A stretch of 64,000 bases of DNA from Butyrivibrio sp. LC3010 (GTDB taxonomy: Bacteria > Bacillota > Clostridia > Lachnospirales > Lachnospiraceae): assembly GCF_000424385.1 (NCBI RefSeq), contig NZ_AUJU01000026.1:1-64000 (forward strand), read 5' to 3'. The position numbers were made by a program, and so were the translations under genes. Positions 1-64,000 of the stretch are shown here, piece by piece (the stretch's first letter is position 1; each line of letters opens with the position of its first letter). The notes beneath the pieces are model-generated. The model searched no databases. It saw nothing but the letters and a program-made list of their open reading frames with translations, and was not told the origin of the DNA.

Positions 1-52
1 CATCTGAATACATCGTATTTCAGATGGTGGACGGCTTTCCTGTCTTTTGACG

Positions 53-1228
53 TTAGCGAAGTTTCTTAGAATTGAAGTCTATGTTTTGCTTTTCTAAAGC
101 AAAGATAACTCGTATAAGTTTCTTTGCAACATGGGTTATAGCTACCCGATGAGGTTTTCCTTCATGACGCTTTTTGGCATAGTAAGTTGCAAAAGTCATA
201 TCGAAGCGAATTAAAGGAAGACAGCAGTTTAGCAAGACATATCGCAATGGAGATGATCCGTGCCTTACCATCTTTCCACCATGAGATTCAGTACCTGAAT
301 CATTTACACTTGGTTCAATTCCAGCAAAAGCAAGCATCTGTGCTGGAGATGAAAAGTTGGAAATATCTCCGTATTCTGCGTAGATTACTGCAGCAGAAAT
401 AGGACCAATTCCTGGAATGGTCATGAAGTGAGGATGGACTTCGTTTATGAGCCTGATAATCTCACCCTCAAGTGTATTGATTTCTTTGGCCAAGGATTTG
501 TAAAGGGACAGTAAACTTTCAAGTTCGACATCAAATATAGAATTATTGATGCCAACAGTATCAGTAGCTAAACGTTTCAATTCAAGGAACTGTTGAGGAG
601 AAAACTTACCATGAGATATGCGACGTATTTCATTATAGTCAGTTTCGTTCATGGCAGACATGTTCTCAGCAGAGCCGTAGTTTTCTAACAGATATAGAGC
701 TGTTTTAGAAAAACGTTCATTAAAGAATGGCTTGAACTCCGGAAATGTATGATCAAGAACATTTGTGAGTTTAACAAGATATAAGGATCTTTGACGAACA
801 AGCCTGTCACGGAGACGAGTTAATGACTTTAAGGAATAAGCGTGATAAAATCCTTTTGAATGGGGTTTGTACTCAACAGTCATTAACCATCGAGCAATGG
901 ATTCACAGTCAACAGAATCGGTTTTTGTACGCCTTAGAGTGGTCGATTTTTTATATTCCGATATCAAGACTGGATTTACTTCCATGAACGTTAGCGAGGC
1001 GTTTTCAAGGAAAAGCTCAAGATTCAGGGCATAATGAGATGTTGATTCAAACCCTATTCTTATGTCCTCAGGTGAGGATAAAGAGTTAATAGTTGTGAGT
1101 AGTTGATCAAATCCTTCTTTATTGTTTTTAAAAGTGAATTTAGCAACTACAGATTGATCGGCTGCAGCTATAATGCAGCAATCATGTTTGTACTTGGAAA
1201 TATCAATTCCAGCAAAGTACATAGACAT
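53..1228 (-). CDS. IS110-family transposase (DEDD/serine recombinase)
   Basis: The 391-residue protein has the two-part layout of IS110 recombinases. An N-terminal RuvC-like DEDD domain shows D9 (GIDIS), E61 (GFEST) and D104/D107 (KTDSVD). A C-terminal Transposase_20 domain has the helix-hairpin motif IPGIGPISA and the conserved SG of EPSVNDSG, whose serine (about S311) is the presumed catalytic nucleophile. The start at 1228 is chosen because AGGAGG lies 9 bases upstream on the minus strand (1238-1243); the reading frame also runs 11 codons further upstream without a ribosome site. All catalytic residues are present and there is no stop or frameshift, so the element could be active. IS110 elements lack classical terminal inverted repeats, so exact ends cannot be set here. 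Confidence 0.93.
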   Translation of the reverse strand: MSMYFAGIDISKYKHDCCIIAAADQSVVAKFTFKNNKEGFDQLLTTINSLSSPEDIRIGFESTSHYALNLELFLENASLTFMEVNPVLISEYKKSTTLRRTKTDSVDCESIARWLMTVEYKPHSKGFYHAYSLKSLTRLRDRLVRQRSLYLVKLTNVLDHTFPEFKPFFNERFSKTALYLLENYGSAENMSAMNETDYNEIRRISHGKFSPQQFLELKRLATDTVGINNSIFDVELESLLSLYKSLAKEINTLEGEIIRLINEVHPHFMTIPGIGPISAAVIYAEYGDISNFSSPAQMLAFAGIEPSVNDSGTESHGGKMVRHGSSPLRYVLLNCCLPLIRFDMTFATYYAKKRHEGKPHRVAITHVAKKLIRVIFALEKQNIDFNSKKLR

Positions 1229-1540
1229 TAGATAAAACCTCCTGATTATTATAGTTGGCACTGTTGTCTACCACAGAGAGATCGACTGTGTAATCACGTA
1301 AATCTAAACGTCAAGCGTTAACAAACTAATTACCAGTATTAGACGAAAAGCTGTGGTCTGAGTCACCTCGTACCAGTCAAAGCTGTAATAATATAGAAAC
1401 AGATCCACAGTGCCTAGATAAATATATCAGAAAAGGATTAGAAGTAGCCCAGAGAACCTGGGAGAAAGGAAGAATCCAATCACTTTTCTAACATGATTGG
1501 ATTATACGTGACAATATGATTAATATAAACCATTTATCTC
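1229..1540. other. Non-coding end of the IS110 element with strong hairpins (possible bridge RNA region)
   Basis: No gene is seen between the transposase start and the next gene's ribosome site. The stretch holds several inverted repeats: CTGTGGTCTG at 1351-1360 pairs with CAGATCCACAG at 1400-1410 (one bulge), CCCAG/CTGGG pair around 1448-1462, and AATCCAATC (1473-1481) pairs with GATTGGATT (1495-1503). In IS110 elements of the IS621 type, the non-coding region just upstream of the recombinase encodes a structured bridge RNA that pairs with donor and target DNA. This region has the right position and is structured, but the loops were not matched to target sequence. The IS boundary with the host is not determined. 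Confidence 0.4.
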
Positions 1541-1555
1541 AGGAGGTAATTATCA

Positions 1556-3091
1556 ATGAATAAAAAATCTGCTTTTGAAGTATACCTGTCTGCGGTTTTT
1601 AAATGGGGTATTACTGCACTGGTATCGGCCTGTATGTTTGCTACAGCAATGTTCATAGTAGAAAAGACAATTGGCTTTTATCAGGTTATCCCTTGGATCG
1701 CAGTAATAATTTTCGGTATCATGGATGTGTGTTTCTTTATTACAGGAATGCTGATTCTTAAGTCTTCATTTGATGAAGATGGATATTTAAAAGATGGAAA
1801 ACTTCAAATAGGAAAGAGTTTCTGCTCAGTTGTTCTTATCCTTCAGTGGAACTACATTATTTACATGGTTCCGACCAGAACATTCTGGGGATTTTTATGT
1901 TTCTTCCTGATACTTATCGGATTCTTTATGGATATTAAGCTACTGTCCGTTACCGGCAGTATTTGTATTGTTTCTATGTTTATTGCATGGTTTGTCAGAG
2001 GCACAGCTCTTTTGCCAGTAAAAGACGAACTCTTTATTACAGATGTAATCATGTGTGTTGTAGGCCTTGTGCTTTCGTTGGCCGGCCTTGTAATGTTCTT
2101 ATTCTTTGTTTCACACTTTTTGATTACTGCCAAAAAGGATGAGCTTGAAGAGAACAACAGGCGTGTTACAGGTGTTATGGATGCTGTTCGTTCAATATCT
2201 TCCAAGATGGTAACTGCAGGAACAACTCTTTTGGATATCTCATCAAGTGAGAGCGCTTCAGCAGAAGAGCTATCAGCAACAAGTGATGAGCTTGTTAAAA
2301 ACAGTAATATTCTTGGTAATAAAGCAGATGAGAGTATGGCAAACTTGTCAGAGCTTAATGATTGCGCAAGCATTGTAGAAGAAAATGTTGAGACTGTTGA
2401 GAAGACATCTGACAACCTTCTTAAGAAGTCAAAAGAAAATGAGAAATCATTAAATGATCTTCAGGGAATAAATTCTGAAGTTTCTGATTCTATGGCAGTT
2501 ACAACAGATATTGCAGACAGACTTCTAAAGGCAGTAGAAGAAATTGGAACAACGCTTGAACTTATTCAGGGAATTTCGTCATCAACAAGCCTTCTTGCTC
2601 TTAATGCTTCAATTGAGGCCGCAAGAGCGGGTGATGCTGGAAAGGGATTTGCTGTTGTAGCAACTGAAGTTGGTAAGCTTGCAGAAAACACGCAGAGCTC
2701 ACTTAAGGACGTTGGTGCAATAATTGAAAGAGTTCAGAAGAACGTAGAAGAGATTACAGGACAGGTTGAGATAAATGCCAATAAGCTTGCTGAACAGAAT
2801 GAACAGTTTAAGACAGTATTTGGCGACATAAGTGAAATGACTACAATGCTGAATGATTCGGTTAACGCAATTGAAGAGATGAATGAGGCACATAAACGCC
2901 AGTCAGAAATCATCAAAAAAACTGTTGAGATTAACCAGAATATCGCAGAGAGTATCAGAAGTGAGAACGAGCAGTTTGTGGCTATCAGTACCATGGCTGG
3001 AAATAATGCTACAAATACTGAGCATGTTGCACAGCAGGCTAGTGCAATCAATGACATGGTTGATGAGATTAATCGTCTTCTAAATAATTAA
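1556..3091 (+). CDS. Methyl-accepting chemotaxis protein with polytopic membrane sensor region
   Basis: This 511-residue protein has roughly 190 N-terminal residues that are almost entirely hydrophobic, with about six probable membrane segments. A long helical signalling domain follows. The hairpin tip that binds CheA/CheW is clear at about residues 344-385: [20 protein letters not shown] followed by AVVATEV. No extracellular ligand domain and no obvious HAMP are visible, so the signal is probably sensed in or at the membrane. AGGAGG at 1541-1546 fixes the start. The gene stands alone, ends in a strong terminator, and has no che genes beside it. The family is certain; the ligand is unknown. 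Confidence 0.93.
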
Positions 3092-3106
3092 AAAGATGTG
3101 AGTGTC

Positions 3107-3147
3107 AAAAGACTGTGCCTTCTAAAAAAGAGGGCACAGTCTTTTTT
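3107..3147 (+). terminator. Rho-independent terminator after the chemotaxis receptor
   Basis: AAAAGACTGTGCC pairs with GGCACAGTCTTTT across a short A-rich loop and runs into T residues. It lies about 15 bases after the receptor stop codon. Confidence 0.9.
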
Positions 3148-3302
3148 AATTTAATACGAGGAAATTGCGCCTTGTCGGCGCAACCTTGAATTAAAGGCCG
3201 GACAAGACCGGGCCATGCAAAGCGGAGGTATGCAGAGTATTATTATCAGTCTACCTCATCAAAGAATTCATCATCTTCGTGCATAAAGTAAGAAATTTTT
3301 CA

Positions 3303-3332
3303 CTGACATTTTTAAAATTCATCCCGTATAAT
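3303..3332 (+). promoter_or_regulatory. Sigma-A-type promoter upstream of the nitroreductase
   Basis: CTGACA at 3303-3308 and a perfect TATAAT at 3327-3332 are separated by 18 bases. Transcription would start near 3340, leaving a leader of about 140 bases before the nitroreductase. The rest of 3148-3482 holds small hairpins such as TTGCGCC/GGCGCAA at 3165-3183 and no longer gene. Confidence 0.6.
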
Positions 3333-3386
3333 TTAGGATGAGTTATTTAACTTATACTTAGTAAATTCGCCGGAGGAACGAGATTC

Positions 3387-3431
3387 ATGAAATTTGCTAT
3401 GTTACTGTGGAGTTTTGGATTTTTTGAATAA
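3387..3431 (+). CDS. Possible 14-residue leader peptide
   Basis: An ATG at 3387 sits behind CGGAGG (3371-3376) and opens a 14-codon frame, MKFAMLLWSFGFFE, ended by TAA. It lies between the predicted promoter and the nitroreductase gene. The peptide is very hydrophobic and aromatic-rich. A good ribosome site and the position argue for translation, but a frame this short can occur by chance and no attenuator hairpin is obvious behind it. Confidence 0.3.
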   Translation: MKFAMLLWSFGFFE

Positions 3432-3482
3432 CTGACATATCTTTTAAATAACAGAATCAATGTAGCAAAGGAGATTATAGAT

Positions 3483-3989
3483 ATGGAATTTAATAAAGTT
3501 ATTCAGAAGAGAGAGTCTGTTCGTAAGTACAGCGATACAAAGCCAACAGAAGATCAAGTGAAATATATTCTAGAAGCGGGGCGCTTAGCACCAACAGCTT
3601 TTAATAAACAACCACAACGAGTGTATATAATAAAAAGTGGAGAAGCTCTTCAGAGGATGGACAGTGTTCATCCATGCCGTTATGGAGCACCGATGGTAAT
3701 TCTAGTATGTTCCGATAAAAATGCTGCAAGTAATTTTCAGGGTGGAAATAGCTATTTGACAGATGGTGTTATTGCAGCAACACATATGATGCTGGCAGCA
3801 ACAGATATAGGATTGGATACATGTTGGGCTGGAGTGAATGATGTTCTTAAAACACAGAAGGTTTTTGACCTGCCAGAAAACATCTATCCTATTTGTTTCC
3901 TGGATTTGGGATTTCGCGCTAGCGATTTCAAAGGTGTATCTAGCGATAAAAAAAGGAATCCAATTGATTCAATGGTAACTATTTTATAA
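3483..3989 (+). CDS. Nitroreductase-family FMN oxidoreductase
   Basis: The 168-residue protein begins with the typical N-terminal helix and RESVRKYS motif (residues 10-17), followed by LEAGRLAPTAFNKQPQ, the FMN phosphate-binding segment of the family. GLDTCWAGVND near residue 120 is the usual C-terminal flavin-contact region. Such enzymes bind FMN as cytoplasmic dimers and use NAD(P)H to reduce nitro compounds, quinones or flavins; the substrate cannot be read from sequence. It is at the short end of the family. AAGGAG at about 3468 sets the start. The gene appears monocistronic. Confidence 0.9.
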   Translation: MEFNKVIQKRESVRKYSDTKPTEDQVKYILEAGRLAPTAFNKQPQRVYIIKSGEALQRMDSVHPCRYGAPMVILVCSDKNAASNFQGGNSYLTDGVIAATHMMLAATDIGLDTCWAGVNDVLKTQKVFDLPENIYPICFLDLGFRASDFKGVSSDKKRNPIDSMVTIL

Positions 3990-4049
3990 AAAATTGCGGC
4001 GTAGCCTTAGGGTGATTGTAAAGCAGGAGTCATAACCTGCCGCCGTATT

Positions 4050-4067
4050 TACTCCTGAAGAGGAGTA
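4050..4067. repeat. Small perfect hairpin downstream of the nitroreductase
   Basis: TACTCC and GGAGTA flank a 6-base loop. A second hairpin (GCAGG/CCTGC, enclosed by CGGCG/CGCCG) lies just upstream at about 3997-4045. Together they give a structured stretch of some 70 bases without a T tract. No known RNA family was recognised. Confidence 0.4.
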
Positions 4068-4136
4068 TAGCGGAAAATTCCGCGTTAATTAATGCAGCGC
4101 TGTGCCGGAAAAGTCACTGCATGTTTTTACAAATCC

Positions 4137-4181
4137 GTCCTGACATGGTAATATATATTCGCTGTGTCAGGTCTATTTTTA
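4137..4181 (+). terminator. Possible terminator upstream of ychF
   Basis: CCTGACA and TGTCAGG flank a loop of about 19 bases, followed by TCTATTTTT. The stem is short and the loop long, so this is only a moderate call. It would end the nitroreductase transcript. Confidence 0.4.
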
Positions 4182-4281
4182 TGTCATAATAGATAAATGG
4201 TGCCCGGCGTGGTACTCGGTATAACAGGCTGAGATAACAAATGGCTTAAATAAAGCATTTTTAGAAGGAGATATATAAAAG

Positions 4282-5379
4282 ATGAAACTAGGAATCGTGG
4301 GACTTCCGAACGTCGGAAAAAGTACCCTTTTTAATTCACTTACAAATGCAGGAGCACTTGCTGCAAATTATCCTTTCGCAACAATTGATCCTAATGTGGG
4401 AATCGTTGCAGTTCCGGACAAGAGACTTCAGCTTCTTGGGGACTTGTATCATTCCAAGAAGGTAACGCCTGCTACAATTGAGTTCGTAGATATTGCCGGA
4501 CTCGTTAAGGGTGCTTCAAAAGGTGAAGGCCTTGGAAACCAGTTCCTTGCCAACATTCGTGAGACAGATGCAATTGTGCATGTAGTCAGATGTTTCGATG
4601 ATCCCAATGTTGTTCACGTGGATGGATCAGTTGATCCGGCCAGAGATATAGAGACAATTAATCTTGAACTTGTTTTTGCTGATCTTGAAGTCCTTGAGAG
4701 AAGAATTGCCAAGACCACCAAGGCTGCAAGAATGGACAAGACAGCAGCTAAGGAACTTGAGCTTCTCAATAAGATTAAGGCAGTTCTTGAAAATGGCAAG
4801 ATGGCAAGAGAACTTGAGCTTGAGGACGATGATGAGAAGGCACTTATGAATACTTATGACCTTCTTACCTGGAAGCCTGTTATTTATGCAGCTAACGTTT
4901 TAGAAGATGATCTCGCCGACGATGGAGCTTCTAATAAATATGTTGCAGCTGTTCGCGAGCTTGCTTCAAAATCCGGAAGTGAAGTATTTGTGATCAGTGC
5001 TCAGATTGAAGCTGAGATTTCTGAGCTTGAGGCAGATGAGAAGGCAGAGTTCCTTGAGAGCCTTGGCCTTACAGAGTCAGGTCTTGATAAGCTCATTGCA
5101 GCCAGCTACAGAACTCTTGGACTTATGAGTTTTCTTACATCAGGTGAGGATGAGACCAGAGCCTGGACTATAAAAATTGGCACAAAGGCACCTCAGGCAG
5201 CAGGAAAGATTCATACAGACTTTGAGAGAGGATTCATCAAAGCTGAGGTTATTAATTACGAAGATCTTCTCCGCGAGGGTTCACTTGCCGCAGCAAGAGA
5301 AAAAGGACTTGTCCGCATGGAAGGCAAAGAATATGTTGTCCAGGACGGAGATGTTATTTTATTCAGATTCAACGTGTGA
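4282..5379 (+). CDS. ychF: Ribosome-associated GTPase/ATPase YchF
   Basis: This 365-residue Obg-related P-loop protein has the full YchF length. Visible features are the G1 loop GLPNVGKST (7-15), the switch region [20 protein letters not shown] and a C-terminal TGS domain with [20 protein letters not shown]. YchF (OLA1 in eukaryotes) prefers ATP and associates with ribosomes in oxidative and general stress. A clear ribosome site, AGAAGGAG, lies at about 4263-4270. The stop codon TGA is itself the first triplet of a palindromic element (see 5377-5526), and a very strong terminator follows. Confidence 0.96.
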
Positions 5380-5526
5380 TACTGCAAAGCATCGCAGCAA
5401 AATAAAAAAGGACACCAATGCAAGCTTGCTTGCTAATTGGTGTCCTTTTTTATTTTGGTATGAGGCGCGCAGCGCCTCAGCGAGGAATCGCTTGCGATTA
5501 CGAGCCTGCGATGCTTTGCAGTATCA
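5377..5526. repeat. MITE-like palindromic element with perfect 21-bp inverted ends, overlapping the ychF stop codon
   Basis: The 21 bases at 5377-5397 (beginning TGATACTGCAAAGC) are the exact reverse complement of 5506-5526 (ending GCTTTGCAGTATCA). Inside lie a strong terminator (5404-5451) and further palindromes such as AATCGCTTGCGATT. There is no coding capacity. The element begins on the TGA of ychF, so it forms the 3' end of that transcript. Confidence 0.8.
5404..5451 (+). terminator. Strong terminator after ychF, nested in the palindromic element
   Basis: AAAAAGGACACCAAT pairs with ATTGGTGTCCTTTTT around a GCAAGCTTGC-type loop that is itself palindromic. The A and T flanks make it effective in both directions. 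Confidence 0.93.
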
Positions 5527-5550
5527 CAGAAAACTATATTAAAAACAACA

Positions 5551-5610
5551 GCGCAGCGCCTCAGCGAGGAATCGCTTGCGATTACGAGCCTGCGATGCTT
5601 TGCAGTATCA
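5551..5610. repeat. Second copy of the 60-bp right part of the palindromic element
   Basis: Bases 5551-5610 are identical over all 60 positions to 5467-5526, separated by 24 bases of AT-rich DNA. The perfect identity points to recent duplication or to conversion between copies. Confidence 0.9.
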
Positions 5611-5653
5611 TTTTTTATTTTGCCAAATTAGCAGTTTACTTTTGAAATACATA

Positions 5654-5672
5654 TGATATCATTATGATATCA
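5654..5672. promoter_or_regulatory. Perfect 19-bp palindrome, candidate operator of the CPBP/SPFH/RHH operon
   Basis: TGATATCATTATGATATCA is symmetric around a central T. It lies 100 bases before the CPBP gene and just after a TTGAAA (5642-5647) that could serve as a -35 element. The operon ends with a ribbon-helix-helix DNA-binding protein, which makes autoregulation through this site a reasonable inference. No binding site for a named regulator was recognised. Confidence 0.45.
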
Positions 5673-5771
5673 AATAGATAATGTTAATTAAGCGATGGCT
5701 CTTACAGGCGCAATGTTAATACTACCTTACTGGGCTTTCACAAAATTAACACCCAAAGAAAGAGGTATGTT

Positions 5772-6674
5772 ATGAACGAGACTAAGTACACAGACACAAA
5801 TTTAAGTAAATACCTTAGATGGGTATTTATTATAGCCTGGGTTATGCAGGTTGCGATTTGGATGCTTTACCAGAACGGAGGAGTAGCTCCGGGGCAGCTC
5901 CTTATGATAACCATGATGTGGGTTCCTTTTCTTGCAGTTTTGCTTTCAGGAGAAAAGCTTCGTGGCATGGGCTGGAAACCAAAGTTTAAAGGCAACATTT
6001 TAGCGCTTCTGTTTTCCTGGTTTGGGCCTGCAATTCTGACACTTATAGGAGCAGCTGTTTATTTTGCAATTTTCCGTGATCAGCTTGATTTTGGCGGCGA
6101 ATCTTTAATGGCTGCTGCGGGAGAAAACGGAGCGGCAGCACTTGAATCCTTGAAGGCTCAGGGCCTTAGCTATTCGCAGTACATTTTGATTTCTACTGCA
6201 AGTGCTATTATTTATGCTCCGCTTCTTAATATGTTTGCTGCGATTGGCGAGGAAGTCGGATGGCGAGGCTATTTATATCCGGTGCTCAAGGAAAAATATG
6301 GAAGGGGCAAAGGCCTTTTAATAGGTGGAATAATCTGGGGTATATGGCACTGGCCTCTGATCGGATTTATTGGATATGAGTATGGTTCAGACTACATAGG
6401 ATTTCCGATTACAGGTATGCTTGTGTTCTGCATATTTACTATAGCATTAGGAATCTTTTGTGATGTTGTTTATGAAAAGAGTGGATGCATTTGGTTCCCG
6501 GCGATTTTACATGGTTCCATAAATGCAGCAGCCACAATTCCAATTGCGATATGTAAACCGGATGTAGGATCATTCAGACTTCTTGGTCCTGTTCCAAACG
6601 GACTGATTGCAGGACTTCCGTTTATTATAGTGGCTATATTGTTTTTAATAAAGAAGAGTAATGTTGAAAAGTGA
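5772..6674 (+). CDS. CPBP-family intramembrane metalloprotease
   Basis: The 300-residue protein is polytopic, with about eight hydrophobic segments. It has the three glutamate/histidine motifs of the CPBP (CAAX protease and bacteriocin-processing) family: EEVGWRGYLYP near residue 159, HWPLIG near 193, and LHGSINAA near 245. These sit in membrane helices and bind the catalytic metal in the Rce1-type fold. Bacterial members act in bacteriocin self-immunity, signal-peptide or anti-sigma processing; the substrate here is unknown. It is the first gene of a tight three-gene operon: its TGA overlaps the ribosome site of the SPFH gene. Confidence 0.88.
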   Translation: MNETKYTDTNLSKYLRWVFIIAWVMQVAIWMLYQNGGVAPGQLLMITMMWVPFLAVLLSGEKLRGMGWKPKFKGNILALLFSWFGPAILTLIGAAVYFAIFRDQLDFGGESLMAAAGENGAAALESLKAQGLSYSQYILISTASAIIYAPLLNMFAAIGEEVGWRGYLYPVLKEKYGRGKGLLIGGIIWGIWHWPLIGFIGYEYGSDYIGFPITGMLVFCIFTIALGIFCDVVYEKSGCIWFPAILHGSINAAATIPIAICKPDVGSFRLLGPVPNGLIAGLPFIIVAILFLIKKSNVEK

Positions 6675-6688
6675 AGGAGACATGTATT

Positions 6689-7756
6689 ATGAGCGAAAAT
6701 GTACAGGAAAAAATCATTAGAGGTAACAAAAATGGAATGGCAATGATGTGTATCATCTTGCTGGCTTATGCAGCTGCAATAGCACTGCTTGTGATCACTG
6801 CAATAGGCCTTGATGGAGAAGCAGTTCTTATCGCAGGAGCAACATCGGCAGGATTTAATCTGTTTCTGTTTGTATTAAGTTGTGTATATGTTGCAATTGG
6901 CTGGTTTCCCTTCCTTGGACTTAAGGTGCTTAAGCCCGGAGAAGCTTTGGTGCTTACGTTGTTTGGAAAATATATCGGAACATTAAAGGAAGACGGTTTT
7001 TATTATGTCAATCCTTTCTGCACAGCATTTAATCCTGCTGCTGATACCAAGCTTGGTCAGAGTGGAGATATTGCAGATAATAAGAAAATTGCGGGGATAA
7101 CACTTTCTGGCACAGATATGCAGTTTACCGGAAGCAACACATCCAAGAAAATTTCCCTTAAGGTTATGACTCTTAGTAATTCCAAGCAGAAGGTAAATGA
7201 TTTCCTTGGAAATCCTGTTGAAATTGCTGTAGCAGTTATGTGGAAGGTTACAGATACAGCAAAAGCAGTTTTTGCAGTTGATAACTACAAGGAGTATCTG
7301 TCACTTCAGAGTGATACTGCTGTAAGAAATGTAGTAAAGCTTTATCCTTATGATATTACTGAGAATGTGGATACTACAGGTGATGGAAAAGCTGATGACG
7401 GAAGTCTTCGTGGTTCCACAGAACTTGTTGCCAAGCGTATTAAGGATGAGATTCAGGAGAAGGTCGCAGATGCAGGCATAGAGATAGTAGATGCCAGAAT
7501 TACATATCTTGCATATGCCCCTGAAATTGCAGCAGCTATGCTTCAGAGACAGCAGGCTGCAGCTGTTGTAGATGCCCGTAAGCTTATTGTTGACGGCGCA
7601 GTTGGTATGGTTGAACTTGCTTTGGAGAGACTTAACGAAAAGGAACTTGTTGATCTTGATGAAGAGAGGAAGGCAGCCATGGTATCCAATCTTCTTGTTG
7701 TGCTTTGCGGCAATCACGATCCGCAGCCTGTGGTTAACTCAGGTAGTCTTTACTAA
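6689..7756 (+). CDS. SPFH/band-7 domain membrane protein
   Basis: The 355-residue protein has two N-terminal hydrophobic segments (about residues 13-35 and 48-72), then a band-7 domain beginning at LKPGEALVLTLFGKYIGTL. A C-terminal alpha-helical part contains the typical AAAMLQRQQAAAVVDARKLIVDGAVGM-like run (split over residues 275-305). SPFH proteins oligomerise into membrane rings or microdomains and often hold proteases. AAGGAG at 6674-6679 supports the ATG at 6689; the frame can be extended to a GTG at 6671 that overlaps the previous gene, but this lacks its own ribosome site. It overlaps the next gene by one base (taATG), indicating translational coupling. Confidence 0.9.
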   Translation: MSENVQEKIIRGNKNGMAMMCIILLAYAAAIALLVITAIGLDGEAVLIAGATSAGFNLFLFVLSCVYVAIGWFPFLGLKVLKPGEALVLTLFGKYIGTLKEDGFYYVNPFCTAFNPAADTKLGQSGDIADNKKIAGITLSGTDMQFTGSNTSKKISLKVMTLSNSKQKVNDFLGNPVEIAVAVMWKVTDTAKAVFAVDNYKEYLSLQSDTAVRNVVKLYPYDITENVDTTGDGKADDGSLRGSTELVAKRIKDEIQEKVADAGIEIVDARITYLAYAPEIAAAMLQRQQAAAVVDARKLIVDGAVGMVELALERLNEKELVDLDEERKAAMVSNLLVVLCGNHDPQPVVNSGSLY

Positions 7757-7953
7757 TGGCTGAGAAAAAACAGGTTCCGCTTCGACTGAGTGCAAAGCTA
7801 TATGATGCCATAGCTGCCTGGGCTGAAGATGACTTTCGCTCAGTGAACGGGCAGATTGAATATCTGCTGACTGAATGTGTAAAGCAGAGAAAAAAGGACG
7901 GGAAATACGTATCCGAGCATTTGGATGAATCACCGGAATTTGATATTAAATAA
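7756..7953 (+). CDS. Small ribbon-helix-helix (Arc-like) protein
   Basis: The 65-residue protein starts MAEKKQVPLRLSAKLYDAIA, a typical Arc/MetJ pattern: a short polar beta strand (VPLRL) followed by two helices with SVNGQIEYLL as the second. Such proteins dimerise through the strand and bind DNA. The ATG shares its A with the SPFH stop codon. The pairing of an SPFH protein with a small RHH protein recurs in Firmicutes as far as I know. It could repress this operon through the palindrome at 5654-5672. The C-terminal 15 residues are polar and probably disordered. Confidence 0.8.
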   Translation: MAEKKQVPLRLSAKLYDAIAAWAEDDFRSVNGQIEYLLTECVKQRKKDGKYVSEHLDESPEFDIK

Positions 7954-7961
7954 TGAAAATT

Positions 7962-7997
7962 ACCCACACTGAGTGTGAATTCTCGGTGTGGGTTTTG
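7962..7997 (+). terminator. Terminator after the CPBP/SPFH/RHH operon
   Basis: ACCCACACTGAG pairs with CTCGGTGTGGGT (one G-T pair) and is followed by TTTT. It lies eight bases after the stop codon. Confidence 0.88.
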
Positions 7998-8279
7998 CTA
8001 TTAATCTTAAAAGAACGAAATCTTAGCTAAATTTAACACTTTTATTATTTATATTTCATTTTTACATAATATAAAAATATGCTTTTTTTCGGTAAAATAT
8101 AATTGTAATTGGGAGAATATGATTAGCTGTATGTTCATTTTTAACGCTTTATAACTGCCTGAACTGCTTATTATATTTGGGAATTTTTATGGTAGTGTCA
8201 AATCAATTATGAAAAATTGGACTGACCTAAGGAATCCGCCGCAAGCGATACCCCTTAGGTCGAAGGATGAGGATAAAAA
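7998..8279 (+). promoter_or_regulatory. AT-rich upstream region of the diguanylate cyclase with a 9-bp hairpin next to the ribosome site
   Basis: No gene is present. The region is very AT-rich to about 8200. GACCTAAGG (8224-8232) pairs perfectly with CCTTAGGTC (8253-8261) around a 20-base loop, ending directly before the AAGGATGAGG ribosome site. The hairpin could affect translation. It does not carry the conserved sequence of either cyclic-di-GMP riboswitch class. Confidence 0.5.
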
Positions 8280-9695
8280 ATGGGAATCAAGAAAAAGCCA
8301 TTAAGCAGAAGTATTACAATAGGGTGTTCTTTATTCATAGTACTTTTGTGTGTAGTTCTTGGTATCATGAATTATTTAGGCTACAAAGAAGCTTTATATA
8401 ACAGATATGAAGCTTATATAACAAATATCCTGAATTATACTGAAAGCTTTATTGATAACGATGACCTTAAAAATTGCGTTGATACTGGTGAAGAGAGTGA
8501 AAAGTTTTATGAACTTAGAGATGCAATGGACAGAGAGATGGAGAAATTTGACATTCACTATCTTTATGCCGTTAAACCGCTAAATACTGATCCTACCAAA
8601 AATGTCATGAGTGTTATTTCTGCTGAAAATTATAAAGACAGAAATAGTGGGGATGATGATTTATTATGGCTTGGATGGATATCGGATGATGAATTTGATG
8701 TAAGGACTGTAGAGAAGTTCTTTGAAATAATGAATAGTGAAGGCATAACGTTTTTTGAAGAAAAAACGGAGTGGGGGATTGATTATACGGGAGCCACAGC
8801 GCTTCGCACATCATCAGGAGAACCTTATGCTGTGCTTGCTGTTGATGTGGATATAAATGAAATAAATAAGGTAATCATTTCTCATGTTATTAAGAATTCT
8901 GTTGTAATCCTTGTTATCGGCGTTCTTTTTATGGTGGGGTTCCTGGTTTGGGCCCAGACAAATGTTACGGAGCCTATTACCAAGCTTGAAAACAGCGTTG
9001 TCAAATTTGCAAGTAACAGCCACGGACAAAGAGATATAAACGCCCTTAATTTCGTGGATCCGGATATCCATACCCACAATGAAGTCGAAACGTTGTCCAA
9101 TGCTGTCCGCAGCATGACTGAGGATATGAAGGATTATGTAAAGGGCATTGCAACGGCTGAGGAAATAGCTGCGGATATGCAGATTCAGGCAAATTATATG
9201 AATGAGCTGGCAAATAAGGATATCCTTACGGGAATCAGAAATAAGAATGCATACGAGCAGGAAATAGCAGGACTCAATGAGCTTGTAGAAAGCGGCAAGG
9301 CCAGATTCGGAATAGCGATGATAGATCTGAATTTCCTTAAAACAATCAACGATAATTATGGACATGAAAAAGGAGATAATGCGATAAAGAGGCTTTCCGC
9401 AATTGTATGTGATGTATTTTCACATTCACCTGTATTCAGAATAGGCGGAGACGAATTTGCGATTATTTTGATGGGAAATGATTATGAAAATATAGAGATG
9501 CTTATGGACCTCTTCAAAGAGAAGATGATAATGATTGAAAATGATGATGACCTTAATGAATGGGACAAAATATCCGCCGCAATAGGATATGCTATATATG
9601 ACAAAAATATTGATGAGAATGTAAATTCTGTTTTCAGGCGCGCAGATGAAAATATGTATAAAAATAAGAAGATGATGAAAGCAGTAAGGGAGTAA
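8280..9695 (+). CDS. Membrane-bound diguanylate cyclase (GGDEF) with extracellular sensor and HAMP
   Basis: The 471-residue protein has a membrane segment at about 13-33, an extracellular region to about 200, a second segment at about 206-228, a HAMP-like linker beginning TNVTEPITKLENSV, and a C-terminal GGDEF domain. The active site reads FRIGGDEFAIIL (about 387-398), preceded by DLNFLKTINDNYGHEKGD, so it should make cyclic di-GMP from two GTP. The RxxD inhibitory site expected just before GGDEF is missing (SHSPVF instead), so product inhibition may be weak. The sensor has no recognised fold. The gene is monocistronic and is followed by a palindromic element. Confidence 0.93.
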   Translation: MGIKKKPLSRSITIGCSLFIVLLCVVLGIMNYLGYKEALYNRYEAYITNILNYTESFIDNDDLKNCVDTGEESEKFYELRDAMDREMEKFDIHYLYAVKPLNTDPTKNVMSVISAENYKDRNSGDDDLLWLGWISDDEFDVRTVEKFFEIMNSEGITFFEEKTEWGIDYTGATALRTSSGEPYAVLAVDVDINEINKVIISHVIKNSVVILVIGVLFMVGFLVWAQTNVTEPITKLENSVVKFASNSHGQRDINALNFVDPDIHTHNEVETLSNAVRSMTEDMKDYVKGIATAEEIAADMQIQANYMNELANKDILTGIRNKNAYEQEIAGLNELVESGKARFGIAMIDLNFLKTINDNYGHEKGDNAIKRLSAIVCDVFSHSPVFRIGGDEFAIILMGNDYENIEMLMDLFKEKMIMIENDDDLNEWDKISAAIGYAIYDKNIDENVNSVFRRADENMYKNKKMMKAVRE

Positions 9696-9697
9696 TG

Positions 9698-9841
9698 GTT
9701 ACTGTTCAGACAGCTCTGCGCACATGCTGCGCTGAGCGTGAGAATGTTCTACGTCTTGAATATAGGATTTGCCCCTTTGCCGAAGGCAACTGGAATGGGC
9801 AAATCCAGTTGCTGTGAGCACCGTAAGGTGTGAACAGTAAC
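9698..9841. repeat. Palindromic element after the GGDEF gene (copy A of a dispersed repeat)
   Basis: The ends GTTACTGTTCA (9698-9708) and TGAACAGTAAC (9831-9841) are perfect inverted repeats. Inside, GGATTTGCCC (9765-9774) pairs with GGGCAAATCC (9797-9806), and smaller stems such as CACC/GGTG lie near the right end. There is no coding capacity. The right 50 bases recur at 27032-27081 (43 of 50 identical). It begins three bases after the stop codon. Confidence 0.75.
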
Positions 9842-10027
9842 GAGTAATGTCCTATGATTTCTTGTGGGCAAAAGCGGAAATAGCCAGCAAGAATCCTGCG
9901 TAAGAATTTCTAAAAAGTAATGAAAATAATTTAAATAAATTTAATTAAAATTTTATCATTCAAATAATCAAATACTTCGACAATATATTGTAATGCGTCG
10001 GATGAGTGCACTATATATTGTGTTATC

Positions 10028-10060
10028 AAAGCCTCCCACCGGAATGTGGGAGGCTTTTTA
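10028..10060 (+). terminator. Terminator before the dcw cluster
   Basis: AAAGCCTCCCAC pairs perfectly with GTGGGAGGCTTT, followed by a T run. It insulates the mraZ promoter from upstream transcription. Between 9842 and 10027 nothing else is recognisable. Confidence 0.92.
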
Positions 10061-10095
10061 TAGTGAAATCAATGGTTTTGAGCCTTTTTGTACGG

Positions 10096-10124
10096 TTGTG
10101 AAAAATAAAAAAATGGTTTATTAT
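10096..10124 (+). promoter_or_regulatory. Candidate promoter of the dcw cluster
   Basis: TTGTGA (10096-10101) and TATTAT (10119-10124) are 17 bases apart. Transcription would start at about 10131, inside the MraZ boxes. Confidence 0.55.
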
Positions 10125-10130
10125 ACATAT

Positions 10131-10180
10131 AGGTGGTAGAAAGTGTCACAAAATGGTAAAAAAGTGGTGACAAGTGGTAG
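10131..10180 (+). promoter_or_regulatory. Array of five MraZ boxes
   Basis: Five copies of an AAGTGGTRA-like unit follow each other at almost exactly one helical turn. Their core GTGG (or GTGT, ATGG) tetramers begin at 10133, 10143, 10153, 10164 and 10174. MraZ is known to bind short direct repeats (TGGGN in E. coli, AAAGTG-type in mycoplasmas) in its own promoter. The array sits between the predicted promoter and the mraZ start, as expected for autorepression. Confidence 0.75.
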
Positions 10181-10186
10181 AAATCT

Positions 10187-10627
10187 ATGGGAAAGGCGTA
10201 CAAGGGCGAATACAGCCATTCAATTGATGCAAAAGGACGACTTATTATCCCGGCCAAGTTTCGTGATCTGCTGGGAGACCAGTTTGTTGTAACGAAGGGC
10301 TTTGACGGGTGTCTTTTTGTGTTCGATCAAGAGGGTTGGGATGCCTTTGAAGAGAAGCTTAGAGCTTTACCTATGGATATACCGGAAGCCAGACAGCTCG
10401 GACGATTCTTTATGGCAGGAGCCGATGATGTAGAGCTGGATAAACAGGGAAGAATACTACTGAAATCAAACTGGCTTAGCCATGCTGCTATTGATAAAGA
10501 AGCAGTTGTTGCAGGTGTTGGAAACCGCGTTGAAATCTGGAGCAAGGAGAAGTGGGAGAAAGCAACAAGCTTTGATGATATAGACAGCATTGCAGAGAAA
10601 ATGAGCAACTACGGACTTAGTATTTAA
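10187..10627 (+). CDS. mraZ: Transcriptional regulator MraZ
   Basis: This 146-residue protein has two SpoVT/AbrB-like repeats; the first includes GEYSHSIDAKGRLIIPAKFRD, the second DDVELDKQGRILL. MraZ forms rings that bind repeats in its own promoter and repress the division cluster. It is the first gene of the cluster. The start lacks a clear Shine-Dalgarno, since the stretch before it is taken up by the MraZ boxes (GGTAG is the nearest match), so regulator binding and weak translation are packed together. A three-residue MGK extension precedes the more usual start position. Confidence 0.95.
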   Translation: MGKAYKGEYSHSIDAKGRLIIPAKFRDLLGDQFVVTKGFDGCLFVFDQEGWDAFEEKLRALPMDIPEARQLGRFFMAGADDVELDKQGRILLKSNWLSHAAIDKEAVVAGVGNRVEIWSKEKWEKATSFDDIDSIAEKMSNYGLSI

Positions 10628-10701
10628 ATTTAAAATACATATATTTACTACCTACAACCACTTAAGAAACATAAATCTGATAATTTTAAAAAGAGGGAAC
10701 A

Positions 10702-11643
10702 ATGGAATTTAAACATTACTCAGTGCTCCTTAACGAGGTAATTGAAAATCTGAATATCGACCCCGATGGGATTTATGTTGATGGAACATTGGGTGGCGCC
10801 GGACATTCAAGTCATATAGCAGAAAAACTTTCTGATAAGGGCAGATTGTACGGAATAGATCAGGATGAGGATGCTATAAAAGCTGCATCTGAGCGCCTTA
10901 AACCTTTTGGGGACAGAGCGGTGATCATCCGTGATAATTATGAAAATGCAGTAAACAGGCTAAAAGAGCTTGGAGTGGAGAGCGCAAACGGTATTTTGCT
11001 TGACCTTGGAGTGTCATCCTTTCAGTTGGACAATGAGGAGAGAGGATTTACATACAGGTTTGATACACCACTTGATATGAGAATGGACAGAAGGCAGGAA
11101 CTTACTGCCGGGATAATAGTTAATGAATTTTCCGAGATGGATATCTTCCATATAATAAAAAATTACGGAGAAGATAAATTCGCCAAGAATATTGCAAAGC
11201 ATATCGTGGCCAGAAGAAAAGAAAAGCCTATAGAGACAACTTTTGAACTTAATGAAATAATCAAGGCTGCAATACCTGCGAGAATGAGGGAAAAGGGAGG
11301 ACATCCTTCTAAAAGAACCTATCAGGCGCTTAGAATTGCCTGCAACAGAGAATTGGATGTTCTTGAGAATTCTCTGGACGGAATGATAGATTTTCTGGCA
11401 CCGGGAGGAAGGATATGTGTAATAACGTTCCACTCCCTTGAGGATAGGATCGTCAAGAATAATTTCAGGAAAAATGAGAATCCCTGCACCTGTCCTCCTG
11501 AAATTCCAATCTGTGTATGTGGGAAGAAGTCAAAGGGAAAGGTTATTACAAGAAAGCCTATTTTACCGTCTGAAAAAGAACTTGAAGAAAACTCAAGAAG
11601 CGCAAGCGCAAAGCTTAGAGTATTTGAAAAAATATCTGAATGA
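10702..11643 (+). CDS. rsmH: 16S rRNA (cytosine1402-N4)-methyltransferase
   Basis: The 313-residue protein matches RsmH (MraW) throughout. The SAM-binding loop [15 protein letters not shown] is near residue 25, [10 protein letters not shown] near 97, [12 protein letters not shown] in the middle and the C-terminal [13 protein letters not shown]. It methylates N4 of C1402 in the 16S rRNA P site. A Cys-rich segment ([12 protein letters not shown]) near the C-terminus is common in Firmicute members. AAGAGGG gives the ribosome site. It follows mraZ by 74 bases. Confidence 0.96.
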
Positions 11644-11776
11644 AATGAAAAAAGTTTAACGTAAATCAGAAACGTTAACAGGTTTTAAATGATTACTCAT
11701 ATTTTGTGTGAAGCAAAGTGTGAAAATAGTGAATTGTCCTAAGGTGTTACCTTAAGACCTTTTACGGGGGAATATT

Positions 11777-12223
11777 ATGGAAAAGAATTATGTTTACGGA
11801 AATACAGCGAGAAAATTAAATGATCCTGCAAGGCAGAGACGTGAAAATATGCCACTCCATCTGCAGCAGAGAGCACAGGCCAAAAGAAGGGCTCATAGAA
11901 TGAGTTTTGGATATTTGGCATTTTTATCACTTGCAGTTTTGACTACAGGTATTATACTGACATGGTATATAACTTTACAGGCAGATATCACTGCCAGCGT
12001 TAAATCTGTTTCTACACTTGAGGCTCAGCTCAATACATTGAAGCAGGATAACGATGAAGCTTATAACAAGGCAATCAGTAACCTTGATCTGGAGGAGATA
12101 AAACGTATTGCAATAGGTGAGTATGGAATGACCTATGCAACGGAGGGGCAGATTATCACATATTCCGACGGTGGCGGAAATGATTATGTTAGACAGCTGG
12201 CTCCAATACCGGACGGAAATTAA
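11777..12223 (+). CDS. ftsL: FtsL-like divisome protein
   Basis: The 148-residue protein has a basic cytoplasmic N-terminus (about 42 residues), one membrane segment (FGYLAFLSLAVLTTGIILTWYI) and a short extracellular coiled coil (VSTLEAQLNTLKQDNDEAY). This is the FtsL/DivIC architecture and the gene sits where ftsL is found, between rsmH and the transpeptidase. FtsL forms a complex with DivIC and FtsQ/DivIB that activates FtsW-FtsI. Sequence similarity in the family is low, so the assignment rests on topology and position. The ribosome site is GGGGG before the ATG. Confidence 0.8.
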   Translation: MEKNYVYGNTARKLNDPARQRRENMPLHLQQRAQAKRRAHRMSFGYLAFLSLAVLTTGIILTWYITLQADITASVKSVSTLEAQLNTLKQDNDEAYNKAISNLDLEEIKRIAIGEYGMTYATEGQIITYSDGGGNDYVRQLAPIPDGN

Positions 12224-12227
12224 AGCT

Positions 12228-14606
12228 ATGAGTAGAAAAAGAAGTAAAGCACAAAAATTTACAATAGGAATGAAAAAGAAGCTGGCAGTGCTATTTATAG
12301 TGGTACTGACAGCTTTTGTTGGTTTGAGTATCAGGCTTATTCTGATAACAAGAGACAATGGAGAGGCTTATGAAAAGCAGGTTCTCTCCCAGCAAAAATA
12401 CGATTCTACAACAATTCCCTACAGAAGAGGGGAGATACTTGATGCAAACGGCACGGTTCTTGCTTACAGTGAGAAGGTATATAATGTAATACTTGATGCC
12501 AAGCTCGTATTATCAGATGAGAAATTCCTTGAACCTACGGTTTCAGCCCTTGTCAGATGCTTTGGATTTGATGAAGGAGAAATCAGAAACTATATCTCAG
12601 AGCATCCCGATTCCCAGTACTACACACTTGCCAAGCAGCTTACTTATGACCAGATCAGTGAGTTTCAGGGGCTTATAACTATTGGTGGCGAGAATCAGGA
12701 TGAAAATGTCCAGGGTGTATGGTTTGAAGAAAACTATGTAAGAAAATATCCAAATGGCTCAATGGCCTGTGATGTTGTGGGATTTACCACAAGTGATAAC
12801 AATGGTCTTTTTGGACTTGAAGAGTATTACAATGATGTTCTTAGCGGAAGCAACGGACGAATCTATGGTTATCTTGATGAAGATTCAAATCTTGAGAGAA
12901 CTACAATTCCAGCAACAGACGGCAACAGTATAGTTACTACAATTGACGGCAATCTTCAGTCAATCGTCGAGAAGTATCTTCAGGAATTTAATGATACATA
13001 CAAGGATGCCTATCGTGAGGGCAACGGTGCTAACAACATTGGATGCGTTATCATGGATGTTAATAACGGCGATGTTCTTGCTATGGGCAGTTATCCTAAG
13101 TTTGACTTAAATGATACGAAGAATCCTGAGAACCTGATAGGCATGCCAAGGGTAGATGAGAGAGGTCTTAAAATTGCCGGCGAGAGCGTATATGATTCAG
13201 GTGTTTACATAAATCAGGCGATGCTTGATGGAATGTCTGATGAAGAAAAAATGTGGAATTTTAACGCATTATGGAGAAATTTTTGTATTTCAGATACGTA
13301 TGAGCCCGGTTCTGTTGCAAAACCTTTTACGGTAGCAACAGGAATTGAGTCCGGAATGATTACCGGAAATGAAGTCTATGACTGTGGCGGATATCTTGAG
13401 TTTGGCGGACATAGAATATATTGCCATAACAGATATGGAGATGGTGCTGTATCAGTTGCAAGAGGTATAGAAATATCCTGTAACGTTGCCATGATGAAAA
13501 TCGGTCAGGTAATAGGCCCTGATATTTTCGCCCAGTTCCAGAAAAACTTTGGATTTGGACTTAAGACAAATATAGATCTTGCAGGTGAGGCAAGAACGGC
13601 AGGCCTTACTTACAGTGCGGAGGATATGGGATCATCTGAGCTTGCCACAGGTACTTTTGGTCAGGGCTTTAACGTTGATATGATAGAGATGATCACTGCT
13701 TTCAGCTCCCTTGTAAATGGCGGAAAGTACTATGAGCCCCATGTTGTAAGAAAAATCCTTAATTCATCAGGTGCTACGGTTAAAAGTATAGAACCCAGAG
13801 TGCTTAGACAGACAATTTCTGAGTCAACATCTGATAAGATTATTGAGTATTGTAATCTGGTTGTGGCAGGTGACGAAGGAACAGGTAAAACTGCAAGACC
13901 TGCAGGATATATGATAGGTGGAAAAACCGGTACTGCAGAAACTGTACCGCGTAGAAATCGTCAATATGTGGTATCATTTATGGGATATGCTCCCGCAGAT
14001 GATCCTCAGATTGCAATATATGTTGTTGTAGACAGACCGAACGCTATGGATCAGGCAGATGCCAAGTTTGCCACCAGAGTTGTCAGAAAGGTATTAACAG
14101 AGGCACTTCCTTATCTCAATATACCCATGACAGAACCTGTTACTGAAGAAGAGCAGGCAGAGCTTGATGAACTCAGAGAAAAGGAAATCATGATGGCTGC
14201 TTCCAAACAGACAGGAGTAGAATATGTGCTTGATGAAAACGGCGATCCGGTTCTTGATGAGGATGGAAACCCTATTCCTGTTGATGCAGAAAGCTCAGGA
14301 GAAGCAGCAGAAAGCGAAGAGCAGGAAGGCGAAGGAAAAGCTGCAAATCAGGGTGATGATACTGGAGCCGCTTCTGAAGGTCAGGCTGCTGAAGGTGATG
14401 CAGAGGGCGATGGTATTTGGGAAAAGATACCTGAGGATGAAAATGCAGAGCCGGTATGGAAGTCCTTTGAAATTGATGAAGCTACAGGATACTACATTGA
14501 TCCCGAAAGCGGTGACCTGATAAATCCTGAAGATGGACATTCTATAGGCGGAGAAGGTCTTCCTGATTATGAACCTGATGAAGAAGGCGCCACTGAGGGC
14601 AATTAA
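12228..14606 (+). CDS. ftsI: Class B penicillin-binding protein (FtsI/SpoVD type) with long acidic tail
   Basis: The 792-residue protein has an N-terminal membrane anchor (KKLAVLFIVVLTAFVGLSIRL), a PBP dimerisation domain beginning TIPYRRGEILDANG, and a transpeptidase domain. The active-site motifs are SVAK (about S362, in EPGSVAKPFT), SCN (about 416) and KTG (about 566, GGKTGTAET). It cross-links septal peptidoglycan. The start at 12228 lies four bases after the ftsL stop; an upstream in-frame start would overlap ftsL by 90 bases. There are no PASTA domains. Instead about 125 residues of very acidic, Gly/Glu/Ala-rich, probably disordered sequence end the protein. Whether it serves vegetative division or sporulation cannot be told. 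Confidence 0.94.
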   Translation: MSRKRSKAQKFTIGMKKKLAVLFIVVLTAFVGLSIRLILITRDNGEAYEKQVLSQQKYDSTTIPYRRGEILDANGTVLAYSEKVYNVILDAKLVLSDEKFLEPTVSALVRCFGFDEGEIRNYISEHPDSQYYTLAKQLTYDQISEFQGLITIGGENQDENVQGVWFEENYVRKYPNGSMACDVVGFTTSDNNGLFGLEEYYNDVLSGSNGRIYGYLDEDSNLERTTIPATDGNSIVTTIDGNLQSIVEKYLQEFNDTYKDAYREGNGANNIGCVIMDVNNGDVLAMGSYPKFDLNDTKNPENLIGMPRVDERGLKIAGESVYDSGVYINQAMLDGMSDEEKMWNFNALWRNFCISDTYEPGSVAKPFTVATGIESGMITGNEVYDCGGYLEFGGHRIYCHNRYGDGAVSVARGIEISCNVAMMKIGQVIGPDIFAQFQKNFGFGLKTNIDLAGEARTAGLTYSAEDMGSSELATGTFGQGFNVDMIEMITAFSSLVNGGKYYEPHVVRKILNSSGATVKSIEPRVLRQTISESTSDKIIEYCNLVVAGDEGTGKTARPAGYMIGGKTGTAETVPRRNRQYVVSFMGYAPADDPQIAIYVVVDRPNAMDQADAKFATRVVRKVLTEALPYLNIPMTEPVTEEEQAELDELREKEIMMAASKQTGVEYVLDENGDPVLDEDGNPIPVDAESSGEAAESEEQEGEGKAANQGDDTGAASEGQAAEGDAEGDGIWEKIPEDENAEPVWKSFEIDEATGYYIDPESGDLINPEDGHSIGGEGLPDYEPDEEGATEGN

Positions 14607-14713
14607 GCTGTAATATATGCAAATGATGTAAAAATGGATTGGAAAAACCATGTAATGCCGGGAAGAGGTCATAGAGAGCATTACCATTTAAGAAATCAGA
14701 CAGAAGGAAAGAT

Positions 14714-16087
14714 ATGAAAGCAGAGAATTTAATAGGAAAAAAAGTACTTGTTATAGGAACCGGAATATCCGGAATAGGTAGCGCCAGGCTGCTTGGAAAA
14801 GTCGGTGCAGAGCCGGTGATTTTTGATGAAAATACAAAGGTGACAGAAGAAGCCGTAAAAGCAAAGCTTGAAGGCTATGAAGGAAAAGAACCTATGATAA
14901 TCATAGGGGAGCTTTCATCTGAAATGATAAAGGAGCTTGTACTTGTGGTGCCAAGCCCTGCAGTGCCTCTTGATTCTCCTTTGATCCTGCGACTTAAGGA
15001 AGCAGGACTTCCAATATGGAGTGAGATAGAGCTTGCCTTTAATTTTGCAAAGGGACAGATGGTTGCCATAACAGGAACCAACGGTAAGACTACCACAACA
15101 ACCCTTGTTGGAGAAATAATGAAGGCGCATTTTTCATCGACCTATGTTGTTGGAAATATAGGCTATTCCTATGCGGAGAGAGCATTGGAAATGACTGATG
15201 ATACAGTGTCAATTGGAGAAATCAGCAGCTTCCAGCTTGAGGCTGTTGAGAATTTTCATGCTAAGGTGTCCGCAATCCTGAATATAACACCGGATCATCT
15301 GAACAGGCACCACACAATGGAATGCTATGCTTCAATGAAGGAGAATATTACAAATAATCAGACTAAGGATGATATATGTGTCCTTAACTATGATAATGAA
15401 TATACCAGGGATTTTGCAGCAAGATGCCCTGCAACAGTAGTGTTTTTCTCATCAAAGGAAAAACTTGAAGACGGCTTTTTCCTTGACGGAGAGGATATAT
15501 GCCTTGCTAAATCCGGTACATCCGAAAAGGTAATGAATGTACACGAGATGAATCTTGTGGGAACCTGTAATTATGAAAATGTAATGGCTGCCATAGCTAT
15601 GGGGCTTGCCATGGGTGTTCCTATGGATACTATCCTTAACGTGGTTCGTTCATTTAAGGCAGTGGAGCACCGTATCGAATTTGTAGCTACAAAGAACGGT
15701 GTTGACTATTATAATGATTCAAAGGGCACAAACCCTGATGCTGCCATTCAGGGCATCAAGGCAATGAGCAAGCCTACTTATCTGATCGGAGGCGGTTATG
15801 ATAAGGGAAGCGAATATGACGAATGGATAGAAGCTTTTGATGGTAAGGTTAAAAAGCTTGTCCTTATTGGTGTTACAAAGCAGAAGATTGCTGACTGTGC
15901 TAAAAAGCATGGTTTTAATGATTATGTATTTATGGAAACCTATGAAGAAGCACTGAAATATTGCAGTGATAATGCAGTTTCGGGTGAGGCGGTTCTTCTT
16001 TCGCCTGCCTGCGCAAGCTGGGATATGTTTCCAAGTTATGAAGTAAGAGGGCAGCAGTTCAAAGATTATGTAAACAGTCTTAAATAA
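14714..16087 (+). CDS. murD: UDP-N-acetylmuramoylalanine-D-glutamate ligase
   Basis: The 457-residue protein begins with an N-terminal Rossmann domain (VLVIGTGISGIGSARLL), followed by the Mur-ligase ATP loop GTNGKTTTT (about 121-129), SSFQLEAV and the substrate segment HRIEFVATKNGVDYYNDSKG with TNPDAAIQGI. It adds D-glutamate to UDP-MurNAc-L-Ala in the cytoplasm. AGAAGGAAAG is the ribosome site. In most clostridial clusters mraY would lie just before it; here only 107 non-coding bases separate it from the transpeptidase gene. Confidence 0.96.
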   Translation: MKAENLIGKKVLVIGTGISGIGSARLLGKVGAEPVIFDENTKVTEEAVKAKLEGYEGKEPMIIIGELSSEMIKELVLVVPSPAVPLDSPLILRLKEAGLPIWSEIELAFNFAKGQMVAITGTNGKTTTTTLVGEIMKAHFSSTYVVGNIGYSYAERALEMTDDTVSIGEISSFQLEAVENFHAKVSAILNITPDHLNRHHTMECYASMKENITNNQTKDDICVLNYDNEYTRDFAARCPATVVFFSSKEKLEDGFFLDGEDICLAKSGTSEKVMNVHEMNLVGTCNYENVMAAIAMGLAMGVPMDTILNVVRSFKAVEHRIEFVATKNGVDYYNDSKGTNPDAAIQGIKAMSKPTYLIGGGYDKGSEYDEWIEAFDGKVKKLVLIGVTKQKIADCAKKHGFNDYVFMETYEEALKYCSDNAVSGEAVLLSPACASWDMFPSYEVRGQQFKDYVNSLK

Positions 16088-16135
16088 TGAGAAACTGGTT
16101 ATGAGAACTTCGAACTGTTATTAAGGGGGGATTTT

Positions 16136-17401
16136 ATGGCAACTGCAAGAATGGCGAGAACAGCAGGCAGATCCGGAACAAGGCGGCAGGGAAGCGTTGC
16201 TACTGCTGCACGTGGACGGAATGAAATGGCTGGAGCGTACAACTTGCGAAGTACTGACAATAGGAAAATAAATCGCAAGGTTAAAAAAGAGGTGTATGTA
16301 GATTACAGTATGATCTTTGTTGTACTGTTTCTGCTTGTATTTGGCCTTGTAATGCTGTATTCGACCAGCTCATATGATGGAAGACTTAAGTATGAGGATT
16401 CGGCATATTATTTAAAGCATCAGCTTATGCCGACATGCCTTGGTGTGGGAGTTATGATGCTTGTATCAAGGATTCCCTATCATTTTTACAGTAAGCTTTC
16501 ATCGCTTGCCTATGTGATGGCTATAACTTTGATTTTGCTGGTAAAAACACCTCTTGGTATGGAAATTAACAAGGCGAGACGCTGGATCAAAATATTCGGG
16601 GTCTCAGTTCAGCCGGCAGAAGCTGCAAAGCTTGCAATGATAATTGTGCTGGCGACTTTTATAAGTAAACTGGGGAAAGGGATTACGCAGCCAAAAGCAT
16701 TCTGGGTGGTACTTGGAGTTCCGGTTCCCGTATCTCTTCTGGTTTGGAAAGTAACAAGTAACCTTAGCTCTGCAATCATAATTTTTGGAATTGCTTTTCT
16801 GATGCTCTTTGTATCCACTCCGGGATACAGAAAGTTTATTGCCATAACCGCGGCCGGAGTAGCTGCAGCGGCAGGAGTGGTAGCTCTGGTTGTGAGAGCG
16901 GGATACCACAGTGAGATGAACTATCGATTTGGCCGTATTCTTGCATGGCTCGATCCTGAAGCTTATGTAAATGATAAGGGATATCAGACTCTTCAGTCTC
17001 TTTATGCAATAGGCTCAGGCGGAATATTTGGAAAAGGTCTCGGAGAGAGTATGCAGAAGCTTGGCTTTATTCCTGAGGCACAAAATGATATGATTTTTTC
17101 AATCATTTGCGAAGAACTTGGAATAGTCGGTGCTATTGCTGTTATGATCATGTTTGTCATACTCATTTACAGAATGATGATAATTGCGCAGAATGCACCT
17201 GATATGTACGGGGCACTTCTGGTTATAGGAGTTATGGCACATATATCAATTCAGGTTATTCTTAATATTGCGGTTGTAACCAATACTATTCCAAATACAG
17301 GAATAACACTTCCTTTTATCAGCTATGGTGGCACGGCCGTTCTTTTCCTTCTGACAGAGATGGGAATAGTATTTAATGTGGCCAGACATATTGAAGTGTA
17401 A
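16136..17401 (+). CDS. ftsW: SEDS peptidoglycan polymerase FtsW
   Basis: The 421-residue membrane protein of the FtsW/RodA/SpoVE family has ten predicted membrane helices. Recognisable segments are LVMLYSTSSYDG, the KARRWIKIFGVSVQPAEAAKLA motif (split around residue 150) and the C-terminal NTGITLPFISYGGTA. It polymerises lipid II into glycan strands with the adjacent class B PBP. The N-terminus has an unusual 55-residue basic extension rich in Arg, Ala and Gly before the first helix. AAGGGGGG gives the ribosome site. Confidence 0.94.
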   Translation: MATARMARTAGRSGTRRQGSVATAARGRNEMAGAYNLRSTDNRKINRKVKKEVYVDYSMIFVVLFLLVFGLVMLYSTSSYDGRLKYEDSAYYLKHQLMPTCLGVGVMMLVSRIPYHFYSKLSSLAYVMAITLILLVKTPLGMEINKARRWIKIFGVSVQPAEAAKLAMIIVLATFISKLGKGITQPKAFWVVLGVPVPVSLLVWKVTSNLSSAIIIFGIAFLMLFVSTPGYRKFIAITAAGVAAAAGVVALVVRAGYHSEMNYRFGRILAWLDPEAYVNDKGYQTLQSLYAIGSGGIFGKGLGESMQKLGFIPEAQNDMIFSIICEELGIVGAIAVMIMFVILIYRMMIIAQNAPDMYGALLVIGVMAHISIQVILNIAVVTNTIPNTGITLPFISYGGTAVLFLLTEMGIVFNVARHIEV

Positions 17402-17410
17402 AGGGCTGGT

Positions 17411-18211
17411 ATGATGGCAAATAAAAGTCGAAGAGTAAAAAGAAAGACAGAACATGCTCCCCGAAAGGGTTTTGGGGAGCTGTTTTTTCTACATAAGAGC
17501 CTGTTTTTCATCGGCGCATTTGTTTTGATATTGTTGATTGGCGTGATGTCTGCGCTATTATACATATCGAATAATTACACTATTACAAATGTTTATGTAG
17601 ATGGAAACATTCACTATACGGATGAAGAAGTAATGAACATGGTTATGACGGATAAGCTCGATAAAAACTCGCTATATCTGTCACTGAAGTATAGGAATAA
17701 GGAGATAACGGGGATTCCTTTTATCGAAAAGATGGATGTGGAGATCCTGGCTCCTGATACTGTAAGAATTAATGTTTATGAAAAAGCCATAGCAGGGTAT
17801 GTGAAATATCTTGACAGGTACATATATTTTGACAGAGACGGAATAGTGGTTGAGACATCCGGCGAGCCGTCAAGTGATGTTCCACTGGTGCTTGGACTTA
17901 ATTTTGATTATATTGTGCTTCATGAAAAGCTGCCTGTTGAAAATGATAATGTATTTTCAGAAATTCTGGACATAACACAATTATTGAATAAATATGACCT
18001 GAATGCTGATAAAATCTTTTTTGACAGTGATTTCCATTTATATGTTTATTTTGAAAATGTAGAAGTTAGTCTAGGAACTAATGACAACATAGATGAAAAA
18101 GTGATACAATTACAATATATTTTACCTGAGCTTCAAGGCAAAAGCGGCATCCTGGAAATGTCAGAATACGACTCAAATACTCAAAACATTACGTTTGAAG
18201 AGAAAAAATGA
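17411..18211 (+). CDS. ftsQ: Cell-division protein FtsQ/DivIB
   Basis: This 266-residue bitopic protein has a basic N-terminus, one membrane helix (FFIGAFVLILLIGVMSALLYI) and an extracellular POTRA domain starting ITNVYVDGNIHYTDEEV, then the FtsQ beta domain. It bridges FtsL/DivIC and the synthase. The gene lies nine bases after ftsW and directly upstream of ftsZ, which agrees with the family. Two consecutive ATGs (17411, 17414) are possible starts. Confidence 0.9.
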   Translation: MMANKSRRVKRKTEHAPRKGFGELFFLHKSLFFIGAFVLILLIGVMSALLYISNNYTITNVYVDGNIHYTDEEVMNMVMTDKLDKNSLYLSLKYRNKEITGIPFIEKMDVEILAPDTVRINVYEKAIAGYVKYLDRYIYFDRDGIVVETSGEPSSDVPLVLGLNFDYIVLHEKLPVENDNVFSEILDITQLLNKYDLNADKIFFDSDFHLYVYFENVEVSLGTNDNIDEKVIQLQYILPELQGKSGILEMSEYDSNTQNITFEEKK

Positions 18212-18289
18212 AATTCTAGGTTGTAAATTATATAAAAAAATTATAAAATGGCTTGTAGGAGTTTTAGGTTATGAAGGAGGAGCACTATC

Positions 18290-19531
18290 TTGCTTGAACT
18301 TAAGTCGAATGAAGCTGAATCCGGTGCCAAGATAATAGTCGTTGGGGTAGGTGGCGCAGGAAATAATGCTGTAAATAGAATGGTAGAAGAAAGTATTTCC
18401 GGTGTTGAATTCATCGGAATTAATACGGATAAGCAGGCTCTGCAGCTCTGCAAAGCACCAAAGCTTTTGCAGATCGGTGAGAAGCTGACCAAGGGACTTG
18501 GCGCAGGAGCTAAGCCTGAGATCGGTCAGAAGGCAGCCGAGGAGAGTCAGGAAGAGATCACTAATGCACTTAAGGGTGCTGATATGGTCTTTGTCACCTG
18601 TGGTATGGGTGGCGGTACCGGTACTGGTGCTGCTCCTGTTGTTGCTAAGATAGCAAAGGATATGGGGATACTTACTGTTGGTGTTGTTACCAAGCCTTTT
18701 GCTTTCGAAGCTCGTGTTCGTATGCAGAATGCACTTCAGGGCATTAATACTATAAAGAATAATGTTGATACACTTATCGTTATTCCTAATGATAAGCTTC
18801 TTCAGATTGTTGACAGACGTACAACAATGCCTGATGCACTTAAAAAGGCAGATGAGGTACTTCAGCAGGCTGTTCAGGGAATTACAGATCTTATTAATGT
18901 TCCCGCAGTTATCAACCTCGACTTTGCTGATGTACAGACAGTCATGAAGGAAAAAGGAATCGCACATATCGGTATTGGATTTGGTAAGGGTGATGACAAG
19001 GCTGCCGATGCAGTTAAGATGGCTGTTGAGTCTCCTCTTCTTGAGACTAAGATTGATGGTGCATCAAATGTCATTATCAATGTATCCGGTGACATTACAC
19101 TTATGGATGCTTCAGTTGCATCAGATTATATTAGAAATCTTGCCGGCGATGATGTTAATATCATCTTTGGTGCTATGTATGATGAGAGTATGGCTGATAC
19201 CTGCAATATTACTGTTATTGCTACAGGTATCGATGATAAGAACAACGTTTTACCGGCAGCGAAGCCTGTCGCAAAACCTGTTCAGCAGCCCACTGCACCT
19301 CAGGTTACACCTACAGTAACTCCTCAGGTACAGGTTCAGTCTAATCAGATAATGCCGGAGCCTACAATTGATACACTCACAGCGCGTAGTGCACAGCCGG
19401 TTCAACCCGCAAGACCGATAACTCCTCAGCCGACACCCAGACCGCAAGCAGGTCTTAATCGTGCTCCGGAGGTTAGAAGCTCCGTAGAAGCTAAGAGTCT
19501 TAAGATTCCGGATTTCTTGCAGAAAAAATAA
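18290..19531 (+). CDS. ftsZ: Cell-division GTPase FtsZ
   Basis: This is a 413-residue tubulin homologue. The N-terminal segment [17 protein letters not shown] and the tubulin signature [10 protein letters not shown] (about 107) bind GTP, and [11 protein letters not shown] is the T7-loop region. A variable linker rich in Pro, Gln and Thr (about 320-395) ends in the conserved C-terminal peptide IPDFLQKK, the docking site for partners such as SepF or FtsA. The start is TTG at 18290 behind AGGAGG; the nearby ATG at 18271 is in another frame and stops after eight codons. No ftsA lies upstream. Confidence 0.97.
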
Positions 19532-19548
19532 TTATATATGACTATTGT

Positions 19549-19582
19549 AAAGAGCAATCATTTTGTGGTTGCTCTTTATTTA
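19549..19582 (+). terminator. Terminator after ftsZ
   Basis: AAAGAGCAA pairs with TTGCTCTTT, with extra TCA/TGG contacts, followed by a short T-rich tail. It closes the dcw transcript. Confidence 0.8.
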
Positions 19583-19769
19583 TGTTTGTAATGCTGCATT
19601 TTCCTTTGAGATGTCACTTTTTTGTTCGTATTATCGCTTTTTTATGCGCATTATTGCTTTTTTGTGTGGAAAATTACGTTTAGTAATGTTACAATAATTT
19701 GTGTGGGTTAATAATTCATACACCAAATATTGATTTTCTATGTGCAAGGTGCACAGAAAGGTTAATGCT

Positions 19770-20282
19770 ATGAAGTGTCCTTTTTGCGGTAAAGACAACA
19801 CTCGTGTAATTGATTCAAGACCTGCTGATGATAATACGTCAATAAGACGCAGACGTGTATGCGACTCCTGTGGCAAGAGGTTTACAACCTATGAGAAGGT
19901 AGAGACTATCCCGCTGATTGTTATCAAGAAGGATAATAATCGTGAGCCTTATAACCGCGCTAAGATTGAGGCTGGTGTACTTAGAGCCTGCCATAAGAGA
20001 CCTGTTAGTGCTCAGCAGATTACAAGCATTGTTGATGCTGTTGAGACTGAGGTATTTAATCTTGAGCAAAAGGAGATACCAAGCCGTATTATCGGTGAGC
20101 TCTGCATGGAGAAAATGAAGAATCTTGATCCGGTTGCATATGTGAGATTTGCTTCTGTTTATCGTGAATTCAAGGACGTTAATACATTTATGGATGAATT
20201 AAAGATTGTTCTTGAGAAGGAAGAGGAGGGCGTTATAACCGATTCAACAGATAAGAGCACTCCGCTTTTGAAAAAAGAATAA
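19770..20282 (+). CDS. nrdR: Ribonucleotide reductase regulator NrdR
   Basis: The 170-residue protein has an N-terminal zinc ribbon (MKCPFCG and later CDSCGKRF) and an ATP-cone domain. It matches NrdR in length and over its whole sequence (DSRPADDNTSIRRRR, RFTTYEKVE). NrdR senses dATP/ATP and represses ribonucleotide reductase genes. The start is placed at MKCPFC, the invariant N-terminus; the frame is open 10 codons further upstream. A location next to the division cluster is not unusual in clostridia. Confidence 0.95.
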   Translation: MKCPFCGKDNTRVIDSRPADDNTSIRRRRVCDSCGKRFTTYEKVETIPLIVIKKDNNREPYNRAKIEAGVLRACHKRPVSAQQITSIVDAVETEVFNLEQKEIPSRIIGELCMEKMKNLDPVAYVRFASVYREFKDVNTFMDELKIVLEKEEEGVITDSTDKSTPLLKKE

Positions 20283-20337
20283 CTTTTTTAATCCGATTCT
20301 TGGGTTTTGAAGAGATTCAATATTCTTTAACTTTATA

Positions 20338-20366
20338 TTGACATCCCGTTCTTCTTTACGTATAGT
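20338..20366 (+). promoter_or_regulatory. Near-consensus sigma-A promoter of the opp operon
   Basis: A perfect TTGACA (20338-20343) and TATAGT (20361-20366) are exactly 17 bases apart. The leader to oppA is about 36 bases, too short for a riboswitch. Confidence 0.85.
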
Positions 20367-20408
20367 TGATTAGGTTAAAAAACTTAATACGGAAGGAAGG
20401 ATTGTAAC

Positions 20409-22016
20409 ATGATGAAGAAAAGTATTGGAAGGAGAAGCCTTTCCACTCTTTTGGTTGTGTTAACGACACTGACTCTTACATTGAGCGGATGCTCAAGTAA
20501 AAAGGCAGAGGAATCTACGGCAGATGCAACAGAAGCTACCGAGACCACCAGTTCAACGAACAGTGAAACGGAGGAAGCTGAGAGCACTGCGACAGAAGAT
20601 GATCTTTCAAAGATTACCATTGGTATTCCCCAGGATATCGACAGTTTGGACCCGCACATGGCTACTTCGGCGGGATCTAGAGAGATACTGTTCAATATCT
20701 ATGAAGGACTTGTTAAGCCAGATCAGGACGGTAATCTTAAGCCTGCTATAGCCAGTGACTACACAATTTCTGATGATGGAAAGGTTTACACATTCACACT
20801 GAGAGATGGAGTTAAGTTCCACGACGGTCAGACGGTTACGGCAGAGGATGTTAAATATTCTATAGAGCGTAACGCCGGTACCGATGGAACAGATCCGTTG
20901 ATATCGGCTTTTTCTAATATTGAAAGTGTCGAGGTTCAGGATGACTCAACTATAGTGATGACACTGAAGGAAGCAAATACAGAGTTTTTGGCATATATGA
21001 CAGTTGCCATTATACCTGCTGCTAATGAAGATCCTGAAGCTAATCCTATAGGAACAGGCCCCTACAAATTTGTTTCACGCTCTCCACAGGAGAATGTAGT
21101 TCTTACAAAGTTTGATGAATATTGGGGCGAGCCCGCATATATTCAGGATGTAGTGCTTAAGATTGAGGCAAACAGCGATGCTATTGTTATGGATCTTGAA
21201 GGCGGTTCAATAGATTTATTTGCCCGCGTAACATCAGCTCAGGTTTCACAGCTCTCAGATAAGTTTGATATATATGAGGGAACAATGAACCTTGTGCAGG
21301 CATTATATCTTAACAATGCAAAAGCTCCATTTGATAACGAGAAGGTTCGTCAGGCACTTTGCTATGCTATCGATCCTCAGACAATAATGGATTTTGTATC
21401 AGATGGTAAGGGAACAGAGCTTGGAAGTAGTATGTATCCTTCATTTGCAAAGTACTTTGATGCAAGTCTTAATGACACATACAACCAGGACATCGATAAG
21501 GCAAAGGAACTTCTTGCTGAGGCAGGATATGCTGATGGCTTTGATTTCACAATCACAGTTCCTTCAAACTACACACAGCATGTAGATACAGCACAGGTAA
21601 TTGTTGAGGAGCTTAAGGAAATCGGTGTAAACGCAACAATACAGGAAGTTGAATGGAATTCATGGCTTGAGGATGTTTACACAAATCGTAATTTTGAATC
21701 AACAGTCGTAGGTGTTGATGCTTCAACTCTTACAGCTTATGCAATGCTTAGCAGATTTGAATCTGATGCCCACAATAATTTCATTAACTACAGTAATGCA
21801 GATTATGATAAGGCGTTGGAAGCAGCAATTGCAGCAGTTGATGATAATGAAAAAACTAAGTACTACAAGGAATGTGAGAAGATTCTTTCTGAGACAGCAG
21901 CAAATGTATATATACAGGATCTTCCGGAATTTGTAGCAGTTAATAAGAAGTTTACAGGATATACATTCTATCCGTTATATGCGCAGGATTTTTCTAAGAT
22001 CAAACCTGCACAGTAA
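20409..22016 (+). CDS. Peptide ABC transporter substrate-binding lipoprotein
   Basis: This 535-residue SBP_bac_5 (OppA/DppA) protein begins with a lipoprotein signal ending in LSGC (C28), then a Ser/Thr/Glu-rich linker of about 45 residues. The mature domain shows GIPQDIDSLDPHMATSAG and DGVKFHDGQTVTAEDVKYS. It captures oligo- or dipeptides outside the membrane and hands them to the permease. It is the first gene of a five-gene operon behind a strong promoter. Nickel, glutathione or sugar ligands are also known in this family, so the substrate is not certain. Confidence 0.92.
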   Translation: MMKKSIGRRSLSTLLVVLTTLTLTLSGCSSKKAEESTADATEATETTSSTNSETEEAESTATEDDLSKITIGIPQDIDSLDPHMATSAGSREILFNIYEGLVKPDQDGNLKPAIASDYTISDDGKVYTFTLRDGVKFHDGQTVTAEDVKYSIERNAGTDGTDPLISAFSNIESVEVQDDSTIVMTLKEANTEFLAYMTVAIIPAANEDPEANPIGTGPYKFVSRSPQENVVLTKFDEYWGEPAYIQDVVLKIEANSDAIVMDLEGGSIDLFARVTSAQVSQLSDKFDIYEGTMNLVQALYLNNAKAPFDNEKVRQALCYAIDPQTIMDFVSDGKGTELGSSMYPSFAKYFDASLNDTYNQDIDKAKELLAEAGYADGFDFTITVPSNYTQHVDTAQVIVEELKEIGVNATIQEVEWNSWLEDVYTNRNFESTVVGVDASTLTAYAMLSRFESDAHNNFINYSNADYDKALEAAIAAVDDNEKTKYYKECEKILSETAANVYIQDLPEFVAVNKKFTGYTFYPLYAQDFSKIKPAQ

Positions 22017-22056
22017 TTTTTTAAAAATTATAATTTGAAATACGAGGAACACGCAT

Positions 22057-23001
22057 ATGAGATATATATTGAAAAAAGCTTTGAGCATGGCGCTTACTTT
22101 GATCGTTGTATCTTTCTGCGTGTTCCTTGCTTTTAGTTTAATACCCGGAGACCCCGTTACAAGAATGTTCGGAACGGAAGCCACTCCGGAACTTTTAGCA
22201 CAATACAGAGAAAAAATGGGGCTGAATGCTCCGCTTATTGTCAGATATTTTCGTTGGGCCAGCGCCTTTGTACAAGGAGATCTTGGTACATCATACAATT
22301 ATAAGATCCCGGTTGCGGGAATGATTGCAGAAAAAATACCGATAACACTTACTTTGGCTATCATGTCTTTTGTTATTATGGTAGTCGTTTCGATTCCTCT
22401 TGGAATTTATACAGCAAAATATGAAAACGGATTGATTGATCATATTGTTTCATCTCTTAATCAGATTATTATGGCTATACCGCCATTTTTCTCAGGAATA
22501 TTATTGACCTTCTTTTTTGGAGTAGTAATAAAAATCTTTACTCCGGGAGGTTTTGTATCATATACGAAGGATGTAAGTGAATTTTTAAAATATCTAATTT
22601 TACCAGCTTTTGCTATAGCGCTTCCAAAGGCAGCTATGGCTACGAAACTTCTTCGAGGCTCGGTTATCGAGGAAGCAGGAAAGGATTATACTAGAACCGC
22701 TTATAGCAGAGGAAATACCACTAATGCAGTTTTATATCTGCATGTTCTTAAAAATGCAATGATCCCGGTAGTTACTTTTATGGGAATGGCTCTTGCAGAC
22801 ATGGTTGCAGGAAGCATTGTAATAGAGCAGGTTTTTGGAATACCCGGTATAAGCAGAATACTACTGACATCGATAAATAATCGTGACTATCCTGTTGTGG
22901 AAGCAATAATTATGGGGATAGCGATTATGGTTCTGGTAGTAAATTTCTTAGTGGATATTATATATAGAATCATTGATCCAAGAATTGAGGCAGGAAAGTA
23001 A
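22057..23001 (+). CDS. Peptide ABC transporter permease (OppB/DppB type)
   Basis: The 314-residue integral membrane protein starts MRYILKKALSMALTLIVVSF, typical of DppB. It contains GDPVTRMFG, LGTSYNYKIPVAGMI and the cytoplasmic loop DYTRTAYSRGNTTNAVLYLHVLKNA, where the EAA-type coupling helix contacts the ATPase. Six membrane segments are expected. The stop codon overlaps the oppC start by one base (taATG). Confidence 0.93.
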   Translation: MRYILKKALSMALTLIVVSFCVFLAFSLIPGDPVTRMFGTEATPELLAQYREKMGLNAPLIVRYFRWASAFVQGDLGTSYNYKIPVAGMIAEKIPITLTLAIMSFVIMVVVSIPLGIYTAKYENGLIDHIVSSLNQIIMAIPPFFSGILLTFFFGVVIKIFTPGGFVSYTKDVSEFLKYLILPAFAIALPKAAMATKLLRGSVIEEAGKDYTRTAYSRGNTTNAVLYLHVLKNAMIPVVTFMGMALADMVAGSIVIEQVFGIPGISRILLTSINNRDYPVVEAIIMGIAIMVLVVNFLVDIIYRIIDPRIEAGK

Positions 23002-23837
23002 TGAAGAGATTTTTAGCTCTTTTTAAAAAGAATACAGCCACCGGTAGAAGAAATACCTATCTTATTCTTGGTATGGCAATTACCGGTGTTGTGCTTTTGA
23101 TGGTAATAATTGGCATTTTTTATACACCATACAGTCCCACTAAGATGGACTCATCTGCAAAGCTTCAGGGGATGTCGTTAAAACATCTCATGGGTACGGA
23201 TAATATGGGGAGGGATGTGTTTAGCAGGGTGCTTTATGGAAGCAGGATAACTCTTGCTATTGCCACATTTACAATACTTCTCGGAGCGGGCGTTGGAACA
23301 GTGATTGGAGCGCTTACAGGTTATTTTGGAGGTATCGCTGATGAAATAACGATGCGTATCGTGGATGCGATGCTTGCGTTTCCCAGCATTTTGCTTTCAC
23401 TTGTATTTGTAAGCCTTTTTGGAACAGGTACATATCAGGTAGCTGTTGCACTTGGAATTTCCTTCGTTCCCAGTTTTGCAAGAATAGTACGAAGTGAGTT
23501 TCTAAGGTGCAAAAATATGGATTATGTGGAAGTTGCAAAGCTTCAGGGAGTATCTTCGCTAAGAATTATTTTTGTGCACATTCTTCCAAATACCGTTGAG
23601 GTATTACTTTCTTCAGTGATGATAGGTTTTAATAATGCTGTTCTGGCTGAGGCAGGACTTAGCTTTTTGGGAATTGGCGCTCAGCCGCCATATGCCAGCC
23701 TTGGAAATATGTTGTCTGACGCTCAGGGCTATCTTTTTAATAAACCCAGCTATGTAATCAGCATAGGTGTGGTGATAGTGCTTATGGTTCTTGGATTCTC
23801 ATTCCTCGGTGAAGGAATAAAGAGAATTTCATCATGA
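23001..23837 (+). CDS. Peptide ABC transporter permease (OppC/DppC type)
   Basis: The 278-residue partner permease has the N-terminal segment expected of OppC, the motif LMGTDNMGRDVFSRVLYGSRITL and the coupling loop VEVAKLQGVSSLRIIFVHILPN. It ends AQGYLFNKPSYVISIGVVIVL plus a C-terminal helix. Together with the preceding gene it forms the transmembrane channel. Its start shares a base with the oppB stop. Confidence 0.93.
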   Translation: MKRFLALFKKNTATGRRNTYLILGMAITGVVLLMVIIGIFYTPYSPTKMDSSAKLQGMSLKHLMGTDNMGRDVFSRVLYGSRITLAIATFTILLGAGVGTVIGALTGYFGGIADEITMRIVDAMLAFPSILLSLVFVSLFGTGTYQVAVALGISFVPSFARIVRSEFLRCKNMDYVEVAKLQGVSSLRIIFVHILPNTVEVLLSSVMIGFNNAVLAEAGLSFLGIGAQPPYASLGNMLSDAQGYLFNKPSYVISIGVVIVLMVLGFSFLGEGIKRISS

Positions 23838-23969
23838 AAGAATAGTGTTATTGTTGGAGTTATATGAGCTATTTTATGTTTCTGATGTAATTTTTTTATG
23901 AAACAAAATTTTGGAGACTCCGGAACTGTAACAAGCGACATTTATATTACATATCAAATGGGAAATACA

Positions 23970-24773
23970 ATGAATAATAACGTGATTCTTGATGTAACAG
24001 ATCTTCATATAGAATTTCATGATCATGATAAGCCTGAAACAGTAGTAGAGGATTTTGATCTTATGCTTGAAGCCGGAGAAATCGTCGGTATTGTCGGAGA
24101 GTCAGGCTCCGGGAAAAGCATGAGCGCTCTGGCGATTGCAGGACTCCTGAAAAGACATGCACTTACCAAAAAAGGTAAGATAATGTTTGATGGAACAGAT
24201 CTTCTTACCTGTGACAGAAAAACATTGAGGTCATATCAGGGTGATGAGATTTCTATGATTTTCCAGGAGCCTATGACTTCGCTTAATCCGGTTAAGAAGA
24301 TTGGCTGGCAGGTTGAGGAGTCGCTTAGAATCCATCACAAAGAAATGGATAAAGCTGAGAGAAAACGCCGGGCGTTAAAGATGCTTGAAGCGGTGGGATT
24401 AAATGACCTTGAAAGACCTTATGATAAATATCCGCATCAGCTTTCCGGTGGACAGAGACAGCGTGTGATGATAGCAGCAGCAATGATTGCTGAGCCAAGG
24501 ATACTTATTGCAGATGAACCTACAACGGCATTGGATGTTACTATTCAGGCACAGATAGTTGAGTTGCTTCGTAAGATGAACAGAGAAAAGGGAACAGCAA
24601 TAATCTTTATCTCTCATGATTTATCACTGATAAGACAGATCTGCAGCAGAGTTATTGTTATGCAGAACGGAAACATAGTTGAGACTGGAAATGTTGAGGA
24701 AATTTTCAAGCGACCTTCAATGAATTATACAAGGAAATTGATCGCTGCAATTCCACAAATAGACCTGGATTAA
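23970..24773 (+). CDS. Peptide ABC transporter ATPase (OppD/DppD type)
   Basis: This ATPase has Walker [13 protein letters not shown], signature [15 protein letters not shown], Walker [15 protein letters not shown] and the H-loop SHDLSLI. At 267 residues from this start it is shorter than typical OppD (about 330); the C-terminal extension is reduced to a short tail. The start is uncertain: ATG at 23970 (MNNNVILDV) has a weak GGGA; the frame is open to 23898 but those codons do not resemble the family. It is separated from oppC by about 130 bases. Confidence 0.88.
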
Positions 24774-24785
24774 TTGGGAATTAAT

Positions 24786-25535
24786 ATGGAACAGGAAAAG
24801 GTTATTCAGATTAAAGATCTGAAGGTTTACTATAAAAAGAATAACTCATATCTTAGAGGAAAAAACAGACACATGGTAATAAAGGGGATTTCTCTTGATG
24901 TGTATGAAGGTGAGATTCTTGGCATTGCCGGTGAATCAGGATGTGGGAAATCTACACTTGCAAAGGCAATTGTAGGTATGAATAAAGAAATAGATGGAGA
25001 AATCATTCAGAAGTACTCTGATGCACAGATGGTTTTTCAAGATCCCTATTCTTCACTTAATCCGAAGAAAAAGATTGGGTGGTTATTGAAGGAACCATTA
25101 AAGGTAGATCGTTATAAAAAGTGGACTTCAGAAGAGATGGAACAAAGAGCTAAGGAAATAATGCAGGCGATAGGGCTTCCCCTGGAACTGCTTGACAGAT
25201 ATCCTTCACAGCTCTCAGGAGGTCAAAGGCAGCGTGTAAGTATAGGTGTTGCGCTGATGAGATCACCTAAGGTACTCATTGCAGATGAGCCGGTATCTGC
25301 TTTGGACGTTACAATTCAGGCTCAGATCCTGGAGCTTTTACGAACGCTTCATAAGGAAATGGGAATAACCATTCTTTTCATATCCCATGACCTGAGGGTT
25401 ATATACCAGCTGTGCGATCATGTTGCCGTAATGAACGGGGGTATTATCAAGGAATATGGTGTTCCGAAGGAAATATACAGACGTCCAAAGAGTGAATACA
25501 CTATGGAACTTCTAAAGGCTGCAGGAATTAGGTAA
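24786..25535 (+). CDS. Peptide ABC transporter ATPase (OppF/DppF type)
   Basis: This 249-residue ATPase has GESGCGKSTLAKA, the [16 protein letters not shown] signature, VLIADEPVSALDVT and ISHDLRVI. The long, oligopeptide-specific C-terminal region of usual OppF proteins is absent. The ATG at 24786 lies 12 bases after the oppD stop with only a weak GGGAA. It pairs with the preceding ATPase to energise uptake. Confidence 0.9.
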   Translation: MEQEKVIQIKDLKVYYKKNNSYLRGKNRHMVIKGISLDVYEGEILGIAGESGCGKSTLAKAIVGMNKEIDGEIIQKYSDAQMVFQDPYSSLNPKKKIGWLLKEPLKVDRYKKWTSEEMEQRAKEIMQAIGLPLELLDRYPSQLSGGQRQRVSIGVALMRSPKVLIADEPVSALDVTIQAQILELLRTLHKEMGITILFISHDLRVIYQLCDHVAVMNGGIIKEYGVPKEIYRRPKSEYTMELLKAAGIR

Positions 25536-25785
25536 TCAGATAAAAAATTCAATATGGACTAAAGTTATTGAAAAAATATGCCGAATAATTATGCAGAGTG
25601 AGTTGATAAGACATAATTATACTAATGTGACTGTATGTTTGCTATGTTTTGAGCTGTTTTATACTATACCGAATTCCTTCAGATATGCGGTATACGAAAT
25701 TGATAAGGCTCCTTTGAGGATAATAAACTAAAAAACGTGCAAATAGTCATGAATTAGCAAGCACAATGCAAAAAATGAAACTTTG
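25536..25785. other. Intergenic region after oppF
   Basis: No gene is seen. TATACCG (25665-25671) and CGGTATA (25688-25694) form a 7-bp stem without a T tract, which may be the 3' end of the opp transcript. The rest is AT-rich and featureless. Confidence 0.4.
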
Positions 25786-25814
25786 TTGATTTAACCCATT
25801 TTTTCATGTATTAT
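25786..25814 (+). promoter_or_regulatory. Sigma-A-type promoter of the unknown gene at 25844
   Basis: TTGATT (25786-25791) and TATTAT (25809-25814) are exactly 17 bases apart, placing the transcript start about 20 bases before the start codon. Confidence 0.7.
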
Positions 25815-25843
25815 TAAATATGTGTGAAGAAAGGAGGGGGCAT

Positions 25844-26263
25844 ATGAGAATCGATGGCTATGATGATTCATATTTGAAGAAAATCTATCCTGATAATGTC
25901 TCTGTGCCTGACAAAACTGGTGGAGAAAAAAAGCATGAAGTTGCTTCTTTGGAAGGACAGGTTTCTGACAGCTCTGAAGTGGCATCTTCAAAGGATACGC
26001 TTGTAAAGACTCCAAGAAAGAATACTACAGTTGGGGATGTGAAGATCTCATTGGGAAATCGGGATAATTCACTTGTAGGACTTTCCAATCTTGGGCTTGC
26101 GCAGTCTAGTCTTATGCGTAAGGCTGTATCCGACATGCAGAAGGATTCAATACTTCATGAATATCAGTATTTTGTTGGTAACGGAGTAGATAAAACTGAT
26201 ACTTTAGGTGATTCATCTAAAGTGATACTTAATGATGAAGACGGAATTGTAATTCAAAAATAA
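25844..26263 (+). CDS. Unknown 139-residue protein
   Basis: No family was recognised. The protein has no signal peptide and no membrane segment. The first half is hydrophilic and rich in Ser, Lys, Asp and Val, probably flexible. The second half (VGDVKISLGNRDNSLVGLSN to the C-terminus) looks more ordered, with an amphipathic stretch around LAQSSLMRKAVSDMQKDSIL. The gene is well supported: AAGGAGG lies seven bases before the ATG, a good promoter stands upstream and a terminator follows, so it is monocistronic. The helical, rod-like C-terminal half would fit a secreted or flagellar-type component, but there is no specific evidence. Confidence 0.75.
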   Translation: MRIDGYDDSYLKKIYPDNVSVPDKTGGEKKHEVASLEGQVSDSSEVASSKDTLVKTPRKNTTVGDVKISLGNRDNSLVGLSNLGLAQSSLMRKAVSDMQKDSILHEYQYFVGNGVDKTDTLGDSSKVILNDEDGIVIQK

Positions 26264-26278
26264 GATTGCTTCTTTTTG

Positions 26279-26309
26279 GCAGAACTCTTAAGGGTTCTGT
26301 CTTTTTTTG
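26279..26309 (+). terminator. Terminator after the unknown gene at 25844
   Basis: CAGAAC-CTTAAG-type stem (CAGAACTC with GGGTTCTG) followed by seven T residues, about 15 bases after the stop codon. Confidence 0.85.
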
Positions 26310-26522
26310 AGAGGAATACCTAGTGTAGCTGTTTCATATTAACTCGACTATATATTTGCTAAAATCTGAATTTACTGCGTTGTCATCAGTCGCCGATGGT
26401 TAGTGAGGAATTTCCGGTCAGGAACTCATATATTTAATAGGTATGATTCGATTTCCGGGTTTCCTGAGGGAATTAAAAAAACATCGTGTTAAACTGTATT
26501 GATATGTGTTATAGTTTTCTCT

Positions 26523-27035
26523 ATGAGACATTTACTTTATCCGAGCGAGACCTCGGAATCAACTTATTTAATTCCATTTGATAAATTTTATGATGAAGGC
26601 TACAGAGGTGTTATCTTTGACATAGATAATACTCTTGTTCCGCATGGTGATCCGGCTGATGATAGGGCAGTAGAGCTTTTTGAAAGGCTTCATGAGCTTG
26701 GCTACAAGACGATGCTTCTTTCTAATAATAAAGAGCCAAGAGTCAGTCCGTTTGCTAAGGCTGTTGAATCAGAGTATATATATAAAGCTGATAAGCCTCT
26801 TTTGAAAGGATATCTAAAGGCAATGGAACGTATGGGGACAAGGCCTGAAAATACTCTTTTTGTAGGAGATCAGATTTTTACTGATGTCTGGGGAGCAAAC
26901 AGAGCAGGAATCCATACAATTCTTGTTGATCAGATTGACAGCAGGGAAGAGATACAGATTATCCTTAAAAGAAGACTTGAAGCTATTGTCCTTTTCTTCT
27001 ATAGAAGACATCTTAAAAAGAATAATGATCGGTAA
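26523..27035 (+). CDS. yqeG: YqeG-family HAD phosphatase
   Basis: The 170-residue HAD (subfamily IIIA) protein begins HLLYPSETSESTYLIPFDKF. It has motif I DIDNTLVPHG, motif II LLSNN, a motif III lysine (KADKPLLKG) and motif IV VGDQIFTDVWGANRAG. This matches YqeG of Firmicutes in length and sequence. Its role is not well defined. The start lacks a Shine-Dalgarno; the ATG at 26523 is chosen because MRHLLYPSE is the usual N-terminus. It precedes aroE, as yqeG does (with yqeH between) in Bacillus. Its stop codon lies inside a dispersed repeat (27032-27081). Confidence 0.88.
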   Translation: MRHLLYPSETSESTYLIPFDKFYDEGYRGVIFDIDNTLVPHGDPADDRAVELFERLHELGYKTMLLSNNKEPRVSPFAKAVESEYIYKADKPLLKGYLKAMERMGTRPENTLFVGDQIFTDVWGANRAGIHTILVDQIDSREEIQIILKRRLEAIVLFFYRRHLKKNNDR

Positions 27036-27081
27036 TGGGCAAATCCCGTTGTTGTGAGCAATGTAATGTGTGAGCAGTAAC
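27032..27081. repeat. Copy B of the dispersed repeat, on the yqeG stop codon
   Basis: This 50-base stretch matches 9792-9841 at 43 of 50 positions in the same orientation, including GGGCAAATCC and CAGTAAC. The left inverted half present in copy A is missing. The TAA stop of yqeG (27033-27035) is part of the match. Confidence 0.75.
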
Positions 27082-27144
27082 AATATGTGATTTACGTGAT
27101 TGCTTTACTGGTATAAGGTTACTAAAGCATATCGGAGGATTTCT

Positions 27145-28533
27145 ATGAAAAAAGATATAAAGGGAACGACCAGGGTTTGTGGACTTATTGGGAATCCTGT
27201 TCATCATACTCTTTCACCGGCAATCCACAATACTTTAAATGAGATAAAGAATATAGATATGGTCTATGTTCCGTTTGAAGTACAGGATGCTGATGTGGAA
27301 GCTGCCATAAAAGGAGCGCTTGCGCTGGATATTCTCGGACTTAACGTGACGGTTCCTCATAAAAGTGCTGTGATACCATATCTAAATGAGATTGATGAGG
27401 TTGCCGGCAGAATTGGCGCCGTAAATACTCTTGTAAGAACTGAGGACAAAAGAGGCTTCAAGGGATATAACACAGATTATTTAGGAATACTTCGGTCTCT
27501 TAAGGAAAAGAATGTAAATCTTAATGATGAGAGAGTGATAATTCTGGGAGCCGGAGGAGCGGCAAGGCCTGCAGCCTTTCTTGCAGTAAAAGAGGGTGCG
27601 TCTGATATATATATTCTTAACAGAACCTATGAGAAAGCATTAAAGCTCTGTGAGGAAGTCAATTCTTTTGCAGGTAAGGAGATTGCCAAAGCATTAGCAA
27701 TCAGTGATTATAAAAAAGTACCGGGAGACAGGAAATGCATCTGTTTTCAGATGACCAGGGTTGGGCTTTATCCGGAGGTATCCTGTGCGCCAATTGAGGA
27801 TGAGGATTTTTATAAGCTGATCAAAATCGGATTTGATGCAGTATACAAACCTTTTAAGACGAAATTTATAAGGCTGTGCGAAAATGCCGGAGCACTTTGT
27901 ATTTCAGGCCTTAAGATGCTTTTATATCAGGGTATAGAAGCGTATGAGCTCTGGAATAACGTCAGTGTAAGTGACGCGGAATGCAAGGTAATATATGGCA
28001 GGCTTTTACGCGAGCTTTTGCAAAATAAAAATATTGTGCTTACCGGATTTATGGGAAGTGGAAAAAGTTCAGTTGCAAAGTGCATCTGTAAGCTTCTTGA
28101 CTACGAGTTTATTGATACCGATGAACTCATAGTGAAAAAGCAAAAGAAATCCATTAACGATATTTTTGCAGAACAGGGAGAAGCTGCTTTCCGCGATATG
28201 GAGACAGATTATTTAAATAATCTGTGCAAGAGTAAAAAGCATGGAATTGTGCTTTCCGTTGGAGGCGGTCTTCCGATAAGGGAAGAGAACAGAGAAAATA
28301 TGAAAAAAATCGGGACTGTCTTTTTCCTTAGCGCCAGTCCTGAAACTGTTTATAAGAGAGTAAAATATGATAATTCAAGGCCGCTCCTTAAATCAGATAA
28401 TGTCCTTCAGAAGATAAAAGAGCTTCAGGATGAGCGAAGGGATATTTATAATATGGCCTGTGACCTTGAAATTGCGACTGATGAGTTTTCTGTTGAACAG
28501 GTGGCAAATACAATAGTGGAAGCTATGTTGTGA
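27145..28533 (+). CDS. aroE/aroK: Fused shikimate dehydrogenase and shikimate kinase
   Basis: The 462-residue protein joins two enzymes of aromatic amino-acid synthesis. Residues 1 to about 285 are shikimate dehydrogenase: GLIGNPVHHTLSPAIHN binds shikimate, NVTVPHK carries the catalytic lysine, NTDYLG the aspartate, and GAGGAARPAAF binds NADP. Residues from about 295 are shikimate kinase: Walker A GFMGSGKSS, the FIDTDELI shikimate site, FRDMETDYL and GGGLPIREENR. The fusion does steps 4 and 5 of the pathway (3-dehydroshikimate to shikimate-3-phosphate). CGGAGG before the ATG at 27145 sets the start. The downstream aroQ (step 3) is probably cotranscribed. Confidence 0.93.
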   Translation: MKKDIKGTTRVCGLIGNPVHHTLSPAIHNTLNEIKNIDMVYVPFEVQDADVEAAIKGALALDILGLNVTVPHKSAVIPYLNEIDEVAGRIGAVNTLVRTEDKRGFKGYNTDYLGILRSLKEKNVNLNDERVIILGAGGAARPAAFLAVKEGASDIYILNRTYEKALKLCEEVNSFAGKEIAKALAISDYKKVPGDRKCICFQMTRVGLYPEVSCAPIEDEDFYKLIKIGFDAVYKPFKTKFIRLCENAGALCISGLKMLLYQGIEAYELWNNVSVSDAECKVIYGRLLRELLQNKNIVLTGFMGSGKSSVAKCICKLLDYEFIDTDELIVKKQKKSINDIFAEQGEAAFRDMETDYLNNLCKSKKHGIVLSVGGGLPIREENRENMKKIGTVFFLSASPETVYKRVKYDNSRPLLKSDNVLQKIKELQDERRDIYNMACDLEIATDEFSVEQVANTIVEAML

Positions 28534-28544
28534 GGATATATATT

Positions 28545-28982
28545 ATGAAGATACTTGTTATAAATGGTCCAAATCTTAATTTCCTCGGGATTAGAGAGAA
28601 AAATATTTATGGTAATGAAGACTATGATTACCTTTTGAAAATCATTGATGAAAAGGCAAAGGAATCCGGCTCTGATATCACAGTATTTCAGTCAAATCAT
28701 GAAGGGGCTATCATTGACAGGCTTCAGGAAGCCTACAGTGACGGGACTGAAGGCATCGTCATAAATCCCGGAGCATACACCCATTACAGTTATGCAATCC
28801 ATGATGCATTAAAAAGTCTGGAGAATATCATAAAGGTGGAGGTTCACATATCCAATATTAAGGAACGTGAGAGCTTCAGGGCTAATTCCGTTACAGCACC
28901 GGCATGTCATGAGCAGATTTACGGACATGGACTTCAGGGTTATATTGAAGCTATTGACTATTGTATTGCTAAAAGAAAATAA
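28545..28982 (+). CDS. aroQ: Type II 3-dehydroquinate dehydratase
   Basis: The 145-residue protein shows the type II signature: ILVINGPNLNFLGIREKNIYG, the catalytic tyrosine in that segment, FQSNHEGAIID, INPGAYTHYSYAIHDAL, VEVHISNI and the RANSVTAPACHEQIYGHG end. It makes 3-dehydroshikimate, the substrate of the enzyme encoded just upstream. GAGG lies nine bases before the ATG at 28545; an upstream in-frame GTG overlaps the aroE-aroK stop and is less likely. The gene order aroE-aroK-aroQ-efp resembles that of other Firmicutes. Confidence 0.95.
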   Translation: MKILVINGPNLNFLGIREKNIYGNEDYDYLLKIIDEKAKESGSDITVFQSNHEGAIIDRLQEAYSDGTEGIVINPGAYTHYSYAIHDALKSLENIIKVEVHISNIKERESFRANSVTAPACHEQIYGHGLQGYIEAIDYCIAKRK

Positions 28983-28999
28983 ACGATTTAAAATGGGTA

Positions 29000-29028
29000 T
29001 TGAAAAAAAGTAAACATTAGTATAATAT
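29000..29028 (+). promoter_or_regulatory. Promoter of efp
   Basis: TTGAAA (29000-29005) is followed after 17 bases by TAATAT; overlapping TATAAT hexamers (29021 and 29026) give alternative -10 elements. Confidence 0.55.
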
Positions 29029-29067
29029 AATCTAGTTGTTTGATTTGTATATATTAGGAGGATTTTT

Positions 29068-29625
29068 ATGATTTCTGCAAGTGATTTCAGAAACGGTATG
29101 ACCATCGAAATTGATGGTAATGTATGTCAGATAATAGAATTCCAGCATGTTAAACCCGGTAAGGGCGCAGCATTTGTAAGAACAAAGCTCAAGGATATCA
29201 TCAATGGTGGTGTTAAGGAAACAACTTTCCGTCCTACTGAGAAATTCCCTGCAGCACGTATTGATCGTAAAGATATGCAGTATCTCTATGCTGATGGTGA
29301 TCTTTACAACTTCATGGATAACGAATCTTATGAGCAGATCTCTCTTACAAAGGAGCAGGTTGGCGATTCTATGAAGTATGTTAAGGAGAATGAGACAGTT
29401 CAGGTTAACTCATACAATGGCAATGTATTTGCTATTGAGCCTCCGCTTTTTGTAGAGCTCGCTATTTCTGAGACAGAGCCTGGCTTCAAGGGTGATACAG
29501 CTACTGGTGCTACAAAGCCTGCTACTGTTGAGACAGGTGCTGTTGTACAGGTTCCGCTTTTCGTTAACGAAGGCGATGTTATCAAGATTGACACAAGATC
29601 AGGAGAATACCTCTCCAGAGTTTAA
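29068..29625 (+). CDS. efp: Translation elongation factor P
   Basis: The 185-residue EF-P has all three beta-barrel domains. The N-terminal loop [10 protein letters not shown] carries the lysine (K32) that is the modification position in many EF-Ps. The C-terminus is [20 protein letters not shown] rescues ribosomes stalled at polyproline. AGGAGG precedes the ATG. No modification genes (epmA, ymfI) are near. Strong codon bias (GCT, GTT, CTT) fits high expression. A terminator follows. Confidence 0.97.
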
Positions 29626-29667
29626 TTAATTACCGTTTTTTCTGAAAATTGTATTTATAGACTTGTA

Positions 29668-29706
29668 AGACAATGAAAGTTATTTGAGCTTTCATTGTCT
29701 TTTTTT
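29668..29706 (+). terminator. Terminator after efp
   Basis: AGACAATGAAAG pairs perfectly with CTTTCATTGTCT and runs into seven T residues. Confidence 0.93.
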
Positions 29707-30015
29707 ATTCAATAGGAAATTCCTTCGGATTTCCTATTGAATAAAAAGCGCTCCGCTATGGATGCGACTGGTGCGCAGATGAATTTTGCAAGCTAAAGCT
29801 TGCGCGCACCAGCGCGCAAAGAGTCGCGAGCGACTCTTTGTTCTCATAAAGGAAAATCCGTTGGATTTCCTCTACGACAAAAAACGCTCCGCGGGGATGC
29901 GCACTCGCGCGAGAGGAATATAGTTGCTAAAGCAACCGCGCTTAGCGCAAAAGGAATATAGTTGCAAAGCAACCGTGCTTGTCGCGAGAATTTCGCAAGC
30001 GAAATTCTTATAGCT
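29707..30015. repeat. Dense array of short palindromes
   Basis: About 300 bases hold at least six near-perfect inverted repeats with almost no spacing. Examples are ATTCAATAGGAAAT with its complement (29707-29742), AAAGAGTCGC with GCGACTCTTT, AGAATTTCGC with GCGAAATTCT, and GTTGCTAAAGCAAC. Two imperfect direct repeats beginning AGGAATATAGTTGC lie at about 29915 and 29950. GC content is clearly higher than in the surrounding intergenic DNA. No coding frame or RNA family is visible. Confidence 0.8.
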
Positions 30016-30085
30016 TAAAATCGGAAAATGAAGCAAATAAAGCCTATACAGGTCTATGCGAATAACAGAAAAAAGGAGAAAATTA

Positions 30086-30982
30086 TTGGAAAAGGAATTA
30101 TTTTATAATGAAATAAAGAACAGAGTGGAAGATTTTTATGGAGACAGAGCGAAGGTAACAACGCATGTTGTTACTAAGAATAATGGTCTTTTAAAGAGAG
30201 CATTGTGTGTTAAAATTAATGAAAGCAATTGCAGTCCCACGATTTATATGGATGATTTTTATCATGATTATAAGGATGGGAAAAAGAGCGTTAATGACGT
30301 ATCAGAAGAAGTAATTGGGACTTTTGAAAAGTATATTATTACCGATAATGTTGATATGTCATTTTTTGAAAATTATGACTCCATATCACATGAAATATGT
30401 TTTAAAATAATTAATAGGGATAAAAATAGAGACAGACTGGAAAACATGCCCCACAGAGTCATTGAAGATCTGGCAGTGACATATTTTGTATCGCTTAATA
30501 CCAGGGGACTTGATGGCTCAATTCAGATAAAGGATGATTACCTGAAGGTCTGGGGTGTCTGTGAGGAAGATTTATTTGAGGCTGCAATAGAGAATACGCC
30601 AAGACTTTTTCCTTCCGATATAATATCCATGAAAGAGTTTCTGCTAAGGAAATCCGAAGATACATTTCTGGCAAATCTGTTGCCGGAGAATGGTATGTTT
30701 GTAGTAAGTAATGTCAGGTATACCAATGGAGCATCCGTTATGCTTTACCCGGGAATTCTTAAGAAGATGGGAGAGGTATTTGGCTCAAATTATTATATAA
30801 TACCATCTTCTGTGCACGAGCTGATTTTTGTTAAGGAGCTTAGTGTGGATAAAGATGCCGGAGAGCTTCTGAAAATGGTAAAATGTGTAAATTCTACTTG
30901 CGTAAAGTCTGAAGATATATTGGCGGATAGTTTGTATTATTATGACAGAACTATTGAAAATAGTGTGAAAAAGGTTGAATAG
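30086..30982 (+). CDS. DUF5688-family protein
   Basis: This 298-residue cytoplasmic protein of unknown function looks like the DUF5688 family common in Lachnospiraceae. Recognisable parts are the N-terminal helix ELFYNEIKNRVEDFYG, SPTIYMDDFYHDYKDGK, LAVTYFVSLN and the C-terminal NYYIIPSSVHELIFVKE. No catalytic motif is evident. The start is set at TTG 30086 because AAGGAG lies seven bases upstream (30073-30078); an ATG at 30056 has no ribosome site. The tRNA-Arg promoter overlaps its last codons. Confidence 0.82.
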   Translation: MEKELFYNEIKNRVEDFYGDRAKVTTHVVTKNNGLLKRALCVKINESNCSPTIYMDDFYHDYKDGKKSVNDVSEEVIGTFEKYIITDNVDMSFFENYDSISHEICFKIINRDKNRDRLENMPHRVIEDLAVTYFVSLNTRGLDGSIQIKDDYLKVWGVCEEDLFEAAIENTPRLFPSDIISMKEFLLRKSEDTFLANLLPENGMFVVSNVRYTNGASVMLYPGILKKMGEVFGSNYYIIPSSVHELIFVKELSVDKDAGELLKMVKCVNSTCVKSEDILADSLYYYDRTIENSVKKVE

Positions 30983-31004
30983 GTCAAAGATACTATGTTA
31001 TGAT
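30975..31004 (+). promoter_or_regulatory. Promoter of the tRNA-Arg gene
   Basis: TTGAAT (30975-30980) and TATGAT (30999-31004) are 18 bases apart, so transcription would begin about 25 bases before the tRNA. The -35 element overlaps the stop codon of the DUF5688 gene. Confidence 0.6.
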
Positions 31005-31035
31005 AGTCGGGTACGTAATAAATCTGTAACAATTT

Positions 31036-31107
31036 GCACCCGTAGTCTAATGGATAGAACGGAGGCCTCCGACGCCTTTAATGCAGGTTCGATTCCTGTC
31101 GGGTGCA
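31036..31107 (+). tRNA. tRNA-Arg (anticodon CCG)
   Basis: The acceptor stem GCACCCG/CGGGTGC is perfectly paired. The anticodon arm is GAGGC-CTCCGAC-GCCTT, giving anticodon CCG with U33 and A37. The T arm is GCAGG-TTCGATT-CCTGT. The discriminator base is A and CCA is not encoded. It reads CGG arginine codons. No terminator follows before the next gene, 28 bases on. Confidence 0.95.
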
Positions 31108-31135
31108 TCTTTTGTCACAGAAAGGAAACAAAACG

Positions 31136-32641
31136 ATGAATTTTAAGGGAATGAATTTTAATAAGAAGGACAAGACACCGGAGAATCCGTTCGCTGTACA
31201 GGATAGAAGGAATTTCTGGGAGTTTATTACTGATAATAAAAAACTTGTTATGCCTATTATCCTGGTAGTCGCAGTAGGAATTACCATAGTAATCGCACTT
31301 AATGCTAATAATAGAACTACACCGACAATAACAGAAGATGCTCAGGTTACTATTGATGAAAACGGAAGCTATATAGTTCCTGAGGTCGATCTTGAAAAAA
31401 ATGCTTACGAAGATGTCAATGCTCTTATGAGCACATATTATACAGCTTATTCAGCAGGAGACATGGATACTATCAAGTCAATTTATACAGGACTTGAATC
31501 TACAGAGGAACTCAGACTTAAAGAAGTATCAAAGTATATAGTTGATGTACCTACAGTTGATGTTTATACCAAGCCTGGTCCGATTGATGGAAGTTATGTT
31601 GCTTACGTATATACAGAAGTCCTTTTTGAAGGATATGATACACCTCTTCCGGGAATGCAGACTATGTATGTTTGTACAGATGAAAATGGCAAATTATACA
31701 TAAATGGTGATGTTGTTGATGAAAAAGTGACTGAATATATCAGTAATATTTCACTTCAGGCAGATGTTGTTGATCTGAATAACCAGGTTGCTGCGAATTA
31801 TAATGACATCATTGCTGCCAATGAGGAACTTGCCAAGTTCCTTTCTGACATGAGCGCAAGTATACAGGTTTCTGTCGGAGAAGCTCTTGCTGCAATTGAA
31901 TCAGGAGAACCGGCCGTGCCGGAAGCTACAGCTGAAAACGGAGAAGCTGTTGATAACGGCGAGAATGCTGAAGGCGCACCTGAGGGTGAAGCTAGCACAG
32001 AGACAGGTGAAGCTACAGAGAACCCTGAGGGTGAAAATGCAGAAGCTCAGGAACAGCCTGCTGAGGAGCCTCAGCCTGTAGTTGCAACCAAGATTAAGGC
32101 TACAGATGTCATAAACATCAGAAGTTCTGATTCTGAGAATGCTGATATTCTTGGTAAAACTGAAAAAGATCAGGTATTTGAGAGAATTGAATCCCGTGAA
32201 AATGGATGGAGTAAGATCAAGTACAATGATGGAGAGGCCTTTGTAAAGACTGAGTACTTCACAGAAATCAATGAAGATCAGGCTGATGCAGGGGATGCTG
32301 CTGCAGAAGAGACTACGACGGAAGAGACTACGACGGAAGAGAGTACAACAGAAGAGACTGTTACTGAAGAGAATACTACAACAGAAACTACCGAAGAGAA
32401 GCCGGAAGAAACTACAGATGATAATTCCTCTAAGGTTAGTGTTTATGCTAAGGGCAAAATGAAGGTTTCTGAGGCAGTACGACTTCGTAAGGGACAGAGT
32501 ACTGATTCTGAAATAGTTGGCAACATTTACAAAGGTGATATTGTTGAAGTTATAGAACAGTATGCTAGTGGATGGGCAAAAGTTAAATTTAACGGAGATA
32601 CAGGATATATCAAATCTGAGTTTCTTACTAATGAGGATTGA
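31136..32641 (+). CDS. Membrane-anchored protein with two SH3b domains
   Basis: The 501-residue protein has a cytoplasmic N-terminus, one membrane segment (LVMPIILVVAVGITIVIAL), an extracellular alpha/beta region, and a Glu/Ala/Pro-rich linker. A first bacterial SH3 domain (IKATDVINIRSSDSENADIL) is followed by a Thr/Glu spacer with repeated EETTTE units, then a second SH3 domain (VSEAVRLRKGQSTDSEIVG). Bacterial SH3 domains usually bind peptidoglycan, so it probably links membrane and wall. AAAGGA precedes the ATG at 31136. It is probably cotranscribed with the tRNA. Confidence 0.85.
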   Translation: MNFKGMNFNKKDKTPENPFAVQDRRNFWEFITDNKKLVMPIILVVAVGITIVIALNANNRTTPTITEDAQVTIDENGSYIVPEVDLEKNAYEDVNALMSTYYTAYSAGDMDTIKSIYTGLESTEELRLKEVSKYIVDVPTVDVYTKPGPIDGSYVAYVYTEVLFEGYDTPLPGMQTMYVCTDENGKLYINGDVVDEKVTEYISNISLQADVVDLNNQVAANYNDIIAANEELAKFLSDMSASIQVSVGEALAAIESGEPAVPEATAENGEAVDNGENAEGAPEGEASTETGEATENPEGENAEAQEQPAEEPQPVVATKIKATDVINIRSSDSENADILGKTEKDQVFERIESRENGWSKIKYNDGEAFVKTEYFTEINEDQADAGDAAAEETTTEETTTEESTTEETVTEENTTTETTEEKPEETTDDNSSKVSVYAKGKMKVSEAVRLRKGQSTDSEIVGNIYKGDIVEVIEQYASGWAKVKFNGDTGYIKSEFLTNED

Positions 32642-32644
32642 TGA

Positions 32645-32679
32645 TTTATGCGCGCAGCAGGGGAACCGCTGCGCGTAAA
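32645..32679. repeat. Hairpin after the SH3 protein gene
   Basis: TTTATGCGCGCAGC pairs with GCTGCGCG-TAAA across a 9-base loop. It is followed by TTGTTTG rather than a T run, so it may be a weak terminator. Confidence 0.5.
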
Positions 32680-32753
32680 TTGTTTGTGCAGAAAACTTGG
32701 CGAGGATGCCGGAAATTGTAAAGAGGTTGGAATGGTTTAGGCCGATAGGTCAG

Positions 32754-32768
32754 GATTACTAAGTAATC
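32754..32768. promoter_or_regulatory. 15-bp palindrome before the Gfo/Idh/MocA gene
   Basis: GATTACTAAGTAATC is perfectly symmetric and ends 31 bases before the start codon. It may be an operator; no regulator is adjacent. Confidence 0.3.
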
Positions 32769-32798
32769 GTGCCAATACTAATTTAGAAAGGACTTGTT

Positions 32799-33809
32799 AT
32801 GTTTGAAAAGAAAAAAGTAGGTATTATGGGAACCGGTGACATTGCTCGTATGATGGCTAAAACTCTTTCAGGAATGAAGGGGGTAGTATGTCATGCGGTT
32901 GCATCAAGAACCATTGAGAAGGCAGAGAGCTTTGCAGGGGAATTTAAAATAAAAAATTACTATGGTTCATATGAGGAACTTTGCAAGGATCCAAAGATTG
33001 AGCTTATTTATGTCGCAACTCCTCATTCTGCCCACTATGATAACGTTAAACTTGCGCTTGAAAATGGGAAGAATGTACTTTGCGAGAAAGCATTTACCCT
33101 GAACGAACAGCAGGCAAAAGAATTGTTTGAGATTGCTGCTAAAAATAATGTGCTTCTCACAGAAGCAATGTGGACAAGATTTTTACCTCTTGCTTCAAAG
33201 CTTAAGGAAGTAGTAGCAGGAAACATAATAGGTGATATATCTATGGTTACTGCTGATCTTAGCTTTAATATTGCATGGAAACAAAGGATTCAGGATCCTG
33301 CTCTTGGTGGTGGCGCACTCCTTGATATAGGTGTCTATGGATTAACCTTTGCGTCTCTTGTTCTTGGAGATGATATTACTGATATTCAGTCGCAGGCTGT
33401 TCTTAATGACCGGGGGATGGATACTCAGGACATAATAAGCTTAAAATACAGGAATGGACAGATGGCAGTTGTGACCTGTTTCGCTACATCCTTTGGCCCT
33501 TGCAAGGGAATTATTTATGGTGCAAATGGACATATTGAGGTGCAGGATATCAATAACTTTGCGGATATAACAGTGTATAACAATGCAGGAGAGAAGATAT
33601 CTTATTATAAGAGGGAAAGACAGATAACCGGATATGAATATGAGGTATCAGCAGCCTTCAAGGCACTTGATGAGGGATGGAAGGAGTGCCCTGAGATGAC
33701 TCACGCACAGACTCTTAAGATCATGAATATCATGGACTTTGTGAGAGGGCAGACCGGAGTTAAATTCCCACAGGAAGTTGCAGCTGAGGAAGATAAAAAG
33801 GAAGAATAA
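32799..33809 (+). CDS. Gfo/Idh/MocA-family oxidoreductase
   Basis: The 336-residue protein has an N-terminal Rossmann fold (VGIMGTGDIARMMAKTL) and the family motifs IYVATPHSAHYDNVKLALENG and VLCEKAFTLNEQQAKEL, in which EKAF carries the catalytic lysine. The C-terminal domain follows (GGGALLDIGVYGLTFASLVLG). These enzymes use NAD(P) to oxidise or reduce sugars or trans-dihydrodiols; the substrate is unknown. A ribosome site AGAAAGGA precedes the ATG. It is monocistronic. Confidence 0.92.
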   Translation: MFEKKKVGIMGTGDIARMMAKTLSGMKGVVCHAVASRTIEKAESFAGEFKIKNYYGSYEELCKDPKIELIYVATPHSAHYDNVKLALENGKNVLCEKAFTLNEQQAKELFEIAAKNNVLLTEAMWTRFLPLASKLKEVVAGNIIGDISMVTADLSFNIAWKQRIQDPALGGGALLDIGVYGLTFASLVLGDDITDIQSQAVLNDRGMDTQDIISLKYRNGQMAVVTCFATSFGPCKGIIYGANGHIEVQDINNFADITVYNNAGEKISYYKRERQITGYEYEVSAAFKALDEGWKECPEMTHAQTLKIMNIMDFVRGQTGVKFPQEVAAEEDKKEE

Positions 33810-33846
33810 AAATAAAAGATTTTTTCAGTTTAACGTAATAAAGTGC

Positions 33847-33875
33847 TTGACGTTTTAGAACCATTGTGAAATAAT
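33847..33875 (+). promoter_or_regulatory. Promoter upstream of the gdhA leader
   Basis: TTGACG (33847-33852) and AATAAT (33870-33875) are 17 bases apart. The predicted start near 33882 lies before a terminator and 130 bases before gdhA. Confidence 0.6.
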
Positions 33876-33904
33876 ACTTTTCGGACAGTGGTGTCTGCGC
33901 AATG

Positions 33905-33941
33905 GAGCGTAAAGACCTATGAAGCTTTACGCTCTTTTTTT
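33905..33941 (+). terminator. Terminator in the gdhA leader
   Basis: GAGCGTAAAG pairs perfectly with CTTTACGCTC and is followed by seven T residues. It may end the upstream oxidoreductase transcript, but it lies downstream of the predicted promoter and so could also control gdhA. Confidence 0.9.
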
Positions 33942-33974
33942 GTACACTTTTTCAGAGCAGGGCCAGAGGTTTGA

Positions 33975-35345
<1,371 letters not shown>

Positions 35346-35427
35346 TACCTTATATCAGATATTTTTAAACGATGATTAGATGATTCTCTTCATATAAAAT
35401 TTAATCTTCAGGATATAATAAGTTAAA

Positions 35428-35460
35428 AAAAGCCTTCTTCCAAATGGGAGAAGGCTTTAT
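35428..35460 (+). terminator. Terminator between gdhA and the NhaC-type gene
   Basis: AAAGCCTTCT pairs with AGAAGGCTTT with an AAAT loop, flanked by A and T runs. It ends 27 bases before the next start codon. Confidence 0.85.
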
Positions 35461-35486
35461 AATATAAGTAATAAGGAGGAGAGCGT

Positions 35487-37019
35487 ATGTTTGTAGATAG
35501 TTTTTGGGCACTGGTTCCGACAATCATTGCAATTGTTTTAGCGTTGATTACCAAAGAGGTTTATTCTTCTCTTTTCATAGGGATTATCGTGGGTGGTCTT
35601 CTCTACACAAATTTTAATTTAGCAGCCACTATGCATCACATTTTTGTCGACGGTATGCTGGGGCAATTATCAGACAGCTGGAATGTGGGAATATTAGTTT
35701 TCCTTGTCTTTCTTGGAACTATGGTAATGATTATGAACAGGGCAGGTGGTTCCGCAGCGTTTGGAAAATGGACAATTAAGCATGTAAAGACTAAGATTGG
35801 TGCGCAGCTTGCCACGATAGCTCTTGGATGTCTTATTTTTATAGACGATTATTTCAACTGCCTTACAGTAGGTTCAGTTATGAAGCCTGTTACAGATAAG
35901 CATAAAATTTCAAGAGAAAAACTCGCATATCTTATCGATGCAACTGCTGCACCGGTCTGCATTATAGCTCCTATTTCATCCTGGGCTGCTGCTGTAACCG
36001 GATTTGTTGATGGAGCAAATGGTCTTTCACTTTTTATCAGGGCTATCCCTTACAATTTTTATGCCATTTTGACACTGATTATGTTATTGACTCTGTCTAT
36101 TACAGGATTTGATTATGGCCCGATGAAGAGAGCAGAAGAAAATCATTTAGCTAATGATTCTGCTGGTAATGAGCATACAGTTCCAAGTATTACCGGAGCT
36201 GAAGATCAGCCTGAACCGCCTGTTTCAACAAAGGGTAGAGTTATTCATCTGGTTGTGCCAATAGTAGCACTTATTTTCTTTAGTGTTATCGGCATGATTG
36301 CCACAGGTGGATTCTTTGAAGGTGCAAACATTGTTGATGCTTTTGCCAATTCAGATGCTTCTGTAGGACTTGTTTATGGCTCTGCCACAGCTTTTATTTT
36401 CACTGTAATATTTATGAGAGTTACAAAGGTATTGTCATTTACTGAATGTATGAATGCGATTCCTGAAGGCTTTAAGAGCATGGTTCCTGCAGTGCTTATT
36501 CTTACACTGGCATGGACACTTAAGTCAATGACGGATTCACTTGGAGCAGCAAATTATATCTCCGGAATAGTTGAAACAATAGCAGACAAGGATGCGTTAA
36601 TGAGTATTCTTCCGGCTATAGTATTTATAATCGGTGCACTTATGGCATTTGCAACCGGAACATCATGGGGAACTTTTGGTATTCTGATTCCTATTGTTGC
36701 ACACGTATTTGGTTCTGATATAAGTAATGAGCTGCTTATCATCTCTATTTCAGCATGTATGGCAGGTGCTGTTTGCGGTGATCACTGCTCACCTATTTCC
36801 GATACGACTATAATGGCAAGTGCAGGTGCAAACTGTAAGCACATAAGGCACGTAAATACCCAGCTTCCATATGCGATTACAGCAGCGATAGTATCTTGTC
36901 TGACATTCCTTATTTCAGGATTTATTCGCAAGTGGTTCATATGCATGCCTATAGGTATCGTACTGATGATTGTTACAATTCTTGGGATTAAATCATATAA
37001 TGAAAATAGAGCAAAATAA
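35487..37019 (+). CDS. NhaC-family Na+/H+ antiporter
   Basis: This 510-residue protein has about eleven membrane helices. It carries FIDDYFNCLTVGSVMKPVTD and FATGTSWGTFGILIPIVAHV, together with GDHCSPISDTTIMASAGANC, which are typical of the NhaC/COG1757 group. A hydrophilic loop near residues 212-250 divides the protein into two halves. Related proteins exchange Na+ for H+, malate/lactate or amino acids, so the exact substrate is open. AAGGAGGAG gives a strong ribosome site. Confidence 0.9.
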   Translation: MFVDSFWALVPTIIAIVLALITKEVYSSLFIGIIVGGLLYTNFNLAATMHHIFVDGMLGQLSDSWNVGILVFLVFLGTMVMIMNRAGGSAAFGKWTIKHVKTKIGAQLATIALGCLIFIDDYFNCLTVGSVMKPVTDKHKISREKLAYLIDATAAPVCIIAPISSWAAAVTGFVDGANGLSLFIRAIPYNFYAILTLIMLLTLSITGFDYGPMKRAEENHLANDSAGNEHTVPSITGAEDQPEPPVSTKGRVIHLVVPIVALIFFSVIGMIATGGFFEGANIVDAFANSDASVGLVYGSATAFIFTVIFMRVTKVLSFTECMNAIPEGFKSMVPAVLILTLAWTLKSMTDSLGAANYISGIVETIADKDALMSILPAIVFIIGALMAFATGTSWGTFGILIPIVAHVFGSDISNELLIISISACMAGAVCGDHCSPISDTTIMASAGANCKHIRHVNTQLPYAITAAIVSCLTFLISGFIRKWFICMPIGIVLMIVTILGIKSYNENRAK

Positions 37020-37080
37020 TTTTCGTGATTTTTCACAAAGGTTGTAATTAAATTTTAAGAATTTCTTAAGCTTTTGTTTC

Positions 37081-37109
37081 TTGTAACAATACACGCTATG
37101 CTTTATCAT
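37081..37109 (+). promoter_or_regulatory. Promoter of the small gene at 37217
   Basis: TTGTAA (37081-37086) and TATCAT (37104-37109) are 17 bases apart. The leader of about 100 bases contains the hairpin AATCTGA/TCAGATT (about 37178-37200) just before the ribosome site. Confidence 0.5.
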
Positions 37110-37216
37110 AAACCTTGCATCTGAAAATATTGATGTCTTGATCTGGGGGGAGAAGGACGTGAGTAGGATTCAGAATCTGATGGTGGGGGCCTTCAGATTA
37201 GCAAGGAGAGCAGAGT

Positions 37217-37381
37217 ATGGAATGGAAAAAAGCGTTTGATCGTATCATGGATCAGTTGTACAATCACCCAGAAGAAATGAGATGCAGATTGCTTGGGAAG
37301 TATGACAACACAACAGGAACAGTTGCTACGGAGGATCGTAGAACCGCAATTGAAATGTTGCAGAGCATGCAGAATGCATGA
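37217..37381 (+). CDS. Small 54-residue protein
   Basis: The frame begins MEWKKAFDRIMDQLYNHPEE and ends with TAATEDRRTAIEMLQSMQNA-like helical sequence before TGA. AAGGAG lies nine bases before the ATG, and a promoter and a terminator bracket it, so it is a self-contained gene. It has no signal peptide or membrane segment and would form two helices around a short loop (GKYDNTTGTVA). No family was recognised. Confidence 0.7.
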   Translation: MEWKKAFDRIMDQLYNHPEEMRCRLLGKYDNTTGTVATEDRRTAIEMLQSMQNA

Positions 37382-37392
37382 TTAGAATATTT

Positions 37393-37424
37393 TAAACACC
37401 GCACAATCGTGCGGTGTTTTTTAT
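37393..37424 (+). terminator. Terminator after the small gene
   Basis: AAACACCGCAC pairs perfectly with GTGCGGTGTTT around a 4-base loop and is followed by a T run. Confidence 0.93.
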
Positions 37425-37601
37425 TTTTGTGGCAATATTTGATTTTATCGGTATAATTATATATGGGGGTTCTTATTTTTTTCCATGGTTAACAATAATT
37501 TGACAGATACTTAAGTCGTAAAAGAAATTGATATTCCTGCATTTCTTATCCAGGGATAATTGTAATATGAATGTTGCAGCTTATTGAGAGGGAGTCAATC
37601 A

Positions 37602-38708
37602 GTGAAAACTATTAGAGGGGTAAAGACTTTTGTTGTTGCAATGGCATGTTCAGGGTTGTGTGCCTGTGGGTTTAGCGGAAATACTGATATTTCCGGTGAT
37701 AATACTGGCATAAGGATTTCAGCTAACTCAGAACCAATATATTTTGAAACTCCTATACTTGGAAAGCCAGGATTGGAGATGAATGAAGCTTTAGAGGGCG
37801 ATGAAGTTATAGAGGGCGATGAAGCTTCAGTTGAAATGATAACTTCGGAAAGTGATAAATCTGAACCGGAAATGGCTAAAGGCAGCGGAGCTGATGAAAT
37901 AAAGTCGTCAGGAACCAATGAGGATATCTCTGAAGCTCAGGAGACAAATGAAGTTACCAATGAGCAGAATCTTGCAAGTGATCTTCCGGCTGCCTCTGGG
38001 GCTTCATCCGGGAATATAGATTTGTCCTGCGATCTGCAGACACTTGAAAACATGCATTATTCGGATGAGCAGATGCAGCAAATTATTGCTTTTTATGAGA
38101 ATACGGTATTTGCCGGGGATTCAGTGTTATTGGGATTTAGGAATTACTCAGCAAAAAGCACGGATCCCATGTTAAAACAGCTTCAGTTTTTAGCTGCAGG
38201 TTCACTGTCTTTGCATAATTCATTCTGGCCAGTCAGTGAAAAAAGTGTGCATCCTTTATATCAGGGAGCACAACATCCTATATGGGAATCAATTCAGATG
38301 ATGGGGGCGAAAAGAGCATTTCTTTTCTTTGGAATTAATGATGTCAGTTCAAATATGGATGAATCGGTTTCACTTTATCCGCAACTGATTGAAAAAATCA
38401 AAGAGCTTTCGCCTGATATAGAAATAAACATCATAAGCGCGACCTATACTCTTAAAGATAAGGGCAAGGGTAAGCTTAATAATGAAAATCTTGCTACATT
38501 TAACAGCAGAGTCCGTGAGCTTGCCTCAGAATATGGATGGGGATACATAGACATGGCAAATGTGCTCTCAGACGGTGCAGGGAATCTTGCTGAGCAATAT
38601 TGTAGTGATGGTTTTTTGCATGAGTCCTATAAGGCGTATGATGTGTGGAAAATGATGCTTATAAGATTTGCTGCCAACCGCCTGGGACTTGAGGAAAAGC
38701 AGGGATAA
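37602..38708 (+). CDS. SGNH/GDSL-type esterase lipoprotein
   Basis: The 368-residue protein has a lipoprotein signal ending in LCAC and a long acidic Ser/Glu/Asp linker to about residue 145. A C-terminal SGNH hydrolase domain follows: block I GDSVLLG (S174 the presumed nucleophile), block III FFGINDV and DGFLHES (D336 and H340 completing the triad). Such enzymes remove or transfer acyl groups on surface polysaccharides. The GTG at 37602 is chosen because GAGGGAG lies before it. It stands first in a group with DUF4358, MBOAT and DHHW proteins, which argues for a role in polymer O-acylation. Confidence 0.82.
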   Translation: MKTIRGVKTFVVAMACSGLCACGFSGNTDISGDNTGIRISANSEPIYFETPILGKPGLEMNEALEGDEVIEGDEASVEMITSESDKSEPEMAKGSGADEIKSSGTNEDISEAQETNEVTNEQNLASDLPAASGASSGNIDLSCDLQTLENMHYSDEQMQQIIAFYENTVFAGDSVLLGFRNYSAKSTDPMLKQLQFLAAGSLSLHNSFWPVSEKSVHPLYQGAQHPIWESIQMMGAKRAFLFFGINDVSSNMDESVSLYPQLIEKIKELSPDIEINIISATYTLKDKGKGKLNNENLATFNSRVRELASEYGWGYIDMANVLSDGAGNLAEQYCSDGFLHESYKAYDVWKMMLIRFAANRLGLEEKQG

Positions 38709-38864
38709 CCTACAGTAACCACTACACTAAATAGTAGGGGAGCTGGCTACCGTTAGCGTACTTATTTTGGCGCGTATGGTAAGCGTATCCGACAGGACTT
38801 GGTAAGAAATAAAAAACATTTATGGAGGAGGGGCTGATTTCGGATATCGAAGTTAGATACAAGT

Positions 38865-39416
38865 ATGAAAAAGAGAGTTGTAATTACATTAGGACTGGTT
38901 TTGGCTACAATGATGATAGGAGCTTCAGGATGTGGAGGCTCGTCAGGTCAGGGCGGGAATGCGCAAACCGCGGAAAATGCGTCTGCAGAGTCTTCTGCTG
39001 ATAATGCCGGGGTACAAAAGACTGCGCTTAAGCCCGGTGAAATCTATGAAAAGATAAAGGCGACATATACACTTCCGGAGATGTATGAAGCTGATGCAGA
39101 CTGGCTGATGAATTATTATGGCATAGATGCCGGGATGCTTTCAGATTACGTATTTGCTGAGGCAGATGAAGTGCATGCAGACAGAGTGATCATATTAAAT
39201 GTGGCAGATTCCGGAAACGTAGCAGAAGTAAAAGAAAAACTTGAAGCTGTTTTGGGACAACTCTCATCTCAGGAAATGCTTGATTATTTGCCGGATCAGG
39301 CTGACATCATTACTTCTGCCAGAATTAAGCAAGAGGGGAATACCTTGTATCTTGTTATTTCGCCTGATGCAGAGGGAATAGAAGAAATAATTAAGAGTGG
39401 TCTTTTGGGGGAATAA
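38865..39416 (+). CDS. DUF4358-family lipoprotein
   Basis: The 183-residue protein has a lipoprotein signal (MIGASGC lipobox) followed by a Ser/Ala linker and a domain typical of DUF4358 (EMYEADADWLMNYYGID and VADSGNVAEVKEKLEAVLGQ). The function is unknown, but such proteins are often found next to MBOAT acyltransferases. The ATG at 38865 lacks a nearby ribosome site; a strong GGAGGAGGGG lies about 35 bases upstream, next to an out-of-frame ATG at 38822. It is followed after six bases by the MBOAT gene. Confidence 0.82.
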   Translation: MKKRVVITLGLVLATMMIGASGCGGSSGQGGNAQTAENASAESSADNAGVQKTALKPGEIYEKIKATYTLPEMYEADADWLMNYYGIDAGMLSDYVFAEADEVHADRVIILNVADSGNVAEVKEKLEAVLGQLSSQEMLDYLPDQADIITSARIKQEGNTLYLVISPDAEGIEEIIKSGLLGE

Positions 39417-39422
39417 AGAGTA

Positions 39423-40832
39423 GTGGTATTTAGTAGTCTTGCGTTTTTGTTCTTTTTTTTACCGGCATTTTTGATTCTATATTATGTATTTCCCGGCAGG
39501 GCGAAAAATTTCGTCCTGCTTGCATTTAGTCTTATATTTTATGCCTGGGGTGAGCCTATATACATTCTGCTCATGCTGTTATCATCATTTGTGGATTATG
39601 TAGACGGACTGCTTCAGGAAAAATTCCAATCATCTGTTACAAAGAAGAGACTGTCTCTCTCTTTGGCTCTGATCATCAATTTTTCACTTCTTGGATATTT
39701 TAAATATGCAGACTTTTCTGTAAGTATCTGGAACAGTCTGACCGGCCTTGATGTTAAGCTGCCGGGAGTCGCACTTCCGGTGGGAATCAGTTTTTATACC
39801 TTTCAGACAGTCAGCTATTCGATTGATGTGTACAAAGGAAGGATAAAAGCGGAGCATAATTATCTGGATTATCTGACTTATGTGTCGATGTTTCCACAAT
39901 TGATAGCTGGACCAATCGTGAGATTTGTGTCAGTACAGAAGGAACTTCATAAAAGAGAGATTAATGAGAGAAACTTCGTATCCGGCATTAAAAGATTTAT
40001 TCTGGGACTTCTTCGTAAAGTCCTTATTGCCAATCAGATTGGTGCACTTTGGGATACGATTCGTGTAGATGATGATATTTCAGTTGTTACGGCATGGCTT
40101 GGACTACTGTGCTTTACTCTGCAGCTTTATTATGACTTTAGTGCCTACAGCGATATGGCAATCGGACTTGGAAAAATGCTTGGATTCCATTTTCCGGAAA
40201 ACTTTATGTATCCCCTTAGCGCTGTATCAATAACAGATTTTTGGCGTCGCTGGCATATATCACTCTCAACATGGTTCAGAGACTATGTGTATATCCCTCT
40301 GGGCGGAAACAGAGTGGGAAAACTGAAGCATTTGAGGAATATATTCGTTGTATGGTTTCTGACCGGTTTATGGCATGGAGCATCCTGGAATTTTGTTTTG
40401 TGGGGACTATATCACGGAGTGCTGCTTACCCTGGAAAAATATATTTGGGGAAAAGGTCTTAAAAAGCTACCTGAGCTATTACAGCACGTGTATACAGTAA
40501 TAATTGTAGTATTTGGCTTTGGAATATTTACTTTTGATGATCTTGGCGAGATGGGGCACTATTTTATAAAGCTTGTAGGAATACCTCATAATCCCCTTTA
40601 TAGTAGTGAATTTTTATGGTATTCGGGCAATTATATGATTGTGCTGGTGATAGCAATTATACTGGCATTCCCTGTATACCCCCGGCTCTTGGAAAAGCTA
40701 TCAGGCAAAAAGACCCTTACAGTAAGCATTGCGAAGGCTACTTTTGCAGTAGTAATAATCGCGTTGTTTATACTGGCAGTTTCAAGCCTGGTAAGAGATA
40801 CTTATAATCCTTTTTTGTACTTTAGGTTTTGA
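39423..40832 (+). CDS. MBOAT-family O-acyltransferase (AlgI/DltB type)
   Basis: The 469-residue membrane protein starts MVFSSLAFLFFFLPAFLILY from a GTG, the usual N-terminus of this group. It contains LPVGISFYTFQTVSYSIDVYKG, QLIAGPIVRF, ISLSTWFRDYVYIPLGGNR and the catalytic WHGASWNFVLWG (about W317, H318). Such enzymes move acetyl groups across the membrane onto exopolysaccharide, alginate or wall polymers, working with an extracellular SGNH-like partner. The neighbouring DHHW and SGNH genes fit that role. It overlaps no gene but follows DUF4358 by six bases. Confidence 0.93.
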   Translation: MVFSSLAFLFFFLPAFLILYYVFPGRAKNFVLLAFSLIFYAWGEPIYILLMLLSSFVDYVDGLLQEKFQSSVTKKRLSLSLALIINFSLLGYFKYADFSVSIWNSLTGLDVKLPGVALPVGISFYTFQTVSYSIDVYKGRIKAEHNYLDYLTYVSMFPQLIAGPIVRFVSVQKELHKREINERNFVSGIKRFILGLLRKVLIANQIGALWDTIRVDDDISVVTAWLGLLCFTLQLYYDFSAYSDMAIGLGKMLGFHFPENFMYPLSAVSITDFWRRWHISLSTWFRDYVYIPLGGNRVGKLKHLRNIFVVWFLTGLWHGASWNFVLWGLYHGVLLTLEKYIWGKGLKKLPELLQHVYTVIIVVFGFGIFTFDDLGEMGHYFIKLVGIPHNPLYSSEFLWYSGNYMIVLVIAIILAFPVYPRLLEKLSGKKTLTVSIAKATFAVVIIALFILAVSSLVRDTYNPFLYFRF

Positions 40833-40864
40833 TGTAACTATAAGGAGCAAATTTATAACTGATC

Positions 40865-42130
40865 ATGACTAAAAGAGACTTTGAAGAGAAAAATTCAGAT
40901 GCATATAAAAACGAAAAAGTAACATGGCAGGATAGAGTATTGTCATATATCATCTGTGCCATAATGCTTTGTTTTATAATCTGCTTTTTCTGTTTTGAAA
41001 AAAGAGATTTTTCAGTAAATGAAAACCGACCCCTTTCCAAGTTTCCTGTTTTGAAATTCGAGAATGTAAAGAGTGGACAGTTTACTGAAGGACTGGAAAA
41101 ATATGCCGCAGATCATTTTCCTTTTCGTGATACACTCATGGCTTTAATGGCTGAAACACAGAGAATTAGCGGAAGGAAGGAGATTAACGGAGTATATCTG
41201 GCAAATGATGGATCATTAATTGAGAAATATGATGAACCACGCAATACCGGAAAACAGATTGAGCAGTTTTCAAAGCTTGCAGAGAATGTGGAGAATGCTG
41301 ATGTTATGCTCATGCTTGTGCCAACTGCCATAGAAGTGTGTTCCGATAAGCTTCCGGCAAACGTTCCTCAAAATCAGAAAGATGCGCAGCAGCAGGTTAT
41401 TGGCAGGATTTATGATGCAGTTCCGGAAAAACTGCAGACAATTGATGCATTGGCAACATTAAAAAATGCCTATGAAAAAACTGTTAAGGGAACCGGGGAT
41501 ATATTATCGGCTATACCCCAAAAAGCAAATGAGGAGTCATTTAGTGGCACTGATGGTAATCAGGGACTATTTTACCGGACTGACCACCACTGGACCGTCT
41601 ATGGGGCGTATGCGGGATATAAAGCCTATTGCTCTGCGAAAGGAATAGCAGAAGTACCTATTGATGAATATGATCTTAAAATCGTGTCAGACAGCTTTAA
41701 AGGAACCATATTCTCAAAGCTAAACGACAACTATTTTGGAAACGATATTATTACTTCTGTTAATCATCCTGCATGGAAATTGAAGGTGGAATATTCTGAT
41801 ACAGGCGAAGTGACTGACACAATATACAATGAAGAATACCTTAAGGAGAAGGATCAGTATTCGTACTTTTTGAACAATATTCATCCCATGGTGACAATAA
41901 CTAATGATGCGGTAGAAAGCGGTGCACTGGCCCTTGTTAAGGACAGCTATGCTAACAGTATGGTGCCTTATCTTTTGGCTCACTATCACAAAATATTCAT
42001 TTTTGATACGCGATACTACAAAGGCGGGCCATCAAAATTTATCAATGAGCATGATGATATTACAGACGTTTTGATTCTCTATAACATGAATACAATAGAC
42101 AATGACACCGGAATTGGTGGAATTTATTAA
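40865..42130 (+). CDS. DHHW-family protein (AlgX/AlgJ-like O-acetylation partner)
   Basis: The 421-residue protein has one membrane segment near residues 24-42 and an extracellular domain containing the literal DHHW motif (about 239-242, in RTDHHWTVYGAY). ALVKDSYANSMVPYLLAHY follows, resembling the SGNH-like block of AlgJ/AlgX with its catalytic serine. In alginate systems these proteins receive acetyl groups from the MBOAT protein. The best ribosome site (AAGGAG) is about 18 bases from the ATG, wider than usual. The terminator after it is shared with ptsI on the other strand. Confidence 0.88.
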   Translation: MTKRDFEEKNSDAYKNEKVTWQDRVLSYIICAIMLCFIICFFCFEKRDFSVNENRPLSKFPVLKFENVKSGQFTEGLEKYAADHFPFRDTLMALMAETQRISGRKEINGVYLANDGSLIEKYDEPRNTGKQIEQFSKLAENVENADVMLMLVPTAIEVCSDKLPANVPQNQKDAQQQVIGRIYDAVPEKLQTIDALATLKNAYEKTVKGTGDILSAIPQKANEESFSGTDGNQGLFYRTDHHWTVYGAYAGYKAYCSAKGIAEVPIDEYDLKIVSDSFKGTIFSKLNDNYFGNDIITSVNHPAWKLKVEYSDTGEVTDTIYNEEYLKEKDQYSYFLNNIHPMVTITNDAVESGALALVKDSYANSMVPYLLAHYHKIFIFDTRYYKGGPSKFINEHDDITDVLILYNMNTIDNDTGIGGIY

Positions 42131-42136
42131 AAATAA

Positions 42137-42178
42137 ATCCCTCACGCCGCAACATTACGTGCAGCGTGAGGGATTATT
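42137..42178. terminator. Bidirectional terminator between the DHHW gene and ptsI
   Basis: AATCCCTCACGC pairs with GCGTGAGGGATT in a long stem. A and T flanks on both sides let it serve the two converging genes. Confidence 0.85.
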
Positions 42179-42223
42179 AGATTAAGATCTTTGTTTGCAA
42201 AGGGCAGAAATCGTAAGACGAAT

Positions 42224-43930
42224 TTATTCTTTTGCAGCTGCTTTAAGAGCGGCTACAATCTCAGATTCTGTGGCCATTCCCATTACCTTCTCAGCGAGGG
42301 CATCAGCTTCTGCTTTTGACCACTTGGAAATAATGCAGCGTGCTGTAAGAACAAGAACAGGATTTACGCTGTACTCATCAAGTCCAAAGGACATAAGAAG
42401 CGGAATCATTAGCGGATCTGCAGCAGCTTCTCCGCACATTCCAACAGGGATACCTGCCTTTTTACCACACTCAATAATATTCTTGATGGAGCGCAGTACT
42501 GATGGCTGGAATGAGGAATACAGATAAGCAACCTTGGGATTACCTCTGTCAACGCTCATGGTGTATTGTGTAAGATCGTTTGTTCCGATTGAGAAGAAGT
42601 CAGCTTCTTTAGCAAGAAGATCAGCAATGAGAGAGGCGGAGGCAGTTTCTATCATGCATCCTACTTCAATATTCTTATCAAAATCTATACCTTCTGAAGA
42701 TAGGTCATTTTTGATTTCTTCTACAAGCGTTTTAACACTTCTGACTTCATCAACAGTTGTTACAAGCGGAACCATGATCTTTACTTTTCCGAAAGCACTT
42801 GCTCTGACTATGGCACGAAGCTGTGTCTTGTACATATCAGTGTTTGCAAGGCAGTAGCGCACGGCTCTGTATCCGAGGAAAGGATTTTCCTCTTTTTCAA
42901 GTCCAAGGTATGGAATATCCTTGTCGCCACCGATATCAAGTGTACGAATAATAACGCAGCGACCATCCATAGTCTGGACAGCTTCCTTATATGCTTCAAA
43001 TTGTTCTTCTTCTGTAGGAAGATGAGTGTTGTCCATGAAAAGGAATTCGGAACGGAAAAGGCCAACGCCTTCGCCATCACATTCCATGGCTTTTTTTGCA
43101 TCCTTAGGAGTTCCGATGTTGCAGAAGAGTTCAAGCTTTGTGCCGTCGGCATTGACGGTTTCTTTTCCTATGAAAGTTTTAAGCTCTGCCTGTTTACGTA
43201 TGAATTCTTCACGCTTAAGCATGTATTTTGAAAGAACATCGCCGTCTGCATTGATATAGACGTCACCCTCGGTTCCGTCAATAATAGCGGTATCTTTGTC
43301 TTTTACCTCATCAACAATTCCGGGAACGGAGAGGACAGCAGGAATTTCAAGGGCTCTTGCAAGGATAGCAGAGTGGGAGGTTTTTCCTCCAATCTCTGTG
43401 ATAATACCTGTGACATTCTCTTTTACAATCTGAGATGTCATGGAAGGTGTGAGATCCTTGCAGACAAGTACTGTGCCAGGTGCTACCTTGCTGATATCAA
43501 CATCCTTGATTCCAAGAAGCTTTTTAAGGACACTTACCTTTACATCTGCGATATCAGAAGCTCTCTGACGCATCATGTCATCATCCATTTTGGAAAACAT
43601 TCCAATGAACATGTCGCATACAGCTGTGAGAGCAGCCTCGGCACACTGTCCTGAATCTATCATTTTGTCCATTTCACCTGACATGGCAGGGTCAGAGATC
43701 ATAACTGCATGTCCCTGAAGAATTTCAGCTTCCTTGGGACCTATACGTTTACGTACATCCTCTGCCATAGCATTTGTCTCGTCCACGAAATCAGAGATGG
43801 CTTTGTGAAAACGCTCTTTTTCAGCAGCGGGATCAGTGATCTTTTTTGCTTCAAAAGAAAGATCCTGTTCAACTATGCGACAAATACTTCCAATTCCGAT
43901 TCCTCTTGATGCAGCTATTCCTTTGTACAT
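42224..43930 (-). CDS. ptsI: PTS Enzyme I (phosphoenolpyruvate-protein phosphotransferase)
   Basis: The 568-residue protein starts MYKGIAASRGIGIGSI. The phosphorylated histidine is H186 in GGKTSHSAILARALEIPAV. The PEP-binding barrel carries VGLFRSEFLFM, CMIETASASL, FSIGTNDLTQYTM and the catalytic cysteine in GMCGEAAADP. It transfers phosphate from PEP to HPr. It is the last gene of the fructose operon, after ptsH. AGGAGG precedes the start on the minus strand. Codon bias suggests high expression. Confidence 0.96.
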   Translation of the reverse strand: MYKGIAASRGIGIGSICRIVEQDLSFEAKKITDPAAEKERFHKAISDFVDETNAMAEDVRKRIGPKEAEILQGHAVMISDPAMSGEMDKMIDSGQCAEAALTAVCDMFIGMFSKMDDDMMRQRASDIADVKVSVLKKLLGIKDVDISKVAPGTVLVCKDLTPSMTSQIVKENVTGIITEIGGKTSHSAILARALEIPAVLSVPGIVDEVKDKDTAIIDGTEGDVYINADGDVLSKYMLKREEFIRKQAELKTFIGKETVNADGTKLELFCNIGTPKDAKKAMECDGEGVGLFRSEFLFMDNTHLPTEEEQFEAYKEAVQTMDGRCVIIRTLDIGGDKDIPYLGLEKEENPFLGYRAVRYCLANTDMYKTQLRAIVRASAFGKVKIMVPLVTTVDEVRSVKTLVEEIKNDLSSEGIDFDKNIEVGCMIETASASLIADLLAKEADFFSIGTNDLTQYTMSVDRGNPKVAYLYSSFQPSVLRSIKNIIECGKKAGIPVGMCGEAAADPLMIPLLMSFGLDEYSVNPVLVLTARCIISKWSKAEADALAEKVMGMATESEIVAALKAAAKE

Positions 43931-44022
43931 TAAAATTAGCCTCCTTTGTCGTGGTATCCTGACTGCAAATAAATGTGAGCATATGAAAAAGCTACCAATT
44001 GCAGACGGAATAATAGAAAACA

Positions 44023-44050
44023 GCTCCCCGACACAGTAGTGCCGGAGAGC
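44023..44050 (-). terminator. Hairpin between ptsH and ptsI, possibly a partial terminator
   Basis: Read on the minus strand, GCTCTCCGGCAC pairs with GTGTCGGGGAGC (two wobble pairs) around TACT and is followed by TGTTTTCT. The tail is weak, so read-through into ptsI is expected. It could also stabilise the 3' end of the ptsH message. Confidence 0.6.
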
Positions 44051-44070
44051 ATTTATTCAAGCAATAATAA

Positions 44071-44334
44071 TTAGTCACCCATACCGGACTCGATGAACTC
44101 AGAAAGCTCAGCAAGAGCTTTTTCTTCATCAGGACCTTCACACTGAAGCACAATATCAGAACCGCATTTAATGCAAGCGCTCATAAGGAACATAACGCTT
44201 TTGCAGTCATAGCTGTTTCCGTTGAACAGAATTTTTACATCACTGTCAAAAGGAGTAGCCTTCTGTGACAGGAGACTGGCCGGACGCATGTGCATGCCCT
44301 GTTCGTTCTTTACTGTAATATTTTTTGATACCAT
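44071..44334 (-). CDS. ptsH: PTS phosphocarrier HPr
   Basis: The 87-residue protein has the phospho-acceptor H15 (GMHMRPAS) and the regulatory serine S46 (KSVMFLM), the HPr-kinase target in Firmicutes. So it can act both in sugar transport and in carbon catabolite control. The helix after S46 has two cysteines (SACIKCG) not seen in standard HPr. It lies between fruA and ptsI; a ribosome site precedes the start (AGGTAATTAAATG). Confidence 0.93.
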   Translation of the reverse strand: MVSKNITVKNEQGMHMRPASLLSQKATPFDSDVKILFNGNSYDCKSVMFLMSACIKCGSDIVLQCEGPDEEKALAELSEFIESGMGD

Positions 44335-44371
44335 TTAATTACCTCAACTTTCTAGTACATATCATCCGGTG

Positions 44372-44392
44372 CCTTCCCTTTGATAGGGAAGG
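44372..44392. repeat. Hairpin between fruA and ptsH
   Basis: CCTTCCCT pairs perfectly with AGGGAAGG around a 5-base loop, with no T run. It may protect or process the polycistronic RNA. Confidence 0.45.
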
Positions 44393-44421
44393 GGGATGAG
44401 TGGTTATTATTTTCTATATTA

Positions 44422-46350
44422 TTACTCGTTTACATTCTTTTTAAGAATTCCGAGCATTATAGCACCGATAACGGATCCAATAAGAAGTGATACAAGATAC
44501 ATAGCTACGTTTCCAACTACAGGGAATACGAAGATTCCGCCGTGAGGAGCCATGAGTGTGCACTTAAATGCCATTGAAAGAGCACCAGCTACGCCTGAAC
44601 CTACCATAAGGGAAGGAATAACGTGAAGCGGATCAGCTGCTGCAAACGGGATAGCACCCTCTGTGATGAAGCAAAGACCCATGATGAAGTTAACAGGACC
44701 TGACTTTCTCTCGCCTTCTGTGAACTTATTCTTGAAGAAGATAGTTGCAAGTGCGATAGCAATAGGAGGAACCATACCACCAACCATAACTGCTGCCATG
44801 ATCATGTAACCTGTTTCGTTCTGGTTTGCAAGTGCTGCTGTACCGAATACGTAAGCTGCCTTGTTGAGCGGGCCACCCATATCTGTAGCCATCATAGCGC
44901 CGAGAAGTATTCCGAGTACTACGATTGAACCACTGCTCATGCCTGTAAGGACATTTGAAATCCATGTATTAAGGGCACCAACAATAGGATTGATAGCGCA
45001 CATAACAAGACCGATGACAAGGATACCACACAGAGGATAGATTAGTACGGGCTTAATTCCTTCAAGTGCTGCCGGAAGACCATCTGTAAGCTTTCTAATG
45101 CAAAGTACAATGTAACCTGAAGCAAAACCTGCAACAAGAGCACCAAGGAAAGCAGAGGGGATGTCACCACCGGGATTAGCAAATGTAGCGCCGGATGCTG
45201 CAAGGGCACCGCCTACGAAACCAACTGCAAGACCGGGTCTGTCAGCAATACTCTGAGCAATGAATCCTGCAAGTATAGGAAGCATGAATCCAAATGCTGT
45301 ACCACCGATTGACTTAAACCATGCAGCAACAGGAGTATTGGAACCGAAGTTGCTGGGATCGATTGAGTAGTCATCAAGCAGGAATGCAATTGCTATAAGA
45401 ATACCACCGCCGATAACGAATGGAAGCATGTGGGAAACACCGTTCATAAGGTGCTTGTATGCTTTTCTTCCTGCGCTTTCATTATCCATGGAAGAGCTGC
45501 TCTTTGAGATTGTGCCTGAATGCTGGTATACAGGAACATCTCCTGAAACCGCTCTGTCAATAAGGTCTTTTGAGTGATGAATTGCATCAGCTGTAGAAGC
45601 TTTGATAACCTTCTTGCCGTTAAAGCGGGACATCTCTACATTTTTATCTGCTGCGATGATGATGACATCAGCTGCAGCTATTTCGGAGTCTGTAAGAACG
45701 TTCTTGGCTCCGCCTGAACCATCAGTCTCTACCTTGATTGAGTGACCCTGGTCCTTTGCACACTGCTCAAGAGCTTCAGCTGCCATATATGTATGTGCAA
45801 TACCTGTAGGGCATGCTGTTACACCGAGAAGCTTAAGACCTGTCTTTGAGGGAGCAGGAGATACGGATGCATCAGCATTGTTTTTCTTATCGCGTGCATC
45901 TTCCTGTTTGTCGATGAGGTCGATGAACTCTTCGGGAGTCTTAGCCTCAATAAGTGACTTTGTAAATGTCTGATCCATCAGCATTGTCATAAGCTTTGAC
46001 AATACTTCAAGATGTGTATCAGCAGCACCGTCTGGAGCTGCGATCATGAATAAAAGTTTGCTGGGCTGATTATCAAGTGATTTGTAATCAACACCTGAAG
46101 GAACAGTGATGGCAACGAGACCTGCCTTCTTAACAGCTGCTGTTTTTGCGTGCGGAACAGCAATCCCCATACCTACAGCTGTTGAGCCTTTTGCTTCTCT
46201 TGCCTCAATTGCAGCTTTAAAATCTGCCTTGTTATTAAGGTTTCCCACCTTGTCATGGAGCGCTACCATTAAATCAATTGCTGCACCCTGATCTGCTGCG
46301 GTCTGATTTAAGCTAACCCCATCTTTGCTTAAAAGATCTTTGATTTTCAT
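44422..46350 (-). CDS. fruA: Fructose-specific PTS Enzyme IIABC
   Basis: The 642-residue protein contains, in order, an EIIA domain with phospho-histidine H67 (GMGIAVPHAKT), a Ser/Ala-rich linker at about 152-170, and an EIIB domain with C180 (GVTACPTGIAHTYMAAEAL). An EIIC membrane domain from about 300 shows GVSHMLPFVIGGGILIAI, ATDMGGPLNKAAYVFG and LMAPHGGIFVFP. It imports fructose as fructose-1-phosphate. The order A-B-C is common in Firmicutes. GGGAG lies before the ATG. It follows fruK in the operon. Confidence 0.95.
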   Translation of the reverse strand: MKIKDLLSKDGVSLNQTAADQGAAIDLMVALHDKVGNLNNKADFKAAIEAREAKGSTAVGMGIAVPHAKTAAVKKAGLVAITVPSGVDYKSLDNQPSKLLFMIAAPDGAADTHLEVLSKLMTMLMDQTFTKSLIEAKTPEEFIDLIDKQEDARDKKNNADASVSPAPSKTGLKLLGVTACPTGIAHTYMAAEALEQCAKDQGHSIKVETDGSGGAKNVLTDSEIAAADVIIIAADKNVEMSRFNGKKVIKASTADAIHHSKDLIDRAVSGDVPVYQHSGTISKSSSSMDNESAGRKAYKHLMNGVSHMLPFVIGGGILIAIAFLLDDYSIDPSNFGSNTPVAAWFKSIGGTAFGFMLPILAGFIAQSIADRPGLAVGFVGGALAASGATFANPGGDIPSAFLGALVAGFASGYIVLCIRKLTDGLPAALEGIKPVLIYPLCGILVIGLVMCAINPIVGALNTWISNVLTGMSSGSIVVLGILLGAMMATDMGGPLNKAAYVFGTAALANQNETGYMIMAAVMVGGMVPPIAIALATIFFKNKFTEGERKSGPVNFIMGLCFITEGAIPFAAADPLHVIPSLMVGSGVAGALSMAFKCTLMAPHGGIFVFPVVGNVAMYLVSLLIGSVIGAIMLGILKKNVNE

Positions 46351-46437
46351 TTTTCTCCCTTTCTATGCTTAAAGCATGATACTGGGGTAAACCCCAATAC
46401 ATTTGTCCTTATATTGACGAAACATTTTTTATGATAT

Positions 46438-47343
46438 TTATAATGTTTCGTAAATACTGTTTATAAGCTCGCCTGTTGCGAGATCATCTGAAAAAGCAGT
46501 AGCACTTCCTGCAGCAGTACCCATATTTAATGCTACCTGATAATCTTTTGTTTTCATGTAGCCTGCAACGAAGCCTGCAACCATTGAATCACCGGCGCCT
46601 ACGGAATTCTTGACCGTACCCTTGGGAACTCCCACACGGAAGCGCTTGCCATCCTCCGTTATAAGCATTGCACCGTCTCCTGCCATGGAGATAAGAACGT
46701 TTCTTGCACCCATTTCCTGAAGCTTTTTCGCATGAGCCTCGATTTCATCATCTGTCTTAAGAACAGTGTTGAACATCTCACCCAGTTCATGATTATTGGG
46801 CTTTATAAGGAAAGGATGATATTTAAGAACATTCATCAAAAGGTCCTTGGTGGCATCAACCACAAAGATAACACCTTTATCCTTTAATCTGTCCAAAATG
46901 ATTTCATATACATTACTTGGAAGAGTGCTGGGAATACTTCCTGCAAGTATCAGCATATCTCCGTCCTTTAAGGTGTCGAGCTTCTGAAGAAGCTGCTCAT
47001 ATGCTGCATCGCTGATCTTCGGTCCCTGAGCATTAATTTCTGTTTCCTGTTCAGACTTGATTTTTACATTGATTCTTGAAATACCTTCATCAAGCATTAT
47101 GAAGTCAGCCAGAATACCCTTCCTTTTTACATCTCTGACAATCGCTTCGCCTGTAAAACCTGCTGCGAAGCCTAAAGCGGTATTTTCAATACCGAGGTTT
47201 TTCAGGATGGTTGAGACGTTGATCCCTTTTCCTCCGAAAAAGCAGTCCTCTGAAACTGAGCGGTTGGTCATGCCTGTATCAAGAGGCTTATCCATGCGGA
47301 CTATGTAGTCGATTGCAGGATTAAAAGTAACAGTGTATATCAT
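46438..47343 (-). CDS. fruK: 1-phosphofructokinase
   Basis: The 301-residue PfkB-family kinase starts MIYTVTFNPAIDYIVRMD and has FFGGKGINVSTILKNLG, the substrate loop, and the catalytic GAGDSMVAGFVAGY. It phosphorylates fructose-1-phosphate, the product of FruA, to fructose-1,6-bisphosphate. The gene order fruR-fruK-fruA supports this over the related tagatose-6-phosphate kinases. GGGAG gives the ribosome site. Confidence 0.95.
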   Translation of the reverse strand: MIYTVTFNPAIDYIVRMDKPLDTGMTNRSVSEDCFFGGKGINVSTILKNLGIENTALGFAAGFTGEAIVRDVKRKGILADFIMLDEGISRINVKIKSEQETEINAQGPKISDAAYEQLLQKLDTLKDGDMLILAGSIPSTLPSNVYEIILDRLKDKGVIFVVDATKDLLMNVLKYHPFLIKPNNHELGEMFNTVLKTDDEIEAHAKKLQEMGARNVLISMAGDGAMLITEDGKRFRVGVPKGTVKNSVGAGDSMVAGFVAGYMKTKDYQVALNMGTAAGSATAFSDDLATGELINSIYETL

Positions 47344-47459
47344 AATATTCTCCCTTCAATAATGAAGTTATAAGGTTCATCTTGTAGAAAAGAACGTCCG
47401 GCAAAGCTTTATAGAACGAAGATTATCTACAATACGTAAATGCACATTATGTAAAAAAA

Positions 47460-48227
47460 TCATTGTGCATCGGGATTTCCTAAAACAGCCTTTATTATTG
47501 TCTGGTCATTATATTTTTTTGCAGGTTCTTCATCGGTGATTATGCAGCAGCTCCTGAGTTCTGAAAAAGTAACTGAGCTGACAACACCAAATTTCGTATG
47601 ATCTGCAAGGATATAGGAAAGGTAGGTGTGTTTTATGGCTTCCGCCTTGACCAGTGCTTCATCTACATCAGGGGTGGTAAAACCTGCCTGAACAGATACG
47701 CCGTTGGTTCCCATGAAGGCCTTGGTAAAATGAAACTTACTTAATGCCTCGACACAATCAGGACCGATCACTGCTTCCGTTACGGGCTTGATACGGCCTC
47801 CGATGATCATTGTAGATAATCCACGCTCCAAAAGTCTTTTTGCATGTACGATACCGTTGGTTATGTACTTTGCATTCTGATTGGTTATGTGATCAATAAG
47901 ATGGAGGGTGGTAGTTCCTGAATCAATGTAAACAAAATCATTGTCCTGGATAAGTGAAGCGGCATATTCGGAAATTATGTCTTTTTCTTCAGTATTGCGC
48001 TGCGCTTTCTCAGCAACTGAGGGTTCAATGGTATTGACATCTCTGGAACTTAAAGAGGTTGCACCTCCGAACACCTTGAGTATTCTGTGCTCGGCATGTA
48101 AGGCATTTAAATCTCTTCGTATAGTTGCTGCAGAGGAATCCAATGCATCAACAAGTTCCTGAACCGTAACAACTTTATGTTCTTCAATATAAGAAACGAT
48201 AGCTGACCGTCTTTCTTCAGTTAACAT
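47460..48227 (-). CDS. fruR: DeoR-family regulator of the fructose operon
   Basis: The 255-residue protein has an N-terminal DeoR helix-turn-helix (RRSAIVSYIEEHKVVTVQEL, then DSSAATIRRDLNALHAEHRI) and a C-terminal sugar-phosphate sensing domain (YIDSGTTTLHLIDHI). It is the first gene of the fructose operon and presumably represses it until fructose-1-phosphate binds. The start at 48227 is chosen because GGGGAG lies just upstream and MLTEERR is the usual N-terminus; the frame is open 14 codons further. Confidence 0.92.
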   Translation of the reverse strand: MLTEERRSAIVSYIEEHKVVTVQELVDALDSSAATIRRDLNALHAEHRILKVFGGATSLSSRDVNTIEPSVAEKAQRNTEEKDIISEYAASLIQDNDFVYIDSGTTTLHLIDHITNQNAKYITNGIVHAKRLLERGLSTMIIGGRIKPVTEAVIGPDCVEALSKFHFTKAFMGTNGVSVQAGFTTPDVDEALVKAEAIKHTYLSYILADHTKFGVVSSVTFSELRSCCIITDEEPAKKYNDQTIIKAVLGNPDAQ

Positions 48228-48290
48228 ACGAATTCTCCCCAAAAGTCTTGATGGCGCATAAACAGACATCTTTCGTCGCCTTCTGAAAAA

Positions 48291-48319
48291 AGGATAACAT
48301 CACAAATAATCAAAGTCAA
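48291..48319 (-). promoter_or_regulatory. Promoter of the fru-pts operon
   Basis: On the minus strand TTGACT (48319-48314) and TATCCT (48296-48291) are 17 bases apart. One FruR box fills the spacer and another overlaps the upstream edge. Confidence 0.7.
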
Positions 48320-48392
48320 TCACAGATAATCATTTTAAGAAAAGATTAATAAACAAAAATAATCACAAATAATTGTAAAAAATCACAATTTG
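48299..48392. promoter_or_regulatory. Four FruR operator-like repeats
   Basis: The unit ATCACAAATAATC appears at 48299-48311, 48319-48331 (ATCACAGATAATC) and 48362-48374 (ATCACAAATAATT), with a partial copy ATCACAATTTG at 48382-48392. All point the same way. They surround the predicted operon promoter and lie between fruR and a divergent HAD gene. Repeated TTTGTGAT-type sites are typical of DeoR regulators. Confidence 0.7.
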
Positions 48393-48489
48393 TATATTAA
48401 TTTAATCAAGGAAGTTTAATATCATTATGTAAGTAGTTTAAAAGCAGTGAATTGTAATAAGTAATTTGTTATTTGGAGAGCGGAAACAT

Positions 48490-49140
48490 ATGGAAGTAAA
48501 AGCAGTTTTATTTGATCTTGATGGAACTCTGATAGACACCGAGAAATACTATCAGATAGTCTGGCCAAAGGCCGTTGAGCACTTTGGGTTTTCCATGACA
48601 AGAGAGCAGGCCCTGCAGCTAAGAAGCCTGGGGAGACCATTTGCTCCATTGCGTTTTAAGGAGTGGTATGGAGAAAGCTTTGATTATAATGAGGTAAGAA
48701 ATTACAGGAAAAAGCTTTTTGAAGAAATTGTGGCAAAGGAAGGGATTGGCATAAAGAAGGGCGCCAAAGAAATCCTCCAGTGGCTTAAAGACAGAGGAAT
48801 ACTGATATCAACCGCTACAGCTACCGATGAAGAGAGAACGACAAGATATCTGGAAAAAGTGGGACTTCTTCAATATTTTGACAAGATATGCTGTGCAACT
48901 ATGGTCAGGGAAGGAAAACCGCAGCCGGATATTTATTTGTATGCTGCTGAGCAGATTGGCGTTCCAAAGGAGAACTGCATTGCGGTAGAGGATGCACCAA
49001 ATGGAGTAAAATCTGCTTCTATGGCAGGAATTAAGACGATTTTCATTCCTGATCAGAATGATGATGAAGAAGAGGTAAAGGGACTATACTATAAAAAAAT
49101 AAATTCATTATTAGAACTCAGAAATATTATAGAAAATTAA
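48490..49140 (+). CDS. HAD-family sugar-phosphate phosphatase or phosphomutase
   Basis: The 216-residue HAD (subfamily IA) protein has motif I FDLDGTLIDTEKYY, an alpha-helical cap, motif II STATATDEERT, a lysine in EGKPQPDIY, and motif IV EDAPNGVKSASMAG. It resembles beta-phosphoglucomutase and related hexose-phosphate phosphatases. Divergent from fruR and sharing its operators, it may belong to fructose control. The ATG at 48490 has GGAGAG before it; a TTG further upstream is less likely. Confidence 0.88.
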   Translation: MEVKAVLFDLDGTLIDTEKYYQIVWPKAVEHFGFSMTREQALQLRSLGRPFAPLRFKEWYGESFDYNEVRNYRKKLFEEIVAKEGIGIKKGAKEILQWLKDRGILISTATATDEERTTRYLEKVGLLQYFDKICCATMVREGKPQPDIYLYAAEQIGVPKENCIAVEDAPNGVKSASMAGIKTIFIPDQNDDEEEVKGLYYKKINSLLELRNIIEN

Positions 49141-49254
49141 GAAATCCCAAATACAATCTTTCTTTACACCTCAGAGCTAATGGCATAAAATAGTAGTATA
49201 TACGTGATGTCTAGCGATATATATTACTGATTATACAAGGAGCGAGGGGTTCTT

Positions 49255-49854
49255 ATGGATCAGGTACTTACAAACGAACAGATTGACATTTTAGGAGAAA
49301 TTGCCAACATCAGCATGGGTAATTCCGCAACAACACTCAGTATGATGGTTAACAGGAAGGTTGATATAACCACTCCCAATGTGAATGTCATCAAGAGGAG
49401 CGAATCACTAGATGACTATGAGAATACCTGTATATTTGTTCAGATACATTATGTAAAAGGACTTACAGGTAACAACGTGCTAATTCTCAAGGAGAATGAT
49501 GTAAAGGTCATGACAGATCTTATGATGGGCGGGGATGGAACCAATACCAATTGTGAGATTTCAGATCTTCATTTATCTGCTGCTTCAGAGGCTATGAACC
49601 AGATGATGGGAGCAGCTGCTACATCTCTTTCCATGATGCTTGGGGTTCCTACAGATATTAGTACACCTGTTGTCAACAGGATTGATGTCGATAGTATCAA
49701 GATTTTTGAGAAGAGTTTTGAAACGGATTATGATAATTTCGTTAAGATTGCTTTCAAGATGACTATTTCAGGTCTTATAGATTCAGTAATGGTCCAGCTC
49801 TATCCTGTTCAGTTTGCTCGCGAGATGTGCGATAAATTTATGGCAAAGGAATAA
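49255..49854 (+). CDS. CheC-like CheY-P phosphatase
   Basis: The 199-residue protein has two CheC/FliY active-site motifs (E-x2-N): E15/N18 in DILGEIANISMGNSATTLS and E112/N115 in SAASEAMNQMMGAAATSLS, followed by the matching TTP and STP segments. CheC and FliY dephosphorylate CheY-P. It is about the length of CheC and has no SpoA motor domain. CheD is not seen nearby. It lies 11 bases before a DUF4317 gene. GAGCGAGGGG gives the ribosome site. Confidence 0.85.
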   Translation: MDQVLTNEQIDILGEIANISMGNSATTLSMMVNRKVDITTPNVNVIKRSESLDDYENTCIFVQIHYVKGLTGNNVLILKENDVKVMTDLMMGGDGTNTNCEISDLHLSAASEAMNQMMGAAATSLSMMLGVPTDISTPVVNRIDVDSIKIFEKSFETDYDNFVKIAFKMTISGLIDSVMVQLYPVQFAREMCDKFMAKE

Positions 49855-49865
49855 AGATAAGCTAA

Positions 49866-51002
49866 ATGAATAAAGCAGAAGTATTAGAAATAAGGAAACA
49901 GTTTACACCCGACAGATGTACGATAGATCACATCTGCGGGTGTTATGTTGATGGGGAAAAGAACAAGAAACTTGTTTTTAAAAAGGCCTTTGGCAGTATT
50001 CCTGAGGAAGAAATGTTCAAATATCTGGACATCTTCAAACACACTCTTTCAGGAGTTTTCGGTAAAAGTCTTATTAATTTGGAATTTCCACTTGATCAGG
50101 AAGGTGAGGGAGGAACACAGGAGTTTTTGCTGCGCCTTCGTGATTCCCATTTAGAGGATGATGCTCTGATAGATGAATTCTATGACAAAATAATAGCTAA
50201 TTATTTTGCTGAAGAGAATTATTTCATTATCCTTGTTCATGCGATCTATGATATTCCGGGAATGACACGTGATGGAATAGAGATGGAGGACGCTTCAGAG
50301 AATATCTATGATTATATGCTATGCAGTATCTGCCCCGTTAAGCTTTCCAAGGCAGGTCTTGGATATAATGAGAAGACAAATGATATAGAGGACAGATACC
50401 GTGACTGGGTTGTGGACGGACCGGCAAAGGGATTTTTATTCCCTGCATTCATAGAACGAAATGCGGATATCCATAATATGCTGTATTTCACAAAAAAGCC
50501 TGATGACCTGCAGCCTGAGTTTGTAGAGGCGCTTTTTGGTGGAAGAGCACCCATGTCAGCACCGGATCAGAAGACTCTATTCCAGGCCCTTGTGGAGAAC
50601 ACCATAGGAGAGGAAGCTGACTATGATGTTATGAGGAATATTCATGAGAATCTGAATACAATGCTGGAGGATCATGAAGAGGATGAAGTTACCTTTGAGT
50701 TATCAAAGGAGGATGTAAAACATCTATTATCTGACAGCGGTGTTCCTGAGGAGAGAATGAATTATTTTGATCATAATTATCAGGAAATAGTAGGTGAGGT
50801 TGAGCAGCCTCTCCTTGCGATGAATATTGCAAATACAAGGAAGTTTGATATTGAAGCACCCAATGTGGTGATTAAGGTTAAGCCTGACAGGGCAGATCTT
50901 GTTGAGTCAAGAATCATTGATGGTCGTCAGTGTCTTGTGATTGAAGTGGATGATCATATCGAAGTAAATGGAGTTAATGTTCGTACTTTTATTAAAGAAT
51001 AA
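49866..51002 (+). CDS. DUF4317-family protein
   Basis: The 378-residue protein matches the DUF4317 family: MNKAEVLEIRKQFTPDRCTI, ICGCYVDGEKNKKL, and ENYFIILVHAIYDIPGM. It has no signal peptide or membrane segment. Function is unknown; the family is widespread in Clostridia and Bacilli. Closeness to a CheC-like gene, with only 11 bases between, points to cotranscription. The ATG has only a weak ribosome site, which also suggests translation coupled to the previous gene. Confidence 0.85.
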   Translation: MNKAEVLEIRKQFTPDRCTIDHICGCYVDGEKNKKLVFKKAFGSIPEEEMFKYLDIFKHTLSGVFGKSLINLEFPLDQEGEGGTQEFLLRLRDSHLEDDALIDEFYDKIIANYFAEENYFIILVHAIYDIPGMTRDGIEMEDASENIYDYMLCSICPVKLSKAGLGYNEKTNDIEDRYRDWVVDGPAKGFLFPAFIERNADIHNMLYFTKKPDDLQPEFVEALFGGRAPMSAPDQKTLFQALVENTIGEEADYDVMRNIHENLNTMLEDHEEDEVTFELSKEDVKHLLSDSGVPEERMNYFDHNYQEIVGEVEQPLLAMNIANTRKFDIEAPNVVIKVKPDRADLVESRIIDGRQCLVIEVDDHIEVNGVNVRTFIKE

Positions 51003-51013
51003 TTGATTCATAC

Positions 51014-51105
51014 TTAACAAATTGAACACAATTTATATATATAATATAGGTACAGATAATTAACAAATTGAACACAATTTTTATATATAATATAGGTACA
51101 GATAA
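51014..51105 (+). repeat. 46-bp tandem duplication, each unit with a promoter
   Basis: 51014-51059 and 51060-51105 are identical except for one base, and lie head to tail without spacing. Each unit has TTGAAC and, 17 bases on, TATAGG, plus an internal TATAAT. The second unit runs directly into a terminator stem. Confidence 0.85.
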
Positions 51106-51132
51106 CAGAACCGAATATCGGTTCTGTTTTTC
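51104..51132 (+). terminator. Terminator just before the ABC exporter genes
   Basis: ACAGAACCGA pairs perfectly with TCGGTTCTGT around a 2-3 base loop and is followed by TTTTTC. It may end the DUF4317 transcript, but lies after both tandem promoters. Confidence 0.85.
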
Positions 51133-51158
51133 GGTAAAAAAATAAGGAAGGTGAGTAA

Positions 51159-52907
51159 ATGGTTAAGAAAATTCTTGGGGAGTTACATGAATTCAAGCTT
51201 CCAAGTATTCTTACTCCCGTGTGTATGATCGGAGAGGTTATCGCTGAGATGATCATCCCGATACTGATGGGACGTATAGTTGATCTTGGTATAAGCGGCG
51301 CAGACATGAATTACATAATCCGGACAGGTCTTATGATGATTGTTGTTGCGCTTTTTGGTTTGGCAGCGGGAGTAGGAGGTGCTGTTTTTGGTTCGAAAGC
51401 ATCTACCGGTCTTGCAAGAAATCTTCGTAAGCGTATGTTTGATAATATTCAGACATTTTCATTTTCTAATATCGATAAGTTCTCTTCAGCAGGACTTGTA
51501 ACGAGACTTACAACAGACGTTACAAATATCCAGAACTCATATCAGATGATTCTTCGAATGGCTATGAGAGCACCGGCTTCCATGATAATAGCCATGGTTA
51601 TGTCATTTATTATAAGTCCCAGGCTGGCATCCATCTATCTTATCGCGGTTTTATGCCTCGCTGTTATTATTGTCATAATGTTGAATAAGGCTACCAGATA
51701 TTTCAAGGAAGTATTTGAAAAATACGATAAGCTCAATGAGAGCGTACAGGAAAATGTCTCAGCCATCAGAGTTGTTAAAGCATATGTCCGTGAGGAATAT
51801 GAAAAGAGCAAATTCAGAACAGCAGCACTGAATATCTATGAAATGTTTGTAAGAGCAGAAAAAATAGTTACTCTTAACGGACCTGTTATGACTGGTACTG
51901 TTTATATCTGTATTATTCTCATAAGCTGGATTGGAGCACATATGATCGTATCAGGAGAGCTTACAACAGGAGCGATGATGAGTCTTCTGACCTATTGTAT
52001 GAATATTCTGATGAGTCTTATGATGCTTTCAATGATATTTGTTATGATCACCATGTCTCAGGCAAGTGCCAAACGTATCATAGAAGTAATCGATGAAAAG
52101 ACAAGCATAGATAATCCTGAAAAGCCAATAACAGAGGTAAAGGATGGAAGTATTGCCTTCGAGCATGTCAATTTTTCCTATAATGTGGAAAGCGAGGAGC
52201 CTGTTCTTAAGGATGTAAATCTTGAGATTAAGTCCGGAGAGACCATCGGTATAATAGGTGGAACCGGTTCTTCCAAATCAACACTGGTCAATCTTATCAG
52301 CAGACTTTATGACGTGAACGAAGGAAGAGTCCTCGTCGGAGGTGTTGATGTTAAAAAGTATGACATGGAAACTCTGAGAAATCAGGTATCTGTTGTACTT
52401 CAGAAGAATGTTCTTTTCAGTGGAACAATTTATGAAAACATTCGTTGGGGTGATAAAAATGCAACGGACGAGGAGGTAAGAAAAGCCTGCTGTCTGGCCT
52501 GTGCCGATGAATTTATTGAAAAAATGCCAAATGGTTACGATACCTTTATCGAACAGGGCGGAGCTAATGTATCAGGCGGCCAGAGACAGAGATTATGTAT
52601 AGCCAGAGCACTTCTTAAAAAGCCCAAGGTTTTAATTCTTGACGATTCAACAAGTGCTGTAGATACTGCAACCGATGCCAAAATAAGAAAAGCTTTTGCA
52701 GAAGAGATACCTAATACTACAAAGCTTATCATTGCACAGAGAATATCAAGTATTCAGGGATGTGACCGTATTATTGTTATGGATGACGGGCGCATTGATG
52801 GTTTTGATACTCACGAGAATCTGCTTGAAAACAATACCATTTACCGTGAGGTTTATGATTCTCAGGTTGGCAGTAGTGGCGATGCGGATTTTGATGAGAA
52901 GGTATAA
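51159..52907 (+). CDS. ABC exporter subunit with degenerate nucleotide site
   Basis: The 582-residue protein has six membrane helices and a C-terminal ATPase. Walker A is GGTGSSKST, the signature VSGGQRQR. In Walker B (VLILDDST) the catalytic glutamate is Asp, and the H-loop histidine is Gln (IIAQRIS). These changes mark the non-catalytic half of a heterodimeric exporter such as BmrCD or TM287/288. The canonical half is encoded next, 14 bases on. Substrates are probably drugs, lipids or peptides. AAGGAAGGTGAG is the ribosome site. Confidence 0.94.
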   Translation: MVKKILGELHEFKLPSILTPVCMIGEVIAEMIIPILMGRIVDLGISGADMNYIIRTGLMMIVVALFGLAAGVGGAVFGSKASTGLARNLRKRMFDNIQTFSFSNIDKFSSAGLVTRLTTDVTNIQNSYQMILRMAMRAPASMIIAMVMSFIISPRLASIYLIAVLCLAVIIVIMLNKATRYFKEVFEKYDKLNESVQENVSAIRVVKAYVREEYEKSKFRTAALNIYEMFVRAEKIVTLNGPVMTGTVYICIILISWIGAHMIVSGELTTGAMMSLLTYCMNILMSLMMLSMIFVMITMSQASAKRIIEVIDEKTSIDNPEKPITEVKDGSIAFEHVNFSYNVESEEPVLKDVNLEIKSGETIGIIGGTGSSKSTLVNLISRLYDVNEGRVLVGGVDVKKYDMETLRNQVSVVLQKNVLFSGTIYENIRWGDKNATDEEVRKACCLACADEFIEKMPNGYDTFIEQGGANVSGGQRQRLCIARALLKKPKVLILDDSTSAVDTATDAKIRKAFAEEIPNTTKLIIAQRISSIQGCDRIIVMDDGRIDGFDTHENLLENNTIYREVYDSQVGSSGDADFDEKV

Positions 52908-52921
52908 CGGAGGGAAGACAG

Positions 52922-54862
52922 ATGGCAGAAGAAAAAATTAAAGAAGTACGCGGTCCGGGACAACGTCCCGGCAGAGGCGCGCCAAGACCTGATATAGAAA
53001 ATCCCGGTGCCTTGTTTAAGCGGATTATGGGATATGTTTTGAAGGATTATACGCTTCATCTGGTGATTGTGATAGCCTGTATTATACTTACCGTAGTAGC
53101 AAGCGTTCAGGGTACTCTTTTTACAAAGACACTTATAGACAGCTATATTACACCGCTTATAGGTCAGGCTAATCCTGATTATGGCCCTTTGGCCAATGCT
53201 ATAGGACGAGTTGTAATGTTTTATGCGCTGGGTGTTGTTGCGTCCTTCATTCAGGCAAGGCTTATGATTTTTGTAGGCCAGGGAACTCTGAGAAATCTTC
53301 GAATAGAGCTGTTTGAGCATATGGAATCATTACCTATTAAGTATTTTGATACTCATGCTCATGGTGATATCATGTCAATTTACACGAATGATATCGATAC
53401 CTTAAGACAGATGATTTCAATGAGTTTACCCCAGCTTTTAAACAGTGCGATCACTATTGTAAGCGTTTTTGTATCAATGCTGGTACTGAGCATTCCTCTT
53501 ACAATTGTGACGATTGCAATGGTCGGTGTAACTCTTTTTGTTACAGCTAAAACCACAAAGGTTTCCGGTAAGAACTTCGTTGATCAGCAGAGAAATATAG
53601 GAACACTTAACGGTTATATAGAAGAAATAATGACCGGACAAAAAGTTGTTAAGGTGTTCTGTCATGAAGATGAAGTTATAAATAAGTTTGATGAGCTGAA
53701 CGAAGAACTCTACCAGAGTGCATATAAGGCTAACGCTTTTGCCAACATTCTTATGCCGATTGTTGCTCAGATTGGTAACCTAAGCTATGTTATCTGCGCT
53801 ATTATCGGTGGTGCTATAGCACTGAACCAGTATTTAGGATTTACCGTTGGCGGACTTGCAAGTTTCCTGACATTTAATAAGAGCTTCTCTATGCCAATCA
53901 ACCAGGTATCAATGCAGTTTAACAGTATTATCATGGCTCTTGCCGGAGCGGAGAGAATATTTAAGCTCATTGATGAGAAGCCTGAAACTGATGATGGCTA
54001 TGTAATGCTTGTAAATGCAAAGGAAGAAAATGGACAGATAGTTGAGTCAGAAGAATTCACAGGACATTGGGCATGGAAGCATTATCATAAAGCTGAGGGA
54101 ACAACTACCTATCAGCCCATGGAAGGTGATGTTACTTTCAATGATGTTGACTTTGGATATACTGATGAAAAGATGGTTCTTCACAATATTCTTCTTCATG
54201 CAAAACCGGGACAGAAGGTTGCTCTTGTTGGTTCAACCGGTGCAGGTAAGACCACGATTACCAATCTGATCAATCGTTTCTACGATATTCAGGATGGTAA
54301 GATCAGATACGATAATATCAATATCAATAAGATTAAGAAGGCTGATCTTAGAAAATCACTGGGAATGGTTCTGCAGGATACACATCTGTTTACCGGAACA
54401 GTAGCTGATAATATCCGTTATGGCAAACTGGATGCAACGGATGAAGAGGTCAAGGCAGCAGCCAAGCTTGCCAATGCCCATGGCTTCATCAAGCGTCTTC
54501 CTGAGGGATATAACACGATGCTTACAGGTGATGGAGCTAATCTTTCCCAGGGTCAGAGACAGCTTCTTGCAATTGCAAGAGCAGCTATTGCAAATCCGCC
54601 GGTTCTTATTCTGGATGAGGCTACAAGCTCCATTGACACCAGAACAGAGAAGATTGTTCAGGATGGTATGGATAAGCTGATGCATGGACGTACAACCTTT
54701 GTAATTGCCCACAGACTTTCAACAGTTAAGAACTCTGACTGTATTGTGGTTCTTGAACAGGGCAGAATCGTTGAAATGGGAACACACGAAGAATTACTTG
54801 AACTGAAGCAAAGATACTATCAGCTCTATACAGGTAATAAACCTGATATGGTATCTGCGTAA
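52922..54862 (+). CDS. ABC exporter subunit with canonical nucleotide site
   Basis: The 646-residue partner has a proline/glycine-rich basic N-terminus (VRGPGQRPGRGAPRPD), six membrane helices and a canonical ATPase: GSTGAGKTT, LSQGQRQLLAIARA, VLILDEATSSID and IAHRLS. Between the membrane and ATPase domains lies an insertion of about 35 residues (near 370-400). Together with the previous gene it forms a heterodimeric type IV exporter. GGAGGG precedes the start. A terminator follows. Confidence 0.95.
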   Translation: MAEEKIKEVRGPGQRPGRGAPRPDIENPGALFKRIMGYVLKDYTLHLVIVIACIILTVVASVQGTLFTKTLIDSYITPLIGQANPDYGPLANAIGRVVMFYALGVVASFIQARLMIFVGQGTLRNLRIELFEHMESLPIKYFDTHAHGDIMSIYTNDIDTLRQMISMSLPQLLNSAITIVSVFVSMLVLSIPLTIVTIAMVGVTLFVTAKTTKVSGKNFVDQQRNIGTLNGYIEEIMTGQKVVKVFCHEDEVINKFDELNEELYQSAYKANAFANILMPIVAQIGNLSYVICAIIGGAIALNQYLGFTVGGLASFLTFNKSFSMPINQVSMQFNSIIMALAGAERIFKLIDEKPETDDGYVMLVNAKEENGQIVESEEFTGHWAWKHYHKAEGTTTYQPMEGDVTFNDVDFGYTDEKMVLHNILLHAKPGQKVALVGSTGAGKTTITNLINRFYDIQDGKIRYDNININKIKKADLRKSLGMVLQDTHLFTGTVADNIRYGKLDATDEEVKAAAKLANAHGFIKRLPEGYNTMLTGDGANLSQGQRQLLAIARAAIANPPVLILDEATSSIDTRTEKIVQDGMDKLMHGRTTFVIAHRLSTVKNSDCIVVLEQGRIVEMGTHEELLELKQRYYQLYTGNKPDMVSA

Positions 54863-54876
54863 ATAGAAACTTAATT

Positions 54877-54917
54877 AAAAAACCTTGCTGTTTTATTTGC
54901 AGCGAGGTTTTATTTTT
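54877..54917 (+). terminator. Terminator after the ABC exporter
   Basis: AAAACCTTGCTG pairs with CAGCGAGGTTTT (one wobble) around a TTTTATTTG loop, followed by ATTTTTT. Confidence 0.88.
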
Positions 54918-54960
54918 TGTATAATAATTTACGCAAAATTAAAATTTTATGGAGGGAAAA

Positions 54961-56277
54961 ATGAAAAAAAGTTTTGTTAAAGCAAAAGCCTTGTTTGCTT
55001 TTGCGGTCATGTTTACCATGATGGTTGTTTTGGGGAGTTTCAAGTTGTCAGTATCTGCAGGCAGTAATGAGAAGTTTTTTAATCTGGCGACAAATAATCA
55101 GTTTGTGGAAGGTAAATTTACATCTACAAATTCAGCGCAATATCATTATTATACTATTACACTTCCTTCAGATGGATACCTATCTGTTATATGTAAGAAC
55201 AAAGACATAAATGGACACTGGGGAAGATACATTGAGGTTGAACTTTTTAATAAGGATGCGACCGGCGACTATTTCTTTAGAATGGATCCCGAGAGGGGGA
55301 ATTCCGCAGAAGAAAGATCAGTAGCGCTTGTCAAGGGACAGTATACATTAAAAATCACTGATGAAGAAGGAAAGGATGGCTCATACATAGTAAAGGCAAA
55401 ATTCAATGCTGCAGGCAATAATGAGAAAGAGCCTAATAACATTTTTGATCAAGCAATGCAGTTACCGGAAAATACTGAGATTACAGGTTTTTTATGTGCG
55501 AATGATGATAAGGATTATTACAAAATAAATCTTACTACAGAAAGAACTATCAGATTATATTTTTCCGGCACCGACAATCAGCATTATTATATCAATGATA
55601 ACAATTATCTGGAGAAATGGTCTTACAGCTGGGCAAGTGGAGAACATTATACAGATCAGACTCTTCCTGCAGGAACTAATTATATTGTTGTAAAAAGAGC
55701 ATCTGATACTACATATAAGCTTAAATGGGGGGCAGCACCCATATTCGCAACAGATGTATCTATAGCAGGATCTGAGGAAGTTGCTGTTGGAGGCACAACC
55801 GGTCTTAGTGCTGTTATCACTCCTTCTAATGCAACAGACAAGAGAGTGGAGTGGACATCCTATGATACAAGAGTTGCAACTGTAGATGCCAATGGTATTG
55901 TAAGAGGTGTGAGCGTTGGTACTACAAGAATCTCAGCAAAAACACTTGATGAAAGTAATAAATATGCAGAATTCGATATCGTAGTTAAGCCCGGTGCAAT
56001 AGAAAAAGTTAAGGCTAAGGCTAAAAAGAATAAAAACGTTAAGTTATCCTGGAAGAGCCAGAATAATGTTAGTGTTTATCAGTATCAGTATTGTAAGAAT
56101 AAGAACTTTAACAAAAAGGTTAAGAGTAAGAAAATAAATGGCTACAATCTGAGAACATCAACTGTCAGATTTGCCAAGAAGGGTACATTCTATGTACGTA
56201 TGAGAGGCCTCTATGATGCTAATGGTAAGACATATTACGGCGATTGGAGCCAGCCTGTAAAAGTAAAAGTGAAATAA
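54961..56277 (+). CDS. Secreted protein with pre-peptidase-like and Ig-like (Big2) domains
   Basis: The 438-residue protein has a signal peptide (cleavage after about SVSA) and two beta-rich modules resembling bacterial pre-peptidase C-terminal domains (AQYHYYTITLPSDGYLSVI and DKDYYKINLTTERTIRLYF). A Big2 Ig-like domain follows (VEWTSYDTRVATVDANGIVR). A fibronectin-like C-terminal domain is rich in lysine (VKLSWKSQNNV). It has no sortase signal or catalytic motif and is probably a surface adhesion or binding protein. The ATG at 54961 has GGAGGG before it. Confidence 0.85.
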   Translation: MKKSFVKAKALFAFAVMFTMMVVLGSFKLSVSAGSNEKFFNLATNNQFVEGKFTSTNSAQYHYYTITLPSDGYLSVICKNKDINGHWGRYIEVELFNKDATGDYFFRMDPERGNSAEERSVALVKGQYTLKITDEEGKDGSYIVKAKFNAAGNNEKEPNNIFDQAMQLPENTEITGFLCANDDKDYYKINLTTERTIRLYFSGTDNQHYYINDNNYLEKWSYSWASGEHYTDQTLPAGTNYIVVKRASDTTYKLKWGAAPIFATDVSIAGSEEVAVGGTTGLSAVITPSNATDKRVEWTSYDTRVATVDANGIVRGVSVGTTRISAKTLDESNKYAEFDIVVKPGAIEKVKAKAKKNKNVKLSWKSQNNVSVYQYQYCKNKNFNKKVKSKKINGYNLRTSTVRFAKKGTFYVRMRGLYDANGKTYYGDWSQPVKVKVK

Positions 56278-56286
56278 AGTATGAAA

Positions 56287-56330
56287 AAAGCGCAGACAAC
56301 ACAAAATGTGGTGCCTGCGCTTATTTTTTT
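56287..56330 (+). terminator. Terminator after the Ig-like gene, shared with parA
   Basis: AAGCGCAG pairs with CTGCGCTT with an inner CAC/GTG stem, followed by ATTTTTTT. A-rich sequence on the left lets it serve the converging parA gene as well. Confidence 0.85.
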
Positions 56331-56336
56331 GAGCAC

Positions 56337-57095
56337 TTACTTTCTCATCAGTTCTTTTGCGAAATCCATGTAATCCAGGCAGGTATTGCATTTAGGAGCA
56401 TAATCTATAAGCAGTTTTTTTGCCTCCTGGGCTTCTTTTGTCTTAACACATTCTCTTATGATTGTCTTAAAGAGCTTTGTGCCCATCTGCTTTGCAATCT
56501 TCTCGATATTGTCTCTGGTTTCGCGCTCTAAGTTAGAGCGACCTGAATATCTGACAAGCAGAAGCCCTGCAATGGAGAGTTCACGATTTTGTCTCTTTTT
56601 GACTGACATGATGGTATCATAGAGCTGCTGAATACCCTGCATTGCGTATGAATCTGCAGTTACGGGGATTATTACCCTGTCAGCTGCGATAAGGCAATTG
56701 TAAAGGATGACATTCAGAGAAGGAGCAGTATCAATAACTATGTAGTCATATCCCTCAAGCTCATCCAGAGCATCCTTAAGTCTGTAGAATCCCTCAAGAT
56801 CTCCGTCAAGCATCTTTTCGGCTTTTACAAGAAGAGGGTCGGATGCAACTATATCGCCGTTTTCTGTGTGCTGAATTGCTTCAGAAATTGGAAGCTTATC
56901 AGAATCGATGATAACATCATAAAGAGTTGCAACATCCTCTATCTTAGCGTCGTAGGTGCTGCTACTGTTTCCCTGCGGATCAGCGTCAATAAGAAGAGTC
57001 TTTTTCTTTTTCCCCAGAATTCCGGCAAGATTGGTTGCCGTAGTACTTTTTCCAATACCGCCCTTTTGATTGGCGACTACAAATATTGTTGCCAT
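56337..57095 (-). CDS. ParA-family ATPase
   Basis: The 252-residue protein has the deviant Walker A KGGIGKSTTATNLA (about 11-24), LLIDADPQGN, and VIDTAPSLNVILYNCL. It matches ParA/Soj in length. ParA proteins bind DNA or membranes as ATP dimers and position chromosomes, plasmids or protein complexes. There is no parB beside it and no TGTTTCACGTGAAACA-type parS site was seen, so a role other than chromosome segregation is likely. GGGGGAGG is the ribosome site. It is cotranscribed with the DUF6465-like gene. Confidence 0.92.
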   Translation of the reverse strand: MATIFVVANQKGGIGKSTTATNLAGILGKKKKTLLIDADPQGNSSSTYDAKIEDVATLYDVIIDSDKLPISEAIQHTENGDIVASDPLLVKAEKMLDGDLEGFYRLKDALDELEGYDYIVIDTAPSLNVILYNCLIAADRVIIPVTADSYAMQGIQQLYDTIMSVKKRQNRELSIAGLLLVRYSGRSNLERETRDNIEKIAKQMGTKLFKTIIRECVKTKEAQEAKKLLIDYAPKCNTCLDYMDFAKELMRK

Positions 57096-57109
57096 AATAT
57101 GCCTCCCCC

Positions 57110-57364
57110 TTAGAAGTCAATGCTTCCGTTTATATCATCATTTACCACGTAGAAAACCTTATGATCTTCAGGCTTGATGTAAACATCAACCTTGACTATA
57201 TCAGATTCATTCACACCTTTGCCTAGAACATCCTCTCTGATTCCGGAAAGGATATCATCTGTTCTGTGATCTGCATTCTCATACTGAACTACAATGTTCT
57301 TATGAGCGGTAGAGAAACCACCGGTTGCTTTAACTGCACGTTCTACGCTACTTTTTCTTGCCAT
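57110..57364 (-). CDS. DUF6465-like small protein
   Basis: The 84-residue protein has a basic N-terminus (MARKSSVERAVKATGG) and a C-terminal region KVDVYIKPEDHKVFYVVNDDINGSIDF that resembles DUF6465 proteins of Lachnospiraceae. It has no membrane segment. Its function is unknown. It lies 14 bases upstream of parA on the same strand, so it may be a partner or adaptor. GGGAGG precedes the start. Confidence 0.75.
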   Translation of the reverse strand: MARKSSVERAVKATGGFSTAHKNIVVQYENADHRTDDILSGIREDVLGKGVNESDIVKVDVYIKPEDHKVFYVVNDDINGSIDF

Positions 57365-57683
57365 CTTTCATAACCTCCCTCGAAATAATACGATTATTGT
57401 TTTTTTTGATGGAAAACAACAATCCATTGCTATTGTACCAAATTGTAGGAATAAAAACTATTGGAATTGACTACTCAATTGTATCATTTGTAGCATCATG
57501 ATATGATAATTTATATAATTTACGAAAAATAATATTTCTATAGTCTTTATTTTATGAATAGAGACACTTGTATTGGCAGGATTTTATGACGTCGTAGATT
57601 TATTCAGATTCAAACAATTTGGTAATTATGAATTTAACAGTACACTAATTACATAATGCTTATGGGGGATAAATAAGAACATT
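57365..57683. other. Divergent intergenic region between the parA pair and the accessory block
   Basis: No gene is seen. The region is about 70 percent AT. It must hold the promoter for the DUF6465-parA pair; TACAAT read on the minus strand near 57430 is the best -10 candidate. No clear operator or terminator is visible. Confidence 0.4.
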
Positions 57684-58627
57684 ATGAAGCTTTCAATAAT
57701 AGTGCCTGCTTACAATTGCAGTGATTATCTGGAGGAGTGTCTTGATTCAATCCTTGATCAGTTACGGATGATGGCGAGCTGATAATTGTTGATGACGGAT
57801 CAGATGATGATACTGTACAGATGATTATGAGATATAAAAATGATTCCAGAGTGAAGATTCTGCTTCGGAGTCATGAGGGAGTTTCCGGTGCCAGAAATGC
57901 AGGCATAGATGTAGCTGAGGGCGATTATATAGGCTTTGTCGATTGTGACGATTATTTGGAGAAAGATTTCCTTAAAAAAGCTAAAGAACTTATGAATAAA
58001 GAGCCGGATTTAATAATATTCGGATTTGAGCGTTGTTTTTTGAATGGAGATTCGCGTTTATCGACAGTTGAGGATCATTTTTATCCTGATATTTCATCCT
58101 TTGCGGATGAGTATATAAGGAAAAGAATTATGCTTATATATTCTGCCTGCAATAAATTTTACAATAAAAAAATAATCGATAAGTATCATTTACGATTTGA
58201 GACCGGTTTGAAATTCGGTGAGGATCGTATCTTTAACTATGCTTATCTGATGCGGGCACAGACAATTGTCACCTCAAAGCTTATCATGTTCAAATATATG
58301 CAAAGAGCATCAGGGTCCATGTCTACATGGTACGTTCCTGATTATTTCAAGCTGGCATACCATTTGCATGAGGAGAAAATGAAATGCTTCCTGACTCTGT
58401 CAAAGGGGACAAATCGGACCGAACGCGAGGACTTTGTAAACTACAATTTGCGCAATGTAATAATATATGTGATCAATAGATTTGAAGATAACCCTGAAGA
58501 AATGAAGGAAAACCTTCCGCTGATACTGGAAATGGTTTATGGAAAGTCCATCTTGCAGGAAGTACCACCGGAATCATCCTGGGTACATAAGCCCTGTGAT
58601 AATGAGATAGTATCAAAACTGCTATAG
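57684..58627 (+). pseudogene. Glycosyltransferase family 2, frameshifted
   Basis: The frame from ATG 57684 reads MKLSIIVPAYNCSDYLEECL, the classic N-terminus of a GT-A glycosyltransferase, but stops at TGA 57780 after 32 codons. The next frame continues the same protein: DDGELIIVDDGSDDDT, GVSGARNAGIDVAEGDYIGFVDCDDYLE, with the DxD metal motif. The break lies at about 57765, in CAGTTACGGATG; restoring one C (TTACCGGATG) gives QLPDDGEL and one open frame of about 314 residues. It is either a true one-base deletion or a sequence error. Confidence 0.85.
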
Positions 58628-58760
58628 TAAGCGTAAGAATAATTTGCCACTGATTTACGGAATTTTAATATAAATATCACCTCTTTGAAATATGAATTAA
58701 TATTATAATTTTTATAAGAGACTATGCATAATGGTGCTTGCTCTAAGAAGGAGTTTTATA

Positions 58761-59747
58761 ATGCTTCGATTTTTCATTCCTGAAAATGCTACTGCTATAA
58801 ATGAAATGATTGATGCTATAAACGGTCAGATAGAAGACTTTTTGAAAATGGAGCCCTTGCAGGATTTACTTGGAATTCTGGAGGTGGACATAGATACTAT
58901 AGGACAGGTTTGCAACGGAAGACTTAAAGCAAATGGAAAAGTGGTAGAGACGCAGGAACTGGCTTTACCCAAAAAACTGGAAGGTAAGAGAGAGGTTTTA
59001 TATCCGGTTATTCGGGAACTGGGTTTTTTTGATATCAATAAACCGTTAAGAAAGAAAAACAATCGCATTATTATCCTTGGAGGAAGCCTCACGGCATGCA
59101 AAGAGAGGACGGAATATGCGAAAAAATGGATAGATGATTCTACATGTTTTATTGATGGGCTTGCCTGTTATAGACCCATAAATCCTGTAGAGCGAAGTCC
59201 TTTGGCAGATTTTAAATGTGACACGGAATTTGGAGCTATGTCTGAGAGCTTTATCCATGTATTCAATCTTGATAAAGCCGAAGTAACAGAAGAATTCAAA
59301 GGTGACAGGAATCTCAATAGTATCTCGTGCATAAAAAAATACAGTAAAGATGGAGATTCTTTGGCCTACAGGATTTTTGCCGCGCCATCTACTGAGCCAC
59401 AGATTAGAAGAGCTGACACTGGAGATACAATTAAGTTCTATATCAGGAACAGTGATAAGAGAAATGCTGAAGATTCATTTTTGTTTGTGACTAATAACAG
59501 ATATTGTAATCGCCAGTTTATGCAGATTGCTTATTCGATGAAAGAAGAAAAGTATCCAATACATTTTGATGTAATAGGGTGCACTCCTGATGAACGTATA
59601 ATCCCTGTGGAAAGATATGATCCTTTTCAATTCATACAGGATCTTATAGGCGTAATCGATTGGGCTTATCGTTTCAGAGAAAAAAACTTGAGGGGCGAAA
59701 ATAATGAAGAATATTCTGGCGAAGTTACAAAGATTTGGAGGCGATGA
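58761..59747 (+). CDS. Unknown 328-residue protein
   Basis: No family was recognised with confidence. The protein is cytoplasmic (no signal or membrane segment). The middle has a beta-strand plus glycine loop (RIIILGGSLTACKERTEYA), and the C-terminal part DSFLFVTNNRYCNRQFMQI with FDVIGCTPDERI. This is faintly like YdcF/DUF218 folds. AAGGAG lies eight bases before the ATG at 58761. Its end overlaps the start of the MATE gene by 44 bases, which suggests translational coupling. It has eight cysteines. Confidence 0.72.
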   Translation: MLRFFIPENATAINEMIDAINGQIEDFLKMEPLQDLLGILEVDIDTIGQVCNGRLKANGKVVETQELALPKKLEGKREVLYPVIRELGFFDINKPLRKKNNRIIILGGSLTACKERTEYAKKWIDDSTCFIDGLACYRPINPVERSPLADFKCDTEFGAMSESFIHVFNLDKAEVTEEFKGDRNLNSISCIKKYSKDGDSLAYRIFAAPSTEPQIRRADTGDTIKFYIRNSDKRNAEDSFLFVTNNRYCNRQFMQIAYSMKEEKYPIHFDVIGCTPDERIIPVERYDPFQFIQDLIGVIDWAYRFREKNLRGENNEEYSGEVTKIWRR

Positions 59748-61478
59748 AGCTAATTCTGAGGTAGAGAAGAAATATCCATTGGACGAAATGTTTACTTTTG
59801 CAAAACTCCTGGAATATTTACCTCCACTTATTGTTACAAATATATCTACGCTGCTGCTTGTGACTGTAGACGGAATTGTTGCGGGTAATTTCGTAGGAGA
59901 CGATGCGCTTTCTGCTATAAGTATTTTTGCCCCGATTGAAACACTTATCGGAGCAATAACTGTAGTCCTTTCAACCGGGGCTTCGGCTGTTCTTAGCAAT
60001 AGAATCGGTGAAGTTGATGCGGATAGAATTATGCAGGCAAAAAAGACAGTTAAATATCTGTCAGTTCTTTTTGCACTGTTTCTTTCAATAATTCAAATTC
60101 CGATAGTGTTTTTCCTGATTGCATCATATCATCTGACAGATGATATGTATGAACTGACAAGAGCCTATGCAACAGGAATCATGATTTCAACTCCGTTTGG
60201 CCTTATCTCAACGATTGCTGTCTATCAAATGCAGATCATGGGCAAGATGAAAGCACTTATGAAGCTGGCTTTGATGGAGGGAATTCTTAATCTTATTTTG
60301 GATATATTTTTTACAGGCGTGCTTCACCTGGGTGTTGCCGGAACAGGTTATGGAACAGCATTGGCATGTGCAATCAGGTGCATTGTGACAATGGCTTATC
60401 TCTACATAGGAACTGATATTTTTAAAACAGGAAATGCCAGGATAAGTCTTGAAGACGCATGGGAGATTATTACAAAGGGATTACCTGATGCTTCATCCAT
60501 GCTGGTTACCGTTTTGCAGAATTATATTATGGTCAGGATACTGCTAAGCAGCTTTGGTCCGGATGGAGGTGTGATCAAAGGAGTATGCAGCTTCTGCTAT
60601 ACTTTGACCAATGTACTGATGAGTTCTGTTCAGGGTGCGGTTAGACCCATAATAGGTCTTTTTAACGGTGCTGAAAACAGAAAGGGTGTACGTGGACTTA
60701 TGAGGTGGGCATAATTCTGGTGGTGATTTTATCAGGCACTATGATCGTCTTTTTTGAGATATTCCCCGCAGTTATATTTAATCTTCATGGTGTGGATGAA
60801 ATTCCGGATGGAGGCTTAACATCTTTACGCATGTATGCATTATGCATTGGAGTATTGGGAGTAAATGCACTTTTCAGATTATACTTTTCGACAAGGGGAT
60901 TGCAGCATTTTTCAACAGTGCTGACTCTTGCAGGAAACTCCACGATGCCTGTATTTGCTTATATATATAGTATTCTTTTCCCGGCACCCTATATATGGCT
61001 GTCATATTTTTCTGCGGCAGTTATTATTCTTATTGTAAATGTTGTTAGATCCATTATCCTTATGAAAATTGATAAAGAAAATGAAAAGGCAGATCAGAAA
61101 AGAATTTATCTGTCTGTGGATTCTTCTGATGCTATAAATGCATCCAAGATGGTACAAAATTTTGCCATTACCAACGGATATTCTCTTATGATGGCAAACA
61201 GAGCAAGGCTTTGCATGGAAGAGATGGTGGCTTATTCTGTAAACTCATCTAAAAGAAATAATGTCAGAAACCAGATAATGTTTTCTTTTTCGGATGAGGA
61301 AGTTCTTTTTACCATGCTGGATGATGGCGCCTGCATCGTGTTTGATGAGGATAAGGAAAAGCAGACGATGATCACGAATAATTATGCATTATTGAAAGCA
61401 ATAGCAAAATCGATGCAATATCAATATGTGCTTGGACTAAATCATACAGTGCTGAAATTCCGGGAAGAAAGTGCATAA
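59704..61478 (+). pseudogene. MATE transporter fused to RsbW-like ATPase domain, frameshifted
   Basis: The first frame (59704-60714) encodes about 333 residues of a MATE-family exporter: MFTFAKLLEYLPPLIVTNIS, DGIVAGNFVGDDALSAISIF. The remainder continues in another frame from about 60705 (VGIILVVILSG) through four more helices. A C-terminal HATPase_c domain follows, of the RsbW/SpoIIAB type, with RARLCMEEMV (N-box region), LDDGACIVFD (G1) and LNHTVLKF. One base missing in ATGAGGTGGGC (about 60702-60708) explains the break. Repaired length is about 590 residues. GAGGGG precedes the start. Confidence 0.85.
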
Positions 61479-61518
61479 AAAGGTAATTAGCAAAAAGGAA
61501 ACGATTGGAAGAATCAGT

Positions 61519-63093
61519 ATGAGAAAATCAATCACTTTATTGTCTGTTTGTTTTATGACTGCCATGTCCCTCGCGGGATGTGGCAGTACAAATGCTCCTA
61601 CGGATGCAGCAACACAGGAAAATGGCGAGGAGAAATCCGACAAAACAAGCGAAGAGAAAACTGTAGAGAAGCCTGCTTCAGAGGCAGCGGAAGAAGTATC
61701 TGAAGCAGGTAGTTCCGAAAGCGAAACAGATACTGCCAAGGATGCTGAGGATGAAGAGAATCCTTATGACGGAGGCCCTGACTGGGTAACACTGGCTGAT
61801 GAGTTTGTTCTTCCCACAAGCCAGATGTGCATAGAGGATGCGGTGTCAAAGTATGCCATTACACTTTTTGACGGTGGTCAGTATCACGATTATGAAGGGG
61901 ATATCGGGGAGATAATCCCGCAGTACAAGGACAAGGACCTTGACGGCGATCATAAGCCGGATGTGATTAAGCGCGAAGGACAGCACTATGTCTTTGAGCT
62001 TACACGTAAAGGAACCTTTAAGACGGATGATTATTCATCAAGCCCCAATGAGGGTGAAGTTATCCAGTTTGCTGATCTTGCCTACAGAAATTTTGATGAG
62101 ATAGAGATAGTTCACTACACATTCGGAACAGGCGGTTCCAGTGTCTGGGATACAGCAATTTATTCCTGGCAGGACGAAGAGTGGAGAAAATTCCCTATCA
62201 TTGATAAAGATGGCGTCATCGATTCACATCAGCTTCAGAGGCTTATTGCCAAGGAGACGGGAAAATCTTATGAACCCGGATGCGTAAGAGTTGCAGATAT
62301 ACACATGCAATACATGCTTCTTGATCTGGGAAGCAAAGACGGCGCCGAGCAGACGTATGATTATAGAACGACATACCTGTATATGAATTTCTTTCCGGAA
62401 TATCTTAGGACTAGCGATTATGAATGTTCCGGGTTAAACGTTGACATGGGACTTATCAACTCATGGCCGTATGAGCTTTCTGGTGATCCGGTAGATCTTA
62501 CAGGGGATCTTGGTCGCAAGCTAAATATCTATTTGTCCAATTTTTCGGAACAAGGCTATGAAGATAAAGAATGGCCATACACTTATGCTCATTTTGTACT
62601 TGAGTGGTGCAGGATAAATGATCCTTCAAGTGTTAAGTTTTCTAATGACAGATATGGTGTTGACAGGGAAAAAATGTTTGAGATTCTCAACAGGTTCTTT
62701 GGGACCAATTTTGAAGAGGGAGATTATTACGACCTTACTGTCAATAATCCTTATAACGGAACAGTTGAATATGACGGTAATACTGACTGGTATTATGAGC
62801 CGGCTGCGGACGGAGAGATGTTTAGGAATAACGCATTTTCTGTAGTGTCGGATGCTCAGGAGATCAAGGGACAGTATAACCAAAAATTCCTGCGTCTGCC
62901 CTTTAAAGTATACAGAATTCCGGCGGAAGAGTATGAACTGCAAGGTATCGATAAGAAGTATTATTCGCTAAGTGCGGACGAAGCAGAAAAACTTGACAGG
63001 GAAGGTACACTGTACTATGCAGCAAATGGACTTGCCTTTCTTGAGGAAGTAGAGGATGGATATTGGCTTATCAGCTATAGTGTTTTTGAATAA
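61519..63093 (+). CDS. Unknown 524-residue lipoprotein
   Basis: The protein has a lipoprotein signal ending in LAGC and a 60-residue Glu/Ser/Ala linker. A large extracellular region follows without recognised domains, apart from a calcium-loop-like DKDLDGDHKPDV near residue 145. It is acidic and rich in aromatic residues. The ATG at 61519 is chosen because it starts the signal peptide and has GGAAG before it; the frame runs further upstream into the MATE gene. A similar but unrelated lipoprotein gene follows. Confidence 0.75.
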   Translation: MRKSITLLSVCFMTAMSLAGCGSTNAPTDAATQENGEEKSDKTSEEKTVEKPASEAAEEVSEAGSSESETDTAKDAEDEENPYDGGPDWVTLADEFVLPTSQMCIEDAVSKYAITLFDGGQYHDYEGDIGEIIPQYKDKDLDGDHKPDVIKREGQHYVFELTRKGTFKTDDYSSSPNEGEVIQFADLAYRNFDEIEIVHYTFGTGGSSVWDTAIYSWQDEEWRKFPIIDKDGVIDSHQLQRLIAKETGKSYEPGCVRVADIHMQYMLLDLGSKDGAEQTYDYRTTYLYMNFFPEYLRTSDYECSGLNVDMGLINSWPYELSGDPVDLTGDLGRKLNIYLSNFSEQGYEDKEWPYTYAHFVLEWCRINDPSSVKFSNDRYGVDREKMFEILNRFFGTNFEEGDYYDLTVNNPYNGTVEYDGNTDWYYEPAADGEMFRNNAFSVVSDAQEIKGQYNQKFLRLPFKVYRIPAEEYELQGIDKKYYSLSADEAEKLDREGTLYYAANGLAFLEEVEDGYWLISYSVFE

Positions 63094-63115
63094 AAAATTG
63101 TATTGATGGGGGCAT

Positions 63116-64000
63116 ATGATGAGAAGAAAACTAATATCTCTAATACTAATGTCTACAATTACCTGCTGTCTTTTTTCTGGCTGTGGCAAAACCGATAATG
63201 GTGGAGCGCAAACTGAGCAAAAGGAGAGCAGTGTATCTGAAGCTGCGCCTGAAACTTCTACCCCCAAAGACAATTCTGATGAAAAAGAACTGACTGAAAA
63301 CGAGCCTGCTAAGACTAGCGAGGGGGCACCGGCTCTTTTGCTAAATAGGGCTAGCAGAATTGAATGGAATGATGAGAACAAGCCAATAATTTATCATTAT
63401 TACAGTTATCTTACCCTTGAAAAAGAATATGCTGCTTCTCACAGTCTGCTTGCAGATAATCTTGATAAGGCAAGAGCTGATATTGAAGCCCGCGAGTACG
63501 ACAACTATATGATTTCCCTTGAAGAGGCAAAGGAATTTGAGGGCTCTGCATTTGAGTGCAGCTGGTATACGTACCTTCGAAGGTGCGACGACCGATATAT
63601 AAGCTTTGTAAATGAGTGCCGCAACAGTGGAACTTTTGATTTTGATGCCATTTCTTATTTGGCTCGCACATATAGTGTTGACAGCGGAAAAGAGATAGAG
63701 CTTTCCGACATCGTATCTGATGAAGATGCCTTCTTTGACCTCCTTGCAGCAAAGTTAAAAGAAAAGGTTGACGAGGACATGAATGATTACATGGGAGAGC
63801 CCTCAAACCTTGATCTTGATGGATTTAAAGACAGAATCAAAAAGAGCCTGGATTTCGAAGATGGCTCATGGACGCTTGATCCCCAGGGAATATCTTTCTG
63901 GTTTGACTCAAATGTCTTTTCACTGTTTTCAGCCTCGGCTACTGTATTCTTCTCGGAAGATAAGGATGGGAAAATTTTTAAAGAAGAGCTTGTAAAAGAC
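63116..64000 (+). CDS. Lipoprotein with RsiV/DUF3298-like domain (partial, runs off the window)
   Basis: The frame is open from the ATG at 63116 (a second ATG follows at 63119) to the window end, at least 295 codons. It has a lipoprotein signal (CCLFSGCGKT) and a Glu/Thr-rich linker. It then has sequence reminiscent of the DUF4163/DUF3298 pair: SYLARTYSVDSGKEIELSDIV and SWTLDPQGISFWFDSNVFSL. DUF3298 occurs in lysozyme-binding RsiV and in many lipoproteins. GGGGG precedes the start. The 3' end is not in the window. Confidence 0.75.
   Translation, partial: MMRRKLISLILMSTITCCLFSGCGKTDNGGAQTEQKESSVSEAAPETSTPKDNSDEKELTENEPAKTSEGAPALLLNRASRIEWNDENKPIIYHYYSYLTLEKEYAASHSLLADNLDKARADIEAREYDNYMISLEEAKEFEGSAFECSWYTYLRRCDDRYISFVNECRNSGTFDFDAISYLARTYSVDSGKEIELSDIVSDEDAFFDLLAAKLKEKVDEDMNDYMGEPSNLDLDGFKDRIKKSLDFEDGSWTLDPQGISFWFDSNVFSLFSASATVFFSEDKDGKIFKEELVKD

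Follow-up and report, generated by a model that had tools for sequence, protein, structure and literature searches.

A split Butyrivibrio gene belongs to a family of MATE transporters fused to a SpoIIAB/RsbW-type domain and possibly tied to partner switching

Partner switching is known mainly from the control of sigma factors, and also acts on some other cytoplasmic targets. In the ISSAGL motif of its STAS proteins, the serine is the phosphorylatable residue. In MATE transporters (PF01554; MOP superfamily), a conserved acidic residue in the first transmembrane helix (TM1) is important. The gene family described here combines features of both systems. Its C-terminal domain has the same fold as the kinases SpoIIAB and RsbW (1til and 6m37, Z scores of 14 to 15), from which it differs in being tethered to the membrane through the MATE part, in having the GGLG motif of the ATP lid mostly changed, and in the loss of the Mg-binding Asn from the copy studied here and from 12 of the 15 fusions followed by a PP2C phosphatase gene. 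With the MATE transporters the fusions share MatE matches, MATE/MurJ-like helices and the TM1 aspartate; they differ by an added cytoplasmic HATPase domain (with an HD-CE domain in 9 of 77), by the replacement of several Gln, Asn and Arg residues, and by a position on a separate side of the tree, with two MATE-only exceptions.

Other proteins in which a signalling domain has been joined to a second module are also known. In two articles (PMC7096432, PMC13022988), CbrA is described as an SLC5 transporter domain fused to a histidine kinase. Like the present fusions, CbrA holds a transporter and a HATPase-bearing signalling domain in one protein, whereas its transporter belongs to another family and its kinase is a histidine kinase, not an RsbW-type domain with STAS and PP2C partners. 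In RsbU-RsbW fusions such as Rv1364c (3ke6, Z 13.6), an RsbW-type domain is joined to another module of the pathway, and unlike the MATE fusions they contain no transporter domain. No description of a MATE-RsbW fusion was found among the titles and abstract beginnings listed in searches of the open-licence PMC literature, where CbrA is the nearest idea to it; domain-architecture databases may nevertheless contain this pairing unremarked.

The window analysed here is the whole stretch of 64,000 bases, corresponding to positions 1-64000 of an 89-kb contig in the 4.59-Mb draft genome (66 contigs) of Butyrivibrio sp. LC3010. The original prediction proposed that it contains a MATE exporter fused to an RsbW-like ATPase. 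This was borne out by a family profile and by the predicted fold, with one frame change inside the gene. As the ORF list indicates, the gene lies on the forward strand in two different frames, so that a "repaired protein" is needed to obtain a single MATE-HATPase polypeptide. The N-terminal half, which carries the first part of the MATE transporter domain, is an ORF of 336 aa (59704-60714) terminated by a stop past the frame change. The C-terminal half is an ORF of 257 aa with a GTG start (60705-61478), encoding the rest of the MATE helices and then the HATPase domain; its frame is open for about 10 codons upstream of the GTG at 60705. Both motifs that had been read in the gene, RARLCMEEMV and LDDGACIVFD, are present in this second ORF. 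Against the family profile, which was built from 43 fusion relatives with the window copy excluded, scores of 182.9 bits for the N half and 90.8 bits for the C half were obtained. When the ten extra upstream codons were added, the C half reached 94.6 bits and its match began at profile position 307, approximately where the N-half match ends. The frame change lies between 60675 and 60714. Against the family profile, this zone adds 14.7 bits in the N-half frame (12 codons) and 3.8 bits in the C-half frame (10 codons), so the lesion is probably in its 3' part. The zone also contains, in phase, a heptamer that follows the X XXY YYZ pattern (A AAG GGT, 60681-60687).

The identity of the two parts was examined separately. 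In the N half, the Pfam family MatE (PF01554) was matched at 4.3e-19 and 69.2 bits, against a cut-off of 24.9, while the C-half portion of the MATE domain was recognised by fold alone (model residues 1-128; Z 10.0 to the MATE-like 4mlb_A and 10.4 to MurJ, 6nc9). Searched against Pfam and NCBIfam, the C half matched no HATPase family, its weak matches (Mid1, Tmem26, NuoJ and others) all being under the cut-offs, and in the PDB phmmer reached nothing beyond weak matches to unrelated proteins (RRP40 exosome subunits, a galactosidase), with E values of 0.019 or higher. The expected Pfam result was thus obtained for MatE and not for the HATPase domain, and it is true that the C-terminal part fails the HATPase profiles as far as Pfam's own models are concerned; the family profile and the fold overturned that result. 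The AlphaFold model of the C half, made from a 44-row alignment, had a mean pLDDT of 89.9, and in a Foldseek search its top 17 chains were all anti-sigma kinase entries (SpoIIAB, RsbW, UsfX). By VIA-align, residues 130-257 of the model, corresponding to positions 61092-61475 on the forward strand, gave Z scores of 15.2 with 8ih8_C (a UsfX-RsfB entry), 14.9 with 1til_E (SpoIIAB) and 14.2 with 6m37_C (RsbV/RsbW). A chance resemblance of the C half to HATPase domains was ruled out by this fold together with the family profile. The window gene therefore really does encode a transporter part and, after it, a domain with the anti-sigma-kinase fold, the latter as predicted by the model. The cut-off of Pfam HATPase_c_2 (PF13581), which the window copy does not match, was passed by all six of the first relatives examined, each of which also passed that of MatE, as well as by the fusions at loci L077 and L088; the fusion at L074 was slightly under it (26.9 bits versus 27.4).

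An intact ATP site, which the original prediction had proposed to look for, is not supported in the window copy. The N-box is degenerate (EEMVAY, 61218-61235, forward strand): Glu-Glu is kept and the position of the Mg-binding Asn is occupied by Tyr. The Asp of the G1 box is kept (DDG, 61320-61328, forward strand), and the conserved Gly of the lid is replaced by Asn. Across 76 fusion domains, the N-box Glu-Glu is invariant (76), whereas 61 have the Asn, 73 the Asp of the G1 box and 74 the Gly of the lid, and 60 domains keep all four residues (E, N, D and G), as do 7/7 standalone RsbW-type neighbours. The GGLG lid of these standalone kinases is mostly absent from the fusions. Loss of the Asn was seen in 12/15 fusions followed by PP2C and in 3/61 others, the loss being largely that of one clade. 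Since the Mg-binding Asn is mostly lost there, the fused domain of the PP2C-followed fusions probably serves as a docking pseudokinase, a reader of the switch and not a kinase, while domains that keep E, N, D and G may still phosphorylate STAS proteins.

The fusion is not particular to this locus, and the family occurs in Butyrivibrio as well as in other bacteria of the gut. At least 41 of 79 Butyrivibrio genomes carry an unsplit fusion, with at least 77 distinct ORFs (a few ending at contig ends), both numbers being lower bounds drawn from the fetched regions of the matches listed. Three of these loci, with proteins of 590, 603 and 595 aa, are in the window genome itself. The profile of the C-terminal part matched 71/79 genomes of the genus when standalone RsbW-like proteins were counted as well. 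The domain order is MATE and then SpoIIAB/RsbW-type, followed in the same ORF by an HD-CE domain (PF24391) in the nine fusions mentioned above (Pfam-checked in one). In a draw of 398 genomes from the phylum, 28 had a match, and the 28 loci examined yielded 8 fusions outside the genus, in 7 genomes. A scan of GTDB (84,980 species, one genome each) returned 377 relatives, and the best 80 of these 377 all had a fusion ORF, of 576-673 aa; at least 6 of the 80 coincide with loci of the genus set. These single-polypeptide relatives refute the idea that the two parts always occur as separate genes. By their record titles, the best 80 loci come from Lachnospiraceae, Oscillospiraceae, Erysipelotrichaceae, other Firmicutes and one Coriobacteriaceae bin. 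In 62 of them the record title names a ruminant, a RUG/RUI bin or Butyrivibrio, which is only suggestive of a ruminant link because such samples are abundant in the genome collections.

With regard to the transporter part, the TM1 aspartate is kept in the window copy (Asp 56), in 54/67 fusions and in 43/43 MATE-only genes. Polar residues conserved in the ordinary MATE proteins of the genus (Gln, Asn and Arg, e.g. the pairs QQ and QN), which presumably line the cavity, are replaced in the window copy and in most fusions. This weakens the claim of ordinary drug efflux and leaves the MATE fold unaffected. With the TM1 Asp kept and other polar residues changed, the fusions may handle another substrate or may act as sensors, and transport by the fusions is regarded as putative.

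Two sets of controls were used for the trees. The first consisted of 43 MATE-only genes, taken from 40 regions as top MatE scorers, a choice that makes the fusions look too separate. In the corresponding FastTree tree, a single branch separated the fusions from the MATE-only genes, and the window copy was at the base of the MATE-only side, against its membership of the family. For the second set, also from 40 regions, 38 MATE-only genes were picked as closest to the fusion profile, which brought the total to 81. In the second FastTree tree, the window copy grouped, with an SH-like support of 99, with 67 fusions, five long MATE proteins and two MATE-only genes; its branch is long, at about 2 changes per site, and its exact position is unsure. 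On this tree the label "fusion" required 6 changes, or 3 when fusions and MATE-only genes alone were counted. The simplest reading of these sequence trees is one early fusion event with rare losses, the alternative being repeated gain. The five long MATE proteins were left out of both fusion and control counts, so the fusion counts are lower bounds in this respect too. Two of them (576 aa at L290 and 574 aa at L305) have tails that look like HATPase domains by eye and were missed by the profiles; at L305, a STAS gene is 20 bases away and a PP2C gene 398 bases away.

The original prediction also suggested coupling to a partner-switching pathway, and for the family this is supported by gene linkage. 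Genes within 5 kb of the 77 genus fusions were compared with those around the 81 MATE-only genes (43 + 38). A SpoIIE-type PP2C gene was found near 19 fusions and 1 MATE-only gene (1/43 in the first controls, 0/38 in the second), a STAS gene near 11 and 1, and a separate HATPase gene near 4 and 0, respectively. Any of PP2C, STAS, separate HATPase or HD-CE was present near 25/77 fusions versus 2/81 controls. Moreover, a PP2C gene abuts the fusion downstream, on the same strand and within 30 bases, in 15/77 cases (15 genomes) versus 0/81, and ten of these 15 genes overlap the fusion by 4 bases. The nominal Fisher p values (PP2C 4e-6, STAS 2e-3, any partner 2e-7, abutting PP2C 1e-5) are too small since the genomes are related. 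Outside the genus, PP2C was within 5 kb of 5/5 fetched fusions, three of which had been picked for a nearby separate RsbW. Among the best 80 of the 377 GTDB loci, 29 have a partner-switching gene within 5 kb (22 PP2C, 22 STAS and 17 HATPase, fused forms included), and at least three of these are at places shared with the genus loci. No such gene was found within 5 kb at 52/77 genus fusions and 51/80 GTDB loci, some regions ending at contig ends, so that the partners there may be missing or may work in trans.

Representative neighbours were confirmed by Pfam as STAS, SpoIIE, HATPase_c_2 and HD-CE. STAS and SpoIIE-type PP2C genes are also the players of known partner switching, and a complete STAS/RsbW/PP2C set is present at a few fusion loci. 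At L077, the most complete of these, the gene order is STAS - MATE-HATPase - HD-CE - STAS/APH - RsbW - SpoIIE. The STAS neighbours at L077-L079 and L326 keep the ISSAGL motif with its Ser. In the window genome, an HD-CE gene directly follows the unsplit fusion at L087. PP2C-HATPase fusions of the RsbU-RsbW kind were also seen near some MATE fusions and were Pfam-checked at L148.

At the window locus itself, the ORFs of the 64-kb window gave no STAS, PP2C, standalone RsbW or HD-CE match. Past the window end, about 6.8 kb downstream of the gene and on the same strand, the contig carries a STAS gene with the ISSAGL motif (68232-68531, 99 aa) and a truncated SpoIIE ORF (68545-68907, 120 aa). The latter holds the C-terminal part alone (profile positions 105-191), and its start resembles a membrane helix. 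With 5 STAS and 4 SpoIIE matches in all across the 4.59-Mb genome, the chance of a STAS gene within 7 kb would be of the order of 1-2 percent. Elsewhere in this genome (contig C2, 4066-10828), two STAS matches (one in a 404-aa open frame), an RsbW-like match and a SpoIIE match are clustered, and this cluster could serve the unsplit fusions in trans.

Taken together, these features suggest that the window copy is a diverged, frame-broken member of the MATE-HATPase fusion family. It looks broken, and a decaying copy is the most likely reading: the frame break, the degenerate ATP site and the truncated phosphatase point to a module, made up of the fusion, the downstream STAS gene and the phosphatase remnant, that is probably decaying. 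The split could instead be an assembly or sequencing error, one genome of the species having been sampled, in which case the cell itself would carry an unbroken gene. Neither frame has a further interruption, each half matches the family profile on its own side of the join, and the genome is a 66-contig draft, all of which suits such an error; the ATP-site losses and the SpoIIE remnant speak for decay, and other genomes also carry partial or stop-bearing fragments of the C-terminal part of the family, which makes an error possible yet unlikely. Programmed -1 frameshifting, by which an unbroken gene would give a short and a long product, could use the A AAG GGT heptamer, in phase within the zone. 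The frame scores (+14.7 versus +3.8 bits) place the frame change probably downstream of that heptamer, and the ATP-site losses and the truncated phosphatase suit decay, so that such recoding is considered very improbable.

For the family as a whole, the built-in switch domain and the adjoining switch genes indicate that the switch probably controls or reads the pump. From the domain order, its conservation and the gene linkage, we infer that the MATE-HATPase fusions are the membrane arm of partner-switching modules in which STAS gates MATE, the window copy being a decaying example, and we hold this slightly more probable than its negation. In this model, a PP2C phosphatase and an RsbW kinase would set the phosphorylation state of the STAS protein, which would dock on the cytoplasmic HATPase domain of the transporter, as RsbV does on RsbW, and the docked STAS would gate the MATE domain; in the PP2C-followed branch, the fused domain would be a pseudokinase reading the switch. 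The wider statement that the fusions form one divergent class of MATE proteins, perhaps of single origin, whose activity is set by, or feeds, STAS partner switching, with pseudokinase and HD-CE branches, is made tentatively, its chances being a little short of even. The flow of information could also be reversed, the MATE domain being a sensor whose substrate occupancy or transport state sets the activity of the fused kinase on STAS and thereby frees a sigma factor or another target. Many fusions could be kinases (60/76 keep E, N, D and the lid G), the changed polar MATE residues would suit a receptor, and CbrA, as described in the articles cited above, is a precedent for a transporter-kinase fusion. 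Yet the fusions most tightly linked to PP2C are mostly without the catalytic Asn (12/15), and a separate HATPase gene, which would make a second kinase redundant, is near 4/77 genus fusions and 17/80 GTDB loci (partly as STAS or PP2C fusions); a sensor role for the family is accordingly rated as doubtful. That the HATPase domain is a mere structural or nucleotide-sensing tail, with incidental linkage to partner genes, would fit the 52/77 genus fusions without a partner within 5 kb and the lid that mostly lacks GGLG. It is improbable in view of the 25/77 fusions versus 2/81 MATE-only genes with any partner, the 15/77 versus 0/81 with an abutting phosphatase, and the 29/80 GTDB loci with a partner gene, at least 3 of which are also in the genus set. 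If gating by STAS is correct, partner switching would gain a membrane effector or sensor acting on a transporter instead of a sigma factor, MATE proteins would come under phosphorylation-dependent control, and a role could be proposed for many genes whose plain MATE annotation, as we presume it to be, gives no regulatory hint.

Finally, the gene upstream of the fusion had been put forward as a possible partner. The ORF (58731-59747, forward strand) does overlap the MATE ORF, which starts at 59704, by 44 bases as described. Relatives of its product were absent from 144 related genomes besides its own, and 392 genomes of the order yielded one relative in each of four further genomes; the ORFs listed for 9.8-17 kb of sequence around each of these four included no MATE or HATPase match. 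Since no conserved co-occurrence was seen in these 144 and 392 genomes, the upstream gene was rejected as a conserved partner of the fusion. Its AlphaFold model (mean pLDDT 74.5) retrieved nothing from the PDB at E 0.001 or better, YdcF being at rank 9 with a weak E of 0.065, and one relative matches DUF218 under the cut-off. The upstream protein is thus possibly a distant DUF218/YdcF-type protein.

Nine ORFs of about 890 aa encode three-domain MATE-HATPase-HD-CE proteins (L088:5708-8407, L089, L092, L122 to L125, L127 and L080, all regions fetched around related loci; Pfam check on L088 only), and HD-CE is a gene of its own immediately 3' of the fusion in L077 and L087. According to Pfam, STAS-APH kinase-like proteins (L110:4428-6014 and L077:6986-8176) adjoin MATE fusions, that of L110 carrying a HATPase_c_2 domain at its C-terminal end. 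The STAS-HATPase ORFs of L216 and L258, classed by their STAS and HATPase parts alone, are of similar length. An APH-type kinase within partner-switching loci looks unusual.

Past the window end, by 4.2 kb, a 99-aa STAS gene is followed by a 120-aa ORF (both genes together L326:1098-1773, contig C24:68232-68907), which opens with a membrane-helix-like segment and continues as the C-terminal portion of a SpoIIE phosphatase. This ORF is the remnant of a truncated phosphatase. A 327-aa ORF on the same strand lies 5' of this STAS gene (L326:3-986; beyond the window end at 64.0 kb, the contig was read from 67.1 kb on). Lipoprotein-like genes, on the same strand as the window fusion, occupy the region 3' of it (window:61471-64000).

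Two MATE proteins with a strongly diverged HATPase-looking tail were missed by the family profiles (L305:6339-8063 and L290:4793-6523); at the former locus, a STAS gene lies 20 bases and a PP2C gene 398 bases from the MATE gene. Other genomes hold fragments of the fusion's C-terminal part, short or with stops and including any cut by contig ends (G005:C18, G009:C172, G018:C43, G103:C7, G112:C42, G014:C45 and G105:C29, as genome:contig). These fragments suggest frequent decay of MATE-HATPase family copies. In the window fusion, an in-phase A AAG GGT heptamer (60681-60687) lies shortly 5' of the frame change, and is probably a coincidence because the family profile favours a frame change further 3'.

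The upstream ORF (window:58731-59747) belongs to a small orphan-like family, sparse across the order, with GGS...R and AAPS..P..RRA.T.DT-like motifs, which possibly bears a distant resemblance to DUF218/YdcF.
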